Source: Helicobacter burdigaliensis (GTDB taxonomy: Bacteria; Campylobacterota; Campylobacteria; Campylobacterales; Helicobacteraceae). Taken from it: a stretch of 64,000 nucleotides of DNA. The notes under the pieces were generated by a model. It did not search any database. It saw only the letters and a list, made by a program, of their open reading frames with translations, and was not told the DNA's origin. Positions within the stretch are counted from its first letter, which is position 1. Every line of letters starts with the position of its first letter. Shown one piece after another: positions 1-64,000 of the stretch. The translations under genes were made by a program, and so were the position numbers. The stretch covers positions 175,978 through 239,977 of the forward strand of contig NZ_QXJG01000001.1 of assembly GCF_003670295.1 (NCBI RefSeq), in the 5' to 3' direction.

Positions 1-51
1 CTGCTTAACTTAGACTTAAAGCAGTATTCTATCAAGAATACACAAAATTTA

Positions 52-101
52 TCCTTAAAAGGCAAAGCAGGTTAGGATCTTTCCTTTTTGCCTTTTAAGG
101 A
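52..101. terminator. 15-bp perfect inverted repeat
   Basis: The arms at 52-66 and 87-101 are perfectly complementary over 15 bp around a 20-nt loop. There is no clear T run on the plus side, so it may end a gene lying to the left of the window, or be a repeat-associated hairpin. The gene it would serve is outside the window. Confidence 0.4.
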
Positions 102-158
102 TAATAAAATTATTTCTTAAATAAATAGGATATAAAAATAAAATTCTCTTACTTTTTT

Positions 159-660
159 AGACTTACACCTCGCTTTGCTTGTATGCTTTGTCGCTAAAGC
201 TCCTCGCAATGATAGGTGGGAGAGGGAGCATAAATCTCTCAATGACAGAGAAAGGGGATTTAAACCTTACAATAATAGAGGGGATACTCTTTATTGCAAA
301 AGAATTCTCGTGGCGTAAGGGAAGAATTTACTTGTCAAATCCAAGTATCCTACTCTCATTTAAGAGAATTACTTTTGAATAAAGAGTTTTTTAGGTTTGT
401 TATTTAAAAGAATAAAAAGAAATGTTTTAGATTTATTTGACAAACCTTTTAGATTGCCACGATTTGCTTTCGCAAATCTCGCAATGACAGATAGAAGGTA
501 TTTGACTATTCTTTTTAGATTTGCACTTCGCTATCGCTCGTGGATAACGCTTCGCTTGTATGCTTCGGCACAATGTGCCTCGCAATAACAAAAATAACTC
601 TATAAAACAAAAAGAATAAATTTGCACTGCAACTTCGCTTATAGATAACACTTTGTTTGC
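159..660. repeat. Cluster of dispersed intergenic repeat units
   Basis: Related segments occur at about 159-214, 455-490, 511-597 and 630-660. They share the core 'cgcttcgcttgtatgctt' followed by 'cctcgcaat', and 'gatttgcacttcgct'. The same words occur on the opposite strand at about 34146-34260, and a shorter unit with 'cattgcaaggagc' and 'gaagcaatctca' at 33090-33130. The repeats lie only between genes, carry no reading frame, and contain short internal palindromes. They resemble the REP/MITE-like units common in intergenic DNA of this group. No mobility function is visible. Confidence 0.7.
284..386 (+). repeat. Dispersed repeat, second family, copy 1
   Basis: This segment carries 'atactctttatt', 'ttctcgtg', 'agaatttacttgt' and 'aattacttttga' in order. 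The same words recur in the same order at 57069-57165 downstream of metH, with roughly 80 percent identity by eye over the first 50 bases. It is distinct from the tRNA-unlike 'cgcttcgcttg' family next to it. Confidence 0.6.
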
Positions 661-837
661 AAACTAAGGGAATCCCACCGCCACAAACAAAATTGCTTTT
701 TATATATAGTGTAGAAAGTTATTTAAAATATAAATTTATTTTTAGTTAAATAAGCAAAATAAACTTTACAACCCTTAAATCTAATTAAAAAGTCTTAAAA
801 CTAGCTTTGCATAAAAAGATAAGATAATGTAAAAGCT

Positions 838-1145
838 AAAAAAATTTAGCCTCCTTACCCGCTTTATCTTTTAAAGACTGGTTTTAATAGTTTTAAGCGT
901 AAGTTAAGCGGGTTTTACTTAGAATATTCTTATAAATTCTTAAAAAGTTGTGCTTTGGTTATAGTCTTTTTAGAACTATAACCAGGGCTATTAATAATAT
1001 CAAAAACATATTTATTTCTGCTATCATCTTAAGCCTCCTTAAAGCTTTCAAAAGACAATAAAAATACTGCTTAAAACTAAATAGAATTTTACCTTTTATT
1101 CTTTAAACATTGCTTTAAAATTAATTATGATTTAGTTTAATTATA
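838..1145 (-). ncRNA. Putative structured mRNA of the small peptide locus
   Basis: On the minus strand a TATAAT-like box at 1140-1145 could start a transcript about 100 nt before the peptide start. A second box, TAAAAT, lies at about 1086-1093. After the peptide the sequence contains 'acccgctt' near 906-916, complementary to 'aagcgggt' near 854-864. It then carries a second Shine-Dalgarno-like GGAGG with no start codon at about 851-857, and ends in a small hairpin, GCTAAA-TTTT-TTTAGC, followed by T residues (about 838-853). Long folded mRNAs with sequestered ribosome sites are typical of type I toxin messages. An antisense promoter on the plus strand (TAATAAT near 992-998) would transcribe across the Shine-Dalgarno, but this is inference. 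Confidence 0.35.
959..1027 (-). CDS. Small hydrophobic peptide, candidate type I toxin
   Basis: A 22-codon frame starting ATG at 1027 and ending TAA at 959. It encodes a charged N-terminus (MIAEIN), a continuous hydrophobic segment (MFLILLIALVIVL) and a basic end (KRL). An ideal Shine-Dalgarno AAGGAGG lies 6 nt upstream (1034-1040). The size, single membrane helix and basic tail fit toxic peptides of type I toxin-antitoxin loci; AapA/IsoA is the known Helicobacter family, but the sequence is not a copy of any AapA peptide I can recall. A 9-bp hairpin (957-983) covers the end of the frame. The toxin role is inferred only from this architecture. Confidence 0.55.
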   Translation of the reverse strand: MIAEINMFLILLIALVIVLKRL

Positions 1146-1402
1146 AAATATCAAATTTACTGCATAAACTTATATTTATTTATAATAATATCACGCAAAT
1201 TTTATTATTTTATTCTCCAAGACAAAGAAAATAACCTTAAAAATACTTCATTTTGCTCTTTAGATTCTTTTATATAAAAAACAAGACTAATTTAGCATAT
1301 TTATAAAATTATAATTACCTATAAAAATCTTATAATTTTACATTTATAAATCCTTATTAAAGGCACTCTTAGCTATAATAAGTAAAAATTAAAGAAGTTT
1401 AA

Positions 1403-2008
1403 ATGGAAATTTATAGTATTTTACTAGGTGCTGTGGCTATTATTGCGGTTTTAAATCCTTTTGGTAATCTCCCCCAATTTATATCCATGACAGATGAACT
1501 TGACAAACAAATGCGTCAGGGACTTTTTCGCAATATTCTTTATACTTCCTTTATTATTGTCATTGTCTTTTTGCTTGTGGGTCCCTTTTTTATGCGTTAT
1601 CTTTTTAGAGTGGATTTAAACGATCTAAAAATTGCAGGGGGATTACTTTTGATTCTTGTAAGTTTAAAAAGCCTACTTTTTCCTCCTAGCAAAAACGATC
1701 ACCCCTATGAAAACCTAAACAAGCAAGAACTCTTAAGCCACAGCGTTGTTCCTATGGCATTTCCTATGTTAGTAGGTCCAGGAACTCTCTCTACTGTAAT
1801 CGTGCTTTCTGAAGAAAAAGGAATGCTTAGCACTATTTTATCTGTATTTGTGGCTTTTATTTTTATGCTTGTCTTATTTCATTTTGCGGCCACTATTGAA
1901 AAGGTAGTTGGAAAATTAGTTTTGCATGTCCTTTCGCGAATTGTGCTTGTTTTTATTATGGCGATGGGTTCTCAAATGATACTTAATGGAATTAAATCAA
2001 GTTTTTAA
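1403..2008 (+). CDS. MarC family integral membrane protein
   Basis: 201 residues, about six membrane segments. Family signatures are the N-terminal 'AVLNPFGNLPQFISMT' stretch (residues 16-31) and, in the second half, 'VVPMAFPMLVGPGTLSTVIVL' with its conserved Pro and Gly residues, reflecting the internal repeat of the family (UPF0056/MarC). The length is normal. It was named for multiple antibiotic resistance, but the transport role of the family is not established. It stands alone, with a DUF465 gene 66 bp downstream. Confidence 0.9.
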   Translation: MEIYSILLGAVAIIAVLNPFGNLPQFISMTDELDKQMRQGLFRNILYTSFIIVIVFLLVGPFFMRYLFRVDLNDLKIAGGLLLILVSLKSLLFPPSKNDHPYENLNKQELLSHSVVPMAFPMLVGPGTLSTVIVLSEEKGMLSTILSVFVAFIFMLVLFHFAATIEKVVGKLVLHVLSRIVLVFIMAMGSQMILNGIKSSF

Positions 2009-2074
2009 TTCTTTTTACACTAACCTAAGCCATTTTATCCTATAATTTTGGTTTATTTTTACTAAGGAGTTAAA

Positions 2075-2302
2075 ATGCTACACGAATATAGAGATGAAAT
2101 TAGTGCCCTAAAACAAGAAAATGCACATTTTGCAAAGATTTTTGATGAGCACAATGAACTAGATCAAAAGATTCAAGACATCACAGAAGGCAGAGAGCAT
2201 GCAACAGATATAGAGCTAAGTGCTCTTAAAAAGAGAAAGCTTGAATTAAAAGATGAAGCATACGCAATTATCACAGAATACATCAAAGAAAACAAAAAAT
2301 AA
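2075..2302 (+). CDS. YdcH/DUF465 family small helical protein
   Basis: 75 residues, nearly all alpha-helical and charged. The pattern 'EYRDEISALKQENAHFAKIFDEHNELD' followed by 'ELSALKKRKLELKDEAY.II' is typical of the DUF465 (YdcH) family of short coiled-coil proteins of unknown function. The start has a good AAGGAG site 7 nt upstream. A bidirectional hairpin follows directly. Confidence 0.85.
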   Translation: MLHEYRDEISALKQENAHFAKIFDEHNELDQKIQDITEGREHATDIELSALKKRKLELKDEAYAIITEYIKENKK

Positions 2303-2340
2303 AACTCTCCTAAGGCTTCATTAAAGCCTTAAGAGTTTTA
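2301..2340. terminator. Bidirectional terminator between DUF465 gene and cutA
   Basis: The arms are AAAACTCT + TAAGGCTT (2301-2318, 2-nt bulge) and AAGCCTTA + AGAGTTTT (2324-2339). The stem is flanked by A runs on one side and T runs on the other. It sits between two convergent genes and covers the stop codon of cutA. Confidence 0.8.
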
Positions 2341-2627
2341 TTGTGCCATTTTTTATACCCTTTTTCTACTTTTTTAACCTTTAATGCTATAATTTGTGGT
2401 GTTTTATAAGTATGATTTTTTAAAATCTCTTGCTTTATTTGTTTAAAAAACTTTTTTCTTGTCTTAAATGAGATTAGCATTTCCCATTCTTCTTCCCATT
2501 TATTCTCCCAAAAATATATGCTAGAAACCCTATAGCTCTGCACACAACTTACATAATTTGTTTTAAGTATATTTTGAATAAAACTTTCATAGCCTTCTAG
2601 CGGATAAGTCGTCTGCACCAAAAGCAT
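2310..2627 (-). CDS. cutA: CutA family divalent-cation tolerance protein
   Basis: 105 residues, the usual CutA size (a trimeric ferredoxin-like fold). Family features visible are the N-terminal beta strand with 'TTYP', 'YVSCVQSYRVSSIYFWENKWEEEWEMLISFKT' (equivalent to the conserved Cys, 'S.Y.W.g.i....E..l..KT') and 'HTYKTPQIIALKV', the counterpart of 'HPYEvPei'. It may take part in copper or metal tolerance; the biochemical role is uncertain in the whole family. It is the last gene of a minus-strand run, 4 nt after the preceding stop. Confidence 0.85.
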   Translation of the reverse strand: MLLVQTTYPLEGYESFIQNILKTNYVSCVQSYRVSSIYFWENKWEEEWEMLISFKTRKKFFKQIKQEILKNHTYKTPQIIALKVKKVEKGYKKWHNKTLKALMKP

Positions 2628-2631
2628 AAAA

Positions 2632-2913
2632 TTATTCCTCCCCCTCTTTGGCTCTTCTTTTTTTACGCTCTTGTTCTAACTTTTGTTTTTCTTTCTTTCT
2701 AGCAAGTTCAATATTAATTTGTCTTTCTTTAGATTTTTTGAGCTTTTCTTTAAATTCTTCCCTCTCCAATGGGCTTTGATAGGCAATAGGACGGATAAAA
2801 AGCACCACAAGCATTAGCACAAAAAATGCAATAGAAATCTCTTGATTAGCAGTTAGCTTATACCATAGCATTCCAATAGCCAAAGAAACTACTACTTTTA
2901 AAACGACAACCAC
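2632..2913 (-). CDS. Small membrane protein with charged tail
   Basis: 93 residues starting at GTG 2913, with AGGGGA 6 nt upstream and 9 nt after the stop of the gene before it. Residues 2-17 and 25-45 form two membrane helices. Residues 50-93 are extremely rich in Lys, Glu and Arg and likely form a cytoplasmic coiled coil. I do not recognise a family. Its tight spacing between the HdrB-like gene and cutA suggests a shared transcript. Confidence 0.7.
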   Translation of the reverse strand: MVVVLKVVVSLAIGMLWYKLTANQEISIAFFVLMLVVLFIRPIAYQSPLEREEFKEKLKKSKERQINIELARKKEKQKLEQERKKRRAKEGEE

Positions 2914-2922
2914 TACAATCCC

Positions 2923-3738
2923 CTATACCATTTTGGGAGTGATGTTATGCCTATCAAACAATAAAAAACTGCCCCCTTTTAAAGGAGCTAACAAAATCTC
3001 TGGAATGAAAAGAACAGGCACTTCTAAATCATCTCTTCCTTGTGATTTTTTAATCTCTTTTGCATAGCCATCATACATCTCAAAATGCCCTATGCTAGGT
3101 GTTAAAATAAAATCTACACCACAATCTACCATTTCATAATAATCTTTCCCTGCCATTTTAAATGCTAATTCTTTATTATGATTTAAAAGATAATCATAGC
3201 AGTTTTTTTTGAAAATTTTAATGCTAAGCCCACTCACCCACTCTAAAATTTCCACTATTTTTGTAAGCTCCAAATAGTCTGCCACTTCACCTTCTACCAC
3301 AAAGGCACATTTAAATCCTCTCCATTTTCCAATATTCTGTTTTTCTTCAAAGAAGTTGCCATTTTCTAAAATGAGCTTGGGAGCAAATACAAAGCTTTTT
3401 TCTAACTCTAGCAAATCTATCGCGCCCAAAGTTTCTTCTATCCTCTTTTTTAATTCCCCATCTTGATAAAGTGCTTTTATCATTCGCTCATATGCTAAAA
3501 GCGTCTGCGTATCAGCAATCAAAGGCATACAATTTTCACTTTTAATAGATAAAATTCCTCTAATTAAACTTTTATAATATTCTTCATTCAAAAAAGGAGA
3601 GATATGATCTTCTATTTGGATTTTATAGCTTGTTAAATCTTTATTTAAAACTTCTTTAACAAGCCTTTCTAAACTAACATAAAGTATCTCTGCACTTCTA
3701 GGATGTGTTTGATTGTATAATAGTTTAAATTCTTGCAT
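2923..3738 (-). CDS. HdrB/SdhE-like protein lacking cluster cysteines
   Basis: 271 residues. The layout follows the CCG-domain subunit of heterodisulfide reductase (HdrB) and of the epsilonproteobacterial Mfr/Sdh-type fumarate reductase (subunit E). An N-terminal 'YNQTHPRSAEILYVSLERLVKEVL' replaces the usual 'GC....gp.y..s...v...lg'. A C-terminal 'ECGVDFILTPSIGHFE'-like stretch (here 'DCGVDFILTPSIGHFEMYDG') ends in 'VPVLFIPEILLAPLKG', replacing 'GAD.ivTpCp.C...ld' and 'IPVLhl.ql'. The cysteines that hold the noncubane cluster in active HdrB are not in place. It starts 1 nt after the stop of the SdhB-like gene, so the two are co-translated. Helicobacter genomes carry proteins annotated as HdrB C-terminal domain proteins. 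A redox role is unlikely; a structural or assembly role is speculation. Confidence 0.65.
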   Translation of the reverse strand: MQEFKLLYNQTHPRSAEILYVSLERLVKEVLNKDLTSYKIQIEDHISPFLNEEYYKSLIRGILSIKSENCMPLIADTQTLLAYERMIKALYQDGELKKRIEETLGAIDLLELEKSFVFAPKLILENGNFFEEKQNIGKWRGFKCAFVVEGEVADYLELTKIVEILEWVSGLSIKIFKKNCYDYLLNHNKELAFKMAGKDYYEMVDCGVDFILTPSIGHFEMYDGYAKEIKKSQGRDDLEVPVLFIPEILLAPLKGGSFLLFDRHNITPKMV

Positions 3739-3739
3739 T

Positions 3740-4390
3740 TTAACCCTTTAAAAGAATTTTTTTGTTTTTCTTTAAATATTCATAATTACCCAAAAGCTCT
3801 TTTTTAATATCTTCTAAAATCCTATCATATTTCAAAACCTTAGGATAAATAAACTCACAAAGCCCCTCACTATTAAACACCCCCTTTTTTATATCCCCTA
3901 TAAGCTCTAAAACTCTATTATCTTTTGTCTTTTCATAAAAATAAAATGCCAACATTAAAAATGCTTCCCCAAAATATTCTTCACTTTCTTGTGCAATAGG
4001 CGTAGCATAAGCAAAAGGTAAAAATGATAAAATAAATTCTTCATCCTCATTAAATCCAAACTCTTCTAAAAGGGCAACTTTTTTTAAAAATGGATTCACA
4101 TCAATCAGTAAATCTTTTAGCGCATATCTACTATGCAAAGGTTCTATAATCCATTCCTCACCGAATCTTTTAAATAAATCTTGCAAACTTAGCTCAAAAT
4201 CACTCACAACAACATGATTTAACCTAAAACCATAAGGAGAATAACCAAAATCATATAGCTCCTCCTCAATTTTTAAAAAAAGATCTTTTAAACAATCATT
4301 AGAATTAATTTTATACTCTAACTTTGCATAATAGGGTAAATAATCTGTTTTAATATCAAATCTAAAAATTTCTAATTTTATTCTTTTCAT
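3740..4390 (-). CDS. SdhB/FrdB-like protein lacking all Fe-S cysteine motifs
   Basis: 216 residues. The start 'IKLEIFRFDIKTDYLPYYAKLEYKI' matches the opening of succinate/fumarate reductase iron-sulfur subunits. 'GYSPYGFRLNHVVVSD' sits where the [2Fe-2S] loop 'S..C..g.CG.C' should be. 'FGEEWIIEPLHSRYALKDLLIDV' matches the conserved 'i.pl....vikDLvvD'. 'FLPFAYATPIAQESEEYFGEAFLMLAF' sits where 'CieCg.C...CP.......f.Gpa.l..a' should be. Only two isolated cysteines remain. It is probably what is annotated as a DUF5644 protein in Helicobacter. The next gene is an equally Cys-less HdrB-like partner. Confidence 0.65.
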   Translation of the reverse strand: MKRIKLEIFRFDIKTDYLPYYAKLEYKINSNDCLKDLFLKIEEELYDFGYSPYGFRLNHVVVSDFELSLQDLFKRFGEEWIIEPLHSRYALKDLLIDVNPFLKKVALLEEFGFNEDEEFILSFLPFAYATPIAQESEEYFGEAFLMLAFYFYEKTKDNRVLELIGDIKKGVFNSEGLCEFIYPKVLKYDRILEDIKKELLGNYEYLKKNKKILLKG

Positions 4391-4441
4391 TGCTTATCTC
4401 TCCGCTTTTTGGCACTTTTTTCAAAGTATAGCAAATTTTTA

Positions 4442-4906
4442 CTACTTTTTAAATCTTTGATTCTTAGGATTAGATAAAAGTGCCCTCATAGAAGAATTAA
4501 TTCCCTCTTCTTCTTCATCTTCTGCCTCTATTAAAGTTGCAAGCAGGTTGATAAACACACAAAAATCCCCTTGTATATCCTCTTCATTAGGCAATAAAAC
4601 CTGCACGATAGATTTTAAGGGTGCTGTTACAAAACTTCCCAGATTTTCTTCGCCAAATCCTGCCTCAAAATAAAGATTCTCTTCATCTAGCTCCAAACTC
4701 TCAAAAGTATAACCCGCTAAAATAAAAATTGTCAAATCACTAAAAGCATTCCTAATATGCTCTGGCAATGCAGGCTCAAATTTGACACTTGCTACATTGC
4801 AAACAATAGAAAAATTTCTTCTTTTATTCATAAGATGCTTTAATATCTCATAGCAATGTTTTTGCAACATCTCCTTATACCGCTTATCCTTCATAAGTGC
4901 AACCAT
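4442..4906 (-). CDS. SspB-like protein, possible ClpXP adaptor
   Basis: 154 residues from the ATG at 4906, which has AAAGGAGG 7 nt upstream; a TTG two codons earlier is less likely. The middle reads 'FSIVCNVASVKFEPALPEHI', 'LTIFILAGYTFESLELDEENLYFEAGFGEENLGSFVTAPLKSIVQVL'. This follows the SspB pattern of a substrate-binding domain (E. coli 'LANDEVRFNARFGGIPRQVSVPLAAVLAIY'), then an acidic linker (EAEDEEEEG) and a short basic C-terminus. SspB delivers ssrA-tagged proteins to ClpXP. The homology is remote and judged by eye, so the adaptor role is tentative. pepF ends 14 nt upstream of the start. Confidence 0.45.
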   Translation of the reverse strand: MVALMKDKRYKEMLQKHCYEILKHLMNKRRNFSIVCNVASVKFEPALPEHIRNAFSDLTIFILAGYTFESLELDEENLYFEAGFGEENLGSFVTAPLKSIVQVLLPNEEDIQGDFCVFINLLATLIEAEDEEEEGINSSMRALLSNPKNQRFKK

Positions 4907-4919
4907 AAACAAACCTCCT

Positions 4920-6653
4920 TTATTTAAGTGCTAATTTAAATTCTTCCATCAACAATTTTACTTCCCCTATTCCAATTCCCCAAAACTCGCTACTTTCAAT
5001 ATCCAATCCAAAAAGTGCTACCAATTCTTTAGGTGATTTTGAACCTCCTAAAGATAAAAATGTTTCATATTTTGCAACAAAATTTTGCTTATCTTTCTTA
5101 TAAAGTCCAAAAAGAGCCATCACAAGCAATTGTCCATAACTATATGCATAGCAATAAAAAGGAGAATGAATAAAATGTGGAATATAAGACCACCAAATAC
5201 TATAATCCTCACTTAGTTCCACACTTTTACCAAACATTTTTTGATTTTCTTCTTGCCAGATTTTACTAATCTCTTGACTGCTTAGCTCCCCTTCTAGCTT
5301 GTGGATTCTTCTCTCAAAATTTGTAAAAACATTTTGCCTAAATAATGTGGCAAAAATATCTTCTAGCTTTCCTGCATAAAGAGAAATTTTCTCTTTTCCT
5401 TGCAATTCCTCTTTCATCTTATCAAACAAAAGCATTTCAGCAAATACAGAAGCCGTTTCTGCAGTAGTCAAAGGTGTATCTGCATTTAAATATCCTACCT
5501 TATAAGAAAGCTTTTGATGGATTGTATGTCCTAGCTCATGCGCTAGAGTAAAAATATCTCTTCTTTGATTAGTATGATTTAACATTAAATAAGGATGTGT
5601 ATCAGGCACACAACCATGACTAAATGCACCCCCGCGTTTATTTTCCCTAGGATGAGAATCTATCCAGCCCTCTTCAAACGCCCTTTTAGCAATCTCATAA
5701 AACTTTTGCGAAAAATCCTTAAATGTTTCTAAAACTATTTTTTTAGCCTCTTCATAGCTGTAAGGCTTCTCACTAGAAATACCCAAAGGTGCATATCTAT
5801 CATAATCATAAAGTTTATCATAACCAAGAATTTTATTTTTAAGCAAATAATATTGCTCTACTAAATCCACATTTTGATTGATGCATTCCACCATTCTATC
5901 CACGCTTTTTTGGGTAGTTTGATTACTTAAATGTCTAAATTCTTCTAAACTCTCATAGCCTCTTAATTCTGCTGTAATTTTTAAATCTTTTCTTATGATA
6001 TTATAAATGTATGTTAAGAGCGGTAAATTTGCACGCAAAGTATCGCTAAGAGAAATTGCAGCTTTTCTCCTTATCTCCCTATTGCTTTCATGCAATAGAC
6101 TTAAAATCTCCTCTTCACTCATCTCTTTATCATCAAATTTAAACTTTAAAGCACTCAAATGCTCATCAAAAAGACGACTAAAGGCATCAGCACCCACAGG
6201 AGCACTCTTTAACAAAATTCTCTCTTCTTTTAAACTTAGCTGATATTTTGCATTTTTGGCTAAAAGCTCTAAATAGTAAGCATAATTTTTAGAGTTTTTT
6301 ATAAAATTTTGCTTGATTTCTTCTTTTAATGCGTTAAATTCTATCTCAAAAAACAATAAATACTCATTTGCTTTATTAGCTTCTAATTCACACTCTGCAT
6401 AAAATGCTCCCTCTTTTGTATTGGAAGCAAAACATAAAAAAGCATAAGTCATAATTTTAGCCAACTCTTGAAGATTCTTTTCATATTCGCACATCAACTC
6501 ATAAAAAGCTTCTGCACTTAATTTCTCTAAATTTCCTTTATTTCTATCTTCAAACTCTTTAGCCTTTATAATTGTATTTTTTAGAGCTTCCTTTAATTCT
6601 TTTCTATCTTTAAATAATGGAGTTAAATCCCATATATCTTCTTTTGTATTCAT
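4920..6653 (-). CDS. pepF: Oligoendopeptidase F, M3 zinc peptidase
   Basis: 577 residues, normal for the M3B family. The zinc site HELGH lies at about residues 374-378 ('FTLAHELGHTIHQK'), with the downstream glutamate in 'TTAETASVFAEMLL'. The C-terminal 'IPHFIHSPFYCYAYSYGQL' carries the substrate-binding His/Tyr residues of the family. It cleaves short peptides in the cytoplasm. The protein has no signal peptide. The SspB-like gene follows closely on the same strand. Confidence 0.93.
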   Translation of the reverse strand: MNTKEDIWDLTPLFKDRKELKEALKNTIIKAKEFEDRNKGNLEKLSAEAFYELMCEYEKNLQELAKIMTYAFLCFASNTKEGAFYAECELEANKANEYLLFFEIEFNALKEEIKQNFIKNSKNYAYYLELLAKNAKYQLSLKEERILLKSAPVGADAFSRLFDEHLSALKFKFDDKEMSEEEILSLLHESNREIRRKAAISLSDTLRANLPLLTYIYNIIRKDLKITAELRGYESLEEFRHLSNQTTQKSVDRMVECINQNVDLVEQYYLLKNKILGYDKLYDYDRYAPLGISSEKPYSYEEAKKIVLETFKDFSQKFYEIAKRAFEEGWIDSHPRENKRGGAFSHGCVPDTHPYLMLNHTNQRRDIFTLAHELGHTIHQKLSYKVGYLNADTPLTTAETASVFAEMLLFDKMKEELQGKEKISLYAGKLEDIFATLFRQNVFTNFERRIHKLEGELSSQEISKIWQEENQKMFGKSVELSEDYSIWWSYIPHFIHSPFYCYAYSYGQLLVMALFGLYKKDKQNFVAKYETFLSLGGSKSPKELVALFGLDIESSEFWGIGIGEVKLLMEEFKLALK

Positions 6654-6738
6654 TTTTTGGAACCTTGTATTTTCTTTATTGTTATTTTAGCACTTATTAT
6701 AAGCTTTTTAAAGTATAAAAATTCCAAAAATAATATTT

Positions 6739-7257
6739 TTAATTATGAAATCTCTCAAATTGTTTCTTAAAACTTGGATAAAACTCCTCCATAGCCCTGC
6801 ATAATCTTTTCATCATTCTAGTAATCGCTCCATTCATCACAAGAAGTTCCCGCATGAAATGATAAAGATGATGCGAAGCATACAAGCTATAAAGTAGCTT
6901 TTGATCCTTCTCATCTAAGTCATGATAGGCTTTATCCACATTTAAAAGCTTATCAATATAAGATAAGACTTTTTTATTTTCTAATAAAACGGAAAAATTT
7001 TTAAAAATATTAATGATTCTACCATAATACTCCCTATCCATTTCATCAAATTTCTCTCTAATATACGAAGGACAAGAAATCACGCGCATATTCTGCATAT
7101 CCCCTTTAGCACTCTGCACTTCCATCATAACTCCATGAATCAACTCTACATTAAAACCAAGATGACTAAAATCCATAGCAGTAAAACTTTTTTGAGCAAA
7201 AAATTCAAACTCATGCAAAAGTTTTACCACTTTAAATTCCTTATGTTCTGGCAACAT
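6739..7257 (-). CDS. Conserved protein of unknown function
   Basis: 172 residues, soluble, strongly helical and rich in Met, His and Leu ('ASHHLYHFMRELLVMNGAITRMMKRLCRAMEEFYPSFKKQF' near the C-terminus). The start is supported by GGAGG upstream. I do not recognise a named domain. A cytoplasmic protein is expected because there is no signal peptide or membrane segment. It stands alone, with 85 bp to pepF downstream. Confidence 0.75.
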   Translation of the reverse strand: MLPEHKEFKVVKLLHEFEFFAQKSFTAMDFSHLGFNVELIHGVMMEVQSAKGDMQNMRVISCPSYIREKFDEMDREYYGRIINIFKNFSVLLENKKVLSYIDKLLNVDKAYHDLDEKDQKLLYSLYASHHLYHFMRELLVMNGAITRMMKRLCRAMEEFYPSFKKQFERFHN

Positions 7258-7615
7258 TAATCTTCCTCCACCACAATATTGCTTTTATTGTAACAATAAA
7301 TTAAATGAAATTATATAAGCGTAATAAAATTTTATCAATAAATACAAACTTTAAAAAATAATTTTTTTATAAAGCAAAAGAAATAAAAATTCGTTATTTT
7401 GGGAAAATGGAGAGATTCATTATAGTTACTTTTTGAAACAAAATTTACAAATTTTACATAAATTTTTTATAAAATATTTGTGTTTTTTATCTCAAAAAGA
7501 TTGTTTTACTAAATAAAAATATTTAATTTAAATTTTTAAAATTAATTTAAGTAAAATATTATTCAATAATACTAATCAATCATTCATATAAAATTAAATT
7601 TTATATAGAAAAGCC
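7258..7615. other. Intergenic, AT-rich
   Basis: About 360 bp of very AT-rich sequence. At about 7587-7605 an AT-only palindrome (TATAAAATT/AATTTTATA) lies just after the stop of the beta-propeller gene and could end its transcript. No small gene with a ribosome site was seen. Confidence 0.5.
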
Positions 7616-8461
7616 CTAGGGCAATTCTATTTTAAGGATTTTATTCTCCATCATAGCAGGTATCCACAAACTTTCTCCATCGCTATACATATCCGCAGGA
7701 CCTCCAATGGATTGCATTTTTAAAGTGCTGATTTTATTTTTATTTACTCTATAAATAACACCCCTAGTATTCTCACCCCAATCACTCACTAACAAATCTC
7801 CATTTTTAGCATATACAATTCCATCCAAAGCCCCAAGGGGTTCGCTTAAGTTTTGAACTTTTTTACTCTCTAAATTAATGAGCACGATACTCCCTTTATC
7901 TTTTCCGTTTGGATCATATCCTACGGCGATAAGATTTTTCTTCTCTTTATCTAGCAACAATCCATTAGGGCCACCCAGCTTAGAATCTAATTGCACCAAA
8001 GTTTCATGCTTTTTGTTTTTTAAATCCACTTTATGAATAATCCCCGTTCCTGTATCGCTTACTAGTAAAGTATTATCATCTAAAACTTCAATTGCATTTA
8101 AAAATACAGCTCCCTTAATATCAAGGCTAAATACTTCTTTTCCGCTTGTTTTATCAAAACCATTTAATACATCAATATCTACTACATACAATGTATTACC
8201 TATGCTATTCATTCCCTTAGGAGCATTAAGGTTTGAAATAAATTTTTTTATTTTAATCTCTCCATTTGTATCAAGTTTAGAAATAAAGCCATCCTTATCT
8301 TTACTAAGTGGCTCTAGCTTCTCTCCCACATTGCTTACAAAAATATCCCCTCCCATTCCATAAACACTCTCTGGATGAGAAAAGCCTTTAAAATCTTGTG
8401 CATTAGCTCCTAGTGCCAAAACACAACTTGCAACAGCACTTATCAGCATTTTTTCAATCAT
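7616..8461 (-). CDS. Periplasmic SMP-30/NHL-like beta-propeller protein
   Basis: 281 residues from the ATG at 8461, preceded by AAAGGA at good spacing. An in-frame ATG nine codons earlier lacks a site and would spoil the signal peptide. Residues 1-20 (MIEKMLISAVASCVLALGANA) are a Sec signal. The rest is repeated blades with motifs such as 'APKGMNSIGNTLYVVDID', 'LNAIEVLDDNTLLVSDTGTGIIHKVDL', 'GPNGLLLDKEKKNLIAVGYD' and 'ALDGIVYAKNGDLLVSDWGENTRGVIYRV', typical of SMP-30/gluconolactonase or NHL propellers. The substrate is unknown; a lactonase activity cannot be asserted. Confidence 0.8.
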   Translation of the reverse strand: MIEKMLISAVASCVLALGANAQDFKGFSHPESVYGMGGDIFVSNVGEKLEPLSKDKDGFISKLDTNGEIKIKKFISNLNAPKGMNSIGNTLYVVDIDVLNGFDKTSGKEVFSLDIKGAVFLNAIEVLDDNTLLVSDTGTGIIHKVDLKNKKHETLVQLDSKLGGPNGLLLDKEKKNLIAVGYDPNGKDKGSIVLINLESKKVQNLSEPLGALDGIVYAKNGDLLVSDWGENTRGVIYRVNKNKISTLKMQSIGGPADMYSDGESLWIPAMMENKILKIELP

Positions 8462-8568
8462 AATTAATCCTTTTGTATTTTTAACCATTATAAAGCAAAA
8501 AAGTTATTTTGAGTATGATTTTGGTTAAGTTTTGCAAAAATAGAGTTTTTGTGTTTAATTTTAGTGTT

Positions 8569-8595
8569 TATAAAAACCCAAAAAAGGTTTTTATA
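8569..8595 (-). terminator. Terminator after the Cache chemoreceptor gene
   Basis: A perfect 10-bp stem, TATAAAAACC/GGTTTTTATA (8569-8578 with 8586-8595), sits 3 nt after the stop of the minus-strand receptor gene, with a 7-nt T-rich loop on that strand. Confidence 0.65.
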
Positions 8596-8597
8596 GG

Positions 8598-10646
8598 CTA
8601 AAATTTCTTTTTATTGACATCTTCTAAAATATCATCTGAAATTTGATTGATTTCTTTAGCTACATTGTTTGTATCTAGTGCAACTTGCAAGTTCTCTTTG
8701 GTAACATTTTCAATCTGCTCTATGGCAATATTGATTTGCGAAATTCCCTCTGTTTGCTCTTTTATATGTTGTGCCACATCATTAATTGTTTGCACTAAAA
8801 GATTAATATTTGCCTCAATTTCTCCTAAAGATTTTTGTGTGCGTTCAGCTAGTTTTCTAACTTCATCTGCCACAACCGCAAATCCTCTCCCATGCTCTCC
8901 TGCCCTTGCTGCTTCAATAGCTGCATTTAATGCTAAAAGATTCGTCTGGTCTGCAATATCTGAGATAATTCCTACAATTTGTTTAATATCTTGAGTTTGT
9001 TGCGTAATATTCTCTGTTTTGGCACTCACATCATTCATAGAAGAAGCGATTTGCTCCATAGCACTTACAGATTGTTCTAAAGAATTTGCTTGATTAGAAG
9101 CTCCGCTTGAGAGTTTCTCCATCGCCTTTTCTAAAATTTCACTTTTAAACGATAGATTATCTGCAAATTGCATAGAAATTTTTAACATTGATTTTATCTC
9201 TTCACCCAAAGCATTACTAACTAGCTCCACCTTGCCTTTAGGATTTGCTATATTAGCCCTAAAATCTAGCTTTGTATAAGCATCAAAAACCTTTGTAAGC
9301 TCATTAATATCTTTACCGATATTTTCTTCTAAAACTTTAAGCATACTATTCAATACAAGTTGTAATTCTTTTAATTGTGGATTAGCAGGTTGTGCTTGTA
9401 TTCTAGCATCCAAATATCCCGCTTCAATTTTTCTTGCTGTTTGCGTTGCTTCTTTGATAGCTAGTGAATCCTTTTCTAAGTTTGTAGTGCTTTTTTGTAT
9501 AGCTTCATTCACAGCTTTTGTTAGCTTTCCTATTTCATCATTTTCTTGCACTTCTTGCAATTTAGGTAGATTTTTACCCTCATGATTGATATAGGATAAA
9601 AACTCAAAAATACTCTTAGAAACCCTGTCTAATCTTCCAACAATTCCATATTTAACCATAAGCCAAGAAGACAATGCAACCATAACGAGTAACAACACAA
9701 TAAAACCTATAACAATTTGTTCCATTACTTTATTGGCTTTTGTAAAATCCTCCATCTTGGCTTCTGCTAGAATGTAAATTCCTAAAGGTTGATTATAGGC
9801 AAAATAGCTTCTATATTCTTCACCATTTTCTTCAAAATCCACCAAACCACTTTCTGGAAGTTTTTGATAAAAACTAAAATTATTCTCTTTTTGATTATGT
9901 CCCAAAATAAAACGATTATAATTTTTATCCAAAACCGCTATTTGTCCATTTTCACCTATCTTTACACTCTCCATACTCTCTTTAATCAAAGCATAAATAG
10001 TATCTAACGGAAATGCCACAAACAAAATTCCCACCACTTGTGAATCCCCATCTATAACAGGAGAATAAATTGCCACATAATCTTTATTAAAAAGTTGCAA
10101 TCTTCCATAAAATTTTTCTTTATGAGTAATTTTATTATAAGCTGGATGCTTACTATCTATCTTTGTGCCAACCAATCTATTACCATTAGTATCCCTAAGA
10201 GAAGTAGAAACTCTTATAAACTCTCCATTTGTCATTTTTGTAAAAATCGTAGCTTCCGCAAAAGTGAGTTTTGCAAAGGCATCAATTGCACTAAAATTAT
10301 TTGTAAGCTCATATGTATTAAGGGTAAGATTTGGAATATATGTTCCTTTTAATTCAATTTCTCCATTGATTTTAAAGCTATTAGAATTAATCTCCCCAAA
10401 TTCATCTGCTAACTTTCTTTGCAACATATCTAATAAATTATCTGTATTTTTTGAGATCTCATGCAATAAAAAATTATTTGCTAGTGTTCCAATTTGACTA
10501 ATACGCATATTAATCTGATTATTAGTATATTTTGTAATAGCCCTATCAAAAACAAAACTAAAAATCACCAAAATCAATACAAATAAAGCAATTTGACTGC
10601 TTAAAAACTTTTTACTCAGTGTAAAATTTTTCCAAATACTTATCAT
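8598..10646 (-). CDS. Methyl-accepting chemotaxis protein, Cache type
   Basis: 682 residues. A first membrane helix lies at about 13-32. The periplasmic region to about 305 holds a Cache-like sensor ('[41 protein letters not shown]', then '[22 protein letters not shown]'). A second helix at about 310-332, a HAMP region and a long signalling domain follow, with the hairpin tip '[38 protein letters not shown]'. The ligand is unknown; Cache domains usually bind amino or organic acids. The gene is single and ends in a clear hairpin. Confidence 0.92.
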
Positions 10647-10824
10647 ACAGCTCCTTAAAATTTATATGAAGCTGTATTTTACACCAAAAAAAAATAAAGT
10701 TTTTATTTACCAAACAAAAATTTTTATTTATTTAAATTAAATTTCATAGTATTTTATATTTATAATAACTATAAAATAAAGACAAACCACTAAAATTCTA
10801 ATAAACTTTTACTTATTTCAACTA

Positions 10825-12036
10825 TCAATTATTAGAAAGTTTTTTTATAATTTGTGCAATATAATTGCAACAAATTGTAGCACTAGCCCAAGCAAAAGCT
10901 AAATTATATCCCCCACGATCACCTACTATATCTAGCATTTCACCTATTATAAAAAGATTAGGATATTTTTTAGATTCTAAGTTTACACTCACTTCTTTAA
11001 AAGACACACCCCCACCACTCACCTCTGCACTTTCAAATCCCTTAAGCTTAGGATTTTTAAAGCTAAAGTTTTTTAACATATATGCAATTTGCTTTAAATG
11101 CTTTGTATGGATTGCAGAATCTTTAAAATCTTTACTCAATGCTTTTGCGATTTTTGGATTAACAATGCCTCTTAAAATTTCTTCCATTCTTTTAATATTT
11201 TGATTTTTATACCAAGATAAAAGCATGTTCTCTAATTCTCTCAATCCTAAATCCGGCAAGAAATCCAAAACAATCTCACATTCCCCTTTAACAAAAAGCG
11301 AAATATCCAAAATCCCAAAACCCGATATTCCATAATTTGTAAAAAGCACATCTCCTATTAATTCTTTTAATATTTTATTGTCTTTTTTAAGTGTAACTTT
11401 TGCTTCTATTTTATTACCCTGTAATTCTTCTAAAATCTTAGATTGACATTCTAAAGACACTAAAGCAGGATAAGTTTTTATAATCTCTAATCCTAGATTC
11501 TTAGCCAAAACAAATCCACTTTCACTGCCTCCAAGCTTAGAATGTGCCTCGCTCCCACAGCTTAGAATAACAAAATCAAACAAATTATTTTTATTTTGAT
11601 TTAAAATGTATTTATCATTATATTTTTCAATACTTTTAATCTCATTTTCTAAAAATACATTGATTTTATATTTTTGTATAAAAAAACTAAAAACTTCTAC
11701 AACTGATTTTGCACTTTGTGAGATAGGATACACCCTACCATCTTCTTGTGCTTTTAAAAGCAATCCTAGTTCTAAGCATTTTTTATAAAATTCTTTGTAA
11801 GAAAATCCATTAAAAATCTTTTTAATCTCTTGTGAAGAAAGTGTGCTTGAATGATAATTTGCAGGAGTTAGATTATTATTGTGAATATTACAGCGTCCAT
11901 TGCCTGTAGCTTGTAGCTTTTTGCCTAAATTTTTATTTTTGTCATAAATGCTAACTTTAACCCCTAAAGATGCCAATAGAATCGCACAAAAGATTCCACT
12001 AGCACCCCCACCAACGATACCAACACTAGCCTTTAT
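10825..12036 (-). CDS. BaiN/HI0933-like FAD flavoprotein, probable AUA start
   Basis: The frame contains the Rossmann FAD motif '[23 protein letters not shown]', then '[19 protein letters not shown]' and the C-terminal '[32 protein letters not shown]', all typical of the HI0933/BaiN family (about 400 residues). No ATG, GTG or TTG precedes the Rossmann motif; the first TTG (11976) would delete it. Upstream in frame, after two stops, only ATA at 12034-12036 has a well-placed GGGAG. This ATA overlaps the accA stop as ATAA. From there the protein is 403 residues, the family length. The start choice is inference; a single base error turning ATG into ATA is the alternative. Confidence 0.8.
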
Positions 12037-12959
12037 TGAAAACTCCCATAAGACATTAGCTTATTATATCTTGCTTCTAAAAAATTTCCTTGTTCCCTAA
12101 TAGACTGCAAGGCTTCTAAAAAATATTTTTTAATCTCTTGTGCGGCAACTTCTTTATCTCTATGGGCTCCAATATTTGGCTCTTTAATAATAGCATCAAT
12201 AAGTCCTGCTTCTTTTAAGCCCTCTGGAGTAATTTTTAAAGCTTCTGTGGCTTGCTCTATCTTTGCGCTATCATTCCATAAAATTGCCGCACAACCCTCT
12301 GGAGAAATTACACTAAAAATAGAATATTCCATCATCGCAAGCCTATCAGCAACACCAATAGCTAAAGCACCACCACTTCCACCTTCACCTATAACAATAG
12401 AAATTGTAGGAACTTTTAGTGTGCTAAATTCTTGTAAGTTTTTAGCTATGGCTTCACTTTGTCCTCTCTCTTCAGCACCTACACCCGGATAAGCCCCCGG
12501 AGTGTCAATAAACATTAAAATAGGAATATCAAACTTTTCTGCCATTTTAGCAGCACGCAAAGCTTTACGATAGCCCTCTGGATTTGGCATACCAAAATTT
12601 CTTTGGAGTTTATTTTTAGTTCCCCTACCCTTTTCTTCTCCGATAACCATAACTTTTTGCTCTTCAATATAGCCAAGATAACAAACAATAGCCGCATCAT
12701 CTCTATAATGCCTATCTCCATGAATCTCAATAGGTTCTCTAAGGAGCAAGTTAATATAATCAAGTGCATAAGGGCGATCTGGATGTCTTGCAAGTTGTAA
12801 CTTTTGATAATCAGAAAGATTAGAATAAACCTTGCCAACTTCTTTTTTAAGTTCCTCTTCTAAAATTTCAATCGCAGGGAGATCATTTTTAAGCCTTGCT
12901 CCTGCTATTGAATCTTGAATGCTTTTAATTTTTAATTCAAAATCTAAATAAGTTGCCAC
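12033..12959 (-). CDS. accA: Acetyl-CoA carboxylase carboxyltransferase alpha subunit
   Basis: 308 residues starting at GTG 12959, five bases after the fabF stop. Transfers carboxyl from carboxybiotin to acetyl-CoA together with AccD, the first step of fatty acid synthesis. Recognised by '[16 protein letters not shown]', '[15 protein letters not shown]', '[21 protein letters not shown]', '[24 protein letters not shown]' and '[38 protein letters not shown]'. Length is normal. Its stop overlaps the apparent start of the flavoprotein gene downstream. Confidence 0.96.
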
Positions 12960-12964
12960 TTTAT

Positions 12965-14200
12965 CTATGCCTTTTTAAAGATTACAACTCCATTTGTTCC
13001 ACCAAATCCAAAGGAGTTACTCATAATTACATCTATTTTAGCTTCTCTTGCTACATTTGGAATATAATCTAAATCACATTCTGGATCTTTTTGTGTTTGG
13101 TTGATCGTAGGAGGTAAAATCCCTTTTTCCATTGCCATAATAGAAATCACAGCTTCTAAGCCCCCTGCAGCACCTAAACAATGCCCAATTTGTCCTTTAG
13201 TAGAACTTACAGGTGGCACACTTCCATTAAAGACTTTCTTTAATGCTAAAGTTTCATATAAATCATTATATTTCGTGCTTGTTCCATGTGCATTCACATA
13301 ATCCACTTTCATATTTGCCATTGCTAATGCTGCCCTCATAGCCCTATAAGCACCCTCACCCTCTGGAGCTGGAGTAGTGATATGGTTCGCATCTCCACTC
13401 TCTCCAAACCCTACAAGCTCTGCATAAATCTTAGCACCTCTAGCCTTTGCACTCTCATAGTCTTCCAAAACCAAAGCCGCTGCACCTTCACCCATTACAA
13501 ATCCGCTTCTTTGTGCGTCAAATGGGCGTGAAGCTAACTCTGGCTCATCATTTCTATCACAGAGTGCTTTCATCGCTGCAAATCCACCAATGCCTACACC
13601 ACAAATAGCAGATTCTGCTGCAACAAGCAACATTCTATCCGCACAATTTAGCATAATTGTCTTAGCCGCTTCAATAATTCCATGAGTTCCTGCAGCACAT
13701 GCTGTTACACTTGCTAAATTGGGACCTTTTAGTGAATAGTCAATAGAAATAAATCCCCCAAGCATATTCACAAGTGCAGAAGGAATAAAGAAAGGTGAAA
13801 TACGCTTAGGACCTTTTTCAAAGTTAATTACAGAGTTTTTTTCAATATTTCCAAGCCCACCAATTCCTGAAGCTGAACTTATCCCAAAGCGTTCTGGATT
13901 GATTTTAAAATCTAATTTACCCTCACCATCTAAAAGCCCACTATCTTCCATAGCTTCTTTAGAAGCTTTGATTCCAAGCTGAATAAATCTATCTGCTTTT
14001 TTGACTTCCTTAGCGTCCATCACAGAATTTGGATCAAAATTGCTAATCTCTGCGGCAATTTTGACTGGAAAATCTGTTACATCAAAAGAGGAGATTGTTT
14101 TAATTCCGCATTTTCCTTTTATGATAGCCTCAAAAGAATCCTCTCTATTTAATCCAAGAGCATTGATCATTCCCATTCCTGTAATTACTACGCGTCGCAT
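12965..14200 (-). CDS. fabF: Beta-ketoacyl-ACP synthase II
   Basis: 411 residues. The elongating condensing enzyme of type II fatty acid synthesis. The catalytic Cys lies in '[11 protein letters not shown]' (about residue 168), with His residues in '[11 protein letters not shown]' (about 303) and '[16 protein letters not shown]' (about 340). The C-terminal '[15 protein letters not shown]' is the family ending. It lies between acpP and accA on the same strand, so ACP and its condensing enzyme are co-expressed. Confidence 0.96.
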
Positions 14201-14255
14201 ATTTCTCCCTTAAAAATTTAAAATAAAATTTTAGTATGCCAAAAGGCACACTAAA

Positions 14256-14489
14256 TTATGCTTTTGCCTTTTCAATGTAAGCTACTACATCGCCCACAGT
14301 TGCAATCTTCTCTGCATCTTCATCTGGAATTTCAATCTCAAACTTCTCTTCTAAAGCCATTACAAGCTCAACAACATCTAAAGAATCAGCACCTAAATCA
14401 TCAACAAATTTTGATTCTGGCTTTACTTCGCCCTCATTTACATTTAATTGTTCTACTACAACAGCTTTAACATCATCAAATACTGCCAT
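14256..14489 (-). CDS. acpP: Acyl carrier protein
   Basis: 77 residues, acidic. The phosphopantetheine attachment Ser is in '[19 protein letters not shown]' (about residue 36). Carries growing acyl chains for FabG and FabF, whose genes flank it. AGGAG lies upstream of the start. Confidence 0.97.
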
Positions 14490-14563
14490 TTTTTTCTCCT
14501 AGTTTTTTACAAAATTTTTCATAAGTCGTAATTCTATCTAAGTTTTTCTTAAAAAACTCATTA

Positions 14564-15307
14564 TTACATATATAATCCACCATTAACTTTCAAAACTTCC
14601 CCACTAATATAGCTTGAATAATCTGATAAAAGGAAAGCAACAGCCCCTGCTACCTCCTCTCCCTTACCAAATCTACCTAGTGGTATATTTGAAGCATAAG
14701 CGTTTTTAATTTCTTCTTTTAACTCTTTTGTCATATCGCTTTCTATAAATCCTGGAGTAATACAATTAAAACGAATTCCTTTAGAACCCCCCTCTTTTGC
14801 AAAAGATTTACTCATAGCAATCATTCCACCTTTACTTGCTGCATAATTACACTGTCCTAAATTACCAATCTCCCCAATAATAGAAGCAATATTTACTACA
14901 CTTCCAAAACCTTGTTTTCTCATAATCTTTAAAGCCTCACGACACCCAATAAAGCAAGAGGTTAAATTTGCATCTATTACTGATGTGAAATCCTCTAACT
15001 TCATACGCATAGAAAGCTTATCATTTGTAATTCCTGCATTATTTACAAGATAGCTTAGCTCTCCATCTGCACTAACAATCACATTGAGAGCCTCTACAAA
15101 TTGCTCTTCATTTGTCGCATCAAAGCAAATTACAGCCGCCTCTCCACCTGCTTCTTTAATCTCTTGTTGCAACGCATCGGCTAATTCTGGCTTAGAGCGA
15201 TAGTTAATCCAAACTTTCAAACCCATTTTAGCCAAAACCTTTGCAATTTCTGCACCTATTCCTTTGCTTGCACCAGTAATTAAGACATTTTTTCCACTAA
15301 ATTTCAT
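14564..15307 (-). CDS. fabG: 3-oxoacyl-ACP reductase
   Basis: 247 residues, classical short-chain dehydrogenase. NADPH motif 'TGASKGIGAEIAKVLA' at the N-terminus, 'NNAGI', catalytic Ser in 'NIASIIGEIGN', and Tyr/Lys in 'YAASKGGMIAMSKSFA'. 'RFNCITPGFIESDMT' is the FabG signature region. Reduces beta-ketoacyl-ACP. First gene of the fabG-acpP-fabF-accA run. Confidence 0.95.
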   Translation of the reverse strand: MKFSGKNVLITGASKGIGAEIAKVLAKMGLKVWINYRSKPELADALQQEIKEAGGEAAVICFDATNEEQFVEALNVIVSADGELSYLVNNAGITNDKLSMRMKLEDFTSVIDANLTSCFIGCREALKIMRKQGFGSVVNIASIIGEIGNLGQCNYAASKGGMIAMSKSFAKEGGSKGIRFNCITPGFIESDMTKELKEEIKNAYASNIPLGRFGKGEEVAGAVAFLLSDYSSYISGEVLKVNGGLYM

Positions 15308-15349
15308 AAAATTCCTTATTATAAAATGCGAACCTAATTATACCCAAAC

Positions 15350-16111
15350 TTACCTTACTTCATAAATAAGTTTAGTTTTTTGTTCTTCTCTTTCTATTTT
15401 TACTAACTCTAGCCCATCTATCTGCAAATCTTGCAAATCTCTTAAAACTTGAAGTTGTGCTTTAGCACATTCTTTTAATAAGATTCCTCTATAATGCTTT
15501 GCATAGTGGCTTACAACCTTTTGATTTTTAATAAATACTGGCTCATACACCAAAACTTCTTCTTTATCCAACACATCAAAAATTTTAAAACACTGCTGAT
15601 AAAACCCCGCTCTTAAATCCAAAATTTCTTTTTGCGATTTTAAAAACTCTCTATAAATTTCTACGCTTTTAGCATAAAACTTTTTTGTATTAAAATCATA
15701 AAACCCCTCTCCTTGCTTTAAATCATAATAAGGAATTTTATCCCCTGCCCTTAATATCCCAAAAAGATTTGAAAAAATCAACACTCTTTTTTTAATATAT
15801 TCTTGTGCGTTTTTGGGTAAATTTTGATAATCTAGCGCTACAAAAGCAACCCCACAATATCGCAAAATCGCTTCTAACAAAGGTGCATTAAAAAGATTTT
15901 GCGCTTTGCTTAGCTCTTCTAAATCTATCTTTTTTACACCAAAGCTTTTTGCAATTTTTGCTTCGCTTTCAGTTTGTAAAAACTTTACATACTCCTCTAG
16001 CGCCTCTTTTAGCCCCTTACTTAGAATCTCTTTGTAAAATTCTCCTTTGTTTTTTGTTTCTTGCGCGCTTGTTAATAATTTTTTCTCACTTGGAGAGAAG
16101 AATATCCACAT
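15350..16111 (-). CDS. yaaA: YaaA family (UPF0246) peroxide-stress protein
   Basis: 253 residues from the ATG at 16111, which begins 'MWIFFSPSEKK', the typical YaaA opening ('ilisPaK'). An ATG seven codons upstream is possible but does not fit the family. Other family stretches: 'FNAPLLEAILRYCGVAFVALDY', 'RVLIFSNLFGILRAGDKIPYYDLKQG' and the C-terminal 'VVSHYAKHYRGILLKECAKA'. In E. coli YaaA lowers intracellular free iron during peroxide stress and binds DNA; the role here is inferred by family. It lies just upstream of the fab run on the same strand. Confidence 0.85.
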   Translation of the reverse strand: MWIFFSPSEKKLLTSAQETKNKGEFYKEILSKGLKEALEEYVKFLQTESEAKIAKSFGVKKIDLEELSKAQNLFNAPLLEAILRYCGVAFVALDYQNLPKNAQEYIKKRVLIFSNLFGILRAGDKIPYYDLKQGEGFYDFNTKKFYAKSVEIYREFLKSQKEILDLRAGFYQQCFKIFDVLDKEEVLVYEPVFIKNQKVVSHYAKHYRGILLKECAKAQLQVLRDLQDLQIDGLELVKIEREEQKTKLIYEVR

Positions 16112-16165
16112 TTTATTTACCTTTTGATACAATTTAAAGTTTAAATTTTATCATAAGGAATTTCT

Positions 16166-16687
16166 ATGGACAACTTAAAATTTCCCAAAAGCTATCTTTT
16201 TTGTTTATTTTTCTATCTTTTTTTACTAGGTTTAGGTGTTGGAGCGATGATTTGTGCTGGAGTTTTTAGCGCACCTGCTATTTTTAGAGCAAGTGCGATT
16301 GTAGAGGGCTTAGAGATTAGCCTTTTTCAAAGTGGAGTTTTGATGACTAGCATTTTTGTAAAACTAAATTCTTTACTTCTTGCACTGGGTGGAATTATTT
16401 TAGCTTATGAGCTTATGAGTTTTTTTAGACATAAAACTAAAATTTCTGCATTGCTTGGAATAATCTGTGTCCTTTTAATCTGTCTTTTTGCATTTTATTA
16501 CACTCCCTTTATCTTAGATGCACAAAAACTAGGAGAAAATGGCATTGCTACTTTAGAATTTGATAAAGCACATAAAGAATCTGTTTTGGTTTTTAAAGGG
16601 CTTTTATTCGCTCTTATTTTGCTTGGTGTTGCAAATATGTTTAAGATTATTCATCTATTGCAAAGATATTTAAAACCACAAAACTGA
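16166..16687 (+). CDS. DUF4149 integral membrane protein
   Basis: 173 residues with four membrane helices (about 10-37, 55-82, 92-113 and 140-165). The 'GVGAMICAGVFSAPAIF' motif near the N-terminus and 'AHKESVLVFKGLLF' near the end fit the DUF4149/TMEM205-like family, of unknown function. Its last 37 bases overlap the end of addB on the opposite strand. Confidence 0.8.
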   Translation: MDNLKFPKSYLFCLFFYLFLLGLGVGAMICAGVFSAPAIFRASAIVEGLEISLFQSGVLMTSIFVKLNSLLLALGGIILAYELMSFFRHKTKISALLGIICVLLICLFAFYYTPFILDAQKLGENGIATLEFDKAHKESVLVFKGLLFALILLGVANMFKIIHLLQRYLKPQN

Positions 16688-18900
16688 CATAAATCATGCT
16701 TTTCGCGCTTGTAAAAAGAGAAATTACTCTTCTCTTTTTGCAAGTCCTTTAAGATTTCTTTTAGTCTTTCTTGCTTAGCTTTTATCTCAAAATCCTCCAA
16801 AATTTTTCCATTATACAAATCATAAATCCCTGCTTTAACATTATCCTTCCCTAAAGATAATGCATAAATAGGTAATTGAAAATTACTTAAATTCTTAGAA
16901 TCTACCTTTTTAATATCAGGATTTTTCTTATATTTATAATCAAGCACTAAATATTCATTATTTTTTTTATGATAATCTATCCTATCTATCCTTCCTTCAA
17001 ATTCAAAATCTAATAGACTAACTTTAAATTCTTTTTCAAACCAAAGAGGAATCCACCCCTCTTTTAAACGCTTCTCTTCATTGCTTAAAAAACGTATTAA
17101 ATATTTTTTAGAAAGCTCTAGTTCAAAACGCTCCCTTGCATTCTCTGCTTTTCCTAATGCTTCTAATATTTCTTTTTGCAAGCTCTTAAAATCTTTACTA
17201 AAATTCCCATCAAATTTTTCTTTAAATTTTTCATAAGCTCTATAAAGCACCTGATGAATCTTTAAACCCACATCTGCTTTTAGAGAAGTTTGCAAAGGTT
17301 TATATTTTAAAATATAAGAATAATAATACTTTCTTCTACACTCTAAAAGACATTCTAAACTAGAAGAAGAAAATTTCTTTTGAGTTAAACTCTCTATAAT
17401 CTCACGCTCCTGATAAACTAAAGCATTACCTTTTAAAAAATATTCCCCACAAGATTCATCTATTTTTTGTATTTTATTGTTTTGAAAAATTTTATCTTCT
17501 AACAAAAAGCGAGAGGGTTTTTGTTCTTCATTATCCAGTGTAAAGATTTTTATACTTTTTGAATTTTTAAATAATCTTAAATAATAATATTTTTGCAAAT
17601 TTTCTCTATCTTTTCTTGTAGGCAACCCCACCTTTTGTCTAATAACACTATTTAAAAATAAATCCTTATTGCTTGTTTTTGGGATATTTTCCTCTATAAA
17701 TTCAGGAATAATCACATAATCAAACTTAACTCCCCTAGTTTCTAAAATCCCAATAACACTAATCTTGCCTCCACCCACATCATCAATTTGTTCTTTTTCT
17801 GCCATTTTAAGAAAGCTAGCAACTTTCTCTTTTTCCCCTAAAGTGATAAATTTGAATCCTAATTTATAATACTCTAATAATTGTATTAATCTCTCTTTTA
17901 CCTCTTTATCTTCCTTGCAAGCTTCTTGTATCTCTTCAATACACTCTTCAAACTCCCCAAAACTATTCCATTCTTGCTTTTGCAATCTAAGGAATAAAGA
18001 AGTATTTTTTAGTTTTACCCCCATAGCATAATTAAAATTTCTACCCTCATCAAAAAGCTTTAAATATTTTATAAAATCTTCATTAGGCAATACAATGCAA
18101 ATTTCTTCTAATGGCACACCCTTTGCTATCCATTCATCTAAAGCCTTAAAAATTCCTCCCACTTGTGCTATTCTATCTTTTGTGCTAAAAATTTCTAAGG
18201 TTGCACTTATATCTTGATGCGTGTTGCTTTCTTTTTCAAAGCTCACTTCTCCTTCTTTTAAAATAACTTTATAAGAGCCTTGTAGCAAAGAATCATTTTT
18301 AAACAATCTGCAATAATACTCTTTGTTAAACTCTTCAATATTTAATACAAATTCAATCTTTTTATAATAAGAAATTTGCCTAAAAACACTAAACTCAAAA
18401 GCACTCAAAAACCCCTCTACAAAAATACAAATCTTTTCATAAGGCGCTAAAAGTTCATAGGTAATTTTATAATCTTGCAAGAAATATTGATCATAAAAAG
18501 AATCTAAAGATAACTTATTTCTATAAAGAGTAAAAACCTGCTTTAAAACCTTTAAATGATCATCATAAAAAGCATAAATATCAAGTTCTTCTAGTTGTTC
18601 AATCTTAATACATTCTGCACATAATTCATCATAAAATTTCAAAAAAAAGTCAGAATTTTCCAAAAAAGAGGTGAAATTTTTAGCAAACTCTCCCAAAGCA
18701 TCAAGTTTAACTTCACTTAAAGCCTCATAAAGATAAAAAGTGCGCAAAAAAGAAGGAATTTTTACCTTGTTTTCAATACACAAGATAAAATCCATAAATT
18801 CGCCTAAACTTTTAATATCAGGCAAAAAGCCTTCTTGAAAATTTGTTTCTACAAAATGCTTTGCAGCACGAATACTAGAGAATAAATAAAGTGTTTGCAT
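16651..18900 (-). CDS. addB: AddB-like PD-(D/E)XK nuclease/helicase subunit
   Basis: 749 residues from the ATG at 18900, four bases after the tkt stop; a TTG 24 bases earlier overlaps tkt. The C-terminal third is a RecB-type nuclease: 'EFEGRIDRIDYHKKNNEYLVLDYKYKK' (catalytic Asp and Lys) and 'QLPIYALSL'. Cysteines at 'LECLLECRRKYYYSYILKYKP' and the terminal 'LCQFCGFKYLCNR' form the iron-sulfur nuclease clamp of AddB-type enzymes. The N-terminal part is a diverged, inactivated helicase fold. Works with AddA in double-strand-break repair; addA is not in this window. Confidence 0.85.
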   Translation of the reverse strand: MQTLYLFSSIRAAKHFVETNFQEGFLPDIKSLGEFMDFILCIENKVKIPSFLRTFYLYEALSEVKLDALGEFAKNFTSFLENSDFFLKFYDELCAECIKIEQLEELDIYAFYDDHLKVLKQVFTLYRNKLSLDSFYDQYFLQDYKITYELLAPYEKICIFVEGFLSAFEFSVFRQISYYKKIEFVLNIEEFNKEYYCRLFKNDSLLQGSYKVILKEGEVSFEKESNTHQDISATLEIFSTKDRIAQVGGIFKALDEWIAKGVPLEEICIVLPNEDFIKYLKLFDEGRNFNYAMGVKLKNTSLFLRLQKQEWNSFGEFEECIEEIQEACKEDKEVKERLIQLLEYYKLGFKFITLGEKEKVASFLKMAEKEQIDDVGGGKISVIGILETRGVKFDYVIIPEFIEENIPKTSNKDLFLNSVIRQKVGLPTRKDRENLQKYYYLRLFKNSKSIKIFTLDNEEQKPSRFLLEDKIFQNNKIQKIDESCGEYFLKGNALVYQEREIIESLTQKKFSSSSLECLLECRRKYYYSYILKYKPLQTSLKADVGLKIHQVLYRAYEKFKEKFDGNFSKDFKSLQKEILEALGKAENARERFELELSKKYLIRFLSNEEKRLKEGWIPLWFEKEFKVSLLDFEFEGRIDRIDYHKKNNEYLVLDYKYKKNPDIKKVDSKNLSNFQLPIYALSLGKDNVKAGIYDLYNGKILEDFEIKAKQERLKEILKDLQKEKSNFSFYKREKHDLCQFCGFKYLCNR

Positions 18901-18904
18901 ATTT

Positions 18905-20821
18905 TTAGAGCATTGATTTTGCAAAATTAACTACATTCTCCACACTAAAACCAAATGCACTAAACAGCTCCTCACCCTTTGCGCTTGCACCAAAACCATT
19001 CATGCAAATCACTTCATCTGCAATCTTATACCATTCTAATCCTCTTGCAGCCTCTATTGCAATTACTTTACCTTTTAGCAAAGCGTCTTTATAAGCCTTA
19101 GGAGCATCAAAAAATAAATCCAAGCTTGGCACACTTACAACTTGCACAGCAATTCCCTCTTCTTCTAAAGTCAAAGAACTTTTAAGTGCTAAATCCACTT
19201 CACTACCTGTTGCAAGAAGTGTTATTTGTGCTTCTTTGCTTGCTTCTTTTTTCAAATATGCACCCATTTGCACTTGCTCTTTACTCACCTTTTCTAAAAT
19301 AGGTAGATTCTGACGACTTAGCACAAATGCACTCGGTCCTTTAAGCTCTAATGCAACTTGCCAACAAGCAATATTCTCATTTGCATCTGCAGGTCTAAAA
19401 AGTGTCAAATTTGGCATAGCTCTAAAATGGCTAATTTGCTCTATGGGCTGATGTGTTGCACCATCTTCTCCTACACCTATACTATCATGCGTCCATATAT
19501 AAAATACTTTAGATTGCATTAAAGAAGCCACTCTAACACTTGGTGACATATAATCGCTAAAAACAAAAAAGGTAGCACAATATGGCATAAATAAACCATA
19601 ATTTGCAATTCCATTACAAATTGCACCCATAGAATGCTCTCTAATACCAAAATGAAAATTCTTTCCTTTTGGAAAATCTCCACTATTTTTTAAAGTGGTA
19701 TTATTAGAGGGGGCTAAATCTGCACTTCCTCCTACAAATCCCAAAAGAGCATTTGAAATTGCATTTAAAATTTCTCCATTACTAGCTCTTGTAGCCTTGC
19801 TTCCACTTTCATACACAGGGTATTCAATACTAGAAAAATCAGGATTTTGCATTTTTTGTATCAATTCTTTTGTTTCTTCTTTTAAGGTTTTCTCCCAAGC
19901 CTTATAATGCATTTCTCCAACTTCTGCAACATTCTTAAAACGAAGTCTTGCACTATCGGAAATAAAAAATTTCTCATCTTCATTAAATCCCAAAGCTTTT
20001 TTGGAGCTTTTTATCTCTTCAACCCCTAAAGGTGCTCCATGGCTTTTATGGCTTCCACTTAAACTTAAAGAACCCTTTGCAATAGTTGTTTTAGCAATGA
20101 TTAAAACCGGCTTATTAGCCTTTTTTACTTTAGTTAATGCACTATCAATCTCTAAAAAGTTATGTCCATCTATTTCATAAACTTCAAAATTTTGCGCCAT
20201 AAAACGCATCTTAACATCTTCGCTAAAGGCTACTTCACAGCTTCCTTCAATAGTAATATTATTAGAATCATAAATCAAAATTAAATTATCTAAACTATGA
20301 TGCCCTGCCAAAGAACATGCCTCATAAGAAATCCCCTCTTGCAAGTCCCCATCTCCACAAAGACAATAGACTTTATGATTAATCACTTCCTCTCCTAGCA
20401 TATTTTGTGCTAATTTTCCCGCCATTGCAAAACCAACAGCATTAGCCACACCCTGTCCCAAAGGCCCTGTGGTAATCTCAACACCTGGAGTATGCTTATA
20501 TTCTGGATGCCCAGGAGTTTTAGAATCTTTTTGTCTAAACTTCTTTAAATCCTCCAAACTCACATCAAATCCCCAAAGATGAAGCAAACTATAAACAAGC
20601 GCACTTGCATGCCCACCACTAAAGACTAACCTATCACGATTAATCCATTCTTGATTTTTGGGAGAAATTTTTAAATGATACCCCAAAACAACCGCAATAT
20701 CTGCTAGCCCCATAGGAGCACCTGGATGACCGCTATTTGCCTCTTGCACCATATCTGCACATAAAAATCTTAGGCTATTTGCCATTGTTTGATATTGTAA
20801 AATTTCTTGATTGTCTAGCAC
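18905..20821 (-). CDS. tkt: Transketolase
   Basis: 638 residues. Thiamine diphosphate enzyme of the pentose phosphate pathway. N-terminal 'EANSGHPGAPMGLADIAVVLG', 'RLVFSGGHASALVYSLLHLWG', TPP/metal motif 'CGDGDLQEGISYEA', and 'FHFGIREHSMGAICNGIA' with 'THDSIGVGEDGATHQPIEQI' in the pyrimidine domain. Normal length. It appears to be the first gene of a tkt-addB transcript. Confidence 0.97.
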   Translation of the reverse strand: MLDNQEILQYQTMANSLRFLCADMVQEANSGHPGAPMGLADIAVVLGYHLKISPKNQEWINRDRLVFSGGHASALVYSLLHLWGFDVSLEDLKKFRQKDSKTPGHPEYKHTPGVEITTGPLGQGVANAVGFAMAGKLAQNMLGEEVINHKVYCLCGDGDLQEGISYEACSLAGHHSLDNLILIYDSNNITIEGSCEVAFSEDVKMRFMAQNFEVYEIDGHNFLEIDSALTKVKKANKPVLIIAKTTIAKGSLSLSGSHKSHGAPLGVEEIKSSKKALGFNEDEKFFISDSARLRFKNVAEVGEMHYKAWEKTLKEETKELIQKMQNPDFSSIEYPVYESGSKATRASNGEILNAISNALLGFVGGSADLAPSNNTTLKNSGDFPKGKNFHFGIREHSMGAICNGIANYGLFMPYCATFFVFSDYMSPSVRVASLMQSKVFYIWTHDSIGVGEDGATHQPIEQISHFRAMPNLTLFRPADANENIACWQVALELKGPSAFVLSRQNLPILEKVSKEQVQMGAYLKKEASKEAQITLLATGSEVDLALKSSLTLEEEGIAVQVVSVPSLDLFFDAPKAYKDALLKGKVIAIEAARGLEWYKIADEVICMNGFGASAKGEELFSAFGFSVENVVNFAKSML

Positions 20822-20896
20822 TTTTTAACCTTATTTGCACAATTTAAAGGCAAAATTATAACTTTTTTCTAAAAATAGTCAATAAAGAAGAGAAAA

Positions 20897-21472
20897 TTAC
20901 TCTCCTAGAGGCTTTATAGGTTCTTTGCAAACCTTACAATTAAAATTTGCCCCTTCATTTTGGATTCTATTATGAACTTTTAGAGGAACTTGATGCACTT
21001 TATTAGGACAAGCACATACATACTTGAATTTTTGCTCTTCTTGAACCTCTTCAAAAGAAACTTCTGGAGTTACTATCTGACAAGTATTGCGACGAAACTT
21101 TTCAATTTGCATATCTTCTTTTAAAATATGTTCCAAAAGCCACTTTTTAGCAATTACTGCTAATTTTTCTTTTAAATCATTGATATTTTTAATCTGCATA
21201 ACTGCTGAAGTCATATCTTTGATAATTTCTTTATGCTTTTCTCTATGCTTTTCTAAATTTGGATAAAAAATAGATTCCATATAGGCTTCTTCATCTTTGA
21301 AATGCTCTTGCGTATAAGTCAATAATTCTCTTAAAATTACAATAATTTCTTCTTTTGTAACCTGTTTATTTGTAAGTGCATACGCCTTACCTGCTATTTC
21401 AAATAATTTCTTGTGCTGCTCATCAATTGCATCATTATGCACACTAAGCTCTTTAGTCCAAACTGGCAACAT
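20897..21472 (-). CDS. Bacteriohemerythrin with Cys-rich C-terminal tail
   Basis: 191 residues. The diiron ligands of hemerythrin are all present: 'VHNDAIDEQHKKLFE', 'HFKDEEAYMES', 'HREKHKEII' and 'HILKEDMQ'. After about residue 140 comes an extra tail with 'CACPNKVHQVPLKVHNRI' and 'CKVCKEPIKP', two Cys pairs that could bind zinc. The paralogue at 21547-22134 has the same layout. Likely oxygen or iron handling in the cytoplasm. Confidence 0.9.
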   Translation of the reverse strand: MLPVWTKELSVHNDAIDEQHKKLFEIAGKAYALTNKQVTKEEIIVILRELLTYTQEHFKDEEAYMESIFYPNLEKHREKHKEIIKDMTSAVMQIKNINDLKEKLAVIAKKWLLEHILKEDMQIEKFRRNTCQIVTPEVSFEEVQEEQKFKYVCACPNKVHQVPLKVHNRIQNEGANFNCKVCKEPIKPLGE

Positions 21473-21546
21473 ATAAAACCCCCAAACTAATTTAAACTCC
21501 CTATTCTACAATATTTACCCTTAATTCTTGTTATAATAGTAAAATT

Positions 21547-22134
21547 TTATCTTTTAAGATATATAATCTCTTGTTTGCATTGCTTGCAGCGGAACTTAGC
21601 CCCATTTAAAATCTTTTGATGCACATCATAAGGGACATCATGAATCTTATTAGGACAAGAACAAAAATAATGGTATTCTTTTGTATGCATTTCATTTTCT
21701 ACAACCTTAGAAAAATGATCCCCGCTCTCTGGCATACTTGCTATTAGCAAACTTCGCCTATAACGCTCATATTTCATATCCTCTTTTAAAATATGCTCTA
21801 AAAGCCAATTTTTAGCTATAACTTGCAATTTTTCTTTCATTTCATTTAAGGTTTTAATATCTTTGATTAAGGAAATCATAGTTTTTGTGATTTCTGTGTG
21901 AATCCTTTTGTGTTGCTCTAAATCTGGATAATCAATAGCTTGCATATAAATTTCTTCATCTCTGAAATGCTCTTTAATGTATTCAAAAAATTCCATTAAA
22001 ATTTCTTTCATTTCATTAGGTGTGATTTGTTTATGTGCCATATTATAGGCTCTAGTTGCCATATCAAAAAGCTTTTGATGTTGCTTGTCTATTCTGGCAT
22101 TATGAACGCTATATGAATCGCTCCATTGTATCAT
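21547..22134 (-). CDS. Bacteriohemerythrin with Cys-rich C-terminal tail, paralogue
   Basis: 195 residues. Iron ligands in 'VHNARIDKQHQKLFD', 'HFRDEEIYMQ', 'HKRIHTEI' and 'HILKEDMKYE'. The C-terminal tail 'FCSCPNKIHDVPYDVHQKI' with 'CKQCKQEI' matches that of the neighbouring copy. The copies are tandem, 75 bp apart and clearly duplicated, but diverged well beyond recent identity. Confidence 0.9.
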   Translation of the reverse strand: MIQWSDSYSVHNARIDKQHQKLFDMATRAYNMAHKQITPNEMKEILMEFFEYIKEHFRDEEIYMQAIDYPDLEQHKRIHTEITKTMISLIKDIKTLNEMKEKLQVIAKNWLLEHILKEDMKYERYRRSLLIASMPESGDHFSKVVENEMHTKEYHYFCSCPNKIHDVPYDVHQKILNGAKFRCKQCKQEIIYLKR

Positions 22135-22269
22135 TTGCTATCCCAAACCTTAAGCTTTATTCTTAACTTCTAACAATAACACAAAAGAAATAAAACTTCA
22201 CTAAAAAGAAATTTGGGTGAGAATTTTATGCTATAATTTGGCTCTTTATTTTTAATCATAGGCGGTTTT

Positions 22270-23769
22270 ATGCTTTTTAGCTCTCTTGAATTTGTCTTTA
22301 TATTTTTACCCTTGGTTTTAGCGGGATTTTATTTTTTAAAATCCTTACACTACTACACAAGTGCAAAAATATTTTTAATTATAGCAAGTTTATTTTTCTA
22401 TGCATATTTTAAAGTAGAATATATTTTTATTCTAGCACTTTCAATTTTAGTTAATTTTATTCTTGCTAATTTAATTCTTAAAAACAGAGGGGGGGGGGGC
22501 AACTCTCTTCTAGTTTTAGGGCTTGTATTTAACCTAGCACTTCTTGGATTTTTTAAATACACTGATTTTTTCCTAGAAAATTTTAATCTTTTTTCTAAAA
22601 TTTTAAATTTAGATTTTAATATTCCACTCCCCCATATTTTACTCCCGCTTGGTATTTCTTTTTTCACTTTCCAACAAATCGCATTTTTAGTAGATTGCTA
22701 CCAAAAAAGCAATGTAGAAGAGCTAGATAAAAATCACAAAATAGATTTTATTGATTATTGCCTTTTTATTAGTTTTTTCCCTCAACTCATCGCAGGACCC
22801 ATCGTCCATCATAAAGAGATGATGCCACAATTCCATTCTCTTTTAAGCAAAAGTCAAGCTCTAGTAAATTGGGAGCTTATGGCAAAGGGACTTTTTATCT
22901 TTTCCATAGGTTTATTTAAAAAAATCTATATTGCAGATACTCTAGCACAATGGGCAAATGCAGGTTTTAGCATAACGCAAAATGGAGGCTTTTTAAATAT
23001 CTTTGAATCTTGGGTTACAAGTTTAGCTTATACCTTTCAGCTTTATTTTGATTTTAGTGGGTATTGTGATATGGCAATAGGCTTGGGGCTTTTCTTTGGA
23101 ATTGTTTTACCTATTAACTTTAACTCTCCTTATAAATCTTTAAACATTGCAGAATTTTGGAGAAAATGGCACATTACTCTAGGGAGATTCTTAAAAGATT
23201 ATCTTTATATCCCACTTGGAGGAAATAGAGTTTCAAAACTCTTAAATTTACGCAACCTTTTTATTGTGGCTTTTTTAAGCGGAATCTGGCATGGAGCTGG
23301 CTGGGGATTTGTAATCTGGGGGAGCTTACATGCACTTGGTATGGTAAGCCATAGGATTTATAGCTTCTGGGTGGATGGCAAAGCTTTTATAAATACCAAA
23401 ATTTACAAGCTTTTTGCTTGGTTTTTAACTTTTAATTTTATTAATATTTCTTGGATTTTCTTTAGAAGCGAAAATCTAATAGGTGCAATCAATCTTTTAA
23501 AAGGAATGTTTGGAATTGTATGGGTGGAATTGCCTACTAAATGGTATCAAGCTCCACATGCCCTAGCTACAATCAAAGGCAATGATAAAACTATAATTTT
23601 TCTAGTCATTTCTTTTATTCTTTGTCTTTGCTTTAAAAACAGCATTATTTTATGTCAAAACTTTAAGACAAATTATAAATACGCCCTTGCTACAATGATT
23701 TTGCTTTACATTGCAATTTTTACACTTTTTTCTACTCCTTATGTAGAATTTATCTATTTTAACTTTTAG
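22270..23769 (+). CDS. MBOAT O-acyltransferase (AlgI/PatA-like), with an 11-G tract
   Basis: 499 residues with about ten membrane helices. Family motifs: 'FFPQLIAGPIVHHKEMMPQF', 'LYFDFSGYCDMAIGLGLFFGI', 'FWRKWHITLGRFLKDYLYIPLGGNR' and 'LSGIWHGAGWGFVIWGSLHALGM', whose His is catalytic. Transfers acyl (often acetyl) groups across the inner membrane to a surface glycan or peptidoglycan. Eleven consecutive G at 22489-22499 (in 'NRGGGGNS', codons 74-77) keep the frame open here; a change of one G would truncate the protein near residue 80. The SGNH-like partner gene follows 9 bp downstream. Confidence 0.92.
   Translation: MLFSSLEFVFIFLPLVLAGFYFLKSLHYYTSAKIFLIIASLFFYAYFKVEYIFILALSILVNFILANLILKNRGGGGNSLLVLGLVFNLALLGFFKYTDFFLENFNLFSKILNLDFNIPLPHILLPLGISFFTFQQIAFLVDCYQKSNVEELDKNHKIDFIDYCLFISFFPQLIAGPIVHHKEMMPQFHSLLSKSQALVNWELMAKGLFIFSIGLFKKIYIADTLAQWANAGFSITQNGGFLNIFESWVTSLAYTFQLYFDFSGYCDMAIGLGLFFGIVLPINFNSPYKSLNIAEFWRKWHITLGRFLKDYLYIPLGGNRVSKLLNLRNLFIVAFLSGIWHGAGWGFVIWGSLHALGMVSHRIYSFWVDGKAFINTKIYKLFAWFLTFNFINISWIFFRSENLIGAINLLKGMFGIVWVELPTKWYQAPHALATIKGNDKTIIFLVISFILCLCFKNSIILCQNFKTNYKYALATMILLYIAIFTLFSTPYVEFIYFNF
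22489..22499 (+). repeat. Poly-G tract, candidate phase-variation switch
   Basis: Eleven G in a row inside the acyltransferase coding sequence of an AT-rich genome. Such tracts slip during replication and switch genes on and off in Campylobacter and Helicobacter. The assembled state is in frame, i.e. ON. Confidence 0.8.
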
Positions 23770-23778
23770 GAATTTGCT

Positions 23779-24912
23779 ATGAATATTTACAAAAAGTGGA
23801 TTTTATATGTTTTATTTCTTCCTTTACCTTTAGTAATAACACTTTTGGCTTTGCTTTATGTTTATGATCCTTATCAACTTTTTCACAAGCCTTATTTTAG
23901 AGAAAAAGCCTTTTTTGACAACAAAAGAATTCAAAATAGAGGCATAATCAAAAACCAAAGTTTTGATTCAATTATTATAGGTGCTTCTATATTAGAGAAT
24001 ACATCTATTTTGGAAGCTAACCATAAATTGGGAGGAACTTGGATTAATCTCTCTCTACCTTCCGCAACTTTAAGCGAAAGAAACTTGTTTTTAAACTATG
24101 CTTTTAGATACAAAAAAATAAAAAATATTATTTATTCTATTGATAGTTTTGCAATGGTTAATCCAGAATTTCAACCAATAGATACAACATCATATAACTT
24201 TTTATACAATAGTAATTTTTTAGATGATTTTCGCCCCTATTTTTCGAGAAGATTTATTATGTGTGCCCTAACTTTTTCAAACGAAAAAAAATGTATAGGA
24301 GAACATAAAAATCTCAACTATGAACCAGCTTGGTTTAACCCTAACAGATTTGGAGGTTTTTATAATTGGATAATAGATACAAAAACTAGTCCAAATGATA
24401 AAAACACTTTATTTAACGCAATAACTAGTCCCATAAAGTTTCAATCTCCTAAAACCAACAACATTCAAACACAAACAAATCTTATTAATATCTTTCTTGT
24501 AGACTTGATAAAAAAGAATCCTCAGATTAATTTTTATCTTGTTATTCCAACTTATCCAAGAATACACTATAAAATTTCAGTTTCAGATGTTTATCCCAAC
24601 CAAGATGGTTCTTTATTTTACAAATATAGCACCATTTTAAAATGGCTAATTACAGAAATGCAAAAATACCCCAATGTAAAAATCTATGGATTTGACACTT
24701 TAAATTATGCTGATAACCTAAAAAATTATTCAGATTCTGTACATTATGATAAAAGCATGAACTCCATGCAACTTGATGCAATTAAAAATGGTACTCATAT
24801 TCTAACGCCACAAAATATGGATGAATATTTCAAAATCATGGAAGAAAAAATTAGAAATTATGATTTAAAGCCCTTAATAGAACAAATTAAAAAAGCTAGT
24901 AAAGAAACTTAA
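23779..24912 (+). CDS. SGNH-like acyl-transfer partner (AlgJ/AlgX/DltD-like role)
   Basis: 377 residues with an N-terminal membrane anchor (about 8-30), the rest periplasmic. 'DSIIIGASILENTSI' (about 55-69) has the Gly-x-Ser nucleophile block and 'YSDSVHYDKSMN' near residue 325 the Asp-x-x-His pair of SGNH enzymes. It directly follows the MBOAT gene, as AlgJ/X- or PatB-like proteins do. Likely finishes the acyl transfer in the periplasm; the acceptor glycan is not indicated. Confidence 0.75.
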   Translation: MNIYKKWILYVLFLPLPLVITLLALLYVYDPYQLFHKPYFREKAFFDNKRIQNRGIIKNQSFDSIIIGASILENTSILEANHKLGGTWINLSLPSATLSERNLFLNYAFRYKKIKNIIYSIDSFAMVNPEFQPIDTTSYNFLYNSNFLDDFRPYFSRRFIMCALTFSNEKKCIGEHKNLNYEPAWFNPNRFGGFYNWIIDTKTSPNDKNTLFNAITSPIKFQSPKTNNIQTQTNLINIFLVDLIKKNPQINFYLVIPTYPRIHYKISVSDVYPNQDGSLFYKYSTILKWLITEMQKYPNVKIYGFDTLNYADNLKNYSDSVHYDKSMNSMQLDAIKNGTHILTPQNMDEYFKIMEEKIRNYDLKPLIEQIKKASKET

Positions 24913-24929
24913 ATACCCCTAAAGCTATT

Positions 24930-25075
24930 TTTTAGATATTACAAAGGCTTTACCGCACTATATGGCTTACTTACTGCATCATCACAAGAAAAACTTGTCC
25001 GCTGTGGTAATCCATTGGTTTTCTATAAGTTTCTACAACTTCTTAGGATAATAGATAGTATATGTGGATATTTAT
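24930..25075 (-). pseudogene. Possible C-terminal gene remnant
   Basis: On the minus strand one frame reads 'EVVETYRKPMDYHSGQ' and another continues 'RTSFSCDDAVSKPYSAVKPL' to a TAA. Joined by one frameshift they would form a credible protein C-terminus, but there is no start and the family was not recognised. It lies in the gap between the SGNH gene and the DUF2325 gene. Confidence 0.25.
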
Positions 25076-25083
25076 TTAACTTA

Positions 25084-25108
25084 CAAGCAAAACTGTGTTT
25101 TTTGCTTG
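25084..25108 (-). terminator. Hairpin after the DUF2325 gene
   Basis: A 9-bp perfect stem, CAAGCAAAA/TTTTGCTTG (25084-25092 with 25100-25108), 12 bases past the stop of the minus-strand gene. There is no strong T run, so termination strength is uncertain. Confidence 0.45.
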
Positions 25109-25119
25109 TGATGTTAATT

Positions 25120-25419
25120 TTACTTGCATTCACACTCTTTGCAAAACATCTTGCTAAATTCACAATAAAGACAACTTGCACTTCTTTTGGTGCAAATAAT
25201 TGGTATCTCTTTTTTCTTTGCTTCGTTTCTAAATTTTCTCATAGTATTGTGATTTAAAAAGTTTGTAAGCATCACCAAACAAGAAGTATTTTGCGGAATA
25301 TCCTTGTGATTTACACTCTCTCTCCTACCATCCCAATGAGTAATTTTACTACAACCTAAATTTTTAAGCACCGCTCTAATGGGAGTAATTTCATCTCCTC
25401 CTATCACTAAAACTGACAT
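25120..25419 (-). CDS. DUF2325 small protein with Cys-rich tail
   Basis: 99 residues. 'SVLVIGGDEITPIRAVLKNLGCSKITHWDGR' and 'LVMLTNFLNHNTMRKFRNEAKKKEIPIICTKRSASC' are the DUF2325 core, a Rossmann-like fold of unknown function. Four cysteines cluster at the end (CLYCEFSKMFCKECECK) and could bind metal. It is divergent from fur, with Fur-box-like sequences in between, so iron regulation is likely. Confidence 0.8.
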   Translation of the reverse strand: MSVLVIGGDEITPIRAVLKNLGCSKITHWDGRRESVNHKDIPQNTSCLVMLTNFLNHNTMRKFRNEAKKKEIPIICTKRSASCLYCEFSKMFCKECECK

Positions 25420-25460
25420 TGTTATCTCCTTATTTTAAAGATTTCACTCGTTTTTGTATT

Positions 25461-25512
25461 AAAATGATAATCAATATCAACTTAATATAAAATAAAAATA
25501 ATTATCATTTTA
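25461..25512. promoter_or_regulatory. Fur-box-like operators between DUF2325 gene and fur
   Basis: Two matches to the GATAATNATNATTATC pattern: 'aatgataatcaatatcaa' at 25463-25480 and 'ataattatcatttta' at 25498-25512. They lie in the 189-bp space between divergent genes, one of which is fur itself, consistent with autoregulation. Confidence 0.65.
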
Positions 25513-25608
25513 CTTTTGATTTGTTTTTTATTTTTTGCTAAAATAAGAACAAATAATTGCCAAAAAGCAAGCAATTTCTAATAACCCATAAAGTAAGGAA
25601 ATATTAAA

Positions 25609-26064
25609 ATGAAAAAATACAAAGAGTCCTTTAAAACAATTTTAGATAGATTGCATCTCTCTATTAAGAAAAATAATCTCAAAAATTCAAAACAAAGAGA
25701 ATATGTTTTAAAAGCTATTTATGAAGATGGGGGGCATTTAAGTCCTGAAGATATTTTTGCCATTATCAAAAAAACTTGCAAAAATGCAAGCGTTTCTTCT
25801 ATCTATCGCATTCTTTCCTTTTTAGAAAAAGAAGGATTTGTAAATTCTATTGAAGTGGATAAAAGTGGTAAGCGTTATGAAATTGCTAGTGGGTTACATC
25901 ATGATCATATTATTTGCGTGGAATGTGGTAAAATTGAAGAATTTTGTAATGAAGAAATTGAAAACTTGCAAATTGAAGTAGCAACTAACCATAAAACAAA
26001 ACTTGTAGGGCATGATATGCTTTTATATGTAGTGTGTGAGAAATGCTTAAAATCCCAAAAATAA
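25609..26064 (+). CDS. fur: Ferric uptake regulator Fur
   Basis: 151 residues. The long N-terminus 'TILDRLHLSIKKNNLKNSKQREYVLKAIY' is typical of Helicobacter Fur. DNA-binding helix region 'HLSPEDIFAIIKKTCKNASVSSIYRILSFLEKEGFV'. Metal ligands 'GLHHDHIICVECGKIEEF' and a final 'CEKC' zinc pair. Controls iron uptake and storage. A PerR assignment is less likely given the match to H. pylori Fur. Confidence 0.92.
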   Translation: MKKYKESFKTILDRLHLSIKKNNLKNSKQREYVLKAIYEDGGHLSPEDIFAIIKKTCKNASVSSIYRILSFLEKEGFVNSIEVDKSGKRYEIASGLHHDHIICVECGKIEEFCNEEIENLQIEVATNHKTKLVGHDMLLYVVCEKCLKSQK

Positions 26065-26147
26065 CCCAAAATCATTACAATGGATTAAAAATCTAATTGA
26101 AATAAACAATCCATACAACTAATCCCCTATTCATTACTATATTTTAA

Positions 26148-26179
26148 AAATCTAAGGACATCCCCCTCCCCTTAGATTT
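26148..26179 (+). terminator. Terminator downstream of fur
   Basis: A 10-bp stem, AAATCTAAGG/CCTTAGATTT (26148-26157 with 26170-26179), followed by 'atactttt'. Located 84 bp after the fur stop and before a convergent gene. Confidence 0.7.
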
Positions 26180-26208
26180 ATACTTTTAAATACCTTTTCT
26201 TAAAAATC

Positions 26209-26661
26209 TTATTTTTCTTTAATATCTTTTAAAATATCTACTTCCCAAAAAAATTCAATCCAATCTTTTGCCTCTCTAATATAATAATCAGGCTTAATAC
26301 TTGCAGAACTTTTATGGAATAAAGTGGCTGTTTTAAAATCTGCATTTGCATGAATCTCTTTTAAGATTCTCAAAACTTTCTCCATACTCACACCACTATC
26401 AATAATCTCATCTACCACTAAAATACGCTGTGCTCCATGAATTTCTGGGATATTTGAAATCTGAATTTGTTGTTGCACTTTATTAAAAAATGATACCGCA
26501 CTAATGCTATAAACCTTGCGTATATCTAAAGCAATACTCAAAAAATGAGCCATTGTAAGCCCACCACGAGAAATCGCTACAATAGCATCTGGATTAAAAT
26601 CAAGCTTGCTTAATAGCTCTTTTATATCTTCCCTAAACATTTCATAGCTATAATATTGCAT
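26209..26661 (-). CDS. Purine phosphoribosyltransferase
   Basis: 150 residues. The PRPP-binding loop is 'RILVVDEIIDSGVSMEKVLRIL' and the N-terminal 'DAIVAISRGGLTMAHFLS' is the conserved hood/pyrophosphate region. Size and sequence fit the Gpt/xanthine-guanine type found in Helicobacter for purine salvage; the base specificity is not certain. mqnE lies 12 bp upstream, so the two are co-transcribed. Confidence 0.85.
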   Translation of the reverse strand: MQYYSYEMFREDIKELLSKLDFNPDAIVAISRGGLTMAHFLSIALDIRKVYSISAVSFFNKVQQQIQISNIPEIHGAQRILVVDEIIDSGVSMEKVLRILKEIHANADFKTATLFHKSSASIKPDYYIREAKDWIEFFWEVDILKDIKEK

Positions 26662-26673
26662 AACTTCTCCTTA

Positions 26674-27720
26674 TTAATAAATTTGTATTTCATTATAAAG
26701 ACTATCTCGCTCTACTGGGATAAATCCCGCATCTTTAATTTGCGAGATAATCTCCTCTTTTAAGATACCCTTAGCACTTTTGCTTCCACTTGCACTTTGG
26801 ATTGCCTCTTTTTGAATAGTTCCATCAATATCATCTGCACCAAACTCTTGCGCAACAAGTGCTAAATTAATCCCCAAAGTTGCCCAATAAGCCTTAATAT
26901 GAGGAATATTATCTAAAATAATTCTAGAAATTGCTATAGTTTTTAAAATCTCTTGCCCGCTTGGAAATTTCTCCACTTTTAAAAAATTATTTTCTTTTTG
27001 ATATACTAAAGGGATAAAAGCATTAAATCCGCCACTTTTTTCTTGTTGCTTTTGCAAACGCAAAAGATGATCGATTCTATGTTCCCTACTCTCTACATGC
27101 CCAAAAAGCATTGTCGCATTGGACTTTTTTCCCAAAGTATGCCAATACCCATGAATATCTAGCCAAGTTTTAGAATCCACTTTTCCTTTGCAAATATAGT
27201 CCCTAATTTTTTCATCAAAAATCTCTGCACCTCCTCCTGGCATTGAATCCACTCCATTTTCTGCCATAAGCTCTAGCACTTCTTGATAGCTTTTGTTAGC
27301 TACTTTGGAGATATAATTCACCTCTGCAGCCGTAAGAGCTTTTAGATGAATTTGTGGAAATTTTGCTTTAAGCGTGCTAAAGAGTTCTAAATACCATTTT
27401 AAATCCAGCTTTGGATTATGCGCTCCTACTATATGAAGCTCTAATGCCCCTATTTCAATAGCTTTTTGTGCTTCTTTAAAAATTTCTTCTTGAGTTAGCG
27501 TATAGGGATTTTTATTTTTTCTATGTGCGGAAAATCCACAAAACTTACAAATATCCGCACATTCATTTGTGGGATTAATATGACGATTGGAGTTAAAAAA
27601 AACCTTTCTGCCAAATTTTTGTTGCCTGATTTTATCTGCCATTTTTCCCAATGTAAAAATATCAAGCTTATACAACTCTAACGCATTATTAAAGTCTAAA
27701 AATTCATTACTATTAGCCAT
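26674..27720 (-). CDS. mqnE: Aminofutalosine synthase MqnE
   Basis: 348 residues from the ATG at 27720, which has TTAGGA 6 nt upstream; an ATG two codons earlier is also possible. Radical SAM cluster in 'CADICKFCGFSAHRK', with the preceding 'NRHINPTNEC' typical of MqnE. C-terminal 'ATLGINLALVAQEFGADDIDGTI' is conserved in MqnE/MqnC/CofH. Adds a carboxyvinyl adenosine unit in the futalosine route to menaquinone, used by Helicobacter. Confidence 0.92.
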   Translation of the reverse strand: MANSNEFLDFNNALELYKLDIFTLGKMADKIRQQKFGRKVFFNSNRHINPTNECADICKFCGFSAHRKNKNPYTLTQEEIFKEAQKAIEIGALELHIVGAHNPKLDLKWYLELFSTLKAKFPQIHLKALTAAEVNYISKVANKSYQEVLELMAENGVDSMPGGGAEIFDEKIRDYICKGKVDSKTWLDIHGYWHTLGKKSNATMLFGHVESREHRIDHLLRLQKQQEKSGGFNAFIPLVYQKENNFLKVEKFPSGQEILKTIAISRIILDNIPHIKAYWATLGINLALVAQEFGADDIDGTIQKEAIQSASGSKSAKGILKEEIISQIKDAGFIPVERDSLYNEIQIY

Positions 27721-27923
27721 ATTCATTCCTAAAAAATCATTTACTTCTTAAAATACTGATTATACAATAGGTTTTCTTTAAATAACAAAATGTTTTTTTA
27801 TATATTTTATAAGGTTTTTATTTATTTTTCTTTAAAATTTCATCATTTTTTAAATATATCTTATCTTACTATGTTTATTAAAAATAGTAGATAAAGTTAT
27901 ATTTAATATGATTAAACTTAATT

Positions 27924-27942
27924 ATAAGGATATTTACCTTAT
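27924..27942. promoter_or_regulatory. Inverted repeat upstream of the CetB-like gene
   Basis: ATAAGG N7 CCTTAT, extendable to 10-bp arms with one mismatch, lies 48 bp before the CetB-like start in the 270-bp gap divergent from mqnE. It could be an operator. No regulator is assigned. Confidence 0.35.
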
Positions 27943-27989
27943 TATTTAGTGTAAATATTAATTCATCTTAATAATAAAGGCATATTTTT

Positions 27990-28517
27990 ATGGACAATCA
28001 TTCTATTAAAGAGATTTTTTTAGAAGACAATACTCTCATTACTTCCAAAACAGATCTTAAAGGCAGAATCACTTATGGCAACCAAGACTTTATCAAATAC
28101 GGAGAATACAGCGAAAAAGAGTTTTTAAACAAACCTCACAATCTAATCCGCCATCCCAAAATGCCAAAGGCTGCTTTTAAGCTACTTTGGGAAACTTTAC
28201 ACCAGAAAAAGGAATTTTTTGCTTTTGTTTGCAATCTCTCCAAACACAATCACTGCTATTGGGTATTTGCCAACATTACTCCCTCTTTTGATGAGCTAGG
28301 AAATGTAATTGGTTACTATTCTGTGAGAAGACGCCCCAGCAAAGAGGGCGTAGCCACTATGCAAGATTTTTATCAAAAATTACTTGATATTGAAAAAAGC
28401 TCTAATATGGACAAATCCTTTGAATTTGCATTAGACTTTTTAAAAACTAACCAACTAAATTGGGATTCTTTTATGATTGATTTACAAAATAAAGGCAAAG
28501 AAGGAGGATACCGATGA
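27990..28517 (+). CDS. PAS-domain energy sensor (CetB/Aer-like)
   Basis: 175 residues with one PAS domain at about 15-110: '[54 protein letters not shown]' and '[31 protein letters not shown]'. The 'HNLIRHP.MP..AF..LW' signature is that of Aer and Campylobacter CetB, which bind FAD. It overlaps the receptor gene downstream by 4 bases (ATGA), as expected for a two-part redox receptor. Confidence 0.88.
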
Positions 28518-29890
28518 AATCTTGGCATTTTATCCTATGTAGCATTATTTTTATGACACTTTGTCTGATTTTGGATTTTAGTTTTAATAGCTTTCTTATG
28601 AATGTAACCACACTGCTTTTAAGCATTCTTTGTTTGCTATTTGCTTTTATAAAAATCAAAAGTAGAGAGGATTTTGTACAACAAATTATAGAAGTTGCTA
28701 AAAATTATGAAGCAGGTAAATTTGAACCAAGAATCTTAAATCTCAGCAAAGATAAAGACTTACTAACTATGGCAAACAGCCTCAATACAACTGCTGATAA
28801 TATTGAAGCTTTTATGCGTGAAATCTCTAGTGCTATTCGCTCTTCTCAAGAGGGAAAGTATTATCGTCTTGCATTTCCACAAGGCTTAAAAGGTGCTTTT
28901 TACCAAAATATCCTAAGTATCAATCAAGCACTCATAAAAATTGAAGAAAACGCAAAAGATAATCTCTCTAATGCTCTTGCTAAAACTTTAATGAATATGA
29001 ATCTAGAGAGTCAAAATACAAATCTCACCTCAATTTCTTCTGATTTAGATAACAATCTTGAATATATGGGGATTGTGAATGAGAGTGTAGAGAAAATTGC
29101 AAACGAAGCAAAAAAATCACAAAATGATATCAACCATATCACAAACACAACAGAAACTCTTATGGAAATCATTCAAGAAAATAGCTCCATTATGGAAAGT
29201 TTCATACAAAAATCACAGGATATTGTTGCAGTTGTTGGGATTATTGGCGATATTGCAGACCAAACCAATCTTTTAGCTCTAAATGCTAGCATTGAAGCAG
29301 CACGCGCAGGAGAAGCTGGGAGAGGTTTTGCAGTAGTTGCTGATGAAGTGAGAAAACTTGCAGAAAAAACACATAAAGCGACAAATGATATCAATATCGT
29401 CGTGCAAACTATGCAACAAGAAATTTCCAACATTCAAGAAGGTTTTGATAATATTGTAAGCTCTACAAATACAACCCATCAAAATATTATTGCTTTTAAT
29501 GATGTATTTAACCAAATGGAGCAGACAACTCTTCATTTAAAAGAAATTTTTACAAAACTTTCCTCAAGATTAAGCCTCAATGGAACAAAACTAGAACATA
29601 TTTTATATAAATCTAATCTCTATTTAAGCTATAATCTTAAAAAAGAAACTTGCGATTTTGCTTCTCTTAGCCCTATCTCTAAACATATCTCTTCAGATAA
29701 CGGAAGATTAGCACTTTCACAAAGCACCCTAAGTGAGCTTAAAAAACTTGAAGTTGCTTTACAGAAAAATACAAATAAAGCACTAGAGATTTTAAAATTC
29801 CCTCTTACGCAAGAAAATCTAGGAATCATTATTGAAGATTTTAGGGAAATTGAAAATTCATCAAAAGTTGTTATGGATTTATTGCATTAA
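28514..29890 (+). CDS. Chemotaxis transducer (CetA-like)
   Basis: 458 residues. Two hydrophobic helices at about 5-22 and 29-47 with almost no periplasmic loop, then a HAMP-like region and the signalling tip '[38 protein letters not shown]' (about 255-292). Without its own sensor it likely takes input from the PAS protein encoded just upstream. The C-terminal region '[22 protein letters not shown]' is placed like a CZB zinc domain but lacks its full His/Cys set, so that domain is probably degenerate. Confidence 0.85.
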
Positions 29891-29919
29891 GGACATAAGG
29901 AAAATCCCTTATGCTCCTT
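29889..29919. terminator. Bidirectional hairpin between convergent genes
   Basis: AAGGA-C-ATAAGG pairs with CCTTATG-C-TCCTT (29889-29900 with 29907-29919) across a short loop. It sits exactly between the converging receptor and EF-hand genes and overlaps both stop regions. Confidence 0.6.
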
Positions 29920-31444
29920 ATGCACTCAAAAGTTTATCAATGAGTGCGTTATTTAACGATTTAAAAGGAGTATCTCCTAAATTTTCAAAAGCAAGTTGAT
30001 TAAGACTTAAATAACTTTTTTCATCAAATTTTTCTAGTGGCTCTTTGGTGCCTGCTAGAATATTACCAAAAGATTCTTCTAATCTCTTCCAAATGTTAGA
30101 AAATTCAGAACTTACACCATTGCTTGCTTGCATTAAAGAACTAAGAGAAAAATTAAAGCTACTAGTTTGAGAACTGCTGAAGCTAAAATCTCCATTATTA
30201 ATCTCTAGGCTACTACTCCAAGTAGAACTAAAATTAAAACTAATGCTTAAATTTTGAATATAAGCTTTTGTTGCAAACGCATTTAAAGAATCTCCTAAAA
30301 TTTCTTCCATTTTATTGTGGTTGGTTGCATTTTCTTCCTTGCCCGCTACCAAATCTATATGATGAATATCACCCACTCTACCATCATCAAACAAAATATC
30401 AGCACTCTTTTGTTTAATTCCTAGTAAATCGCCATTTTCACCCCTCATCATTTCTTGATTTTCTTTAGCATCTAAATAAATTACCCCTATTCCTTTTTCT
30501 CCAAGCCCTACTAGCTCTCCTTCTCCATTTTCATTAGGGGACCAGATTCTTAGCTTATCATAAATAGGATCCTCTTTATCAATCTTACCATCTTTATTGC
30601 TATCATATGCACTTAAATCTTTAAATCCATCGCCACTTTGTGTGCCAAAAAGCTCATTTCCATCATTGATTTTTCCATCACCATTCTTATCAAGTGCTAA
30701 AAATCCTGAACCTTTTTTCAAAGTAGAGATTTGATCTTTTTTACCATCACTATCTAAATCAAAACTCATCTTAGTATCGCTAAGCTCTGTCCCATTCCCC
30801 TCATAATCAATCACTAAAGGATCAATCACATTAGAACCACTACCCGTGCCACTTCCTGTGCTTCCCCCTATACTACCCCCTCCATTAATTTGAATGTTTT
30901 GGATAAAACTTTGTGAAAGACTAATATTTAAATCAAGCTCTTTTTTTACTCCATCGCTCCCTATAATTGTCCCTTTAATAGACAATTCTAATGATTGATG
31001 AAAACCTTGTGTGATACTTATGCCACTTTGCGCGCCACCTATTTGAATAGGCTTAGAGCTTGAAAGCTTTCCACTCAAAATAAGCTCCATATAATCTTGC
31101 ACATTCAAGCTTCCAGAACTCCCTGAACTTACACTGCTATTAATGCCTTTATGAGAGTTTTGTATCTCTTCCCAAACTTTTAAAATCTCATCTTTAATCT
31201 CTGCAATTTTTGAAAGAGCTGAAGAAACAATTTCCTTTTGTAAATCTCCTAAACCGCTAAATATCGGCTTACTTGAAGAAACAATTGAAGAAGTTTTATC
31301 TTCTTCTTTTTCTTCTAGCGTAGTAGGCACATCATTTTTTGGAACACTATTTGCTTTATCTTTTGTAATCTCTTCTCCAAGAGCACTCCAATGCGTGGTG
31401 GTATATGAGGCTTGTAGAGAAGAGAAGTTCATACTTGTCTGCAT
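29918..31444 (-). CDS. Sigma-28-type protein with EF-hand-like calcium motifs
   Basis: 508 residues, no signal peptide, rich in Ser, Asn and Gly. The centre (about 205-300) has three calcium-loop-like stretches: 'DLDSDGKKDQ', 'DKNGDGKINDGNELFG' and 'DSNKDGKIDKEDPIY'. A Gly/Ser linker (about 190-205) separates two Ser-rich parts. The lack of a signal peptide together with a flagellar-type promoter suggests export by the flagellar apparatus, or a role in motility; this is inference. I cannot name the family beyond EF-hand/dockerin-like repeats. Confidence 0.75.
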   Translation of the reverse strand: MQTSMNFSSLQASYTTTHWSALGEEITKDKANSVPKNDVPTTLEEKEEDKTSSIVSSSKPIFSGLGDLQKEIVSSALSKIAEIKDEILKVWEEIQNSHKGINSSVSSGSSGSLNVQDYMELILSGKLSSSKPIQIGGAQSGISITQGFHQSLELSIKGTIIGSDGVKKELDLNISLSQSFIQNIQINGGGSIGGSTGSGTGSGSNVIDPLVIDYEGNGTELSDTKMSFDLDSDGKKDQISTLKKGSGFLALDKNGDGKINDGNELFGTQSGDGFKDLSAYDSNKDGKIDKEDPIYDKLRIWSPNENGEGELVGLGEKGIGVIYLDAKENQEMMRGENGDLLGIKQKSADILFDDGRVGDIHHIDLVAGKEENATNHNKMEEILGDSLNAFATKAYIQNLSISFNFSSTWSSSLEINNGDFSFSSSQTSSFNFSLSSLMQASNGVSSEFSNIWKRLEESFGNILAGTKEPLEKFDEKSYLSLNQLAFENLGDTPFKSLNNALIDKLLSA

Positions 31445-31478
31445 GACTTTCTCCTTTTTGTAATAAATTTACCCTCAC

Positions 31479-31506
31479 AATATCGGTTCTTTTTAAAAAA
31501 ACTAAA
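31479..31506 (-). promoter_or_regulatory. Sigma-28 (FliA) promoter of the EF-hand gene
   Basis: On the minus strand TTTAGTTT (31506-31499), 12 nt, then CCGATATT (31486-31479). This matches the FliA pattern TAAAGTTT-N11/12-GCCGATAA. It lies 35 bp before the start codon, which also has a good AAAGGAG site. Confidence 0.7.
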
Positions 31507-31673
31507 CATTTTTATAGAAAAAATTTATAAAAAACATTTTAAAATTCGCAAAAACCCAATTTATGGGGGACTATTTTTAATATCTTTATTAAAACTTAAA
31601 AAAAATATTTAGTTATATAAGCTAATATTAAATAAAGTTTTAATAAAATTCCACCTCATAAATAAATTCTTAA

Positions 31674-33041
<1,368 letters not shown>

Positions 33042-33087
33042 AATCCATATTCTTTGCAAAGTTTCCTTTATCATCGCAAAACCCACC

Positions 33088-33142
33088 CTTATTTTTATCA
33101 TTGCAAGGAGCGTTAGCTCCGAAGCAATCTCAGTCACCTTGT
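33088..33142. repeat. Dispersed intergenic repeat copy
   Basis: A short unit with 'tcattgcaaggagc', the inner palindrome 'gagcgttagctc' and 'gaagcaatctca'. It is related to the units at 34146-34320 and, inverted, to those near 160-600. It sits between gdhA and the XRE gene. Confidence 0.6.
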
Positions 33143-33178
33143 CACTATAAGATAGATTTATCCACCCTAGTAATCCAT

Positions 33179-33436
33179 TTATAAATCTTTAAAAAGAGAA
33201 TATAAAGAAATATTAAGCGCCTTAGAGATTTTATAAATATGTTCTAAAATAAAATGCTTTTCATAGCGATTATTTTCACAATTTGAATAAAAAGCTACTG
33301 ATTTAATGCCTATTTCTAGTGCTAAATCAAGCTGTGAGATACCCTTTTCTTCTCTTAGCTTTCTTATTTTACTAGATAATTTTTGATGAAATTTATCAAT
33401 TTCTTCTTGTGTGCAATTACTAAAATCTTCTTTCAT
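33179..33436 (-). CDS. XRE family helix-turn-helix regulator
   Basis: 85 residues. 'KIRKLREEKGISQLDLALEIGIKSVAFYSNCENNRYEKHFILEHIYKISKALNISLYSLF' is a standard Cro/C1-type HTH. The start ATG lies one base from an inverted repeat and has no ribosome binding site, so its message may be leaderless and autorepressed. It is divergent from a two-gene unit that has a matching palindrome upstream. Confidence 0.85.
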   Translation of the reverse strand: MKEDFSNCTQEEIDKFHQKLSSKIRKLREEKGISQLDLALEIGIKSVAFYSNCENNRYEKHFILEHIYKISKALNISLYSLFKDL

Positions 33437-33437
33437 T

Positions 33438-33453
33438 ATTTATTCTATAGGAT
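33438..33453. promoter_or_regulatory. Probable XRE operator 1
   Basis: TTATTCTATAGGATAA, one base from a perfect 16-bp palindrome and nearly identical to operator 2. It abuts the XRE start codon and overlaps a TATAGAAT-like -10 on the minus strand. Confidence 0.6.
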
Positions 33454-33492
33454 AAGTTTTGTTTAATTTTATATGCTAAAATTCTTATATCA

Positions 33493-33508
33493 TTATCCTA
33501 TAGGATAA
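33493..33508. promoter_or_regulatory. Probable XRE operator 2
   Basis: TTATCCTATAGGATAA, a perfect 16-bp palindrome 23 bp before the start of the divergent gene. It overlaps the likely -10 of that gene, so binding would repress it. Confidence 0.65.
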
Positions 33509-33531
33509 ATTTTAATTTACAAAGGAGAAAA

Positions 33532-33876
33532 ATGAAAAAGAAAATTATTAAAGGTGGCAGAAAAAGAATCTTTGATACTAAAAACACTAAAAAAGTAAAG
33601 ACAAAAATAATACAAGATGACAAAATATCTATTGTTGCTATCAATTATATAGGTATTGGAGGAATGCTTAACTCTAAAATTAGAAATGACAACAAAATCC
33701 CCCTTATACAAAGAGTGCAAGGTTACAATAATATTAGGATTAACTCTCTAGCAAAATATGAAAAAGAAATTTATCATTTTCTTACAGAAGACACTAAAGA
33801 AAACTTAATGGAAATTTCAAGCAATGGGGAAGTTAAGTTTAGCTATCAAGAAAATCTTTTATTAAAGGAGATATAA
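33532..33876 (+). CDS. Unknown protein controlled with the XRE regulator
   Basis: 114 residues, basic, no signal peptide. Begins 'MKKKIIKGGRKRIFDTKNTKKVKTKIIQDD' and continues 'ISIVAINYIGIGGMLNSKIRNDNKIPLIQRVQGYNNIRINS'. I recognise no family. It has AAGGAG before the start and a perfect palindrome just upstream. It shares its last base with the start of the next gene (TAATG), so the two are translationally coupled. AT content is higher than in neighbours, suggesting an accessory gene. Confidence 0.65.
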   Translation: MKKKIIKGGRKRIFDTKNTKKVKTKIIQDDKISIVAINYIGIGGMLNSKIRNDNKIPLIQRVQGYNNIRINSLAKYEKEIYHFLTEDTKENLMEISSNGEVKFSYQENLLLKEI

Positions 33877-34133
33877 TGAAAAAGATTTTGTTTTTATCGA
33901 TAGTTTTGGCAAGTTTTGGGTTTGGGAATAATTGTTATCGCGAAGAAGAAGAGTATGAAAAAGCAATGCAAGAATATGAGAGAGCATTAGAGTGGGAAGC
34001 TTATTATGCTAATCACCCGTCTGTTATCCCTCATGATTCGGCAAGCGAATATTCAAAAGCTATGCAGACCAAAAGAAAGCTAGAGAGGTGTTACAGAAAA
34101 GAAGAACTCGAGTTGATAAAACGATATCGCTAA
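33876..34133 (+). CDS. Small secreted charged protein
   Basis: 85 residues. A short Sec signal (MKKILFLSIVLASFGFG) is followed by a Glu/Tyr/Lys-rich helix with two cysteines (NNCYREEEEYEK ... LERCYRKEE) that could form a disulfide. Family unknown. Coupled to the gene before it. The partner proteins and the XRE regulator suggest a small self-regulated unit. Confidence 0.65.
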   Translation: MKKILFLSIVLASFGFGNNCYREEEEYEKAMQEYERALEWEAYYANHPSVIPHDSASEYSKAMQTKRKLERCYRKEELELIKRYR

Positions 34134-34145
34134 AAGCATATATTT

Positions 34146-34320
34146 TGTTATTGCCAGGCTTTCCTCCTCTGTCATTGCGAGGAGGCGTAAGCCGACGAAG
34201 CATACAAGCGAAGCGTTATCCACGAGCGTAGTGAAGTGCAAATCTAAAAAGAGCAACCCTTAAAGGCTCTTTTTAGACTGCCACAGAAGACAAGTCCGCT
34301 TCGCAATGACACAATGGGTT
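34146..34320. repeat. Dispersed intergenic repeats
   Basis: Contains 'tgtcattgcgaggaggcg', 'cgaagcatacaagcgaagc', 'ttatccacgagcgtagtg' and 'gtccgcttcgcaatgacac'. About 34165-34260 is the reverse complement of the 511-597 unit with few changes. Two units face each other and could fold into a long hairpin around 34165-34310. The 244-bp gap has no gene. Confidence 0.7.
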
Positions 34321-34377
34321 ACCCTTAAAAAGCATTACCAAAGAAGCTTTGCTTCTAAAGTATTTTAAAGGCTTACA

Positions 34378-34752
34378 CTAAACCTTTGCAATGCATTCAA
34401 TTTCCACCAAAGCATTTTTAGGTAGAGTTTTAACTGCTAGAGTGCTTCTTGCTGGTTTATGTGAGCCAAAGAACTCTGCATAAATTTCATTTACAAGGTT
34501 AAAATCCTCTATATTGCTTAAAAAAATCGTAGTTTTAATCACTTTATCTAAACTACTCCCACCTGCTTTTAAAACCTCACTTAGATTATTTAAAACCTGT
34601 CTTGTTTGTGCTTCTATACCTTCTTGCAACTCTCCATTAGCATTAAGCCCAATTTGTCCTGAAGTATAAATCATACCATCTACTTTAATTGCTTGAGAAT
34701 AAGGACCAATTGCTTTAGGTGCTTGTGAGCTAAAAATTATTTCCAACATCAT
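34378..34752 (-). CDS. ridA: RidA family enamine/imine deaminase
   Basis: 124 residues (or 123 from the second ATG at 34749, which has better spacing to AAAGGA). 'SSQAPKAIGPYSQAIKVDGMIYTSGQIG' and the C-terminal 'HKPARSTLAVKTLPKNALVEIECIA', with the catalytic Arg in 'ARST', are the RidA/YjgF signature. Hydrolyses reactive 2-aminoacrylate-type enamines. Single gene. Confidence 0.93.
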   Translation of the reverse strand: MMLEIIFSSQAPKAIGPYSQAIKVDGMIYTSGQIGLNANGELQEGIEAQTRQVLNNLSEVLKAGGSSLDKVIKTTIFLSNIEDFNLVNEIYAEFFGSHKPARSTLAVKTLPKNALVEIECIAKV

Positions 34753-34821
34753 TTTTCCTTTACTTTATTTTTTAAATAGTATAAAATTATAGCTAAATTT
34801 TCATCTTAACTAAGGATTAAA

Positions 34822-35178
34822 ATGTTACACAAAACAAGTAAAATTGCCCTTATGGCTCTTATTTCTTTATCTTTTAGTGCAAATATATTTGCAGATACTT
34901 TTGTGCAGGTAGCTCCCAAAAAGAAGCCTATGCCTATCTCTCCGCTCACACCTTTTGATAAAGCTTTGCAAAAAGAAATTGCAAAATATCCAAAAGATAC
35001 TGCTTTTTATATTGATGGAAGAACAGGGAAAATTATTTCTGCTACAAAACCTCCCAAAATAAAATCCCAACCACCCAAAATTCACCCAAAACCAAATACA
35101 CCCGCTCCAAAATCCCCAAAAGCTCCTAAGTCTATTCCTTATGAAATGCAAGAAGAAAGAATTGAGCTTTTACAATAG
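34822..35178 (+). CDS. Secreted proline-rich protein, unknown
   Basis: 118 residues. Signal peptide at about 1-25 (ALMALISLSFSANIFA), a short middle, then a Pro/Lys-rich low-complexity stretch (about 72-108: 'PPKIKSQPPKIHPKPNTPAPK'). Possibly a cell-wall-spanning linker. Nothing catalytic is visible. It lies 6 bp before moaD but is not obviously related. Confidence 0.65.
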   Translation: MLHKTSKIALMALISLSFSANIFADTFVQVAPKKKPMPISPLTPFDKALQKEIAKYPKDTAFYIDGRTGKIISATKPPKIKSQPPKIHPKPNTPAPKSPKAPKSIPYEMQEERIELLQ

Positions 35179-35184
35179 GGATAT

Positions 35185-35409
35185 ATGATGATTAAAGTTG
35201 AACTTTTAGGACCTCTTGGTAACCAAAGCTTAGAGTGTGAAATTTACTCATTAGAAGAATTAGGCAAATATCTTCAAGCCTTACCCAACATCAAAGACTA
35301 TTTAAAAGATTGTGCAATTGCTATCAATGATGAACTTGTGCAAGATAAAAATATTGTTTTAAAAGATGGAGATAAAGTCTCTCTTTTGCCTCCTGTTTGT
35401 GGTGGATGA
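35185..35409 (+). CDS. moaD: Molybdopterin synthase sulfur carrier MoaD
   Basis: 74 residues, ubiquitin-like fold ending in the required '...SLLPPVCGG' double glycine. Carries the thiocarboxylate used by MoaE to make molybdopterin. First of four molybdenum cofactor genes in a row. Confidence 0.93.
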   Translation: MMIKVELLGPLGNQSLECEIYSLEELGKYLQALPNIKDYLKDCAIAINDELVQDKNIVLKDGDKVSLLPPVCGG

Positions 35410-35428
35410 GAATTAAAGGAAGTTTATT

Positions 35429-35881
35429 TTGGAAATCACTACAAATTTAGAAATCTATCAAGGCGGATTAGATACTCAAAAAATTTATCAAGAATGGATT
35501 AATTTTGGTGCAAATAACAATTTTGGAGCAAATAGCTTTTTTGTAGGTTTAGTGCGTGAAGAAAATGGAATAAGCGGACTTAGCTTTGATATTTATGAAC
35601 CTCTTTTAATCTCATGGTTTAAAAATTGGAGCAAGAAAGCACTAGAAAAAGAAGTCTATCTTAAAATGGCGCATTCTCTAGGCAATGTCAAAAACCATCA
35701 AAGCTCCTATATGGCAGGAATTTTTAGCTCCCAAAGAAGAGTGAATTTAGAAATTTTTGAAGATTTTATAGAAGATTTTAAGCATCACGCTCCTATTTGG
35801 AAATACGATTTAAAAGATGGAAAAAGAATCTATGCAAGAGAGAGAAGCCATAAGCTCCCATTTAGTGGAATTTTAGCATGA
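35429..35881 (+). CDS. moaE: Molybdopterin synthase catalytic subunit MoaE
   Basis: 150 residues starting at TTG 35429 with AAGGA 8 nt upstream. 'GANSFFVGLVREENG..GLSFDIYEPL', 'MAHSLGNV' and 'SSQRRVNLEIFEDFIEDFKHHAPIWKYDLKDGKR' fit MoaE, including the Lys/Arg residues of the active site. Inserts sulfur into precursor Z with MoaD. Confidence 0.9.
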   Translation: MEITTNLEIYQGGLDTQKIYQEWINFGANNNFGANSFFVGLVREENGISGLSFDIYEPLLISWFKNWSKKALEKEVYLKMAHSLGNVKNHQSSYMAGIFSSQRRVNLEIFEDFIEDFKHHAPIWKYDLKDGKRIYARERSHKLPFSGILA

Positions 35882-36360
35882 GAATAGTTGCATTTACTGG
35901 AAATTCAAATAGTGGTAAAACCACTCTTATAGAAAAGCTTTCTCTACTTTTAAGCCCTCATAAAAAGGTAAGCATCATAAAACACGACCCTAAAGATAAA
36001 GCCATTTTTGATACCCCCAAAAAAGATTCGGATAGATTTTATAAAAGTGGAGCAAATGTAGCAATCTATGGAACAAAAAAAAGTGCTATCCATTTACAAC
36101 ATAGCCCAAACTTAGAAGAAATTATAAATTTTCTTAGTCCTTGTGATTATCTTTTTATAGAAGGGTTAAAAGAATTGCCCTACCCTAGAATCTGTGTGGC
36201 AAGAGGAGAGATTGATACAAGATTTTACCCTTATATTCTAGCACTAGCCATTACTAAAGACACTCCCACTTTAGAAATCCCAAAACATCTTAAAATATTA
36301 GATTTAGATAACACTAAAGAAATTTTAGATTGGATTAATACAAATATAAAGGATATTTAA
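35878..36360 (+). CDS. mobB: Molybdopterin-guanine dinucleotide adapter MobB
   Basis: 160 residues. Walker A 'FTGNSNSGKTTLIEKL' at the N-terminus, 'VSIIKHDPKDK', 'FIEGLKELPYPRICV'. GTP-binding helper for MGD synthesis. Start overlaps the moaE stop by 4 bases (ATGA). Confidence 0.93.
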   Translation: MRIVAFTGNSNSGKTTLIEKLSLLLSPHKKVSIIKHDPKDKAIFDTPKKDSDRFYKSGANVAIYGTKKSAIHLQHSPNLEEIINFLSPCDYLFIEGLKELPYPRICVARGEIDTRFYPYILALAITKDTPTLEIPKHLKILDLDNTKEILDWINTNIKDI

Positions 36361-36362
36361 CT

Positions 36363-36893
36363 ATGAAAAAAGCAAAAATTGGAATTTTAACCCTATCAGA
36401 TCGTGCAAGTGCTGGAATTTATGAAGATATTTCAGGAAAAGCCATTATAGAAACCCTAAAAGAATACCTTATCTCTCCATGGGAGAGTGTTTATAGGGTA
36501 ATTAGTGATGATCAAAAAGAAATTGAAACAAATTTAAAAGAATTAGCCGATATTGAACAATGCGATCTTATTGTAACCACTGGAGGGACAGGTCCTGCTC
36601 CAAGAGATGTAACTCCAGAAGCCACAGAAGCAGTTTGCACAAAAATGCTTCCAGGATTTGGTGAGCTTATGCGACAAACAAGCCTAAAATATGTTCCAAC
36701 TGCAATTCTCTCAAGACAAAGCGCAGGAATCTACAATAAAACTTTAATCATTAACCTACCCGGAAAGCCAAAATCTATCCGCGAATGTTTAGATGCGGTA
36801 TTTCCTGCTGTCCCTTATTGCCTAGATTTAATAGGTGCTACTTATTTACAAACCGATGAAAAAGTCATCAAAGCATTCCGTCCAAAGAGCTAG
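36363..36893 (+). CDS. mog: Molybdopterin adenylyltransferase (MogA/MoaB)
   Basis: 176 residues. 'ILTLSDRASAGIYEDISGKAI', 'DLIVTTGGTGPAPRDVTPEAT' and 'IYNKTLIINLPGKPKSIRECL' are MogA signatures. Adenylates molybdopterin before metal insertion. Two bases after mobB; last of the moco set here. Confidence 0.92.
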   Translation: MKKAKIGILTLSDRASAGIYEDISGKAIIETLKEYLISPWESVYRVISDDQKEIETNLKELADIEQCDLIVTTGGTGPAPRDVTPEATEAVCTKMLPGFGELMRQTSLKYVPTAILSRQSAGIYNKTLIINLPGKPKSIRECLDAVFPAVPYCLDLIGATYLQTDEKVIKAFRPKS

Positions 36894-37012
36894 AGATTTT
36901 ATTTCCTCTTCTTCTAGCAACCTTTAAATTTCAAACATTTCACACTAAAATCACAAAAGATTAGGATAAATTTATTTTATTTAGTATAGAATAATTCTTA
37001 AAAGGAGAATTT

Positions 37013-38596
37013 ATGCATCTAAAAGACTATTTAAACTACGACAAAGCCTCTAATCTTCTTTATAAAGAAGTGCATAAAATTGGCGTTATTATGCTTTTTA
37101 TTTTGGTGATTATAGCCATGGTTATGTGGAATTCTAGTGAGATTTCTAATCCACTTTTATTAGGCTTTACAGCAATTATTGGTGGATATATGGCACTAAA
37201 TATCGGTGCTAATGATGTAGCAAACAATGTAGGTCCTGCTGTAGGCTCTAAAGCTCTAACTATGTTAGGAGCGATTATCATAGCTGCAACTTGCGAGATA
37301 GCTGGGGCACTCATCGCAGGGGGCGAAGTAGTAGATACAGTGCGTTCTGGCATCATCTCCATGCAGAGTATAAAAAACATTGAAGATTTTGTAACCCTTA
37401 TGCTTGCAGCACTTATTTCTGGAGCAATTTGGTTGCATTTTGCCACCTTAATTGGAGCTCCTGTTTCCACAACCCACTCTATTGTTGGGGGGATTTTAGG
37501 AGCTGGAATTGCTGCAGGTGGCTTTGGTGTAGTAAATTGGGGGGAGCTAGGAAGCATTGTAGCAAGCTGGATTATCTCTCCACTTGCAGGTGGAATTATT
37601 GCAGCACTTTTGCTCTTTTTTATCAAAAATACCATTACTTACAAACAAAACAAAAAAGAAGCCGCAAAAAAGATAGTGCCTTATCTCATTGCTTTTATGA
37701 GCTTTGCTTTTAGCCTTTATCTCATCAACAAAGGGCTTAAAAAAATCCTCTCTTTAGAGCCTATTTATGCGCTTAGTCTTAGTGTAATCATTGCAATTTT
37801 GGTTTTTATTTTCGTGCGTCCTCTTATCCAAAAAGCCCTTAGCAGTATGGAAAACAAAAAAGAAGAGATTAATAAGCTTTTTACTATCCCTCTAATCTTT
37901 GCTGCTGCACTACTTAGCTTTGCACATGGTGCTAATGATGTGGCAAACGCTATTGGCCCCTTAGCTGCTATCAATGATGCGCTCAAAGAAGGGGTTGAGG
38001 TAGGCTCTAAGGCTAGTGTGCCCTTTTGGATTATGCTCCTTGGAGGACTTGGGATTTCCATAGGACTTGCACTCTATGGGCCAAAACTCATTAGAACCGT
38101 AGGAAGCGAGATTACAGAACTTGATCAAATCCGTGCTTTTTGTATTGCTATGAGTGCTGCACTAACTGTGCTCATAGCTTCTGAACTTGGGATGCCTGTT
38201 AGCTCCACACACATTGCTGTGGGTGCTGTATTTGGGGTTGGGTTTTTACGCGAATATCTTAAAAAACGCTATCAAGAAATGGAGATTAAAATTCTAGATT
38301 CCTACAAAGGCAAAGACACACAAAGCCTAAAAGAATTTTTAGAACGCTTTAGAAGATCCTCTGTGAAGAAAAAAGCAGCCATTCTAAAAAGCATTGAACG
38401 CAAAAAACTCCAAAAACAAGAAGGATTGCCCGAACTTAAAAAAAGCGGACAAAAACAGCTGAAAAAAGTCTATCAAGAAGAACTTGTAAAAAGATCTGCG
38501 ATTAACAAAATCTTAGCAGCTTGGCTTATTACAGTGCCTGTTTCTGCGATACTTGCTGGAATTTGCTATTATATTTTAGATGCTCTAGGATTATAA
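37013..38596 (+). CDS. pit: Inorganic phosphate transporter, Pit family
   Basis: 527 residues, about ten to twelve membrane helices. The two family repeats carry 'NIGANDVANNVGPAVGSKAL' (about 64) and 'AHGANDVANAIGPLAAIND' (about 304), and 'APVSTTHSIVGGILGAGIA' and 'MPVSSTHIAVGAVFGVGFLRE'. A basic cytoplasmic segment (about 420-490) lies before the last helix. Imports phosphate with a metal or proton. Strong AAAGGAG site. Confidence 0.94.
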   Translation: MHLKDYLNYDKASNLLYKEVHKIGVIMLFILVIIAMVMWNSSEISNPLLLGFTAIIGGYMALNIGANDVANNVGPAVGSKALTMLGAIIIAATCEIAGALIAGGEVVDTVRSGIISMQSIKNIEDFVTLMLAALISGAIWLHFATLIGAPVSTTHSIVGGILGAGIAAGGFGVVNWGELGSIVASWIISPLAGGIIAALLLFFIKNTITYKQNKKEAAKKIVPYLIAFMSFAFSLYLINKGLKKILSLEPIYALSLSVIIAILVFIFVRPLIQKALSSMENKKEEINKLFTIPLIFAAALLSFAHGANDVANAIGPLAAINDALKEGVEVGSKASVPFWIMLLGGLGISIGLALYGPKLIRTVGSEITELDQIRAFCIAMSAALTVLIASELGMPVSSTHIAVGAVFGVGFLREYLKKRYQEMEIKILDSYKGKDTQSLKEFLERFRRSSVKKKAAILKSIERKKLQKQEGLPELKKSGQKQLKKVYQEELVKRSAINKILAAWLITVPVSAILAGICYYILDALGL

Positions 38597-38628
38597 TTCA
38601 TTCTTCTTAAATGCTTTTTGGAGGGGGT

Positions 38629-39099
38629 ATGCAAAAGATTTTAATAGTTTTAGGGATTTGTATCACTTTAAGCATTAGTGCTAATGCAAAAACTAACAAT
38701 AAGACTAACTCCACTCATGCAACCCATTTAAACAAATGGCTTGGGACTTATAGATTACAAAAAAATCTTTATATGGGGAGCTTTACAATCCAAAAGTGTG
38801 ATAAATTTAATGTTTGTGAAGCCAGATATGAGGCTATCCTAAATAAAAGTGAATTTAATGATATGCACGAATGCGATATAACTTTGAAATTACAGATAAA
38901 ATCTCCACAAGAAGCTATAGCTTTAAATGATGATAAGGATTTTGCAAATTGTAAAATTTATATTAGGAAAAATCAACAAGGTATTGTATTTATAAGAGAT
39001 GAGAAAGTATTTAATTCACCCGATTATTTTTGCAGTACAATGTGTGGCAACCAAACGATATTTGAGTGGGGAGATATCTATAAAAAGGAAGTGCAATAG
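38629..39099 (+). CDS. Secreted cysteine-rich protein, unknown
   Basis: 156 residues from the ATG at 38629, which has GGAGG upstream; an ATG six codons earlier (38611) lies before that site. Signal peptide 'MQKILIVLGICITLSISANA'. The mature part has six cysteines, including 'CDKFNVCEARY' and 'CSTMCGNQ'. No family recognised. Its signal peptide is almost the same as that of the next gene. Confidence 0.7.
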   Translation: MQKILIVLGICITLSISANAKTNNKTNSTHATHLNKWLGTYRLQKNLYMGSFTIQKCDKFNVCEARYEAILNKSEFNDMHECDITLKLQIKSPQEAIALNDDKDFANCKIYIRKNQQGIVFIRDEKVFNSPDYFCSTMCGNQTIFEWGDIYKKEVQ

Positions 39100-39186
39100 A
39101 ATCTTGCAATATAAGTTTATCTATTTCAAATCTTGTAGTGCAGGGACTAATCCAGATTGGACTATGGAGTTTATAAAGGAGCAATA

Positions 39187-40230
39187 ATGAAGATTAAAAT
39201 TTCCATGCAAAAGTTTTTAATAGCCTTAGGGATTTGTGTTACTTTAAGTATTAGTATTAATGCACAATCCCCAAAAGAAGCTAAACCTAGCTTTGATTGT
39301 AGCAAAGCAACTACAAAAGTAGAAAAGATAATATGTAATGATGAAGGTGGGCAGTTAAAAAATTTAGATCGCTATATGAGTGAAGTCTATACGCAATTAA
39401 GAAAAGAGTTAAAAATCTCTAAGTTTCCTGATAAAGAAAAAAGATTAAAAGATCTTTTAGATTCACAAAGAGCTTTTATTAAAAACTTAAATGAAGTTGA
39501 TTCTATAAAACATTCTTATGAAGAACGCATCACACATTTGCTTAAACTTCTAGGAGAAGTGCTAGATTCTAATAATAAAGAATTATGTGAATATGCAAGA
39601 AGATATGAGAGCGATGAGAATAAATGGCAAGAAGTTCCCCCTTCCATCAATCCTCCTTTTAGTATAGGTTTTTGTGCTTTTGGAGCAAATAATCAATATG
39701 GTGTTTTTTATCATTATTGCACAGAAAAAAGAGAGATTATAAAAGAAGCAATGGCAAAAGCTATCAAAGAAAAAGATCCCTATATCAGTTTCCCTAGAGT
39801 CTATAAAAGAAAAATTGATATTAATAATGATGGAGTGTTAGATTATGTAATTCTTTCAGCAGGGGAATATTTTGATGCACTTTGGATATATAAAAATGGT
39901 AAGCTAGATGCAAAAGCAAGTGGTAAAATCTATGGAGATGATTTACATTTTAGTGGAGCAAAAACTAAAGAAGGAGTTTGCATGGTAAATGAGACGCCTT
40001 GCATGGCACTTACTACATATGCCCTGCCAAGCAATAAAGTTTCAGGAATACTAATAGATTCTGAGTTTCCTACATTAAGCTATTTAACTTATGATGTTAT
40101 GGAGTTTCAAGGAAAAAATTATATTACCCTTTATAATCGCAGATTTAATTTTGATGAGAATTCTACTTATCCAAGAACACGCATTTATCTTCTAGAAGGT
40201 AATAAAAGAGAGTTAAAATGCACTTATTAA
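39187..40230 (+). CDS. Secreted LprI/DUF1311-like protein
   Basis: 347 residues from ATG 39187 (AAAGGAG upstream; a start ten codons earlier is weaker). Signal peptide region 'MQKFLIALGICVTLSISINA'. Residues about 38-110 have the LprI/DUF1311 pattern: 'FDCSKATTKVEKIICND...LKNLDRYMSEVYTQLRKEL...LLDSQRAFIKNLNE'. This domain is linked to lysozyme inhibition in some bacteria. The C-terminal two thirds have 'DINNDGVLDYVILSAGEYFDALWIYKNG', an FG-GAP-like stretch. Function otherwise unknown. Confidence 0.75.
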   Translation: MKIKISMQKFLIALGICVTLSISINAQSPKEAKPSFDCSKATTKVEKIICNDEGGQLKNLDRYMSEVYTQLRKELKISKFPDKEKRLKDLLDSQRAFIKNLNEVDSIKHSYEERITHLLKLLGEVLDSNNKELCEYARRYESDENKWQEVPPSINPPFSIGFCAFGANNQYGVFYHYCTEKREIIKEAMAKAIKEKDPYISFPRVYKRKIDINNDGVLDYVILSAGEYFDALWIYKNGKLDAKASGKIYGDDLHFSGAKTKEGVCMVNETPCMALTTYALPSNKVSGILIDSEFPTLSYLTYDVMEFQGKNYITLYNRRFNFDENSTYPRTRIYLLEGNKRELKCTY

Positions 40231-40271
40231 ATACATTTTAACTCCAAGCCAAGTTTACTAGAGTTGCGAAA

Positions 40272-40685
40272 TTATTGCACCCCTAGTTGTTTGTAAATTT
40301 TTCCTATCCTTTGGTTATCAATTTTTTCTCTTTGCATTCTTTCTTCTTCTTTATTTAAGCGTTTTTTCTCCTCTAATTTTACAATTTGAGCTAAAATTGC
40401 ATTGACTCTTGCTTCATCTCTTGTGCTTTTAGCCTCTTGTAAATCAACTTTTAATGCTCTTATATTATAATCCAGCTTTCTATCGTTTTGGCGATATTTT
40501 TCATTGGATTTATGCTCTTGCTCTTTTAATTCATAATCTATCTTTAGAGCTTCCCTTTTTTGTGCAAAACTTGCCCTCTCAAAAACCTCTAAATTAATTC
40601 CTTTAATCTCTTCCTTTGGCAACAAATGTGGAGGAAGTGCAAACAAAATTCCTGAAAATCCTAAAACCAATAACGCCTTTTTCAT
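40272..40685 (-). CDS. Periplasmic coiled-coil protein
   Basis: 137 residues. Signal peptide 1-17, then one long charged helix (about 40-125) rich in Lys, Glu and Arg. Unknown function; the shape recalls periplasmic helical chaperone-like or stalk proteins but no signature was seen. Confidence 0.65.
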   Translation of the reverse strand: MKKALLVLGFSGILFALPPHLLPKEEIKGINLEVFERASFAQKREALKIDYELKEQEHKSNEKYRQNDRKLDYNIRALKVDLQEAKSTRDEARVNAILAQIVKLEEKKRLNKEEERMQREKIDNQRIGKIYKQLGVQ

Positions 40686-40789
40686 CTTTATTCCTTTTCT
40701 TATATAGATTAAAATATTTAATTATACAATGAAAATATTTTTCCATAAATTAATTTTATATTTATTTTTTCTTATTTTTATTCTTTTGC

Positions 40790-41353
40790 TTACCCCTCTA
40801 TCTCTCTTATCACTCTAGCAGGATTTCCACCTACGATTACATTGCTGGGCACATCTTTAGTTACCACCGCACCCGCTGCGATTATGGAGTTATCCCCTAT
40901 GCTGACACCAGGGCAAATCGTAGCGTTTATCCCTATCCACACGCGATTGCCGATATTTATAGGCTTACAAAAGGTAGTTGTGCGATTATAGGGATTGATG
41001 TCGTGATTGATCGTCGTTAGGCACACCTTAGGCGCGATATACACATCATCGCCTATATTTATCCCTCCCCTATCCATAAAGGTGCAAGAGGAGTTGATAA
41101 ACACATTTTTACCAAAGTTAATATTCCGCCCAAAGTCTGTATAAAAAGGCGGAAGTAGCCAAAGGCTAGAATCTACCTGCTTTCCCATAAGCTCGCTTAG
41201 GATTTCTCACACCTCTTTTTCATCATGATAGCCACTATTTAGTTTTGCCACGCAAATTTGTGCGTGTTTTATTAAAGGTAAAAGTTCATTTTCAAATTCT
41301 TCACCTTTATTTTCCACGCCAAGCCCTGCTAAATCCCGCTCCAATAAACTCAT
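40790..41353 (-). pseudogene. Sugar O-acetyltransferase, interrupted by an in-frame TGA
   Basis: The frame starting at ATG 41353 encodes a maltose/galactoside acetyltransferase N-terminus ('LLPLIKHAQICVAKLNSGYH') and then meets TGA at 41207-41209 (codon 49). It continues in the same frame with '[29 protein letters not shown]' and the left-handed beta-helix '[21 protein letters not shown]' ... '[34 protein letters not shown]'. Read through, it is 187 residues, the family length. CGA to TGA is the simplest origin. A 132-residue product from ATG 41188 keeps the hexapeptide domain and may still be made. Confidence 0.75.
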
Positions 41354-41363
41354 TTTTTACATT

Positions 41364-41768
41364 TTAATCCTTTATAATTTTTACCTTAAAATCATCTTTT
41401 TGTGTTTTTAAAACTTCTAAATCCCCTTGCACTTTTCCTAAAAATACCAAATCATCGCTCGCGTTTTGAAGTTCATAAAAGATTCCTATATTTCCCCATG
41501 GCACATAGCAGAATAAATCCCCAATTTGTGGCTTATAGGCACTGCTTCCTTTTACCTTTAGCGCTTTTGGCAAATGTGCGATTTTTTCTTTTCTTGCAAA
41601 ATCGCTAAATTCTAACTCCATTGGAAGAGAGTTATAAAACTCTCTTGAAGCTTCATTGTCTTCTAAATTTACAAGCAATTCTTGATTATCAAAAAGTAAT
41701 TTTATCCTCATCTCTTCTCCTAATAAAAAAGTAAAGCAACATAACAAAACACCAAAAATCTTCAACAT
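41364..41768 (-). CDS. Cyclophilin-like fold protein, copy 1
   Basis: 134 residues with a signal peptide (about 1-17). The body 'MRIKLLFDNQELLVNLEDNEASREFYNSLPMELEFSDFARKEKIAHLPKAL' and 'GDLFCYVPWGNIGIFY' is the cyclophilin-like domain family (PF18050 type) common near aldo/keto reductases. It overlaps the ABM gene by one base (TAATG). A close paralogue lies at 47915-48319. Enzyme activity is unknown. Confidence 0.8.
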   Translation of the reverse strand: MLKIFGVLLCCFTFLLGEEMRIKLLFDNQELLVNLEDNEASREFYNSLPMELEFSDFARKEKIAHLPKALKVKGSSAYKPQIGDLFCYVPWGNIGIFYELQNASDDLVFLGKVQGDLEVLKTQKDDFKVKIIKD

Positions 41769-42157
41769 TAAAACTTCTTATCTAAACACATATTAGGGCT
41801 TATTGCGTCCATTGGGATAAATTTTAAACTCTTTATCATATGCAGTGTGCCTTGTTTGTATTTTTGAAAATGCTTGCTTGCTATGTGTTTTTTATAGCTT
41901 TCTTCATCTTTGTAAGATTCTATAATGCTAAATTTACAAGGATTATCCTTATGGGCGAGTGCATACAGCACCAAAACACCTTCTTCTTCCCTTACGCTTA
42001 TTTCGCTTTCTTCTTTTAAAATCTTTTTATATTCTTCTAAATACTTGCAGTCAATCTCAATTTCAGAAATCTTAACATTCATAAAACCTTGTATAAATTC
42101 TTGCGCACTCACTCCTAAAACCCCTAAAAATAAAATAGCTAGAATTTTTTTCATCAT
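41768..42157 (-). CDS. Secreted ABM-family monooxygenase-like protein
   Basis: 129 residues. Signal peptide 1-18, then an antibiotic biosynthesis monooxygenase (YgiN-like ferredoxin fold) pattern: 'YLEEYKKILKEESEISVREEEGVLVLYALAHKDNPCKFSIIESYKDEESYKKHIASKHFQKY'. Members oxidise quinols or take part in stress from reactive compounds. Start overlaps the aldo/keto reductase stop (ATGA), so it is one operon with it. Confidence 0.8.
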   Translation of the reverse strand: MMKKILAILFLGVLGVSAQEFIQGFMNVKISEIEIDCKYLEEYKKILKEESEISVREEEGVLVLYALAHKDNPCKFSIIESYKDEESYKKHIASKHFQKYKQGTLHMIKSLKFIPMDAISPNMCLDKKF

Positions 42158-43284
42158 AGCCCCACACTTCTTGCTGCATCAGAATTTGGCGGGTATCGCT
42201 CACCAAAGACAGGCATAGCTTTTAGTGCTTTATCAATCGCTTCTAACTCATCACGCTCAAAGCCAATTTCTAATGCACCTAGATTCTCTTCTAAATGTGC
42301 TATTTTTGTCGTCTCTGGAATTGGCATAATAAAAGGCTTTTGTGCGAGTAGCCAAGCAAGTGAAATTTGTGCGGTGGTGGCGCTCTTGCCATTTATAATT
42401 TTGCTTTTTGCAATTTCTCTCACATAGTTTAGAATTTTTTGATTTTCTCTCAAAGCGTCCTTTTGAAAGCGTGGAAAAGCTGCTCTCATATCAAGCGTTT
42501 TGTGAAAAGTGGTGTTTTCATCCATAAGTCCACCTAAAAATCCTCGCTCTAGTGGAGAATAGGCAGTAAAGCCGATGCCAAGTTTCTCGCAAGTAGCTAA
42601 GTTTTTGTTATCTTCAACCTCTCTAAACATCATAGAATAATGATTTTGCACCGAAGTTACAGGATAAATTTTATGTGCTCTTTCTATGGTTTTAGCACTT
42701 GGCTCACTTAGTCCATAGTAGCGGATTTTCCCCATTTTTACTAGCTCACTCATAGTGTTCGCTACTTCTTCTATGGGTGTATCAGGATCTACTCTATGTT
42801 GCGTATAAAGATCAATAAAATCAGTATTTAAGCATTTTAAGCTTCCATCAACCGCCCTTAAAATTGCTTTTTTACTAGAATCTTGGTGTTGTTTAGAAAA
42901 TGGATAGTAAAGTCCAAATTTCGTGCCAATAATCACTTTATCGCGGTAAGGTTTTAACGCTTTGCCAAGCAAAATTTCATTAGTATGTGGTCCATAAATT
43001 TCAGCTGTGTCAAAATAAGTTACTCCAAGCTCTATGGCTTTATGAATGAGCTTTATCATTTCTTTTTCATCGTGAGCGGGTCCATGCCCATGACTCATAC
43101 CCATACAGCCTAAGCCCAAAGCACTTACCTTTAAGTCCTTACCTAAGATTCTGCTAGGAAGCGTTTTTGCCTCATTTTCTTTTACTACTCTATCATGCTT
43201 ACTTTCTTTTGCAAACAATGCCCCACTGCTAAGTGCGATCGCCCCTACCACAGAGGCTTTTAAAAACTCTCTTCTTGAATCCAT
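42154..43284 (-). CDS. Aldo/keto reductase with twin-arginine signal
   Basis: 376 residues. The N-terminus 'MDSRREFLKASVVGAIALSSGALFA' is a Tat signal. Catalytic tetrad region: Asp in 'YFDTAEIYGPHTNE', Tyr in 'EIYG', Lys in 'VIIGTKFG', His in 'YTQHRVDPDTP'. NADPH-binding tail 'IMPIPETTKIAHLEENLGALEI'. Likely reduces reactive carbonyls in the periplasm. First gene of the operon behind a MerR-type promoter. Confidence 0.88.
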   Translation of the reverse strand: MDSRREFLKASVVGAIALSSGALFAKESKHDRVVKENEAKTLPSRILGKDLKVSALGLGCMGMSHGHGPAHDEKEMIKLIHKAIELGVTYFDTAEIYGPHTNEILLGKALKPYRDKVIIGTKFGLYYPFSKQHQDSSKKAILRAVDGSLKCLNTDFIDLYTQHRVDPDTPIEEVANTMSELVKMGKIRYYGLSEPSAKTIERAHKIYPVTSVQNHYSMMFREVEDNKNLATCEKLGIGFTAYSPLERGFLGGLMDENTTFHKTLDMRAAFPRFQKDALRENQKILNYVREIAKSKIINGKSATTAQISLAWLLAQKPFIMPIPETTKIAHLEENLGALEIGFERDELEAIDKALKAMPVFGERYPPNSDAARSVGL

Positions 43285-43309
43285 TTTTGCTCCTTAAATT
43301 TTTAGCAAA

Positions 43310-43340
43310 ATTATAAAGCATTAGAGTAGCTATCAGTCAA
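43310..43340 (-). promoter_or_regulatory. MerR-type promoter of the aldo/keto reductase operon
   Basis: On the minus strand: -35 TTGACT (43340-43335), a 19-bp spacer, -10 TATAAT (43315-43310). The long spacer is the hallmark of MerR-activated promoters. Inside it lies ATAGCTACTCTAA, matching the dyad TTAGAG-N3-CTCTAA seen in the cupin promoter at 49718-49748. Confidence 0.75.
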
Positions 43341-43416
43341 GAGCAAAATGAAAAAATTTAATAAAAATTTTAGATTCTAATTATTTTCAGATTCTAAAAA
43401 CAAAAAATCATAAAAG

Positions 43417-46152
43417 CTAACATCTAGCATAAGTCAAGTGAGATTTAATGTTGTTTTTAAACAAATAAAAATCCCTATTCAAGCCCTTTATTTTTAAAGA
43501 TTTTAATATTTTATTTTCAGTTTCTGCAGACCAATATATCTTTAATTCTTTTTTAGCTCTGGTAATTGCTGTATAAAAAATATTATGTGTAATTTGTTCT
43601 TCAATTTCATTAGCTACAATAATAGAAACTTTATCATATTCTAAGCCTTGTGCTTTATGTATAGAAATAGCGTATGCTACTTGGAAAGGAACAATATTGT
43701 TATTATCATCTTCTTCATCTGAATTTAATCTAGCAACACTAAATTTAATTTCAGTACTCTTATCATCTTTGGCTATTACTTTAAAATTGTTATTTATACT
43801 TTGTATTATCTTGTCAATCTTAATAGTGAAATTTATAGTTTTTTCATCCTCTTCGATATTAGTGATAACTCCTTTAAGATTATTATGAAATTCTTCTCCA
43901 AACCTTGATGAATTTTCGTTAAACAAAATTGGATCATCAACCTTATAGGATAATCCATTAAAATAAAATGATTTATGAGGATTATTTTCTTGTAAGAATT
44001 TATTTATATTATTTACTCCATATATGCCACCATAATTCAAACATAAAATAATTTCATCATTTACACTTCGTGAAAAATTAAAATTTTGAATATTTTCAGA
44101 ACTATTATTTTTTTCAATAGCCTCAAGCATACTTTCATCAAGTATTCTAACTTTTTCCCATAGTAATTGCAATTTCTCACTTTTTGTTCTATAAATATGT
44201 TTTAACTCCAATTGAATATCTGAAAAAAAATTTTGAGCAAATAAAAACCAATTTCCAAACCTGATAGATTCAATTTGATATACATCACCTACACAAATTA
44301 AAATTTCACACTGTAACTTTATATCATCTAAAACACTAAAAATATCTTTATTACTAATAGTGCTGCACTCATCGATAAATACAATATCAAATTTTTTCGA
44401 AATATTATTTTTATTTGCTATATATGAAGCAACAGTATAAAAAGATGAATTTTGAATATCAAGTCTTTGTCTTAAATTATTAACAGCCGTATTTGTATTG
44501 GCTAAATATAATTTATTCTTATCATGGAAAAAACTAGATATATGCTCTATTAATGTTGTTTTTCCAGTTCCAGCTGCTCCATATATTAATGCTAATTTCG
44601 AGTTACAAAATAAATTACTTAGATAATTTTTCTTTTCTTCACAATCTAATTTATTATTTTTTTTCAACCATTCGTTTATATTTTCTTTGTAATTATCAAG
44701 ACCACTTTTTTTAAAGTATTTTAATAAATGAATTATTTTGATTATAGTATCTTGATATTCATTTATAAATAAATATTTATCATGCAACACTTTTATTGAT
44801 CTTTTTTTCTTCTGTTTATAATATAATGCTCCATTATATTTTTTTATCAGCACTTGAATATTATCTTCTTTAAAATCTTCCAAGTCAGTATATAAAAGAC
44901 CATTTATTTCTGAGTTATTTTGAATTTTTCTAGCTAATAGTTCATGCTCTCTACCATTTGGACTAATGCATTCAAATAAAACATTTAATTTTGGAATATG
45001 CCCTGCTGGACTAGAGCAAAATGGCATGTCATCAAATGGAATACTTTCATATTTTAAAAATAAATTTGATAGATTTGGATTATGTTGATAGCTATTTTTC
45101 TTTTTAGGGATTTGTTTTTTGATAATTTGATTATTCATTGTATATAATATATAACTAAGAATATTTGCCCCAGATTTATTTTGTAAAATTATCTCTCTTG
45201 ATATATCCAAGCAATCAAATAAATGCTTCATTTTATCATCTTTGCTAAAATTATTTTTTATTTTGATGTATTCTTTATTTTTTAATTTTATAATATCAAA
45301 CAAATTAAGCTCTTCCCTTGTGAGAAACTGCATAAAATCTTCATAATTACGATTCCTCACAAATTGTTTATATTGCTTTTTGAATATTAAACAAAAATTA
45401 GCAAACTCGCAAGGACGAATATCTATATTCCACCGAGTAATTAAAATAATAGGCATTTGCAAATTTAGCAGTTTTATATTTGTGTAATACAAAGTTAATT
45501 TTGTAGAATAATTGCTTGGAATGTAATATTTTGAAAAAGCAATTAATTTATCGAATTTACTTACATTATCCCTTGCAATAGTAAAAGTTATTTCATAATA
45601 TATCTCTTCATTAATTATAAATGGTTTGACTTTTTGAATATAAAATTTATCTGTTTTGGTATCACTAAATACACTTGTTTGTTTAATTTTATCAACAACG
45701 CACTCATAGTATTGAAAACTTAATGTATCAAGATTTATTGGAAAGTCTTGCAAATTATTTAATATTTGAATATCTAAAAATTTTTTACAAAAATTCCTAG
45801 TTTGAAATAAGTAGAATAAATATTTAAGCATTAATCTTTCAGCAATTTCTTCATTAGGTGTATAATGAGATACCGAAATTTGAAGTAAATGATGAAAATT
45901 TTTTATATCTTTATATTTTCTTTTATCTCCAATATATTTTAAACTTGATTGTAAGTTTTCATAAATATTATCTAGTCGCTGATTTGTATCAGTATTATAA
46001 ACATATAAAGCTATATGTTCTAATAAATTTCTTAACTCATTTAAAATATTCTGAGATAAAAAACCTCTATCTTCTTTATTCCTATCAATATTTTTATTGA
46101 TGTTGCAATCAATATCTAAAATTTGTTTCAATGCCCTATTTTGTGGAAACAT
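43417..46152 (-). CDS. Large superfamily 1 helicase (UvrD/RecD-like)
   Basis: 911 residues. Walker A 'LIYGAAGTGKTTLIEHI' at about 527, Walker B 'IVFIDECSTISNKD' at about 589, 'CVGDVYQIES' (motif III region) and C-terminal 'VAYAISIHKAQGLEYDKVSIIVAN' plus 'ITHNIFYTAITRAKKELKIYWS' (motifs V-VI, UvrD_C_2). The first 500 residues match nothing I can name. It lies alone between the MerR remnant and the aldo/keto reductase, with more Ile/Asn/Lys than its neighbours, so it may be an acquired gene. A defence role is possible but unproven. Confidence 0.8.
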   Translation of the reverse strand: MFPQNRALKQILDIDCNINKNIDRNKEDRGFLSQNILNELRNLLEHIALYVYNTDTNQRLDNIYENLQSSLKYIGDKRKYKDIKNFHHLLQISVSHYTPNEEIAERLMLKYLFYLFQTRNFCKKFLDIQILNNLQDFPINLDTLSFQYYECVVDKIKQTSVFSDTKTDKFYIQKVKPFIINEEIYYEITFTIARDNVSKFDKLIAFSKYYIPSNYSTKLTLYYTNIKLLNLQMPIILITRWNIDIRPCEFANFCLIFKKQYKQFVRNRNYEDFMQFLTREELNLFDIIKLKNKEYIKIKNNFSKDDKMKHLFDCLDISREIILQNKSGANILSYILYTMNNQIIKKQIPKKKNSYQHNPNLSNLFLKYESIPFDDMPFCSSPAGHIPKLNVLFECISPNGREHELLARKIQNNSEINGLLYTDLEDFKEDNIQVLIKKYNGALYYKQKKKRSIKVLHDKYLFINEYQDTIIKIIHLLKYFKKSGLDNYKENINEWLKKNNKLDCEEKKNYLSNLFCNSKLALIYGAAGTGKTTLIEHISSFFHDKNKLYLANTNTAVNNLRQRLDIQNSSFYTVASYIANKNNISKKFDIVFIDECSTISNKDIFSVLDDIKLQCEILICVGDVYQIESIRFGNWFLFAQNFFSDIQLELKHIYRTKSEKLQLLWEKVRILDESMLEAIEKNNSSENIQNFNFSRSVNDEIILCLNYGGIYGVNNINKFLQENNPHKSFYFNGLSYKVDDPILFNENSSRFGEEFHNNLKGVITNIEEDEKTINFTIKIDKIIQSINNNFKVIAKDDKSTEIKFSVARLNSDEEDDNNNIVPFQVAYAISIHKAQGLEYDKVSIIVANEIEEQITHNIFYTAITRAKKELKIYWSAETENKILKSLKIKGLNRDFYLFKNNIKSHLTYARC

Positions 46153-46193
46153 TATTTCTCTAATCCTATAGTTTTATTTTGGTTTAGATTATA

Positions 46194-46618
46194 TCAAATT
46201 TCCACGCGTTTTTTGCGTTTTACATAGTCTTTACTTAAAAGGTTTAACTCATCTTTGCTTTCTTTTATTATTTTTTCATAATAATCCACTTTAAAATCAA
46301 ATTTTTCTAAGATGGTTTTTAGTTTTTGCATATCTTTTAGTGTTTTTTCTCTTGAACTTAAAATAATCTCTAGCCTTTCTTTTGCAGTACTTTCGCCTTT
46401 AGCACAAAGAGCAATATAATCTTTTAATCCTTAATGCTCACACCAATTTGGCGGTAACAATCCACCCAAAGCACCCATTGCAAATCTTTTTTACTAAAAT
46501 ATCTTACCCCATTTTCATCTTTCTCTACATAAGGAAACACACCCTTATCCGCCCAAAACATAAGTGTCCTACTAGGGACACCTGTTTTTCTTTCTACTTC
46601 TATGATTGTATAAACCAT
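46194..46618 (-). pseudogene. MerR family regulator, frameshifted
   Basis: The open part (46424-46618, 64 residues) is a MerR HTH: 'TIIEVERKTGVPSRTLMFWADKGVFP', 'ENGVRYFSKKDLQWVLWVDCYRQIGVSIKD'. It hits TAA at 46424. In another frame the sequence continues 'DYIALCAKGESTAKERLEIILSSREKTL' and a coiled coil to a TGA at 46194, which is exactly the missing dimerisation part. Removing an 8-base insertion (GGATTAAA, a near-duplicate of its neighbour) restores 'GVSIKDYIALC'. The gene is therefore probably inactive, or its sequence has a local error. Confidence 0.8.
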
Positions 46619-46638
46619 TTTAATCCTTTATAAAAGTA

Positions 46639-47522
46639 TCAAAAATCTTTATCTAAAACATATTTTTTATCTATCGGAAATGATTTTTTTGGTTTCTTAT
46701 TTTCTTCTTTTTTACTTTGTATATAATATACATCTTTTGCATCTGAAAGAATATATAAATCTTTTACTTGCAAACCCTCTTCATTTTCAGTAAAGCTGAT
46801 ATTATTATCTAATAATTTATTTTTTACAATTTTGCTTTTGCTTAGAGTCATTTCTGCCTTAAAATTACCTATTTTTAAATAAGAAGTAATATTTTCATTT
46901 AAAAATACAATAGATAAAAATAAGACAATAGTGTTAGCCAAAGCAAAAAATTTAAAACTTTTAAAGTCTTTAAAACATAATTGAAGGCTAAAAAATATAA
47001 AAATAATTAAACAACCAAAGCCCAGATAAAAATAATTAATTTCTTGGGTTTTAATGATAACAAAAAACCAGTAATAGCAATAGCTACATATATTATCAAT
47101 ATCAGAATTGTTTGTGTTGTAAAAATTCCAAATTTATCTAATGAAACTCTGTCTTTTCTTCCAAAAAAATATAATAGAACGTTTGCAACTATAAACACAA
47201 TAACAATAGATATTAATAATAATATACTGGGTTTCTGTAATGTGATAAAAGTAACGATGGTTGAAGCAATATAAATTATCAAAGGAATTGTTATTGGCAT
47301 TTTAAAATATTGTTTATATAATTCTCTTGAAAAAGAAAATATTCCCATATAGAAAAAACTAAAAATTCCTCCAAATAAAATCCCTGTAATTGCCAAAGCA
47401 ATTGCTTTTTGACTATCTACAAAAGGAATAGTTCTTGTTTGTAAAGAATGCTGAATAAGTATAAAAATGACTATAGAAATTCCTGCAAAACTCGCAACTT
47501 GAAACAAATCTTTTGAAGTTTG
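46639..47522 (-). pseudogene. Membrane protein gene broken by a frameshift
   Basis: One frame (47007-47525, starting at TTG) gives a protein with four to five membrane helices, ending abruptly after 'SLKPKKLIIFIWALVV'. A second frame continues from the T6 run at about 47063-47068 with 'FVIIKTQEINYFYLGFG' and another helix, then 'NIVLFLSIVFLN'-like and a charged tail ending 'DKKYVLDKDF' at 46639. One extra T would join them into about 290 residues. Neither piece has a good start. It may also have been joined to the 106-residue gene upstream, which ends in the same frame. Family unknown. Confidence 0.5.
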
Positions 47523-47591
47523 CAAAATCGATTTTGAAAGTTTGATAAAATCTTTTTTATCTTTTCTTGTCTCATAGCGTTCTTCATATTT

Positions 47592-47912
47592 TTAAAATTT
47601 AACTTTAGATTTAAACTCAAGCTCTTTTAATTCTGGTTTAGAAATATTTTTCATATACAAATCAAAATAAAAATAAATTTCATCTTCCAAATCATCAAAC
47701 TCTTGAGGATTGTTTTTAAATTTTTGATATTCCAAATTTTTAAAAAACAAAATTTCTTTTTCTACTAAAGTTTGCAACTTTAGACTTATTTCTTTTATGT
47801 TTTCACTACTTGCAATATTTTGCTTGCTTCTTTCTTCTTTAAGCTGTTTTATCAATTCTTGACATTCTTGTAATCTTTTTTCTTTTATATTTAATAAAAT
47901 TTTAAATTCCAT
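47592..47912 (-). CDS. Small coiled-coil protein, unknown
   Basis: 106 residues, soluble, two long helices ('KRLQECQELIKQLKEERSKQ' and 'LKLQTLVEKEILFFKNLEYQKFKNN'). It starts 2 bases after the cyclophilin-like gene with a GGAG site. After its TAA the same frame stays open into the membrane protein, so it might be the N-terminus of a once longer protein. Confidence 0.55.
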   Translation of the reverse strand: MEFKILLNIKEKRLQECQELIKQLKEERSKQNIASSENIKEISLKLQTLVEKEILFFKNLEYQKFKNNPQEFDDLEDEIYFYFDLYMKNISKPELKELEFKSKVKF

Positions 47913-47914
47913 TT

Positions 47915-48319
47915 TTACTCCTTTATAATTTTCATCTTAAAATCGCTTTTTTGTGCCTTTAGAGCTTCCAAATTCCCTTGCACTTTTCCCAAATACACCA
48001 AATCATCGCTCGCATTTTGAAGTGCATAGAAAATTCCAATATTTCCCCACGGCACATAGTAGAATAAATCCCCAATTTGAGGTTTATACGCACTGCTTCC
48101 TTTTACCTTTAGTGCTTTGGGTAAGTGTGCAATCTTTTCCTTTTTCATAAAATCGCTAAAATCTAGCTCCATTGGAAGCATATTATAAAACCCTCTTGAA
48201 GCTTCATTGTCTTCTAAATTTACAAGCAATTCCTTGTTATTAAAAAATAATTTTATTCGCATTTGCTCTCCTAGTAAAAAAGTAAAACTTATTAAACACA
48301 AAATCAATATTTTTATCAT
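47915..48319 (-). CDS. Cyclophilin-like fold protein, copy 2
   Basis: 134 residues, about 80 percent identical by eye to the copy at 41364-41768 ('IAHLPKALKVKGSSAYKPQ' is shared exactly). Signal peptide at the N-terminus. Follows the CMD gene by 3 bases. The duplication spans the operon boundary: each MerR-type promoter drives one copy. Confidence 0.8.
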   Translation of the reverse strand: MIKILILCLISFTFLLGEQMRIKLFFNNKELLVNLEDNEASRGFYNMLPMELDFSDFMKKEKIAHLPKALKVKGSSAYKPQIGDLFYYVPWGNIGIFYALQNASDDLVYLGKVQGNLEALKAQKSDFKMKIIKE

Positions 48320-48322
48320 AAA

Positions 48323-49189
48323 TTAAGCTTTCAAAGTCAAGCTATCTAACGCAGCTATCGCATTTAATGCCCTTGGATAGCCAATATAAGGCGTAAGTGC
48401 TGCAATGATATTTAGCAAATCTTCTCTGTTTTGTCCCATATTAAGATTACCTTGTATATGGGCTTTTACTTGGGTTTCTGCCCCACCAAGCGAGATAAGA
48501 TATACAAGCGTTAAAAGTTCTCTTGTTTTTAGATCAAGCCCTGTGCGTGTGTAGTAGTCTCCAAAACAATTTGCGCTTAAAAAATCATTCATAAAAGCTT
48601 TATCTTTTGGGCTAGATTCTATCATTTTGGTGATATTTGCCTCTCCAAAAATAGTATTTTGAGCAATTCTTCCTTTTTCTTTGCGATTATCCTGTGTGGT
48701 TGTGCTTTGCAGCTCTAGTGGCATTTCAATCCCTAATTTTTCAAATACTTCATTGCAAAGACTTAAAAAATCACGCACCTTAATAAAGCCCACATAAGGA
48801 GTAGCTTGATAGATCATTTCTTTGATAACAACGGGGTTTATATCGTGATTTATCGCTCCTTTAAGCAAGGTTTTAAACTCCATTTTTCCACCCGCTGCCA
48901 AAGTAGAAGCAAGTGTGATTAAAAAATACTTTTCTTTAGGCAAATTTGCCTTTGCAAAGCTTTCTCCAAAAGTAAAATTAATGTGATTAGTAAAAAATTC
49001 CTTATCACTTGTAAAAAGAGGATCCTTTTTTGTTCTGCCCAAAAGCTCTTCATAAATTTCTTTTGCCTTTTGTTTTAACTGCATAGTTTTTTCCTTAATT
49101 TTTAAAGTTTGTGAAAAAAGGGCTTGAGATGCCACCCCTAAAAGCATAAAAGTTTTAACGCTTAGATTTAAAAAACTTCTGCGTTTCAT
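48323..49189 (-). CDS. Carboxymuconolactone decarboxylase family protein, exported
   Basis: 288 residues. Tat-like signal 'MKRRSFLNLSVKTFMLLGVASQALF'. Two CMD domains: about 60-145 ('FAKANLPKEKYFLITLASTLAAGGKMEFKTLLKGAINHDI') and about 190-285 ('LDLKTRELLTLVYLISLGGAETQVKAHIQGNLNMGQNREDLLNIIAALTPYIGYPRAL'). CMD proteins include AhpD-like peroxide enzymes, but the CxxC pair is not obvious here. Follows the cupin gene by 12 bases. Confidence 0.85.
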   Translation of the reverse strand: MKRRSFLNLSVKTFMLLGVASQALFSQTLKIKEKTMQLKQKAKEIYEELLGRTKKDPLFTSDKEFFTNHINFTFGESFAKANLPKEKYFLITLASTLAAGGKMEFKTLLKGAINHDINPVVIKEMIYQATPYVGFIKVRDFLSLCNEVFEKLGIEMPLELQSTTTQDNRKEKGRIAQNTIFGEANITKMIESSPKDKAFMNDFLSANCFGDYYTRTGLDLKTRELLTLVYLISLGGAETQVKAHIQGNLNMGQNREDLLNIIAALTPYIGYPRALNAIAALDSLTLKA

Positions 49190-49201
49190 TGCAAAATTCC
49201 T

Positions 49202-49687
49202 TTAATTTCTTGCTTCTTTTAAAGCTTTTTCATACTCTTCATCGCTTACAAGTTCAAGCCACTCTACATTTTTACCATTGATTTCACTTGTTAAGGCTAT
49301 GTGTGCTCCAGCGCTTGTATCACTTGCTCCGTGAAAATGCTTCACTCCCACAGGACAGCTTATCACATCGCCTTTTTTAGCAATCACCGCTTTTTGTCCT
49401 TCTGCTTTTGTGATAATTTCGCCTTCTGTTACGATTAGCGTTTGTCCTTTAGGGTGAGTATGCCATGCACTTCTAGTACCTTTGCTAAATTCCACTAATC
49501 CTCCGCTAAAATCTCTCCACTCATTTGCCTTAAACATCATGCTTACCTTTACTTCCCCGCTAAATATTTTAACATCTCCTTTAAAGCTCCCATGAGTTCC
49601 TTTCTTTTCTACTATTTGCATATTTTCTCCTTCACTAGCAAGGGCAAAAACCCCGCTAAGCATTAATAGACATAAAATCTTTTTCAT
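49202..49687 (-). CDS. Secreted cupin protein
   Basis: 161 residues. Signal peptide 1-17. Cupin motif 1 'GTRSAWHTHPKGQTLIVTEGEIITKAEG' and motif 2 'GDVISCPVGVKHFHGASDTSAGAHIAL', with His and Glu metal ligands. Such cupins accompany CMD proteins and aldo/keto reductases in stress operons. First gene behind a MerR-type promoter. Confidence 0.88.
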   Translation of the reverse strand: MKKILCLLMLSGVFALASEGENMQIVEKKGTHGSFKGDVKIFSGEVKVSMMFKANEWRDFSGGLVEFSKGTRSAWHTHPKGQTLIVTEGEIITKAEGQKAVIAKKGDVISCPVGVKHFHGASDTSAGAHIALTSEINGKNVEWLELVSDEEYEKALKEARN

Positions 49688-49717
49688 CTCTTTCCTTTAT
49701 TTTGAAAATTTTTTACA

Positions 49718-49748
49718 ATTATAAAAGATGAGAGTAGCTCTAAGTCAA
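49718..49748 (-). promoter_or_regulatory. MerR-type promoter of the cupin operon
   Basis: On the minus strand: -35 TTGACT (49748-49743), 19-bp spacer, -10 TATAAT (49723-49718). The spacer holds TTAGAG... written as TAGAGCTACTCTCA, with half sites AGAG and CTCT. It is near-identical to the promoter at 43310-43340, from CTCTTGACT through CTACTCT. Confidence 0.75.
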
Positions 49749-49825
49749 GAGAATATTAAAATTTTTAGTATAAAATACAAAAAATAGAAATAGAAAGAAA
49801 AACAGGTATCTACTTAAAAAAGAAT

Positions 49826-50842
49826 TTAATACCTATTCTTCAAAGCCCATTTGACTAATAAAACTAATACCGGCACTTCCACAAGTGGTCCAATAATCGC
49901 TCCAAAACTCTGTGGTGAAGCAATCCCAAAACTTGCAATGCAAATTGCAATAGCAAGCTCAAAATTATTACCACTTGCACTAAAGGAAATCGAGCAAGTT
50001 TTTTTATAATCTATCTTGCTCTTACACGAAATAAACCAAGAGATGAAAAACATACACACAAAATACAAAATAAGTGGCAACGCAATCCTTAGTGCATCTA
50101 ATGGCAAGCTAAATATCATATCTGATTTATAAGAACACATCATAAAAATAGTAAAAAGCAAAGTAATAAGCGTAAGCGGACTAATAAAGGTCAAGAATCT
50201 TTCTTCATACCACATATTGCCTTTTGCCTTTATCAAAATAACTCGGCTTAAAAACCCCAAAATGAAAGGGATTCCAAGATAGATAAATACATTTTTGCTA
50301 ATTGAAGCAATGCTAATATCTACACTAGAATTTTCTAACTTTACTCCTAGAATGGAAGGCAAAAACTCAAGATAAAAATAAGCCAAGATTCCAAAAAATA
50401 GAATCTGAAATACGCTATTAAAAGCCACAAGCGCACTTGTATATTCTCTATTTGCCCCTGCTAAATCACTCCATACAACGACCATAGCCACACATCTAGC
50501 AAGTCCGATGATAATCACTCCTTGCATATATTCTGGGCTATCTTTTAAAAATATATATGCTAGTGCAAACATCAAACTTGGCCCAACGATCCAGTTTAAA
50601 AAAAGTGAAAAAGCTAGAATCTTTTTATCATCAAAGACTTGCAACATTTTTGCATACTCGACTTTTGCCAAAGGTGGATACATCATTAAAATAAGACAAA
50701 AGACTAGAAGCATATTAAGCGAGTTGTATTCAAAAATAGCCCAAAAATTATTTACATTTGGCACAAAATACCCAAAGACTAATCCAGCAAAGATTACCAA
50801 AAATATCCAAAGACTAAGAAATCTATCTACTACTCCTAACAT
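49826..50842 (-). CDS. acr3: Arsenite efflux permease Acr3
   Basis: 338 residues from ATG 50842 (GGAG upstream; a GTG six codons earlier is less likely). Ten membrane helices, with 'GLARCVAMVVVWSDLAGANREYTSALVAFNSVFQI' (the Cys essential for transport) and 'ISFSASGNNFELAIAICIASFGIASPQSFGAIIGPLVEVPVL'. Exports arsenite. Overlaps arsR by about 20 bases, so it is co-translated with its regulator. Confidence 0.92.
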   Translation of the reverse strand: MLGVVDRFLSLWIFLVIFAGLVFGYFVPNVNNFWAIFEYNSLNMLLVFCLILMMYPPLAKVEYAKMLQVFDDKKILAFSLFLNWIVGPSLMFALAYIFLKDSPEYMQGVIIIGLARCVAMVVVWSDLAGANREYTSALVAFNSVFQILFFGILAYFYLEFLPSILGVKLENSSVDISIASISKNVFIYLGIPFILGFLSRVILIKAKGNMWYEERFLTFISPLTLITLLFTIFMMCSYKSDMIFSLPLDALRIALPLILYFVCMFFISWFISCKSKIDYKKTCSISFSASGNNFELAIAICIASFGIASPQSFGAIIGPLVEVPVLVLLVKWALKNRY

Positions 50843-51158
50843 TCTCTCTCCAATTCGCACGAGATTTTACCAAAGGTGGAAGAGATAAATTAAGCTCTTT
50901 TATAGCCTCTAAACACTGAAGATGAAAGAGGGATAAATCCTCCTTTATCCTATAATATGCCCAAGCGCCTTTGCGTCTCACTTCTAAAAATCCAGAATCT
51001 TTTAATATTTTTAGGTGGCGTGAGAGGCGTGATTGAATCATATTTAAAGAGCTTTGTAAATCACACACACAAAGTTCGCCATTTTTGGTTAAAAAGGCTA
51101 GTATTAGCACCCTACTTTCATCATTTAATGCACCAATGATATTTAAAAATTTATCCAT
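50823..51158 (-). CDS. arsR: ArsR family arsenic-responsive repressor
   Basis: 111 residues, winged helix. 'LTKNGELCVCDLQSSLNMIQSRLSRHLKILKDSGFLEVRRKGAWAYYRI' contains the arsenite-binding CVCDL motif of ArsR. Likely represses the arsP-arsR-acr3 operon until arsenite binds. Confidence 0.93.
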   Translation of the reverse strand: MDKFLNIIGALNDESRVLILAFLTKNGELCVCDLQSSLNMIQSRLSRHLKILKDSGFLEVRRKGAWAYYRIKEDLSLFHLQCLEAIKELNLSLPPLVKSRANWRENVRSSR

Positions 51159-51168
51159 TTAAATTCCT

Positions 51169-52158
51169 TTATAAAAAATAAGTAAGACTTCCAAAGCCAA
51201 TTGCAATCAGTAGGATAAGTCCCACAAAAAGTGCTAGAAAGTTTGTCCTAAATATACCCTTTAACAAAATGAGTTCAGGGAGAGAACACCCAGCACCCGC
51301 GATTAAAAAGCTAAAAATCACACCCTCATTCACACCCACTTCAAGTAATGCTAAGCCAATAGGGATAATCGCCTCCACTCTAATATAGAGCAAGATTCCA
51401 ATCAGTGCTGCTAGAATAACACTTAAAATGCCAAAATCACTTAGATAATCTTGTAAAAAATCTTGTGGCACAAATCCATGTATAAAAGCCCCAATCCCCA
51501 TACCTATGGCAATATATGGAATAAGCTTTTTGTAATCTTTAAAAGATTGTAATAAAATTTCTTTAAAACTTAGTTTATTTTTAAGTGTGCTATCACAGCA
51601 ACTTGTGCTTTTACTTTTGCTCTCACCACAGCAACTTTGAGGTTTTTTGATACTAAAAGAAGTGATTTTAGCAGGATTTTTAGCTTGTTTCTTCACGCTA
51701 AAAGATAAAGAGTTTGTGCTTTTAAAATCCTCTTTGAAAAATTTTTGTGTATCTAGCCTTTGGATTAAAATAGCAAAAATAAAGATTGCAACAAATAAAA
51801 AAGCCACATATAAAAAAGTAAGCTTAAAAGAAAATGCTAAAAAGAGCATCACAACGATAATAGGATTAATTAAAGGCGAAGTAAATAAATAGGCAATACA
51901 CACGCCAAAGGCTACATTTGCCTGCAATAATGCACGAAGCAAAGGAATGGTAGAGCAAGAACAAAAGGGAGTAAGAGCACCAAGCAATATAGCTTTAAGA
52001 TAGCTAGAATACGAATCTTTGCTCAGATGTTTTTCAAAAGCATTTTTATATTTGTGATTGATAAAGCTAACAATAGCAGAGATAAAAATAAAAAGCAAAG
52101 AAAGCTCAATAAAATAAATGCAAAATAGTTTAAGAGATTCTAATAATTTTACTTCCAC
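51169..52158 (-). CDS. arsP: ArsP-type organoarsenical permease
   Basis: 329 residues starting at GTG 52158 (AAGGA 7 nt upstream). 'LGALTPFCSCSTIPLLRALLQANVAFGVCIAYLFTSPLINP' with the CSC pair is the ArsP/DUF318 signature. A Cys-rich cytoplasmic loop (about 178-192: SCCGESKSKSTSCCDS) separates the two halves. In Campylobacter ArsP exports trivalent organoarsenicals such as reduced roxarsone. First gene of the operon. Confidence 0.88.
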   Translation of the reverse strand: MEVKLLESLKLFCIYFIELSLLFIFISAIVSFINHKYKNAFEKHLSKDSYSSYLKAILLGALTPFCSCSTIPLLRALLQANVAFGVCIAYLFTSPLINPIIVVMLFLAFSFKLTFLYVAFLFVAIFIFAILIQRLDTQKFFKEDFKSTNSLSFSVKKQAKNPAKITSFSIKKPQSCCGESKSKSTSCCDSTLKNKLSFKEILLQSFKDYKKLIPYIAIGMGIGAFIHGFVPQDFLQDYLSDFGILSVILAALIGILLYIRVEAIIPIGLALLEVGVNEGVIFSFLIAGAGCSLPELILLKGIFRTNFLALFVGLILLIAIGFGSLTYFL

Positions 52159-52210
52159 AACAAGTTCCTTTTAAAAAATTAATGGAAATATAGCGTAATT
52201 ATATCAATAA

Positions 52211-52226
52211 ATCAATATATGTTGAT
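52211..52226. promoter_or_regulatory. Probable ArsR operator upstream of arsP
   Basis: ATCAA N6 TTGAT, a perfect inverted repeat 53 bp before arsP, with further AT-rich repeats on both sides. Spacing and place fit an ArsR site. Confidence 0.5.
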
Positions 52227-52358
52227 ATATTAATATATAACAATGCAATTATTCCTTACTTTCTCCCCTTGCATGAACTTCAAATTCTTTGCCTATGAGT
52301 TTATGTGTTATAATTAAAAATTAAATCTTACAAAAGGATATTTTTATAATAAAAAGCC

Positions 52359-52910
52359 ATGAAAAATAATCAAAAAATTATTACAACCCACGCTTTTAAT
52401 CCCATCTTTAATCAAGATTCTAAAGTTCTTATTTTAGGCTCTTTTCCCTCCCTTGCTTCAGAATCTTTTGGTTTTTATTATGGGAATTCCAATAATCGCT
52501 TTTGGAGCGTTTTAGCACTTGTATTAGATGAGGTTGTGCCAACTTCAAAAGACAAGCATTTGAAAAATAAAGAGATTATAGAGATTCAGAGAAATTTTTT
52601 ACTAGCACACCATATTGCACTTTGGGATTGCGTGCAAACTTGCAAAAGAAAGGCAAATAACTCAAGCGATACAAATTTAGAAATTATAAGTTTTAATGAT
52701 ATTACAAAGATTGTGTATAAAAGTCAAATCAAAGCAATTTTTTGTAATGGCAAACTTGCTTCAAAAACTTTTTTAAAATTGCAAAGCAATACTTTAAAAC
52801 CTCTTAATATCCCTTGCTTTACCCTACCCTCCACTAGCAGTGCAAATGCACGCTACAACTTAGAAGATTTAAAAACAAAATGGAGTGTTCTTAAGAATTT
52901 TTTGCTTTGA
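52359..52910 (+). CDS. DNA-deoxyinosine glycosylase (UDG superfamily)
   Basis: 183 residues. 'VLILGSFPSLASESFGFYYGNSNNRFWSVLALVL' carries the catalytic-loop Gly-Ser-Phe-Pro and Asn residues of family 6 glycosylases, and 'HHIALWDCVQTCKRKANNSSDTNL' follows. Removes hypoxanthine (deaminated adenine) from DNA. Single gene. Confidence 0.85.
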   Translation: MKNNQKIITTHAFNPIFNQDSKVLILGSFPSLASESFGFYYGNSNNRFWSVLALVLDEVVPTSKDKHLKNKEIIEIQRNFLLAHHIALWDCVQTCKRKANNSSDTNLEIISFNDITKIVYKSQIKAIFCNGKLASKTFLKLQSNTLKPLNIPCFTLPSTSSANARYNLEDLKTKWSVLKNFLL

Positions 52911-52973
52911 TACAAAATTTATCTACTCTTTGCTATACTTTAGGCATTTTTTATTTAAAAATTAGGAATTTCT

Positions 52974-53555
52974 ATGCAAGAAACGATTGATTTATTGCTA
53001 AAATATGGCTATATTCTTTTATTTTTATATTCTTTGGGTGGCGGATTTGTCGCACTTGTAGCTGCTTGTGTGCTTAGCAGTATGGGAAAAATGGATTTAT
53101 ATTTAAGCCTAAGCGTAGCGATTTTAGGGAATTTTTTGGGCGATGCTTTGCTTTTTTATCTTGCAAGATACCAAAAAAAAGAAATGATGCCCTATCTTTC
53201 CAAGCACAAAAGAAAGCTTGCTTATACGCAACTTTTAATGCGTCGCTATGGCTCTTTGGTTTTAATTATCCAAAAATACATTTATGGATTTAAAACTCTA
53301 GTGCCCCTTGGCGTTGCACTTACAAATTATAATTTTAGCAAATTCAACTTTTACAATCTAATAGGTGCGATTCTTTGGGGATTTAGCATAGGTTTAGGGA
53401 GCTATTTTTTAAGCGAAGTATTTTTAAATAGCCTTTCTTATTTGCAAAATTATCCATTTCTAGCACCCATTATACTTTTTACTTTGCTTTTAATCCTTTG
53501 GATATTTTTATCTAAAGCAACTACAAAAAAATTTAATAAAAATCTAGGAAAATAA
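52974..53555 (+). CDS. DedA family membrane protein
   Basis: 193 residues, four to five membrane helices. 'LGNFLGDALLFYLAR' and 'GSLVLIIQKYIYGFKTLVPLGVALTNYNFSKFNFYNLIGAILWG' are DedA signature regions, though the usual 'R.iPg.R' is 'KYIYGFK' here. Members flip phospholipids or undecaprenyl phosphate. Overlaps metH by one base (TAATG). Confidence 0.85.
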   Translation: MQETIDLLLKYGYILLFLYSLGGGFVALVAACVLSSMGKMDLYLSLSVAILGNFLGDALLFYLARYQKKEMMPYLSKHKRKLAYTQLLMRRYGSLVLIIQKYIYGFKTLVPLGVALTNYNFSKFNFYNLIGAILWGFSIGLGSYFLSEVFLNSLSYLQNYPFLAPIILFTLLLILWIFLSKATTKKFNKNLGK

Positions 53556-56500
53556 TGTTAGCAAAAATCCAAAAACTCATCAAAAATCAAGCTCTTATCT
53601 TAGATGGGGCTATGGGGACACAAATCCAAAAATATGACATACAAGACTGGGGAATTAATAAAAAGGGCGAAAGCTTGGCAGGTTGCTCTGAAAGTTTGCT
53701 TTTAAGCCACCCACAAATTATAAAAGAGATTCATAGTGAATATTTACAAGCAGGGGCTAATGGCATAAAAACCAATACTTTTGGTGTAATGCCATGGGTT
53801 TTGGCGGAATATGGCTTGGAAAATGAAGCTAAAAACCTTGCATTCTTGGGTGTAAAACTTGTAAAAGATTGCATAAAAGCCCACACTCCCTTGCAAAACC
53901 AAAAAGATGCACTCTTTTGCATAGCCTCACTAGGACCCGGCACAAAGCTTCCAAGCTTAGGGCATATTGATTATGATAGTATGTATAGTGGGTATTGTGA
54001 ATGCGTTAAAGGCTTTAAAGAAGCAGGAGCAGATATTATTTTGCTAGAAACCGCACAAGATCCTTTACAAATTAAAATCGCACTCCATGCGTGTTTAGAT
54101 ATTGCAAGTGAGATTCCCATTATGGTTTCTGCTACGATTGAAACCAATGGCTCTATGCTAATAGGCACAGATATTGCGACACTTTTTAGCATTTTAGAAC
54201 CTTTCCCCATTCTTTCTTTAGGGCTTAATTGTGGCTTAGGGCCTGATTTAGCTAGATCACATTTGCTTTCTTTAAGCAAGGTTAGTAAATTCCCAATTTC
54301 TGTGCATACTAATGCAGGACTTCCACAAAACAGAGGCGGAATCACTTACTATCCTATGGAAGCAGAGGAATTTTCCAATCTTCAAAAAGAATTTTTAGAC
54401 ATTAATGGAGTTTGCTTTTTGGGCGGTTGCTGTGGCACCACACCTAAACATATTGAACTTTTAGTGCAAAAAACAAAAGGAATCACTCCAAAACCCTTAC
54501 AAAGTAGCTACAATCCTAGCATCGCTTCACTCTTTAGCTCTTATGAGCTAACCCAAAGCCCTGCACCCCTGCTTATAGGGGAACGCTCTAATGCCACTGG
54601 CTCTAAAGCTTTTAGAGAACTGCTTTTAAAAGAGGATTATGAAGGAGCTCTTGGGGTGGGACTTTTACAAGTGCAAAGTGGCGCGCACTGCTTAGATGTT
54701 AGCGTAGCATTTGCAGGACGCAATGAAGATAAAGATATGCAAGAGCTTATCTCTTTATATGCTAGTAAAATCGCTCTTCCTTTGATGCCTGATTCCACAC
54801 AAGTGAATGCACTAGAAATTGCCTTAAAACTCATAGGATCACGCCCCATTATTAATTCAGCAAACTTAGAAGATGGGATAGAAAAGTTTGATAAAATCGC
54901 TACCCTTGCTAAGCGTTTTGGAGCTGTGCTTGTCTGCCTTACCATAGATGAAAAAGGTATGTGCAAAGACAAAACTTCTAAAGTTGAATGTGCTAAAAGA
55001 ATGATGGAAAGAGCTAAAAATATCCATAATCTAAGAGAAGAAGACATTATCTTTGATCCTCTTACATTTACCGTAGGAAGTGGTGATGAAGAATATTTTG
55101 ATGCGGGGATTCAAACCCTAGAAGCTATCAGAGCTTTAAGAGAACTCTACCCAAAAGCTGGAAGCGTTTTGGGGCTTTCAAATATTTCCTTTGGATTAAG
55201 TAAAGAGGGGCGAATCTATCTAAATTCTATCTTTTTACACCACGCGATAAACTATGGACTAAGTGCTGCTATTGTCAATGTAGCCCATTTAATCCCCTAT
55301 TCTAAAATAGATAAAGAAGATATTAAAATCTGCGAGGAACTTATTTTTAACCACCAAAAAAGCAAAGAACCTCTTTATAATTTCATAAAACATTTTGAAA
55401 ACAAGAGCAATCTTAACCTAAAAGAAGAAGAAAAAGACAATCTAAGCACAAAAGAAAAAATAGCAAAATATTTAATTGATGGGAATCTTAATAAAATGCT
55501 AGAGCTTTTGCCAAGTGCCAAAGATGAAATTAATCCTGAAATTATCATTAATGAAATTTTAATTGATGCGATGAAAATCGTTGGAGATAGATTTGGTGCA
55601 GGAGAGATGCAACTTCCTTTCGTGCTTCAAAGTGCGGAAGTTATGAAAAAAAGCGTGGATTATTTAAATGAATTTTTGCCCAAAAAGCAAAGTGAACACA
55701 AAACCACAATCGTAATAGGCACGGTAAAAGGTGATGTACATGATGTAGGTAAAAATCTAGTGGATATTATCCTAACTAATAATGGCTTTAATGTAATTAA
55801 CATAGGCATTAAAGCAGAGCTTGAAAAGTTTTTAGAAGTGATTAAAACTCAAAAAGTGGATTGTATAGGAATGAGCGGATTGCTTGTAAAATCCACACTT
55901 GTGATGAAAGAAAATTTACAAGAATTGAAACGCTTAGGCATTAAAATCCCCATTATGCTTGGCGGAGCAGCTCTCAATCGTGAATTTGTAGAGGAATACT
56001 GCAAACCAAACTATGATGGGATTATCTTTTATTGCAAAGATGCATTTGATAGTGTGGCTGCTATGCAGATTATCCAAAAAGGAGATTTTAGCGATCTCAC
56101 CCTACCTAGCCAAAAGGGCAAAAATAATACTTCAAAGCAAGAAGCAAGGCTACAAAATAAGCTTAAAAAATCCCTAGAAGCAAAAGAAAACCTACCAAAA
56201 CCTACCAAAAGCACACTAGAATTTAACTACAAATCCCACACACCACCCTTTTTTGGTAAGAAAATCTTAGAACTCACAAAAGCTCAATTTGATGAAGTTT
56301 TTGCATTTTTAGATAAGGATTTACTATTTAAACACCGCTGGGGATATTCTAAATTTAAAAAAGAGGAATACCTAAAACTAAAACAAAACGAGCTAGAACC
56401 CATGCTAGAAGCATTTAAAAAGGAGCTAGTAGAAAATGAGATTTTTAAGCCTATTGTGATGTATGGCTACTACCACACACGCACTAAAACCCCACAAAAT

Positions 56501-56995
56501 GCGGAAGATGGATTGATTTTAGAAGTGAGTGAATTTGAAGATTTTAGCAAAAGTGTGGAATTTTTATTCCCACGCTCTTCTAAAGAGCCTTTTTTGTGTC
56601 TTGGGGACTATTTTAATCCAAAGGGCGATGTATGTGCGTTTCATCTTGTTTCTAGTGGGCTAAATTTTAGTTCTTATGAAGAAAAGCTTTACAAAAATGC
56701 AGAATACCATAAATATTACTTAATGCACGCACTTATTATGGATTTAGCAGAAGCATTAGCGGATTTTATCCATGCTAGAGTAAGAAATGAACTAAACTTA
56801 GATACAAAATGCGGACAACGCTACTCTTTTGGCTATCCTGCATGTCCTGATCTTTCCTTAAGCAAGAATCTTTTTGCTCTTTTTAACCCACAAGAACTTG
56901 GTATTAGTTTAAGTGAAACCTATCAAATGACACCAGAAGCTACAACCTCTGCACTCATCACTTTCTATAAAGACGCCACCTACTTTGCAATTTAA
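53555..56995 (+). CDS. metH: Cobalamin-dependent methionine synthase
   Basis: 1146 residues, all four domains. Homocysteine domain 1-310 with zinc 'GGCCGTTPKHI' (about 289); folate (pterin) domain about 335-600 ('IGERSNATGSKAFRELL'); B12 domain about 640-840 with the cobalt-binding His in 'GDVHDVGKN' (about 730); and the activation domain from about 890 to the end ('FLCLGDYFNP...DVCAFHLVSSG' and 'RYSFGYPACPDLS'). Makes methionine from homocysteine and methyltetrahydrofolate. Confidence 0.97.
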   Translation: MLAKIQKLIKNQALILDGAMGTQIQKYDIQDWGINKKGESLAGCSESLLLSHPQIIKEIHSEYLQAGANGIKTNTFGVMPWVLAEYGLENEAKNLAFLGVKLVKDCIKAHTPLQNQKDALFCIASLGPGTKLPSLGHIDYDSMYSGYCECVKGFKEAGADIILLETAQDPLQIKIALHACLDIASEIPIMVSATIETNGSMLIGTDIATLFSILEPFPILSLGLNCGLGPDLARSHLLSLSKVSKFPISVHTNAGLPQNRGGITYYPMEAEEFSNLQKEFLDINGVCFLGGCCGTTPKHIELLVQKTKGITPKPLQSSYNPSIASLFSSYELTQSPAPLLIGERSNATGSKAFRELLLKEDYEGALGVGLLQVQSGAHCLDVSVAFAGRNEDKDMQELISLYASKIALPLMPDSTQVNALEIALKLIGSRPIINSANLEDGIEKFDKIATLAKRFGAVLVCLTIDEKGMCKDKTSKVECAKRMMERAKNIHNLREEDIIFDPLTFTVGSGDEEYFDAGIQTLEAIRALRELYPKAGSVLGLSNISFGLSKEGRIYLNSIFLHHAINYGLSAAIVNVAHLIPYSKIDKEDIKICEELIFNHQKSKEPLYNFIKHFENKSNLNLKEEEKDNLSTKEKIAKYLIDGNLNKMLELLPSAKDEINPEIIINEILIDAMKIVGDRFGAGEMQLPFVLQSAEVMKKSVDYLNEFLPKKQSEHKTTIVIGTVKGDVHDVGKNLVDIILTNNGFNVINIGIKAELEKFLEVIKTQKVDCIGMSGLLVKSTLVMKENLQELKRLGIKIPIMLGGAALNREFVEEYCKPNYDGIIFYCKDAFDSVAAMQIIQKGDFSDLTLPSQKGKNNTSKQEARLQNKLKKSLEAKENLPKPTKSTLEFNYKSHTPPFFGKKILELTKAQFDEVFAFLDKDLLFKHRWGYSKFKKEEYLKLKQNELEPMLEAFKKELVENEIFKPIVMYGYYHTRTKTPQNAEDGLILEVSEFEDFSKSVEFLFPRSSKEPFLCLGDYFNPKGDVCAFHLVSSGLNFSSYEEKLYKNAEYHKYYLMHALIMDLAEALADFIHARVRNELNLDTKCGQRYSFGYPACPDLSLSKNLFALFNPQELGISLSETYQMTPEATTSALITFYKDATYFAI

Positions 56996-57009
56996 GGGAT
57001 TTATCCCTT
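56994..57009 (+). terminator. Hairpin after metH
   Basis: AAGGGA TTTA TCCCTT right at the metH stop, then 'tctttcctt'. Longer outer pairing (GCAATTTAAGG with CCTTAAAATTGC) is also possible. Confidence 0.55.
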
Positions 57010-57068
57010 TCTTTCCTTAAAATTGCATAAAATAGTCAATCTCTACTTTATAAAATAACAAAGAGATG

Positions 57069-57165
57069 GCATACTCTTTATTATAAAAGAGTTCTCGTGA
57101 TGCAAGAGAAAGAATTTACTTGTAGATTTTGCTGCTTTTGCTTAATAAAATTACTTTTGATTAAA
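57069..57165 (+). repeat. Dispersed repeat, second family, copy 2
   Basis: Shares 'atactctttatt', 'ttctcgtg', 'agaatttacttgt' and 'aattacttttga' in order with 284-386. It lies in the gap after metH, next to a gene remnant. Nothing else is seen in 57010-57178. Confidence 0.6.
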
Positions 57166-57178
57166 ACTGCTTCATTAC

Positions 57179-57436
57179 TTAGTTCCTTTTTGTAAGGATA
57201 GGAGTTTCTATCTCTCCCGCTCCTTTTGCATTTTCTAGTATATCTTTAGCGATTTTTTCTAAGCTATTTTCTACATTTTCTATTTTTTCATAGATTTTAT
57301 AGTTTTGTATTTCTTTTAGTTGTGCGTAGTCTTTTAGGCTAGTTTCATAGAGCTTCTTAGCTTCTTCATAGGTAGTTTTGTTTTGAGAGAAAGATTGCCC
57401 TTTTATATAAAAATGTTTAAGGCTTACTTTTATGCT
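57179..57436 (-). pseudogene. C-terminal gene remnant without a start
   Basis: An 85-codon open stretch on the minus strand after an in-frame TAA at 57437-57439, ending TAA at 57179. It has normal codon use and a protein-like charged helix: 'QNKTTYEEAKKLYETSLKDY', then 'IYEKIENVENSLEKIAKDIL', and ends 'ETPILTKRN'. No ATG lies in frame. Its 5' end abuts the queC stop on the same strand, as if the rest was lost in a rearrangement. The parent family is not recognised. Confidence 0.55.
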
Positions 57437-58116
57437 TTATTCACATTCTTTTTATAAGGGATTTTATCTTGCACCCCTATTTCTTTAAATCCCCTAAGAC
57501 GCAATAGACAGCTATCACACTCTCCACATGCCTCCTCACTACTTTCATAACAAGACCAAGTGAGCTCCAAAGGAACCTCTAACTCTAGGGACTTTTTAAC
57601 AATATCTGCTTTTTTAAATTGTAAAAGTGGAGTGCAGATTGTAACTTTAAAATCCTTTGTTGTGCCTTCATTGATAAAATCTTGTGCTTTTTGAATAAAA
57701 TTCTTAGTGCAATCAGGATACCCGCTACCATCTGCTTCAATCACTCCTATATAAATACGCTCACAACCCTCCTTTTCAGCTATGCTTCCAGCAACACTTA
57801 AAAACACTCCATTTCTAAAAGGCACATATGTAGTAGGCACCTCCCCTACTCTTCCTAGCTCATTTTTAGGAACTGCCATCTCTAAATCTACAAGTGCATT
57901 TCCTCCAATTACCTTTAAAAAATCCATATCTAAAGAGTAGCTTTTATACACTTGCAATTCTTTGCAAATTGCTTCAAAACATTCTTTTTCTTTGCTTTGC
58001 GTTCTTTGTCCATAGTTAAAATGGATAGCAACAATCTCATACCCCTCTTTTTTGGCTAGATATGCACACAATGTGCTATCCATACCCCCACTTAAAATAC
58101 ACAATGCTTTTTTCAT
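57430..58116 (-). CDS. queC: 7-cyano-7-deazaguanine synthase QueC
   Basis: 228 residues from ATG 58116, 10 bases after the ribBA stop; an earlier start would overlap ribBA and add an unlikely N-terminus. PP-loop '[16 protein letters not shown]', '[15 protein letters not shown]' and the C-terminal zinc cluster '[22 protein letters not shown]'. Makes preQ0 for queuosine in tRNA. Confidence 0.95.
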
Positions 58117-58126
58117 AAAAATAGCC

Positions 58127-59161
58127 TTAATCCAATTCAATTTTATCAATTATTTTAAGGTTAAAACCACCAAGCATTAGACTTTGCTTTTCCACTTCAC
58201 TTGTGCTTAAGAGTTTAAAATCATGCACCTTTAAACTTTTTAAAATTTGCGCTCCTATACCTACTCCCTTTACATCTTTTTGCTTATGGGTTTGCATACA
58301 CACTAGATACCCTCCTTCTTGTGACATTTTTTCTACTGCCTTTGTGAGTGCGTTAAATTCTGCACTATTTTCCATAAAATCCACATCTTCTTTTATATGG
58401 TGAAATTTCACAAAAGGTTCTTTGCTATCTTTAAACTTAAAAACGCGATGAATCCTATTTAGATGATCTTTTATCTCAAACTTTTGTGCTTTTTTTCCAC
58501 AAAATTCTGCTTCTTTTATGCTTACAATCTCAATAAGTTGCTCAAATTGCAAACGATACTGCACCAAATCAGATACATAAAGGATTTTTAAATTATGTTT
58601 TTTAGAAAAATCCATTAAAAACTTATCCCCCCTATGTGCCATTAATCCATCTTCTTTCATAATCTCACAAATTACGCTAATAGGTTTTAAGCCTGCTAAT
58701 TTACAAATATCAATACTTGCTTCTGTATGCCCTGTGCGTTCTAACACTCCCCCTTCTTTTGCAATTAATGGAAAAATATGTCCTGGACGCACAAAATCTT
58801 CTGGCTTTGTATTAGGCTTACACATAAGATTGATTGTCAAATCCCTCTCATAGGCTGAAATACCCGTCTTTGCTTCTTTGGCATCAATAGAAACTGTAAA
58901 AGCAGTTTCATGATTAGAGCTATTCTTACTTACCATAGGTGGCAAATCAAGCTTTAAAGAAAGTTCTTTAGTGATAGATACACAAATAAGCCCTCTAGCC
59001 TCTTGTGCCATAAAATTAATCTTTTCAGGTGTACTAAAGATTCCTGCCATCACTAAATCCCCTTCATTCTCCCTATCTTCATCGTCCATCACAATAATCA
59101 TTTCCCCATTTTTAATCGCTTTAATTGCTTCTTCTACTCTTAAAATTGATTCATTTTGCAT
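58127..59161 (-). CDS. ribBA: DHBP synthase with degenerate GTP cyclohydrolase II domain
   Basis: 344 residues from ATG 59161 (AAGGTG upstream). The N-terminal RibB domain is complete: '[19 protein letters not shown]', '[41 protein letters not shown]' and 'CEIMKEDG'. The C-terminal half (about 210-344) follows the RibA fold but lacks the zinc motif 'C..GD..gS..CDCG' and is probably inactive as GTP cyclohydrolase II; H. pylori has a similar fusion plus a separate RibA. Makes the four-carbon unit of riboflavin. Confidence 0.9.
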
Positions 59162-59253
59162 AATTTTCACCTTATTTAATGCCTAAAGCACCTATTTTTT
59201 TAATTCTTTTATTTGAAGTATAACTATTTTTTTTTAAAAGTTTTGTAAAACTC

Positions 59254-59282
59254 TTGACTTTACTTAAAACATTTTGTATAAT
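59254..59282 (+). promoter_or_regulatory. Promoter of the tRNA pair
   Basis: TTGACT (59254-59259), 17 bp, TATAAT (59277-59282), a near-consensus sigma-70 promoter, with tRNA-Gln starting 14 bp downstream. Confidence 0.8.
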
Positions 59283-59295
59283 TTCGGCTCGTTAT

Positions 59296-59370
59296 TGGGG
59301 TATCGCCAAGCGGTAAGGCACCTGGTTTTGGTCCAGGCATTCCGAGGTTCGAATCCTTGTACCCCAGCCA
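59296..59370 (+). tRNA. tRNA-Gln (anticodon TTG)
   Basis: 75 bases including encoded CCA. Acceptor TGGGGTA pairs with TACCCCA; the anticodon stem-loop is 'cctggttTTGgtccagg'; T arm 'gaggttcgaatcctt'. Complete cloverleaf. Confidence 0.96.
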
Positions 59371-59418
59371 CTTTTTCTTACAAATTTTTATTTTTAATAG
59401 TTTTAATAAATAATATAT

Positions 59419-59495
<77 letters not shown>

Positions 59496-59750
59496 AAATT
59501 CTTTCAAAAGTTTCTATTATTTTTCCTTTTGCAAAATAAGTTTTTTCATAAAGTAACATATTTTTTATCTTTTTTCCATATTATCACAGAAGCATTACTA
59601 TTGCCCTTTCAAAAGCTTTATCATAAATAATAATGAGTTTTTCATATAAACTTATAAGTATTTTATTCCATTTTACTTTATTTTTATGTATAATCAAATA
59701 TCAAATTTTTTGAATTTTGGTATGTTTATCTTACACTAGAAAGGATTAAA

Positions 59751-60842
59751 ATGTTTGGTAGTAATCAATACAAAGAGGAGTTGAAAAAAGCTCTAGAGCA
59801 AAACAAAGAGCTAAAGGAGAAAATCTCGCGACTAGAATCACAAATCCAATCTCTTAGCGAAGAAAAAGCAGAATTACAGACACAAAAAACGCCGCAATGC
59901 ACAGAAACTTTTAAAAATATGACACTCTCACTTGCAAAAAGTTGTTCAACTAATTTAAAAGTTCTTCAAGATGATTTTGCAAAATCTGTTAGTCTTTTAG
60001 AGGATACAAAGAAAAATTCTACAAACAACATTCAACAAACACAAAACACACAAGCAAAACTTGAAAACAGTATTGCCAGTATGACTGAAAAACTTTCTGA
60101 ATTTAATCATATGATAGAGCAAGTGCAAAATGACTTTGCAGCGATTTCTAGCGTTATTTCACTGATTACTGATATTTCTGATCAAACCAATCTTTTAGCA
60201 TTAAATGCCGCTATTGAAGCAGCAAGAGCAGGAGAGCATGGAAGAGGATTTGCGGTTGTGGCAGATGAAGTTAGAAAACTAGCTGAACGCACACAAAAGG
60301 CTACTAAAGAAATAGAAATGAATATCCAGATCGTGCAACAAAACTTCTCAAGTGTTCAAGCTTCCACAGATGAAATTTTACAAGGTATGGAAGATTTAAA
60401 CAATGAAAATCAATCCTTAGAATCTATCCGCAATTCAGCAGATCAAATCCTAAAAGAAACCGATACTATCCGCTACACTACATTTGTAGGCTTGGTCAAG
60501 TTAGATCACCTACTCTTTAAAATCAATGGATATAGCTCCATCTTTAGCGAAAATATGGAAGCACAATTTGTAGGACACCATGATTGTCGTTTAGGAAAAT
60601 GGTATGATAGTGGAAATGGTAAATTAGAATTCTCTATGTTACCTAGCTACAATAAATTAGAAAGTTCTCATGAAGCTGTCCATAGTAGCATTATTGCAGG
60701 TTATGAGCTTATGAAAAGACATGAAGGAGCACAAGCTTGCTTAGAAGAAATTAGCCAACATTTCCAAAAAGCTGAAGATGCAAGCTTAGAAGTTGTAACT
60801 ATCTTAGACAATCTCTTAAAAGAAAAACTAGATACAATCTAA
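59751..60842 (+). CDS. tlpD: Cytoplasmic chemoreceptor with CZB domain (TlpD-like)
   Basis: 363 residues, no membrane helix. N-terminal coiled coil, signalling tip '[38 protein letters not shown]' (about 145-182) and a C-terminal CZB zinc domain: '[16 protein letters not shown]', '[16 protein letters not shown]', 'HEAVHSSI'. The His/Cys ligands are all present. The layout matches H. pylori TlpD, which senses oxidative stress, energy state or hypochlorite. Confidence 0.93.
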
Positions 60843-60859
60843 AAATCTAAAGAGCTTCT

Positions 60860-61180
60860 TTAAGCGCTCTTTAGAGTGATCACTGCAATAATTATCACGA
60901 TGATTCCAATCCACCCAATAGGTTTTAATTTTTGGTTAAAGAAATAATAACCCCCAAGTGTTGTTCCTAAAATCCCAATACTTCCCCACAATGTATAGGC
61001 TACTGCTAATTTCATTCCCTCCAAACTTAAAGTAAGCAAATAAAAAGCAAGCCAAACTAATAAAATAGATAAGATTCCCCATTTATAATTTCTAAAGCCA
61101 TCGGATTTATTTAAAGTTAAATTTGCGACAATATCTAAAATTGCTGCCAAAATAACATAAAATAGATAGATACTAAACAT
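60860..61180 (-). CDS. SMR family small membrane transporter, second subunit
   Basis: 106 residues from ATG 61180 (GGAG upstream; a GTG seven codons earlier is possible). Four helices; 'ILAAILDIVANLTLNKSDGF' has Asp where SMR proteins usually have the key Glu, and 'LAVAYTLWGSIGILGTTLGGYYFF' is the conserved second half. The Asp replacement suggests it works as one half of a heterodimer with the gene before it, which it overlaps by 8 bases. Confidence 0.85.
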   Translation of the reverse strand: MFSIYLFYVILAAILDIVANLTLNKSDGFRNYKWGILSILLVWLAFYLLTLSLEGMKLAVAYTLWGSIGILGTTLGGYYFFNQKLKPIGWIGIIVIIIAVITLKSA

Positions 61181-61517
61181 TTTTCTCTCCGTGTTCTTCA
61201 CCCAAATTCACCAAAACAATTCCAATAATCGCTAAAGCTAGTCCTATATATTCTTGCATTTTTAACTCTGCTTTAAAAACAAAAAGTGCAATAATCGTAA
61301 TGAGTGAAAGCCCAACTATCTCCCAAATAGCATACGCCACCCCCACACTAATCTTTCTAATAGAAAGCGACATAAAATAATAAGCAATTCCAATCATGGC
61401 AAACAAGATTCCATAAATTATAATTTTATTGCCTCCCTCTTGTGCATAATTCACAACAGAAACTCCAAAAACTTCACAAAAAATTGCCAAAATCAAAAAA
61501 ATCCACGCTTTTATCAT
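61173..61517 (-). CDS. SMR family small membrane transporter, first subunit
   Basis: 114 residues from ATG 61517, with AGGAAG upstream and the normal SMR start 'MIKAWIFLILAIFCEVFGVSVVNYA', which holds the essential Glu. 'ISVGVAYAIWEIVGLSLITIIALFVF' is the conserved dimer helix. Drug, polyamine or guanidinium export by proton exchange; the substrate is not known. Confidence 0.88.
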   Translation of the reverse strand: MIKAWIFLILAIFCEVFGVSVVNYAQEGGNKIIIYGILFAMIGIAYYFMSLSIRKISVGVAYAIWEIVGLSLITIIALFVFKAELKMQEYIGLALAIIGIVLVNLGEEHGEKNV

Positions 61518-61668
61518 AAATCTTCCTAGAATAATTTTAAGCATTATATCCACACTTTTTTTAAAAATGCAAATTTTATTTACTTTTCCCATCTTTATAA
61601 AGGGCAAATAAAGTAAAACTTGGTAGAATCTTAAAAAAATTCTAAAAAATTGCAAATAAAGGTGGTTT

Positions 61669-62700
61669 ATGGATTGCATTAATCTACCAACTTACTCCAT
61701 TCATTTTGGAGCGCTTCCTAAGCTTTCTTGGAATGGAAAAGTTTTAATCATTACAAATCCTAAAATTTCTGGTTTGCATTTAAAAAGACTTTTGGAGAAT
61801 CTTGATGCTTGCGAAATTTATTGCATTTGTTTGCAGGATGGAGAAAAATACAAAAATCTTAGTAGCATTGAAACAATTTTAGAAGCTGCTTTCAATCATC
61901 GCTTAAACCGCAACTCTTTAATGATTGCACTAGGAGGAGGCGTTATAGGAGATATGGTAGGATTTGCAGCGGGTATTTTTATGCGAGGTATCCCCTATAT
62001 TCAAATCCCAACCACTCTACTCTCTCAAGTAGATTCAAGTGTGGGTGGCAAAACAGGCATTAATAATAGCTTTGGTAAAAATCTCATCGGACTTTTTAAT
62101 CCTCCAAAAGCCGTTTATATAGATACACACTTTTTACAAACCCTACCTAATCGGGAATTGAATGCTGGAATAGCTGAGATTATCAAAATGGCTATTTGTT
62201 TTGATAAAGATTTTTTTAAATTCTTGCAAAATGCGGATTTACAAAATATAAATATCTTGCAAGAAGTAATTTATAAAGCGGTTAGTATCAAAGCTAAAGT
62301 TGTCTTAGAAGATGAAAAAGAAAAAGGAATAAGAGCGGCTTTAAACTATGGTCATACCTTTGGTCATATTATTGAAAAACTAGGTAATTTCAATCAATTT
62401 CTACATGGAGAAGCAGTAAGCATAGGAATGATGATGGCAAACACGCTTGCTTTAAAACTAAATCTTATCTCAAAAGAAGAATTTATAGAGATTAAAAACC
62501 TCCTTTGCAAATTCAATCTTCCCATTACCTATAAAATCAAAGATATAAAAACTTTTTACTCTTATTTCTTTTTAGATAAAAAAAGTTTAGACAACACTAT
62601 AAAATTTATTTTACCCAACAAAATAGGTAATTTCATTATAAAAGACGATGTTGCAGAAGATTTACTTTTAGAAATTTTAGAGAGTTTTCAATGCGATTAA
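61669..62700 (+). CDS. aroB: 3-dehydroquinate synthase
   Basis: 343 residues. NAD motif 'GGGVIGDMVGFAAGIFMRGIPYIQIPTTLLSQVDSSVGGKTGINN', 'GLFNPPKAVYIDTHFLQTLP', and zinc His in 'NYGHTFGHIIE' and 'LHGEAVSIGMMMA'. Second step of the shikimate pathway. Its end overlaps the next gene by 10 bases. Confidence 0.96.
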   Translation: MDCINLPTYSIHFGALPKLSWNGKVLIITNPKISGLHLKRLLENLDACEIYCICLQDGEKYKNLSSIETILEAAFNHRLNRNSLMIALGGGVIGDMVGFAAGIFMRGIPYIQIPTTLLSQVDSSVGGKTGINNSFGKNLIGLFNPPKAVYIDTHFLQTLPNRELNAGIAEIIKMAICFDKDFFKFLQNADLQNINILQEVIYKAVSIKAKVVLEDEKEKGIRAALNYGHTFGHIIEKLGNFNQFLHGEAVSIGMMMANTLALKLNLISKEEFIEIKNLLCKFNLPITYKIKDIKTFYSYFFLDKKSLDNTIKFILPNKIGNFIIKDDVAEDLLLEILESFQCD

Positions 62701-64000
62701 TTAAATTACTTTTTTTTATTCTTGCTTCATTATGTTTACTAAAAGCAGATGTTTTTAGCAATGATCTAAAGCAAATCAAACTATTAGATGATAAAATTAA
62801 TAAAATCAATCTTATTTTAAACAATCCTAATAATGTTTGGATGAAAAAATATTCTAATTATGTAGCCTATAAACAAATTATTTATTCTTTAAATAAAACA
62901 CAAGCTGAAATTGCACAACTTGAAAATAAGCATTTAAGTATAGAAGAGCAAAATCATCTTTCTAATTTGCAAAGAAGCTTAAATACGCTAGAGCAACAAA
63001 AAGGACTTTTAGCTCCATTTAAAGATGCACCCTTTAGCGAATTAATCCAACCCCATGATTTAAAAGATATGCCCTCTGTAACCAACCCTATTCTTATCAT
63101 TCAAGCTTTTTCTTATATCAAACTCATTAACCAAGAACAAGAGCGTTTAGAGCGTAATTTTACTGATTTAGAAAATAATCTAAAACAATTAAAAGAAAAA
63201 GATATGCTTTTAAAAGAGCTGCTAACTTTTTATAGCAACAAAGAATACAAAGAAAAACTCTTGCAAATTTGTAGCAAAGATTATTGTCTTTTCTCAAATG
63301 AAGCTGAAGTAAAACTTGCTATAAAAGACAATATTTTAGCCTTAGAAGAGCTTCAATCTGCTAAAAATATTTTTAATACTACATTAGAGATTTTTACAAA
63401 AAATCGTGATGAAAATATCTCTAACCTAAAAGAACAGATTAAAAATCAAATCATAAAAGGCGCTTATATAGGCTTTTCTATTTTATTTCTTTTTGCACTT
63501 GCTTTGTTTGTGAAGGTAGGTGTAAGAAAATATATTCACGACAATGAAAGAATCTACACCACCAATAAAATTATTAATTTTTTAAATATTACTTTGGTGA
63601 TTCTTATTTTACTCTTTGCATATTTAGACAATGTTACTTACCTTGTAACCGTGCTTGGATTTGCTTCAGCGGGTTTAGCCATCGCTATGAAAGATTGGTT
63701 TATGTCTTTGCTTGGCTGGATTGTTATTGTTGTAGGGGGTGCTGTGCATGTAGGGGATCGTATCAAAGTAATTAAAGAAGGTGCTACTTATGTAGGAGAT
63801 GTTTTAGATATTTCTATTTTACGCATTACAATCTATGAAGATATTACACTTACAAGCTATATGGAAAATAGACGCGCTGGAAGGATTGTCTTTATCCCTA
63901 ATAACTTTATTTTTACTACAATGTTTTCCAACTATTCACACGGAGGACTTAAAACTGTGTGGGATGGGATTGACTTTACCATTACTTTTCAATCCGATCA
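62691..64000 (+). CDS. MscS-family mechanosensitive channel, runs off the window
   Basis: The first 436 codons are open to the window end. Signal peptide (about 1-20), periplasmic coiled-coil region (about 25-240), membrane helices at about 255-275 and 295-315, then the MscS pore and beta domain: 'ASAGLAIAMKDWFMSLLGWIVIVVGGAVHVGDRIKV', 'YVGDVLDISILRITI' and 'RIVFIPNNFIFTTMFSNYS'. It is a large MscS relative as found in Helicobacter. Opens under osmotic stress. Confidence 0.85.
   Translation, partial: MRLIKLLFFILASLCLLKADVFSNDLKQIKLLDDKINKINLILNNPNNVWMKKYSNYVAYKQIIYSLNKTQAEIAQLENKHLSIEEQNHLSNLQRSLNTLEQQKGLLAPFKDAPFSELIQPHDLKDMPSVTNPILIIQAFSYIKLINQEQERLERNFTDLENNLKQLKEKDMLLKELLTFYSNKEYKEKLLQICSKDYCLFSNEAEVKLAIKDNILALEELQSAKNIFNTTLEIFTKNRDENISNLKEQIKNQIIKGAYIGFSILFLFALALFVKVGVRKYIHDNERIYTTNKIINFLNITLVILILLFAYLDNVTYLVTVLGFASAGLAIAMKDWFMSLLGWIVIVVGGAVHVGDRIKVIKEGATYVGDVLDISILRITIYEDITLTSYMENRRAGRIVFIPNNFIFTTMFSNYSHGGLKTVWDGIDFTITFQSD

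Follow-up and report, generated by a model that had tools for sequence, protein, structure and literature searches.

Probable control by an intact His-type MerR of a three-operon carbonyl/quinone-detoxification regulon in Helicobacter burdigaliensis that houses a decaying Arg-type paralogue

Introduction

Regulators of the MerR family work as dimers that occupy a dyad within a promoter spacer of more than the usual length, and they activate through DNA distortion (PMC9909328). This work concerns two MerR genes of one Helicobacter genome, one of them broken and the other intact. The best family match of both is the NmlR/AdhR group (NCBIfam NF041849), which includes H. influenzae NmlR and B. subtilis AdhR. 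For the orthologue that H. pullorum has of the broken gene, the PDB matches are the H. influenzae NmlR structures 5D8C, 5D90 and 5E01. The likeness extends to a dyad promoter with a 19-bp spacer, a putative target set of dehydrogenases and aldo/keto reductases, and an aligned cysteine, Cys54. A cysteine near position 54 is presumably the sensor thiol of this subgroup.

There are also differences. NF041849 is the best match of the intact gene, yet at 90.6 bits this gene stays under the cut-off of 175 of the curated NmlR equivalog; the two halves of the broken gene score 35.6 and 34.2 bits. Unlike in NmlR/AdhR, the putative targets here include cupin, carboxymuconolactone decarboxylase (CMD)-family, ABM-domain and cyclophilin-like proteins. 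At residue 17 of the protein, in the recognition helix, the regulators considered here have His, Arg or Thr, where the aligned H. influenzae protein has Tyr.

A position-specific correlation between MerR DNA-binding domains and their operators has been described (PMC5045206). It resembles the present case in the covariation between residues of the helix and bases of the operator, and in sites tied to promoters with 19-20-bp spacers. That paper names the metal-responsive subfamilies CueR, CadR-PbrR and MerR, whereas the split between His and Arg/Thr described below concerns NmlR-like regulators in the Helicobacteraceae. A literature search on the regulon itself found no paper in the collection searched.

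The DNA analysed is a stretch of 64,000 nucleotides from Helicobacter burdigaliensis, called the window below. An original prediction for it held that two operons start from matched MerR-type promoters, and that the MerR gene between them is broken. It also suggested looking for an intact MerR elsewhere in the genome; one was found. Comparisons use one genome per species, and the family survey covers 121 Helicobacteraceae genomes.

Two matched promoters and their operons

The promoter of the aldo/keto reductase (AKR) operon is at 43310..43340 on the minus strand (TTGACTGATAGCTACTCTAATGCTTTATAAT), and that of the cupin operon is at 49718..49748, also on the minus strand (TTGACTTAGAGCTACTCTCATCTTTTATAAT). 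Both read TTGACT-N19-TATAAT. In the direction of reading, the first (43340..43310) lies about 26 bp 5' of the AKR ATG, and the second (49748..49718) about 31 bp 5' of the cupin ATG. The window holds these two exact copies against 0.03 expected, none of 100 shuffles had two, and the whole 1.8-Mb, 62-contig genome has these two sites only. Both promoters are real, as had been predicted. If two mismatches are allowed, matches to TTGACT-N19-TATAAT are at chance level; only exact or conserved sites are therefore used here. The cupin-operon promoter is identical in sequence to a site in H. valdiviensis (C56:13807-13837).

The original prediction also named a shared dyad, TTAGAG-N3-CTCTAA. It is present in the 19-bp spacer and it is conserved, but it is imperfect at both sites: TTAGAG-TAG-CTATCA at the AKR operon, with one half degenerate, and TGAGAG-TAG-CTCTAA at the cupin operon. 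The dyad by itself is barely over chance in the window, with 10 matches against 5.2 expected. What gives it weight is where it sits, inside the 19-bp spacer, and that relatives conserve it. With at most two mismatches allowed, the element turns up again in 17 of 59 related genomes, and a reversed control pattern gives few matches. The MerR family is recognised by a dyad operator in a promoter spacer of 19-20 bp; both promoters have one, with a spacer of 19 bp, and it is conserved in relatives. The proposed MerR-type activation geometry is supported for both. In the classification given below, both operators are of class A (His-class).

All genes of the two operons are on the minus strand. The first operon starts with the AKR gene (42154..43284), and continues with genes for an ABM-domain (antibiotic biosynthesis monooxygenase-like) protein (41768..42157), a cyclophilin-like protein (copy A, 41364..41768) and a hexapeptide acyltransferase (40790..41353). 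The last of these has an in-frame stop at 41207-41209, and the listed open reading frame at 40790-41188 is only its distal part. The second operon has the order cupin (49202..49687), CMD-family protein (48323..49189), cyclophilin-like copy B (47915..48319), a membrane-protein gene (46639..47912), and then the MerR gene. Only remnants are left of the membrane-protein gene, which a nonsense change and the deletion of 1 base have broken; in H. valdiviensis it is one 424-codon frame. That species has a single run of hydrolase, cupin, CMD, AKR, ABM, cyclophilin, membrane protein and MerR, with three sites of the same class A kind. Compared to this run, the AKR part in the window stands apart with its own promoter.

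The broken MerR gene

The MerR gene in the window spans 46194-46618. Its N-terminal DNA-binding half (46424..46618, minus strand) encodes 64 amino acids with a MerR_1 domain, the N-terminal winged helix-turn-helix, above the Pfam cut-off. After residue 64 the frame stops at a TAA at 46424-46426. The C-terminal half (46194..46424, minus strand) follows in a different frame, open at 46424..46197 for 76 amino acids without an internal stop. That the gene is broken after its DNA-binding half is thus confirmed. The dimerization helix expected after the DNA-binding domain would be severed by the frameshift; in the intact paralogue, which also has MerR_1 above the cut-off, the frame is intact there.

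The predicted cause was an 8-base insertion, and this does not agree with the homologues. NmlR profile positions 62-64 are covered by neither half, which means that sequence is missing and not added. Across the break, the window copy and that of H. valdiviensis are equally long, with one substitution between them there. Close intact homologues read through this position as SI(K/E)D-[ILV]-K-x-YI, and among the homologues compared none is broken here except that of H. valdiviensis. By this alignment the lesion is a net -1 frameshift relative to intact relatives. On the same grounds, the apparent duplication at the break is how the codons of a conserved stretch, KDxKDY, happen to read; the pattern is present in H. 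valdiviensis too.

H. pullorum and Campylobacter sp. TTU_617 have the closest intact orthologues. Against the latter, the closest of all, the C half has a pN/pS of 0.24, where an intact-to-intact pair has 0.30. A stop-free C half with an intact-like pN/pS points to a recent break in the window lineage, or to an error. A break ancestral to this copy and that of H. valdiviensis was also considered. The equal length of the two copies speaks for it, and the fact that the window copy has kept its downstream frame clean favours a recent or separate event; in H. valdiviensis the C half has decayed. The recognition helix, PSRTLM, is of the Arg type, and in it a Met replaces an Arg that is kept in all other homologues tabulated. 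The Arg-type MerR gene and the membrane-protein gene upstream of it are decaying.

The intact paralogue

The broken gene had been called the only MerR-type gene nearby. This holds within the window; the genome as a whole has two NmlR-like genes and HspR. The second NmlR-like gene is intact, encodes 134 amino acids, and starts at G000:C11:14283, on the same contig as the window and some 205 kb away. Its recognition helix, SSHTIR, is of the His type. Cys54 is found in this paralogue and in the broken N half, and aligns with a Cys of H. influenzae NmlR (5D90). A Cys in the C half was considered as the sensor and rejected; alignment to the H. influenzae protein picks out Cys54, which belongs to the N half.

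Immediately 5' of the intact paralogue there is no class A site of its own, a point against its control of such sites. A third class A site is at G000:C11:26666-26696, 5' of a gene for an Ahr-like (aldehyde-reductase-like) zinc alcohol dehydrogenase, and it is kept at the same dehydrogenase gene in H. valdiviensis and in another relative, G009. Within 4 kb of the intact MerR gene there are an AKR gene, a gene resembling NAD(P)H oxidoreductases, and one whose score exceeds the cut-off for RrpA. This is similar to the redox-stress cluster of Campylobacter jejuni, which has RrpA and the quinone reductase MdaB (PMC8765430). RrpA differs, however, in that it belongs to the MarR type and has an inverted repeat of its own (PMC8765430).

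Recognition types and operator classes in the family

The NmlR/AdhR-like MerRs of the family come in two types, set apart by one residue of the recognition helix, residue 17 of the protein. The His type has the motif x-HT-[LI]-R, and the Arg/Thr type has S-R-[TK] or S-T-[KR]. There are likewise two classes of operator. Class A is TTGACTTAGAG-N3-CTCTMAT..TATAAT, with the dyad TAGAG-N3-CTCTA, and class B is TTGACARACAC-N3-GTGTCAGG..TATAAT, with the dyad ACAC-N3-GTGT. No class B site was found in the H. burdigaliensis genome.

Across the 121 genomes, class A sites are found in 25 of 28 genomes with a His-type MerR and in 6 of 93 without one (Fisher 4e-17), and class B sites in 43 of 44 genomes with an Arg/Thr-type MerR against 5 of 77 without (Fisher 6e-26); the species are related, so that both values overstate the number of independent events. 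The cross pairs of type and class show no association in the same genomes (p 1.0 and 0.83). If only the 62 genomes with an intact MerR of one or the other kind are counted, p is 6e-11 for class A with His and 4e-13 for class B with Arg/Thr. A reversed-pattern control had no hit among the matches listed. Both site classes occur in 9 of 10 genomes with both MerR types, the exception being a genome that is 61% complete. Six genomes, including G009 with its dehydrogenase site, have class A sites and no detected intact His-type gene, which speaks against a strict link. Sites can outlive or do without their regulator, or the search can have missed the gene.

H. pullorum has an intact orthologue of the broken gene together with ACAC..TGT-type sites, and also a His-type gene with class A sites. 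Campylobacter sp. TTU_617 has an intact orthologue and ACAC..TGT-type sites. G003 has a class A site 5' of a gene for a His-type MerR, and after this gene come those for an oxidoreductase, cupin and CMD. The genome G028 has one about 255 bp 5' of an intact Arg-type gene, which suggests that Arg-type genes may once have been targets of His-type regulators.

The two types are not two clades. The MerR tree requires 3 changes of recognition type, at least 2 of them forced by supported branches. An Arg-type clade is the sister group of the His-type genes from H. burdigaliensis, H. valdiviensis and H. trogontum, and these three genomes carry class A sites only.

Alternative explanations

An alternative is that the frameshifted gene formerly regulated both promoters, and that the regulon is now unregulated, silent or basal. 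MerR genes frequently adjoin their targets, and this one is inside the cupin operon, as it is in H. valdiviensis, where the operon is flanked by three class A sites. That the broken gene and not the intact one lies inside a class A operon in both genomes is a counterpoint to control by the paralogue. We nevertheless consider such a former role quite unlikely. The broken gene is Arg-type, and intact Arg/Thr-type genes accompany class B sites; class A sites occur in only 3 of 34 genomes with the Arg/Thr type alone. The two genomes in which this gene is broken both retain class A sites together with an intact His-type gene, and class B sites are absent from them. H. trogontum has a class A site 5' of a hydrolase-cupin-cyclophilin-acyltransferase operon that resembles the cupin operon of the window, and there the His-type gene is the only NmlR-like MerR detected, with no Arg-type gene among its genes found. 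A regulon made silent or constitutive by its broken regulator, as originally suggested, does not fit operators that match the intact His-type protein in a genome that lacks the class of the broken gene.

The frameshift might also have arisen in sequencing or assembly, in which case both MerR proteins are intact. The open, selected-looking C half described above would fit this. Even so, an error is unlikely: the H. valdiviensis copy, assembled independently, is net -1 at this place as well, the adjoining upstream gene has its own nonsense change and deletion, the acyltransferase has a nonsense codon, and the recognition helix has lost its Arg. Very improbable is expression of the gene through programmed -1 frameshifting. 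Both species share the net -1, the H. valdiviensis copy has an in-frame T TTA AAG, which is a canonical slippery heptamer, and the downstream frame is intact in the window; neutral survival of an open 76-codon frame since the split has a P of only ~0.02-0.04 at 0.3-0.5 substitutions per site. The window, however, has no slippery heptamer and has a stop codon in its place, the downstream frame of H. valdiviensis has itself decayed, no other homologue compared breaks at this place, and for the window a recent deletion is just as good an explanation. Scarcely credible is the phase-variable switch that the original prediction had offered, with slippage at the short duplication. What speaks for it is a visual repeat only; there is no insertion relative to homologues, and the repeat is the KDxKDY coding pattern.

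Discussion

The reading that we prefer is a carbonyl/quinone-detoxification regulon of three operons, probably run by the intact His-type MerR, with the decaying Arg-type paralogue inside one of the operons. Its members would be the AKR operon, the cupin-CMD operon and the gene for the Ahr-like zinc alcohol dehydrogenase; judged by their upstream sites, these are candidate targets of the NmlR/AdhR type. The regulator is most likely the paralogue at G000:C11:14283, rather than the frameshifted gene between the promoters. A dimer of this His-type MerR would sit on the dyad in the over-long 19-bp spacer, with the promoter held poorly active. Reaction with an electrophile would lead the MerR to distort the DNA, which would align the -35 and -10 elements. 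The sequences show the promoters, the site classes, their co-occurrence with the MerR types, and the lesion. The binding of the paralogue to these sites, activation by it, and the inducer are what we infer here; the targets, aldehyde/ketone reductases and dehydrogenases, suit carbonyl or quinone stress. Given that the promoters fit the DNA-reading type of the intact, distant MerR, the system probably still works.

A wider claim, for which we see about even chances, is that residue 17 (His as opposed to Arg/Thr) sets the operator class in the NmlR-like MerRs of the Helicobacteraceae, and has changed more than once. Such changes would permit the handover of a regulon between paralogues, with the loser decaying inside the operon of the winner, as in the window.

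The regulon is ordinary in kind, and the useful part is the correspondence between helix and operator. A regulon is not necessarily dead when the regulator gene beside what look like its targets is broken; here the class of the operators indicates another, intact regulator. The correspondence of His and Arg/Thr to operator class is a testable rule for assigning NmlR-like regulators to promoters in Helicobacter.

Genes within and between the operons

The aldo/keto reductase (AKR) and cupin operons each hold one cyclophilin-like gene. These paralogues, at 41364-41768 and 47915-48319, are 81% identical; the H. valdiviensis operon has a single copy. Downstream of the AKR operon sits a hexapeptide acyltransferase gene, which has an in-frame stop at 41207-41209. 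Its H. valdiviensis counterpart is unbroken, and comes with a class A (TAGAG-N3-CTCTA) promoter of its own.

The membrane-protein gene at 46639-47912 is broken at two places in the window. Compared to H. valdiviensis, pS in parts of this gene is only 0.04 to 0.17, against roughly 0.5 in the adjoining genes. This difference suggests that the gene is a recently exchanged block.

The broken MerR gene is separated from the AKR promoter by a helicase-like gene of 911 amino acids (43417-46152, minus strand). Its product matches the PADLOC candidate defence family PDC-S53 over nearly its full length, at 1150 bits. H. valdiviensis has no match to this gene, and among same-genus genomes only G003 contains a close relative.

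The AKR promoter is preceded, at a distance of approximately 100 bp, by a one-mismatch version of the promoter pattern, TTGACT-N19-TATGAT (43407-43437, minus strand). It lacks the class A dyad and is probably due to chance.

Other regulators

Arg-type NmlR-like MerR genes are also broken or short in four other Helicobacteraceae genomes (G060, G070, G093 and G096). In contrast to the window genome, these four still have class B (ACAC-N3-GTGT) sites.

Just upstream of the cupin operon, an ArsR-like regulator gene (50823-51158, named by eye) is flanked by two permease-like genes, the whole stretch spanning 49826-52158. Judged likewise by eye from the sequence alone, these two resemble ACR3 and ArsP.

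The intact His-type MerR gene has, within 1 kb, a neighbour that scores above the NCBIfam cut-off for the redox regulator RrpA (7446-7784 in L222, the stretch around that MerR gene).
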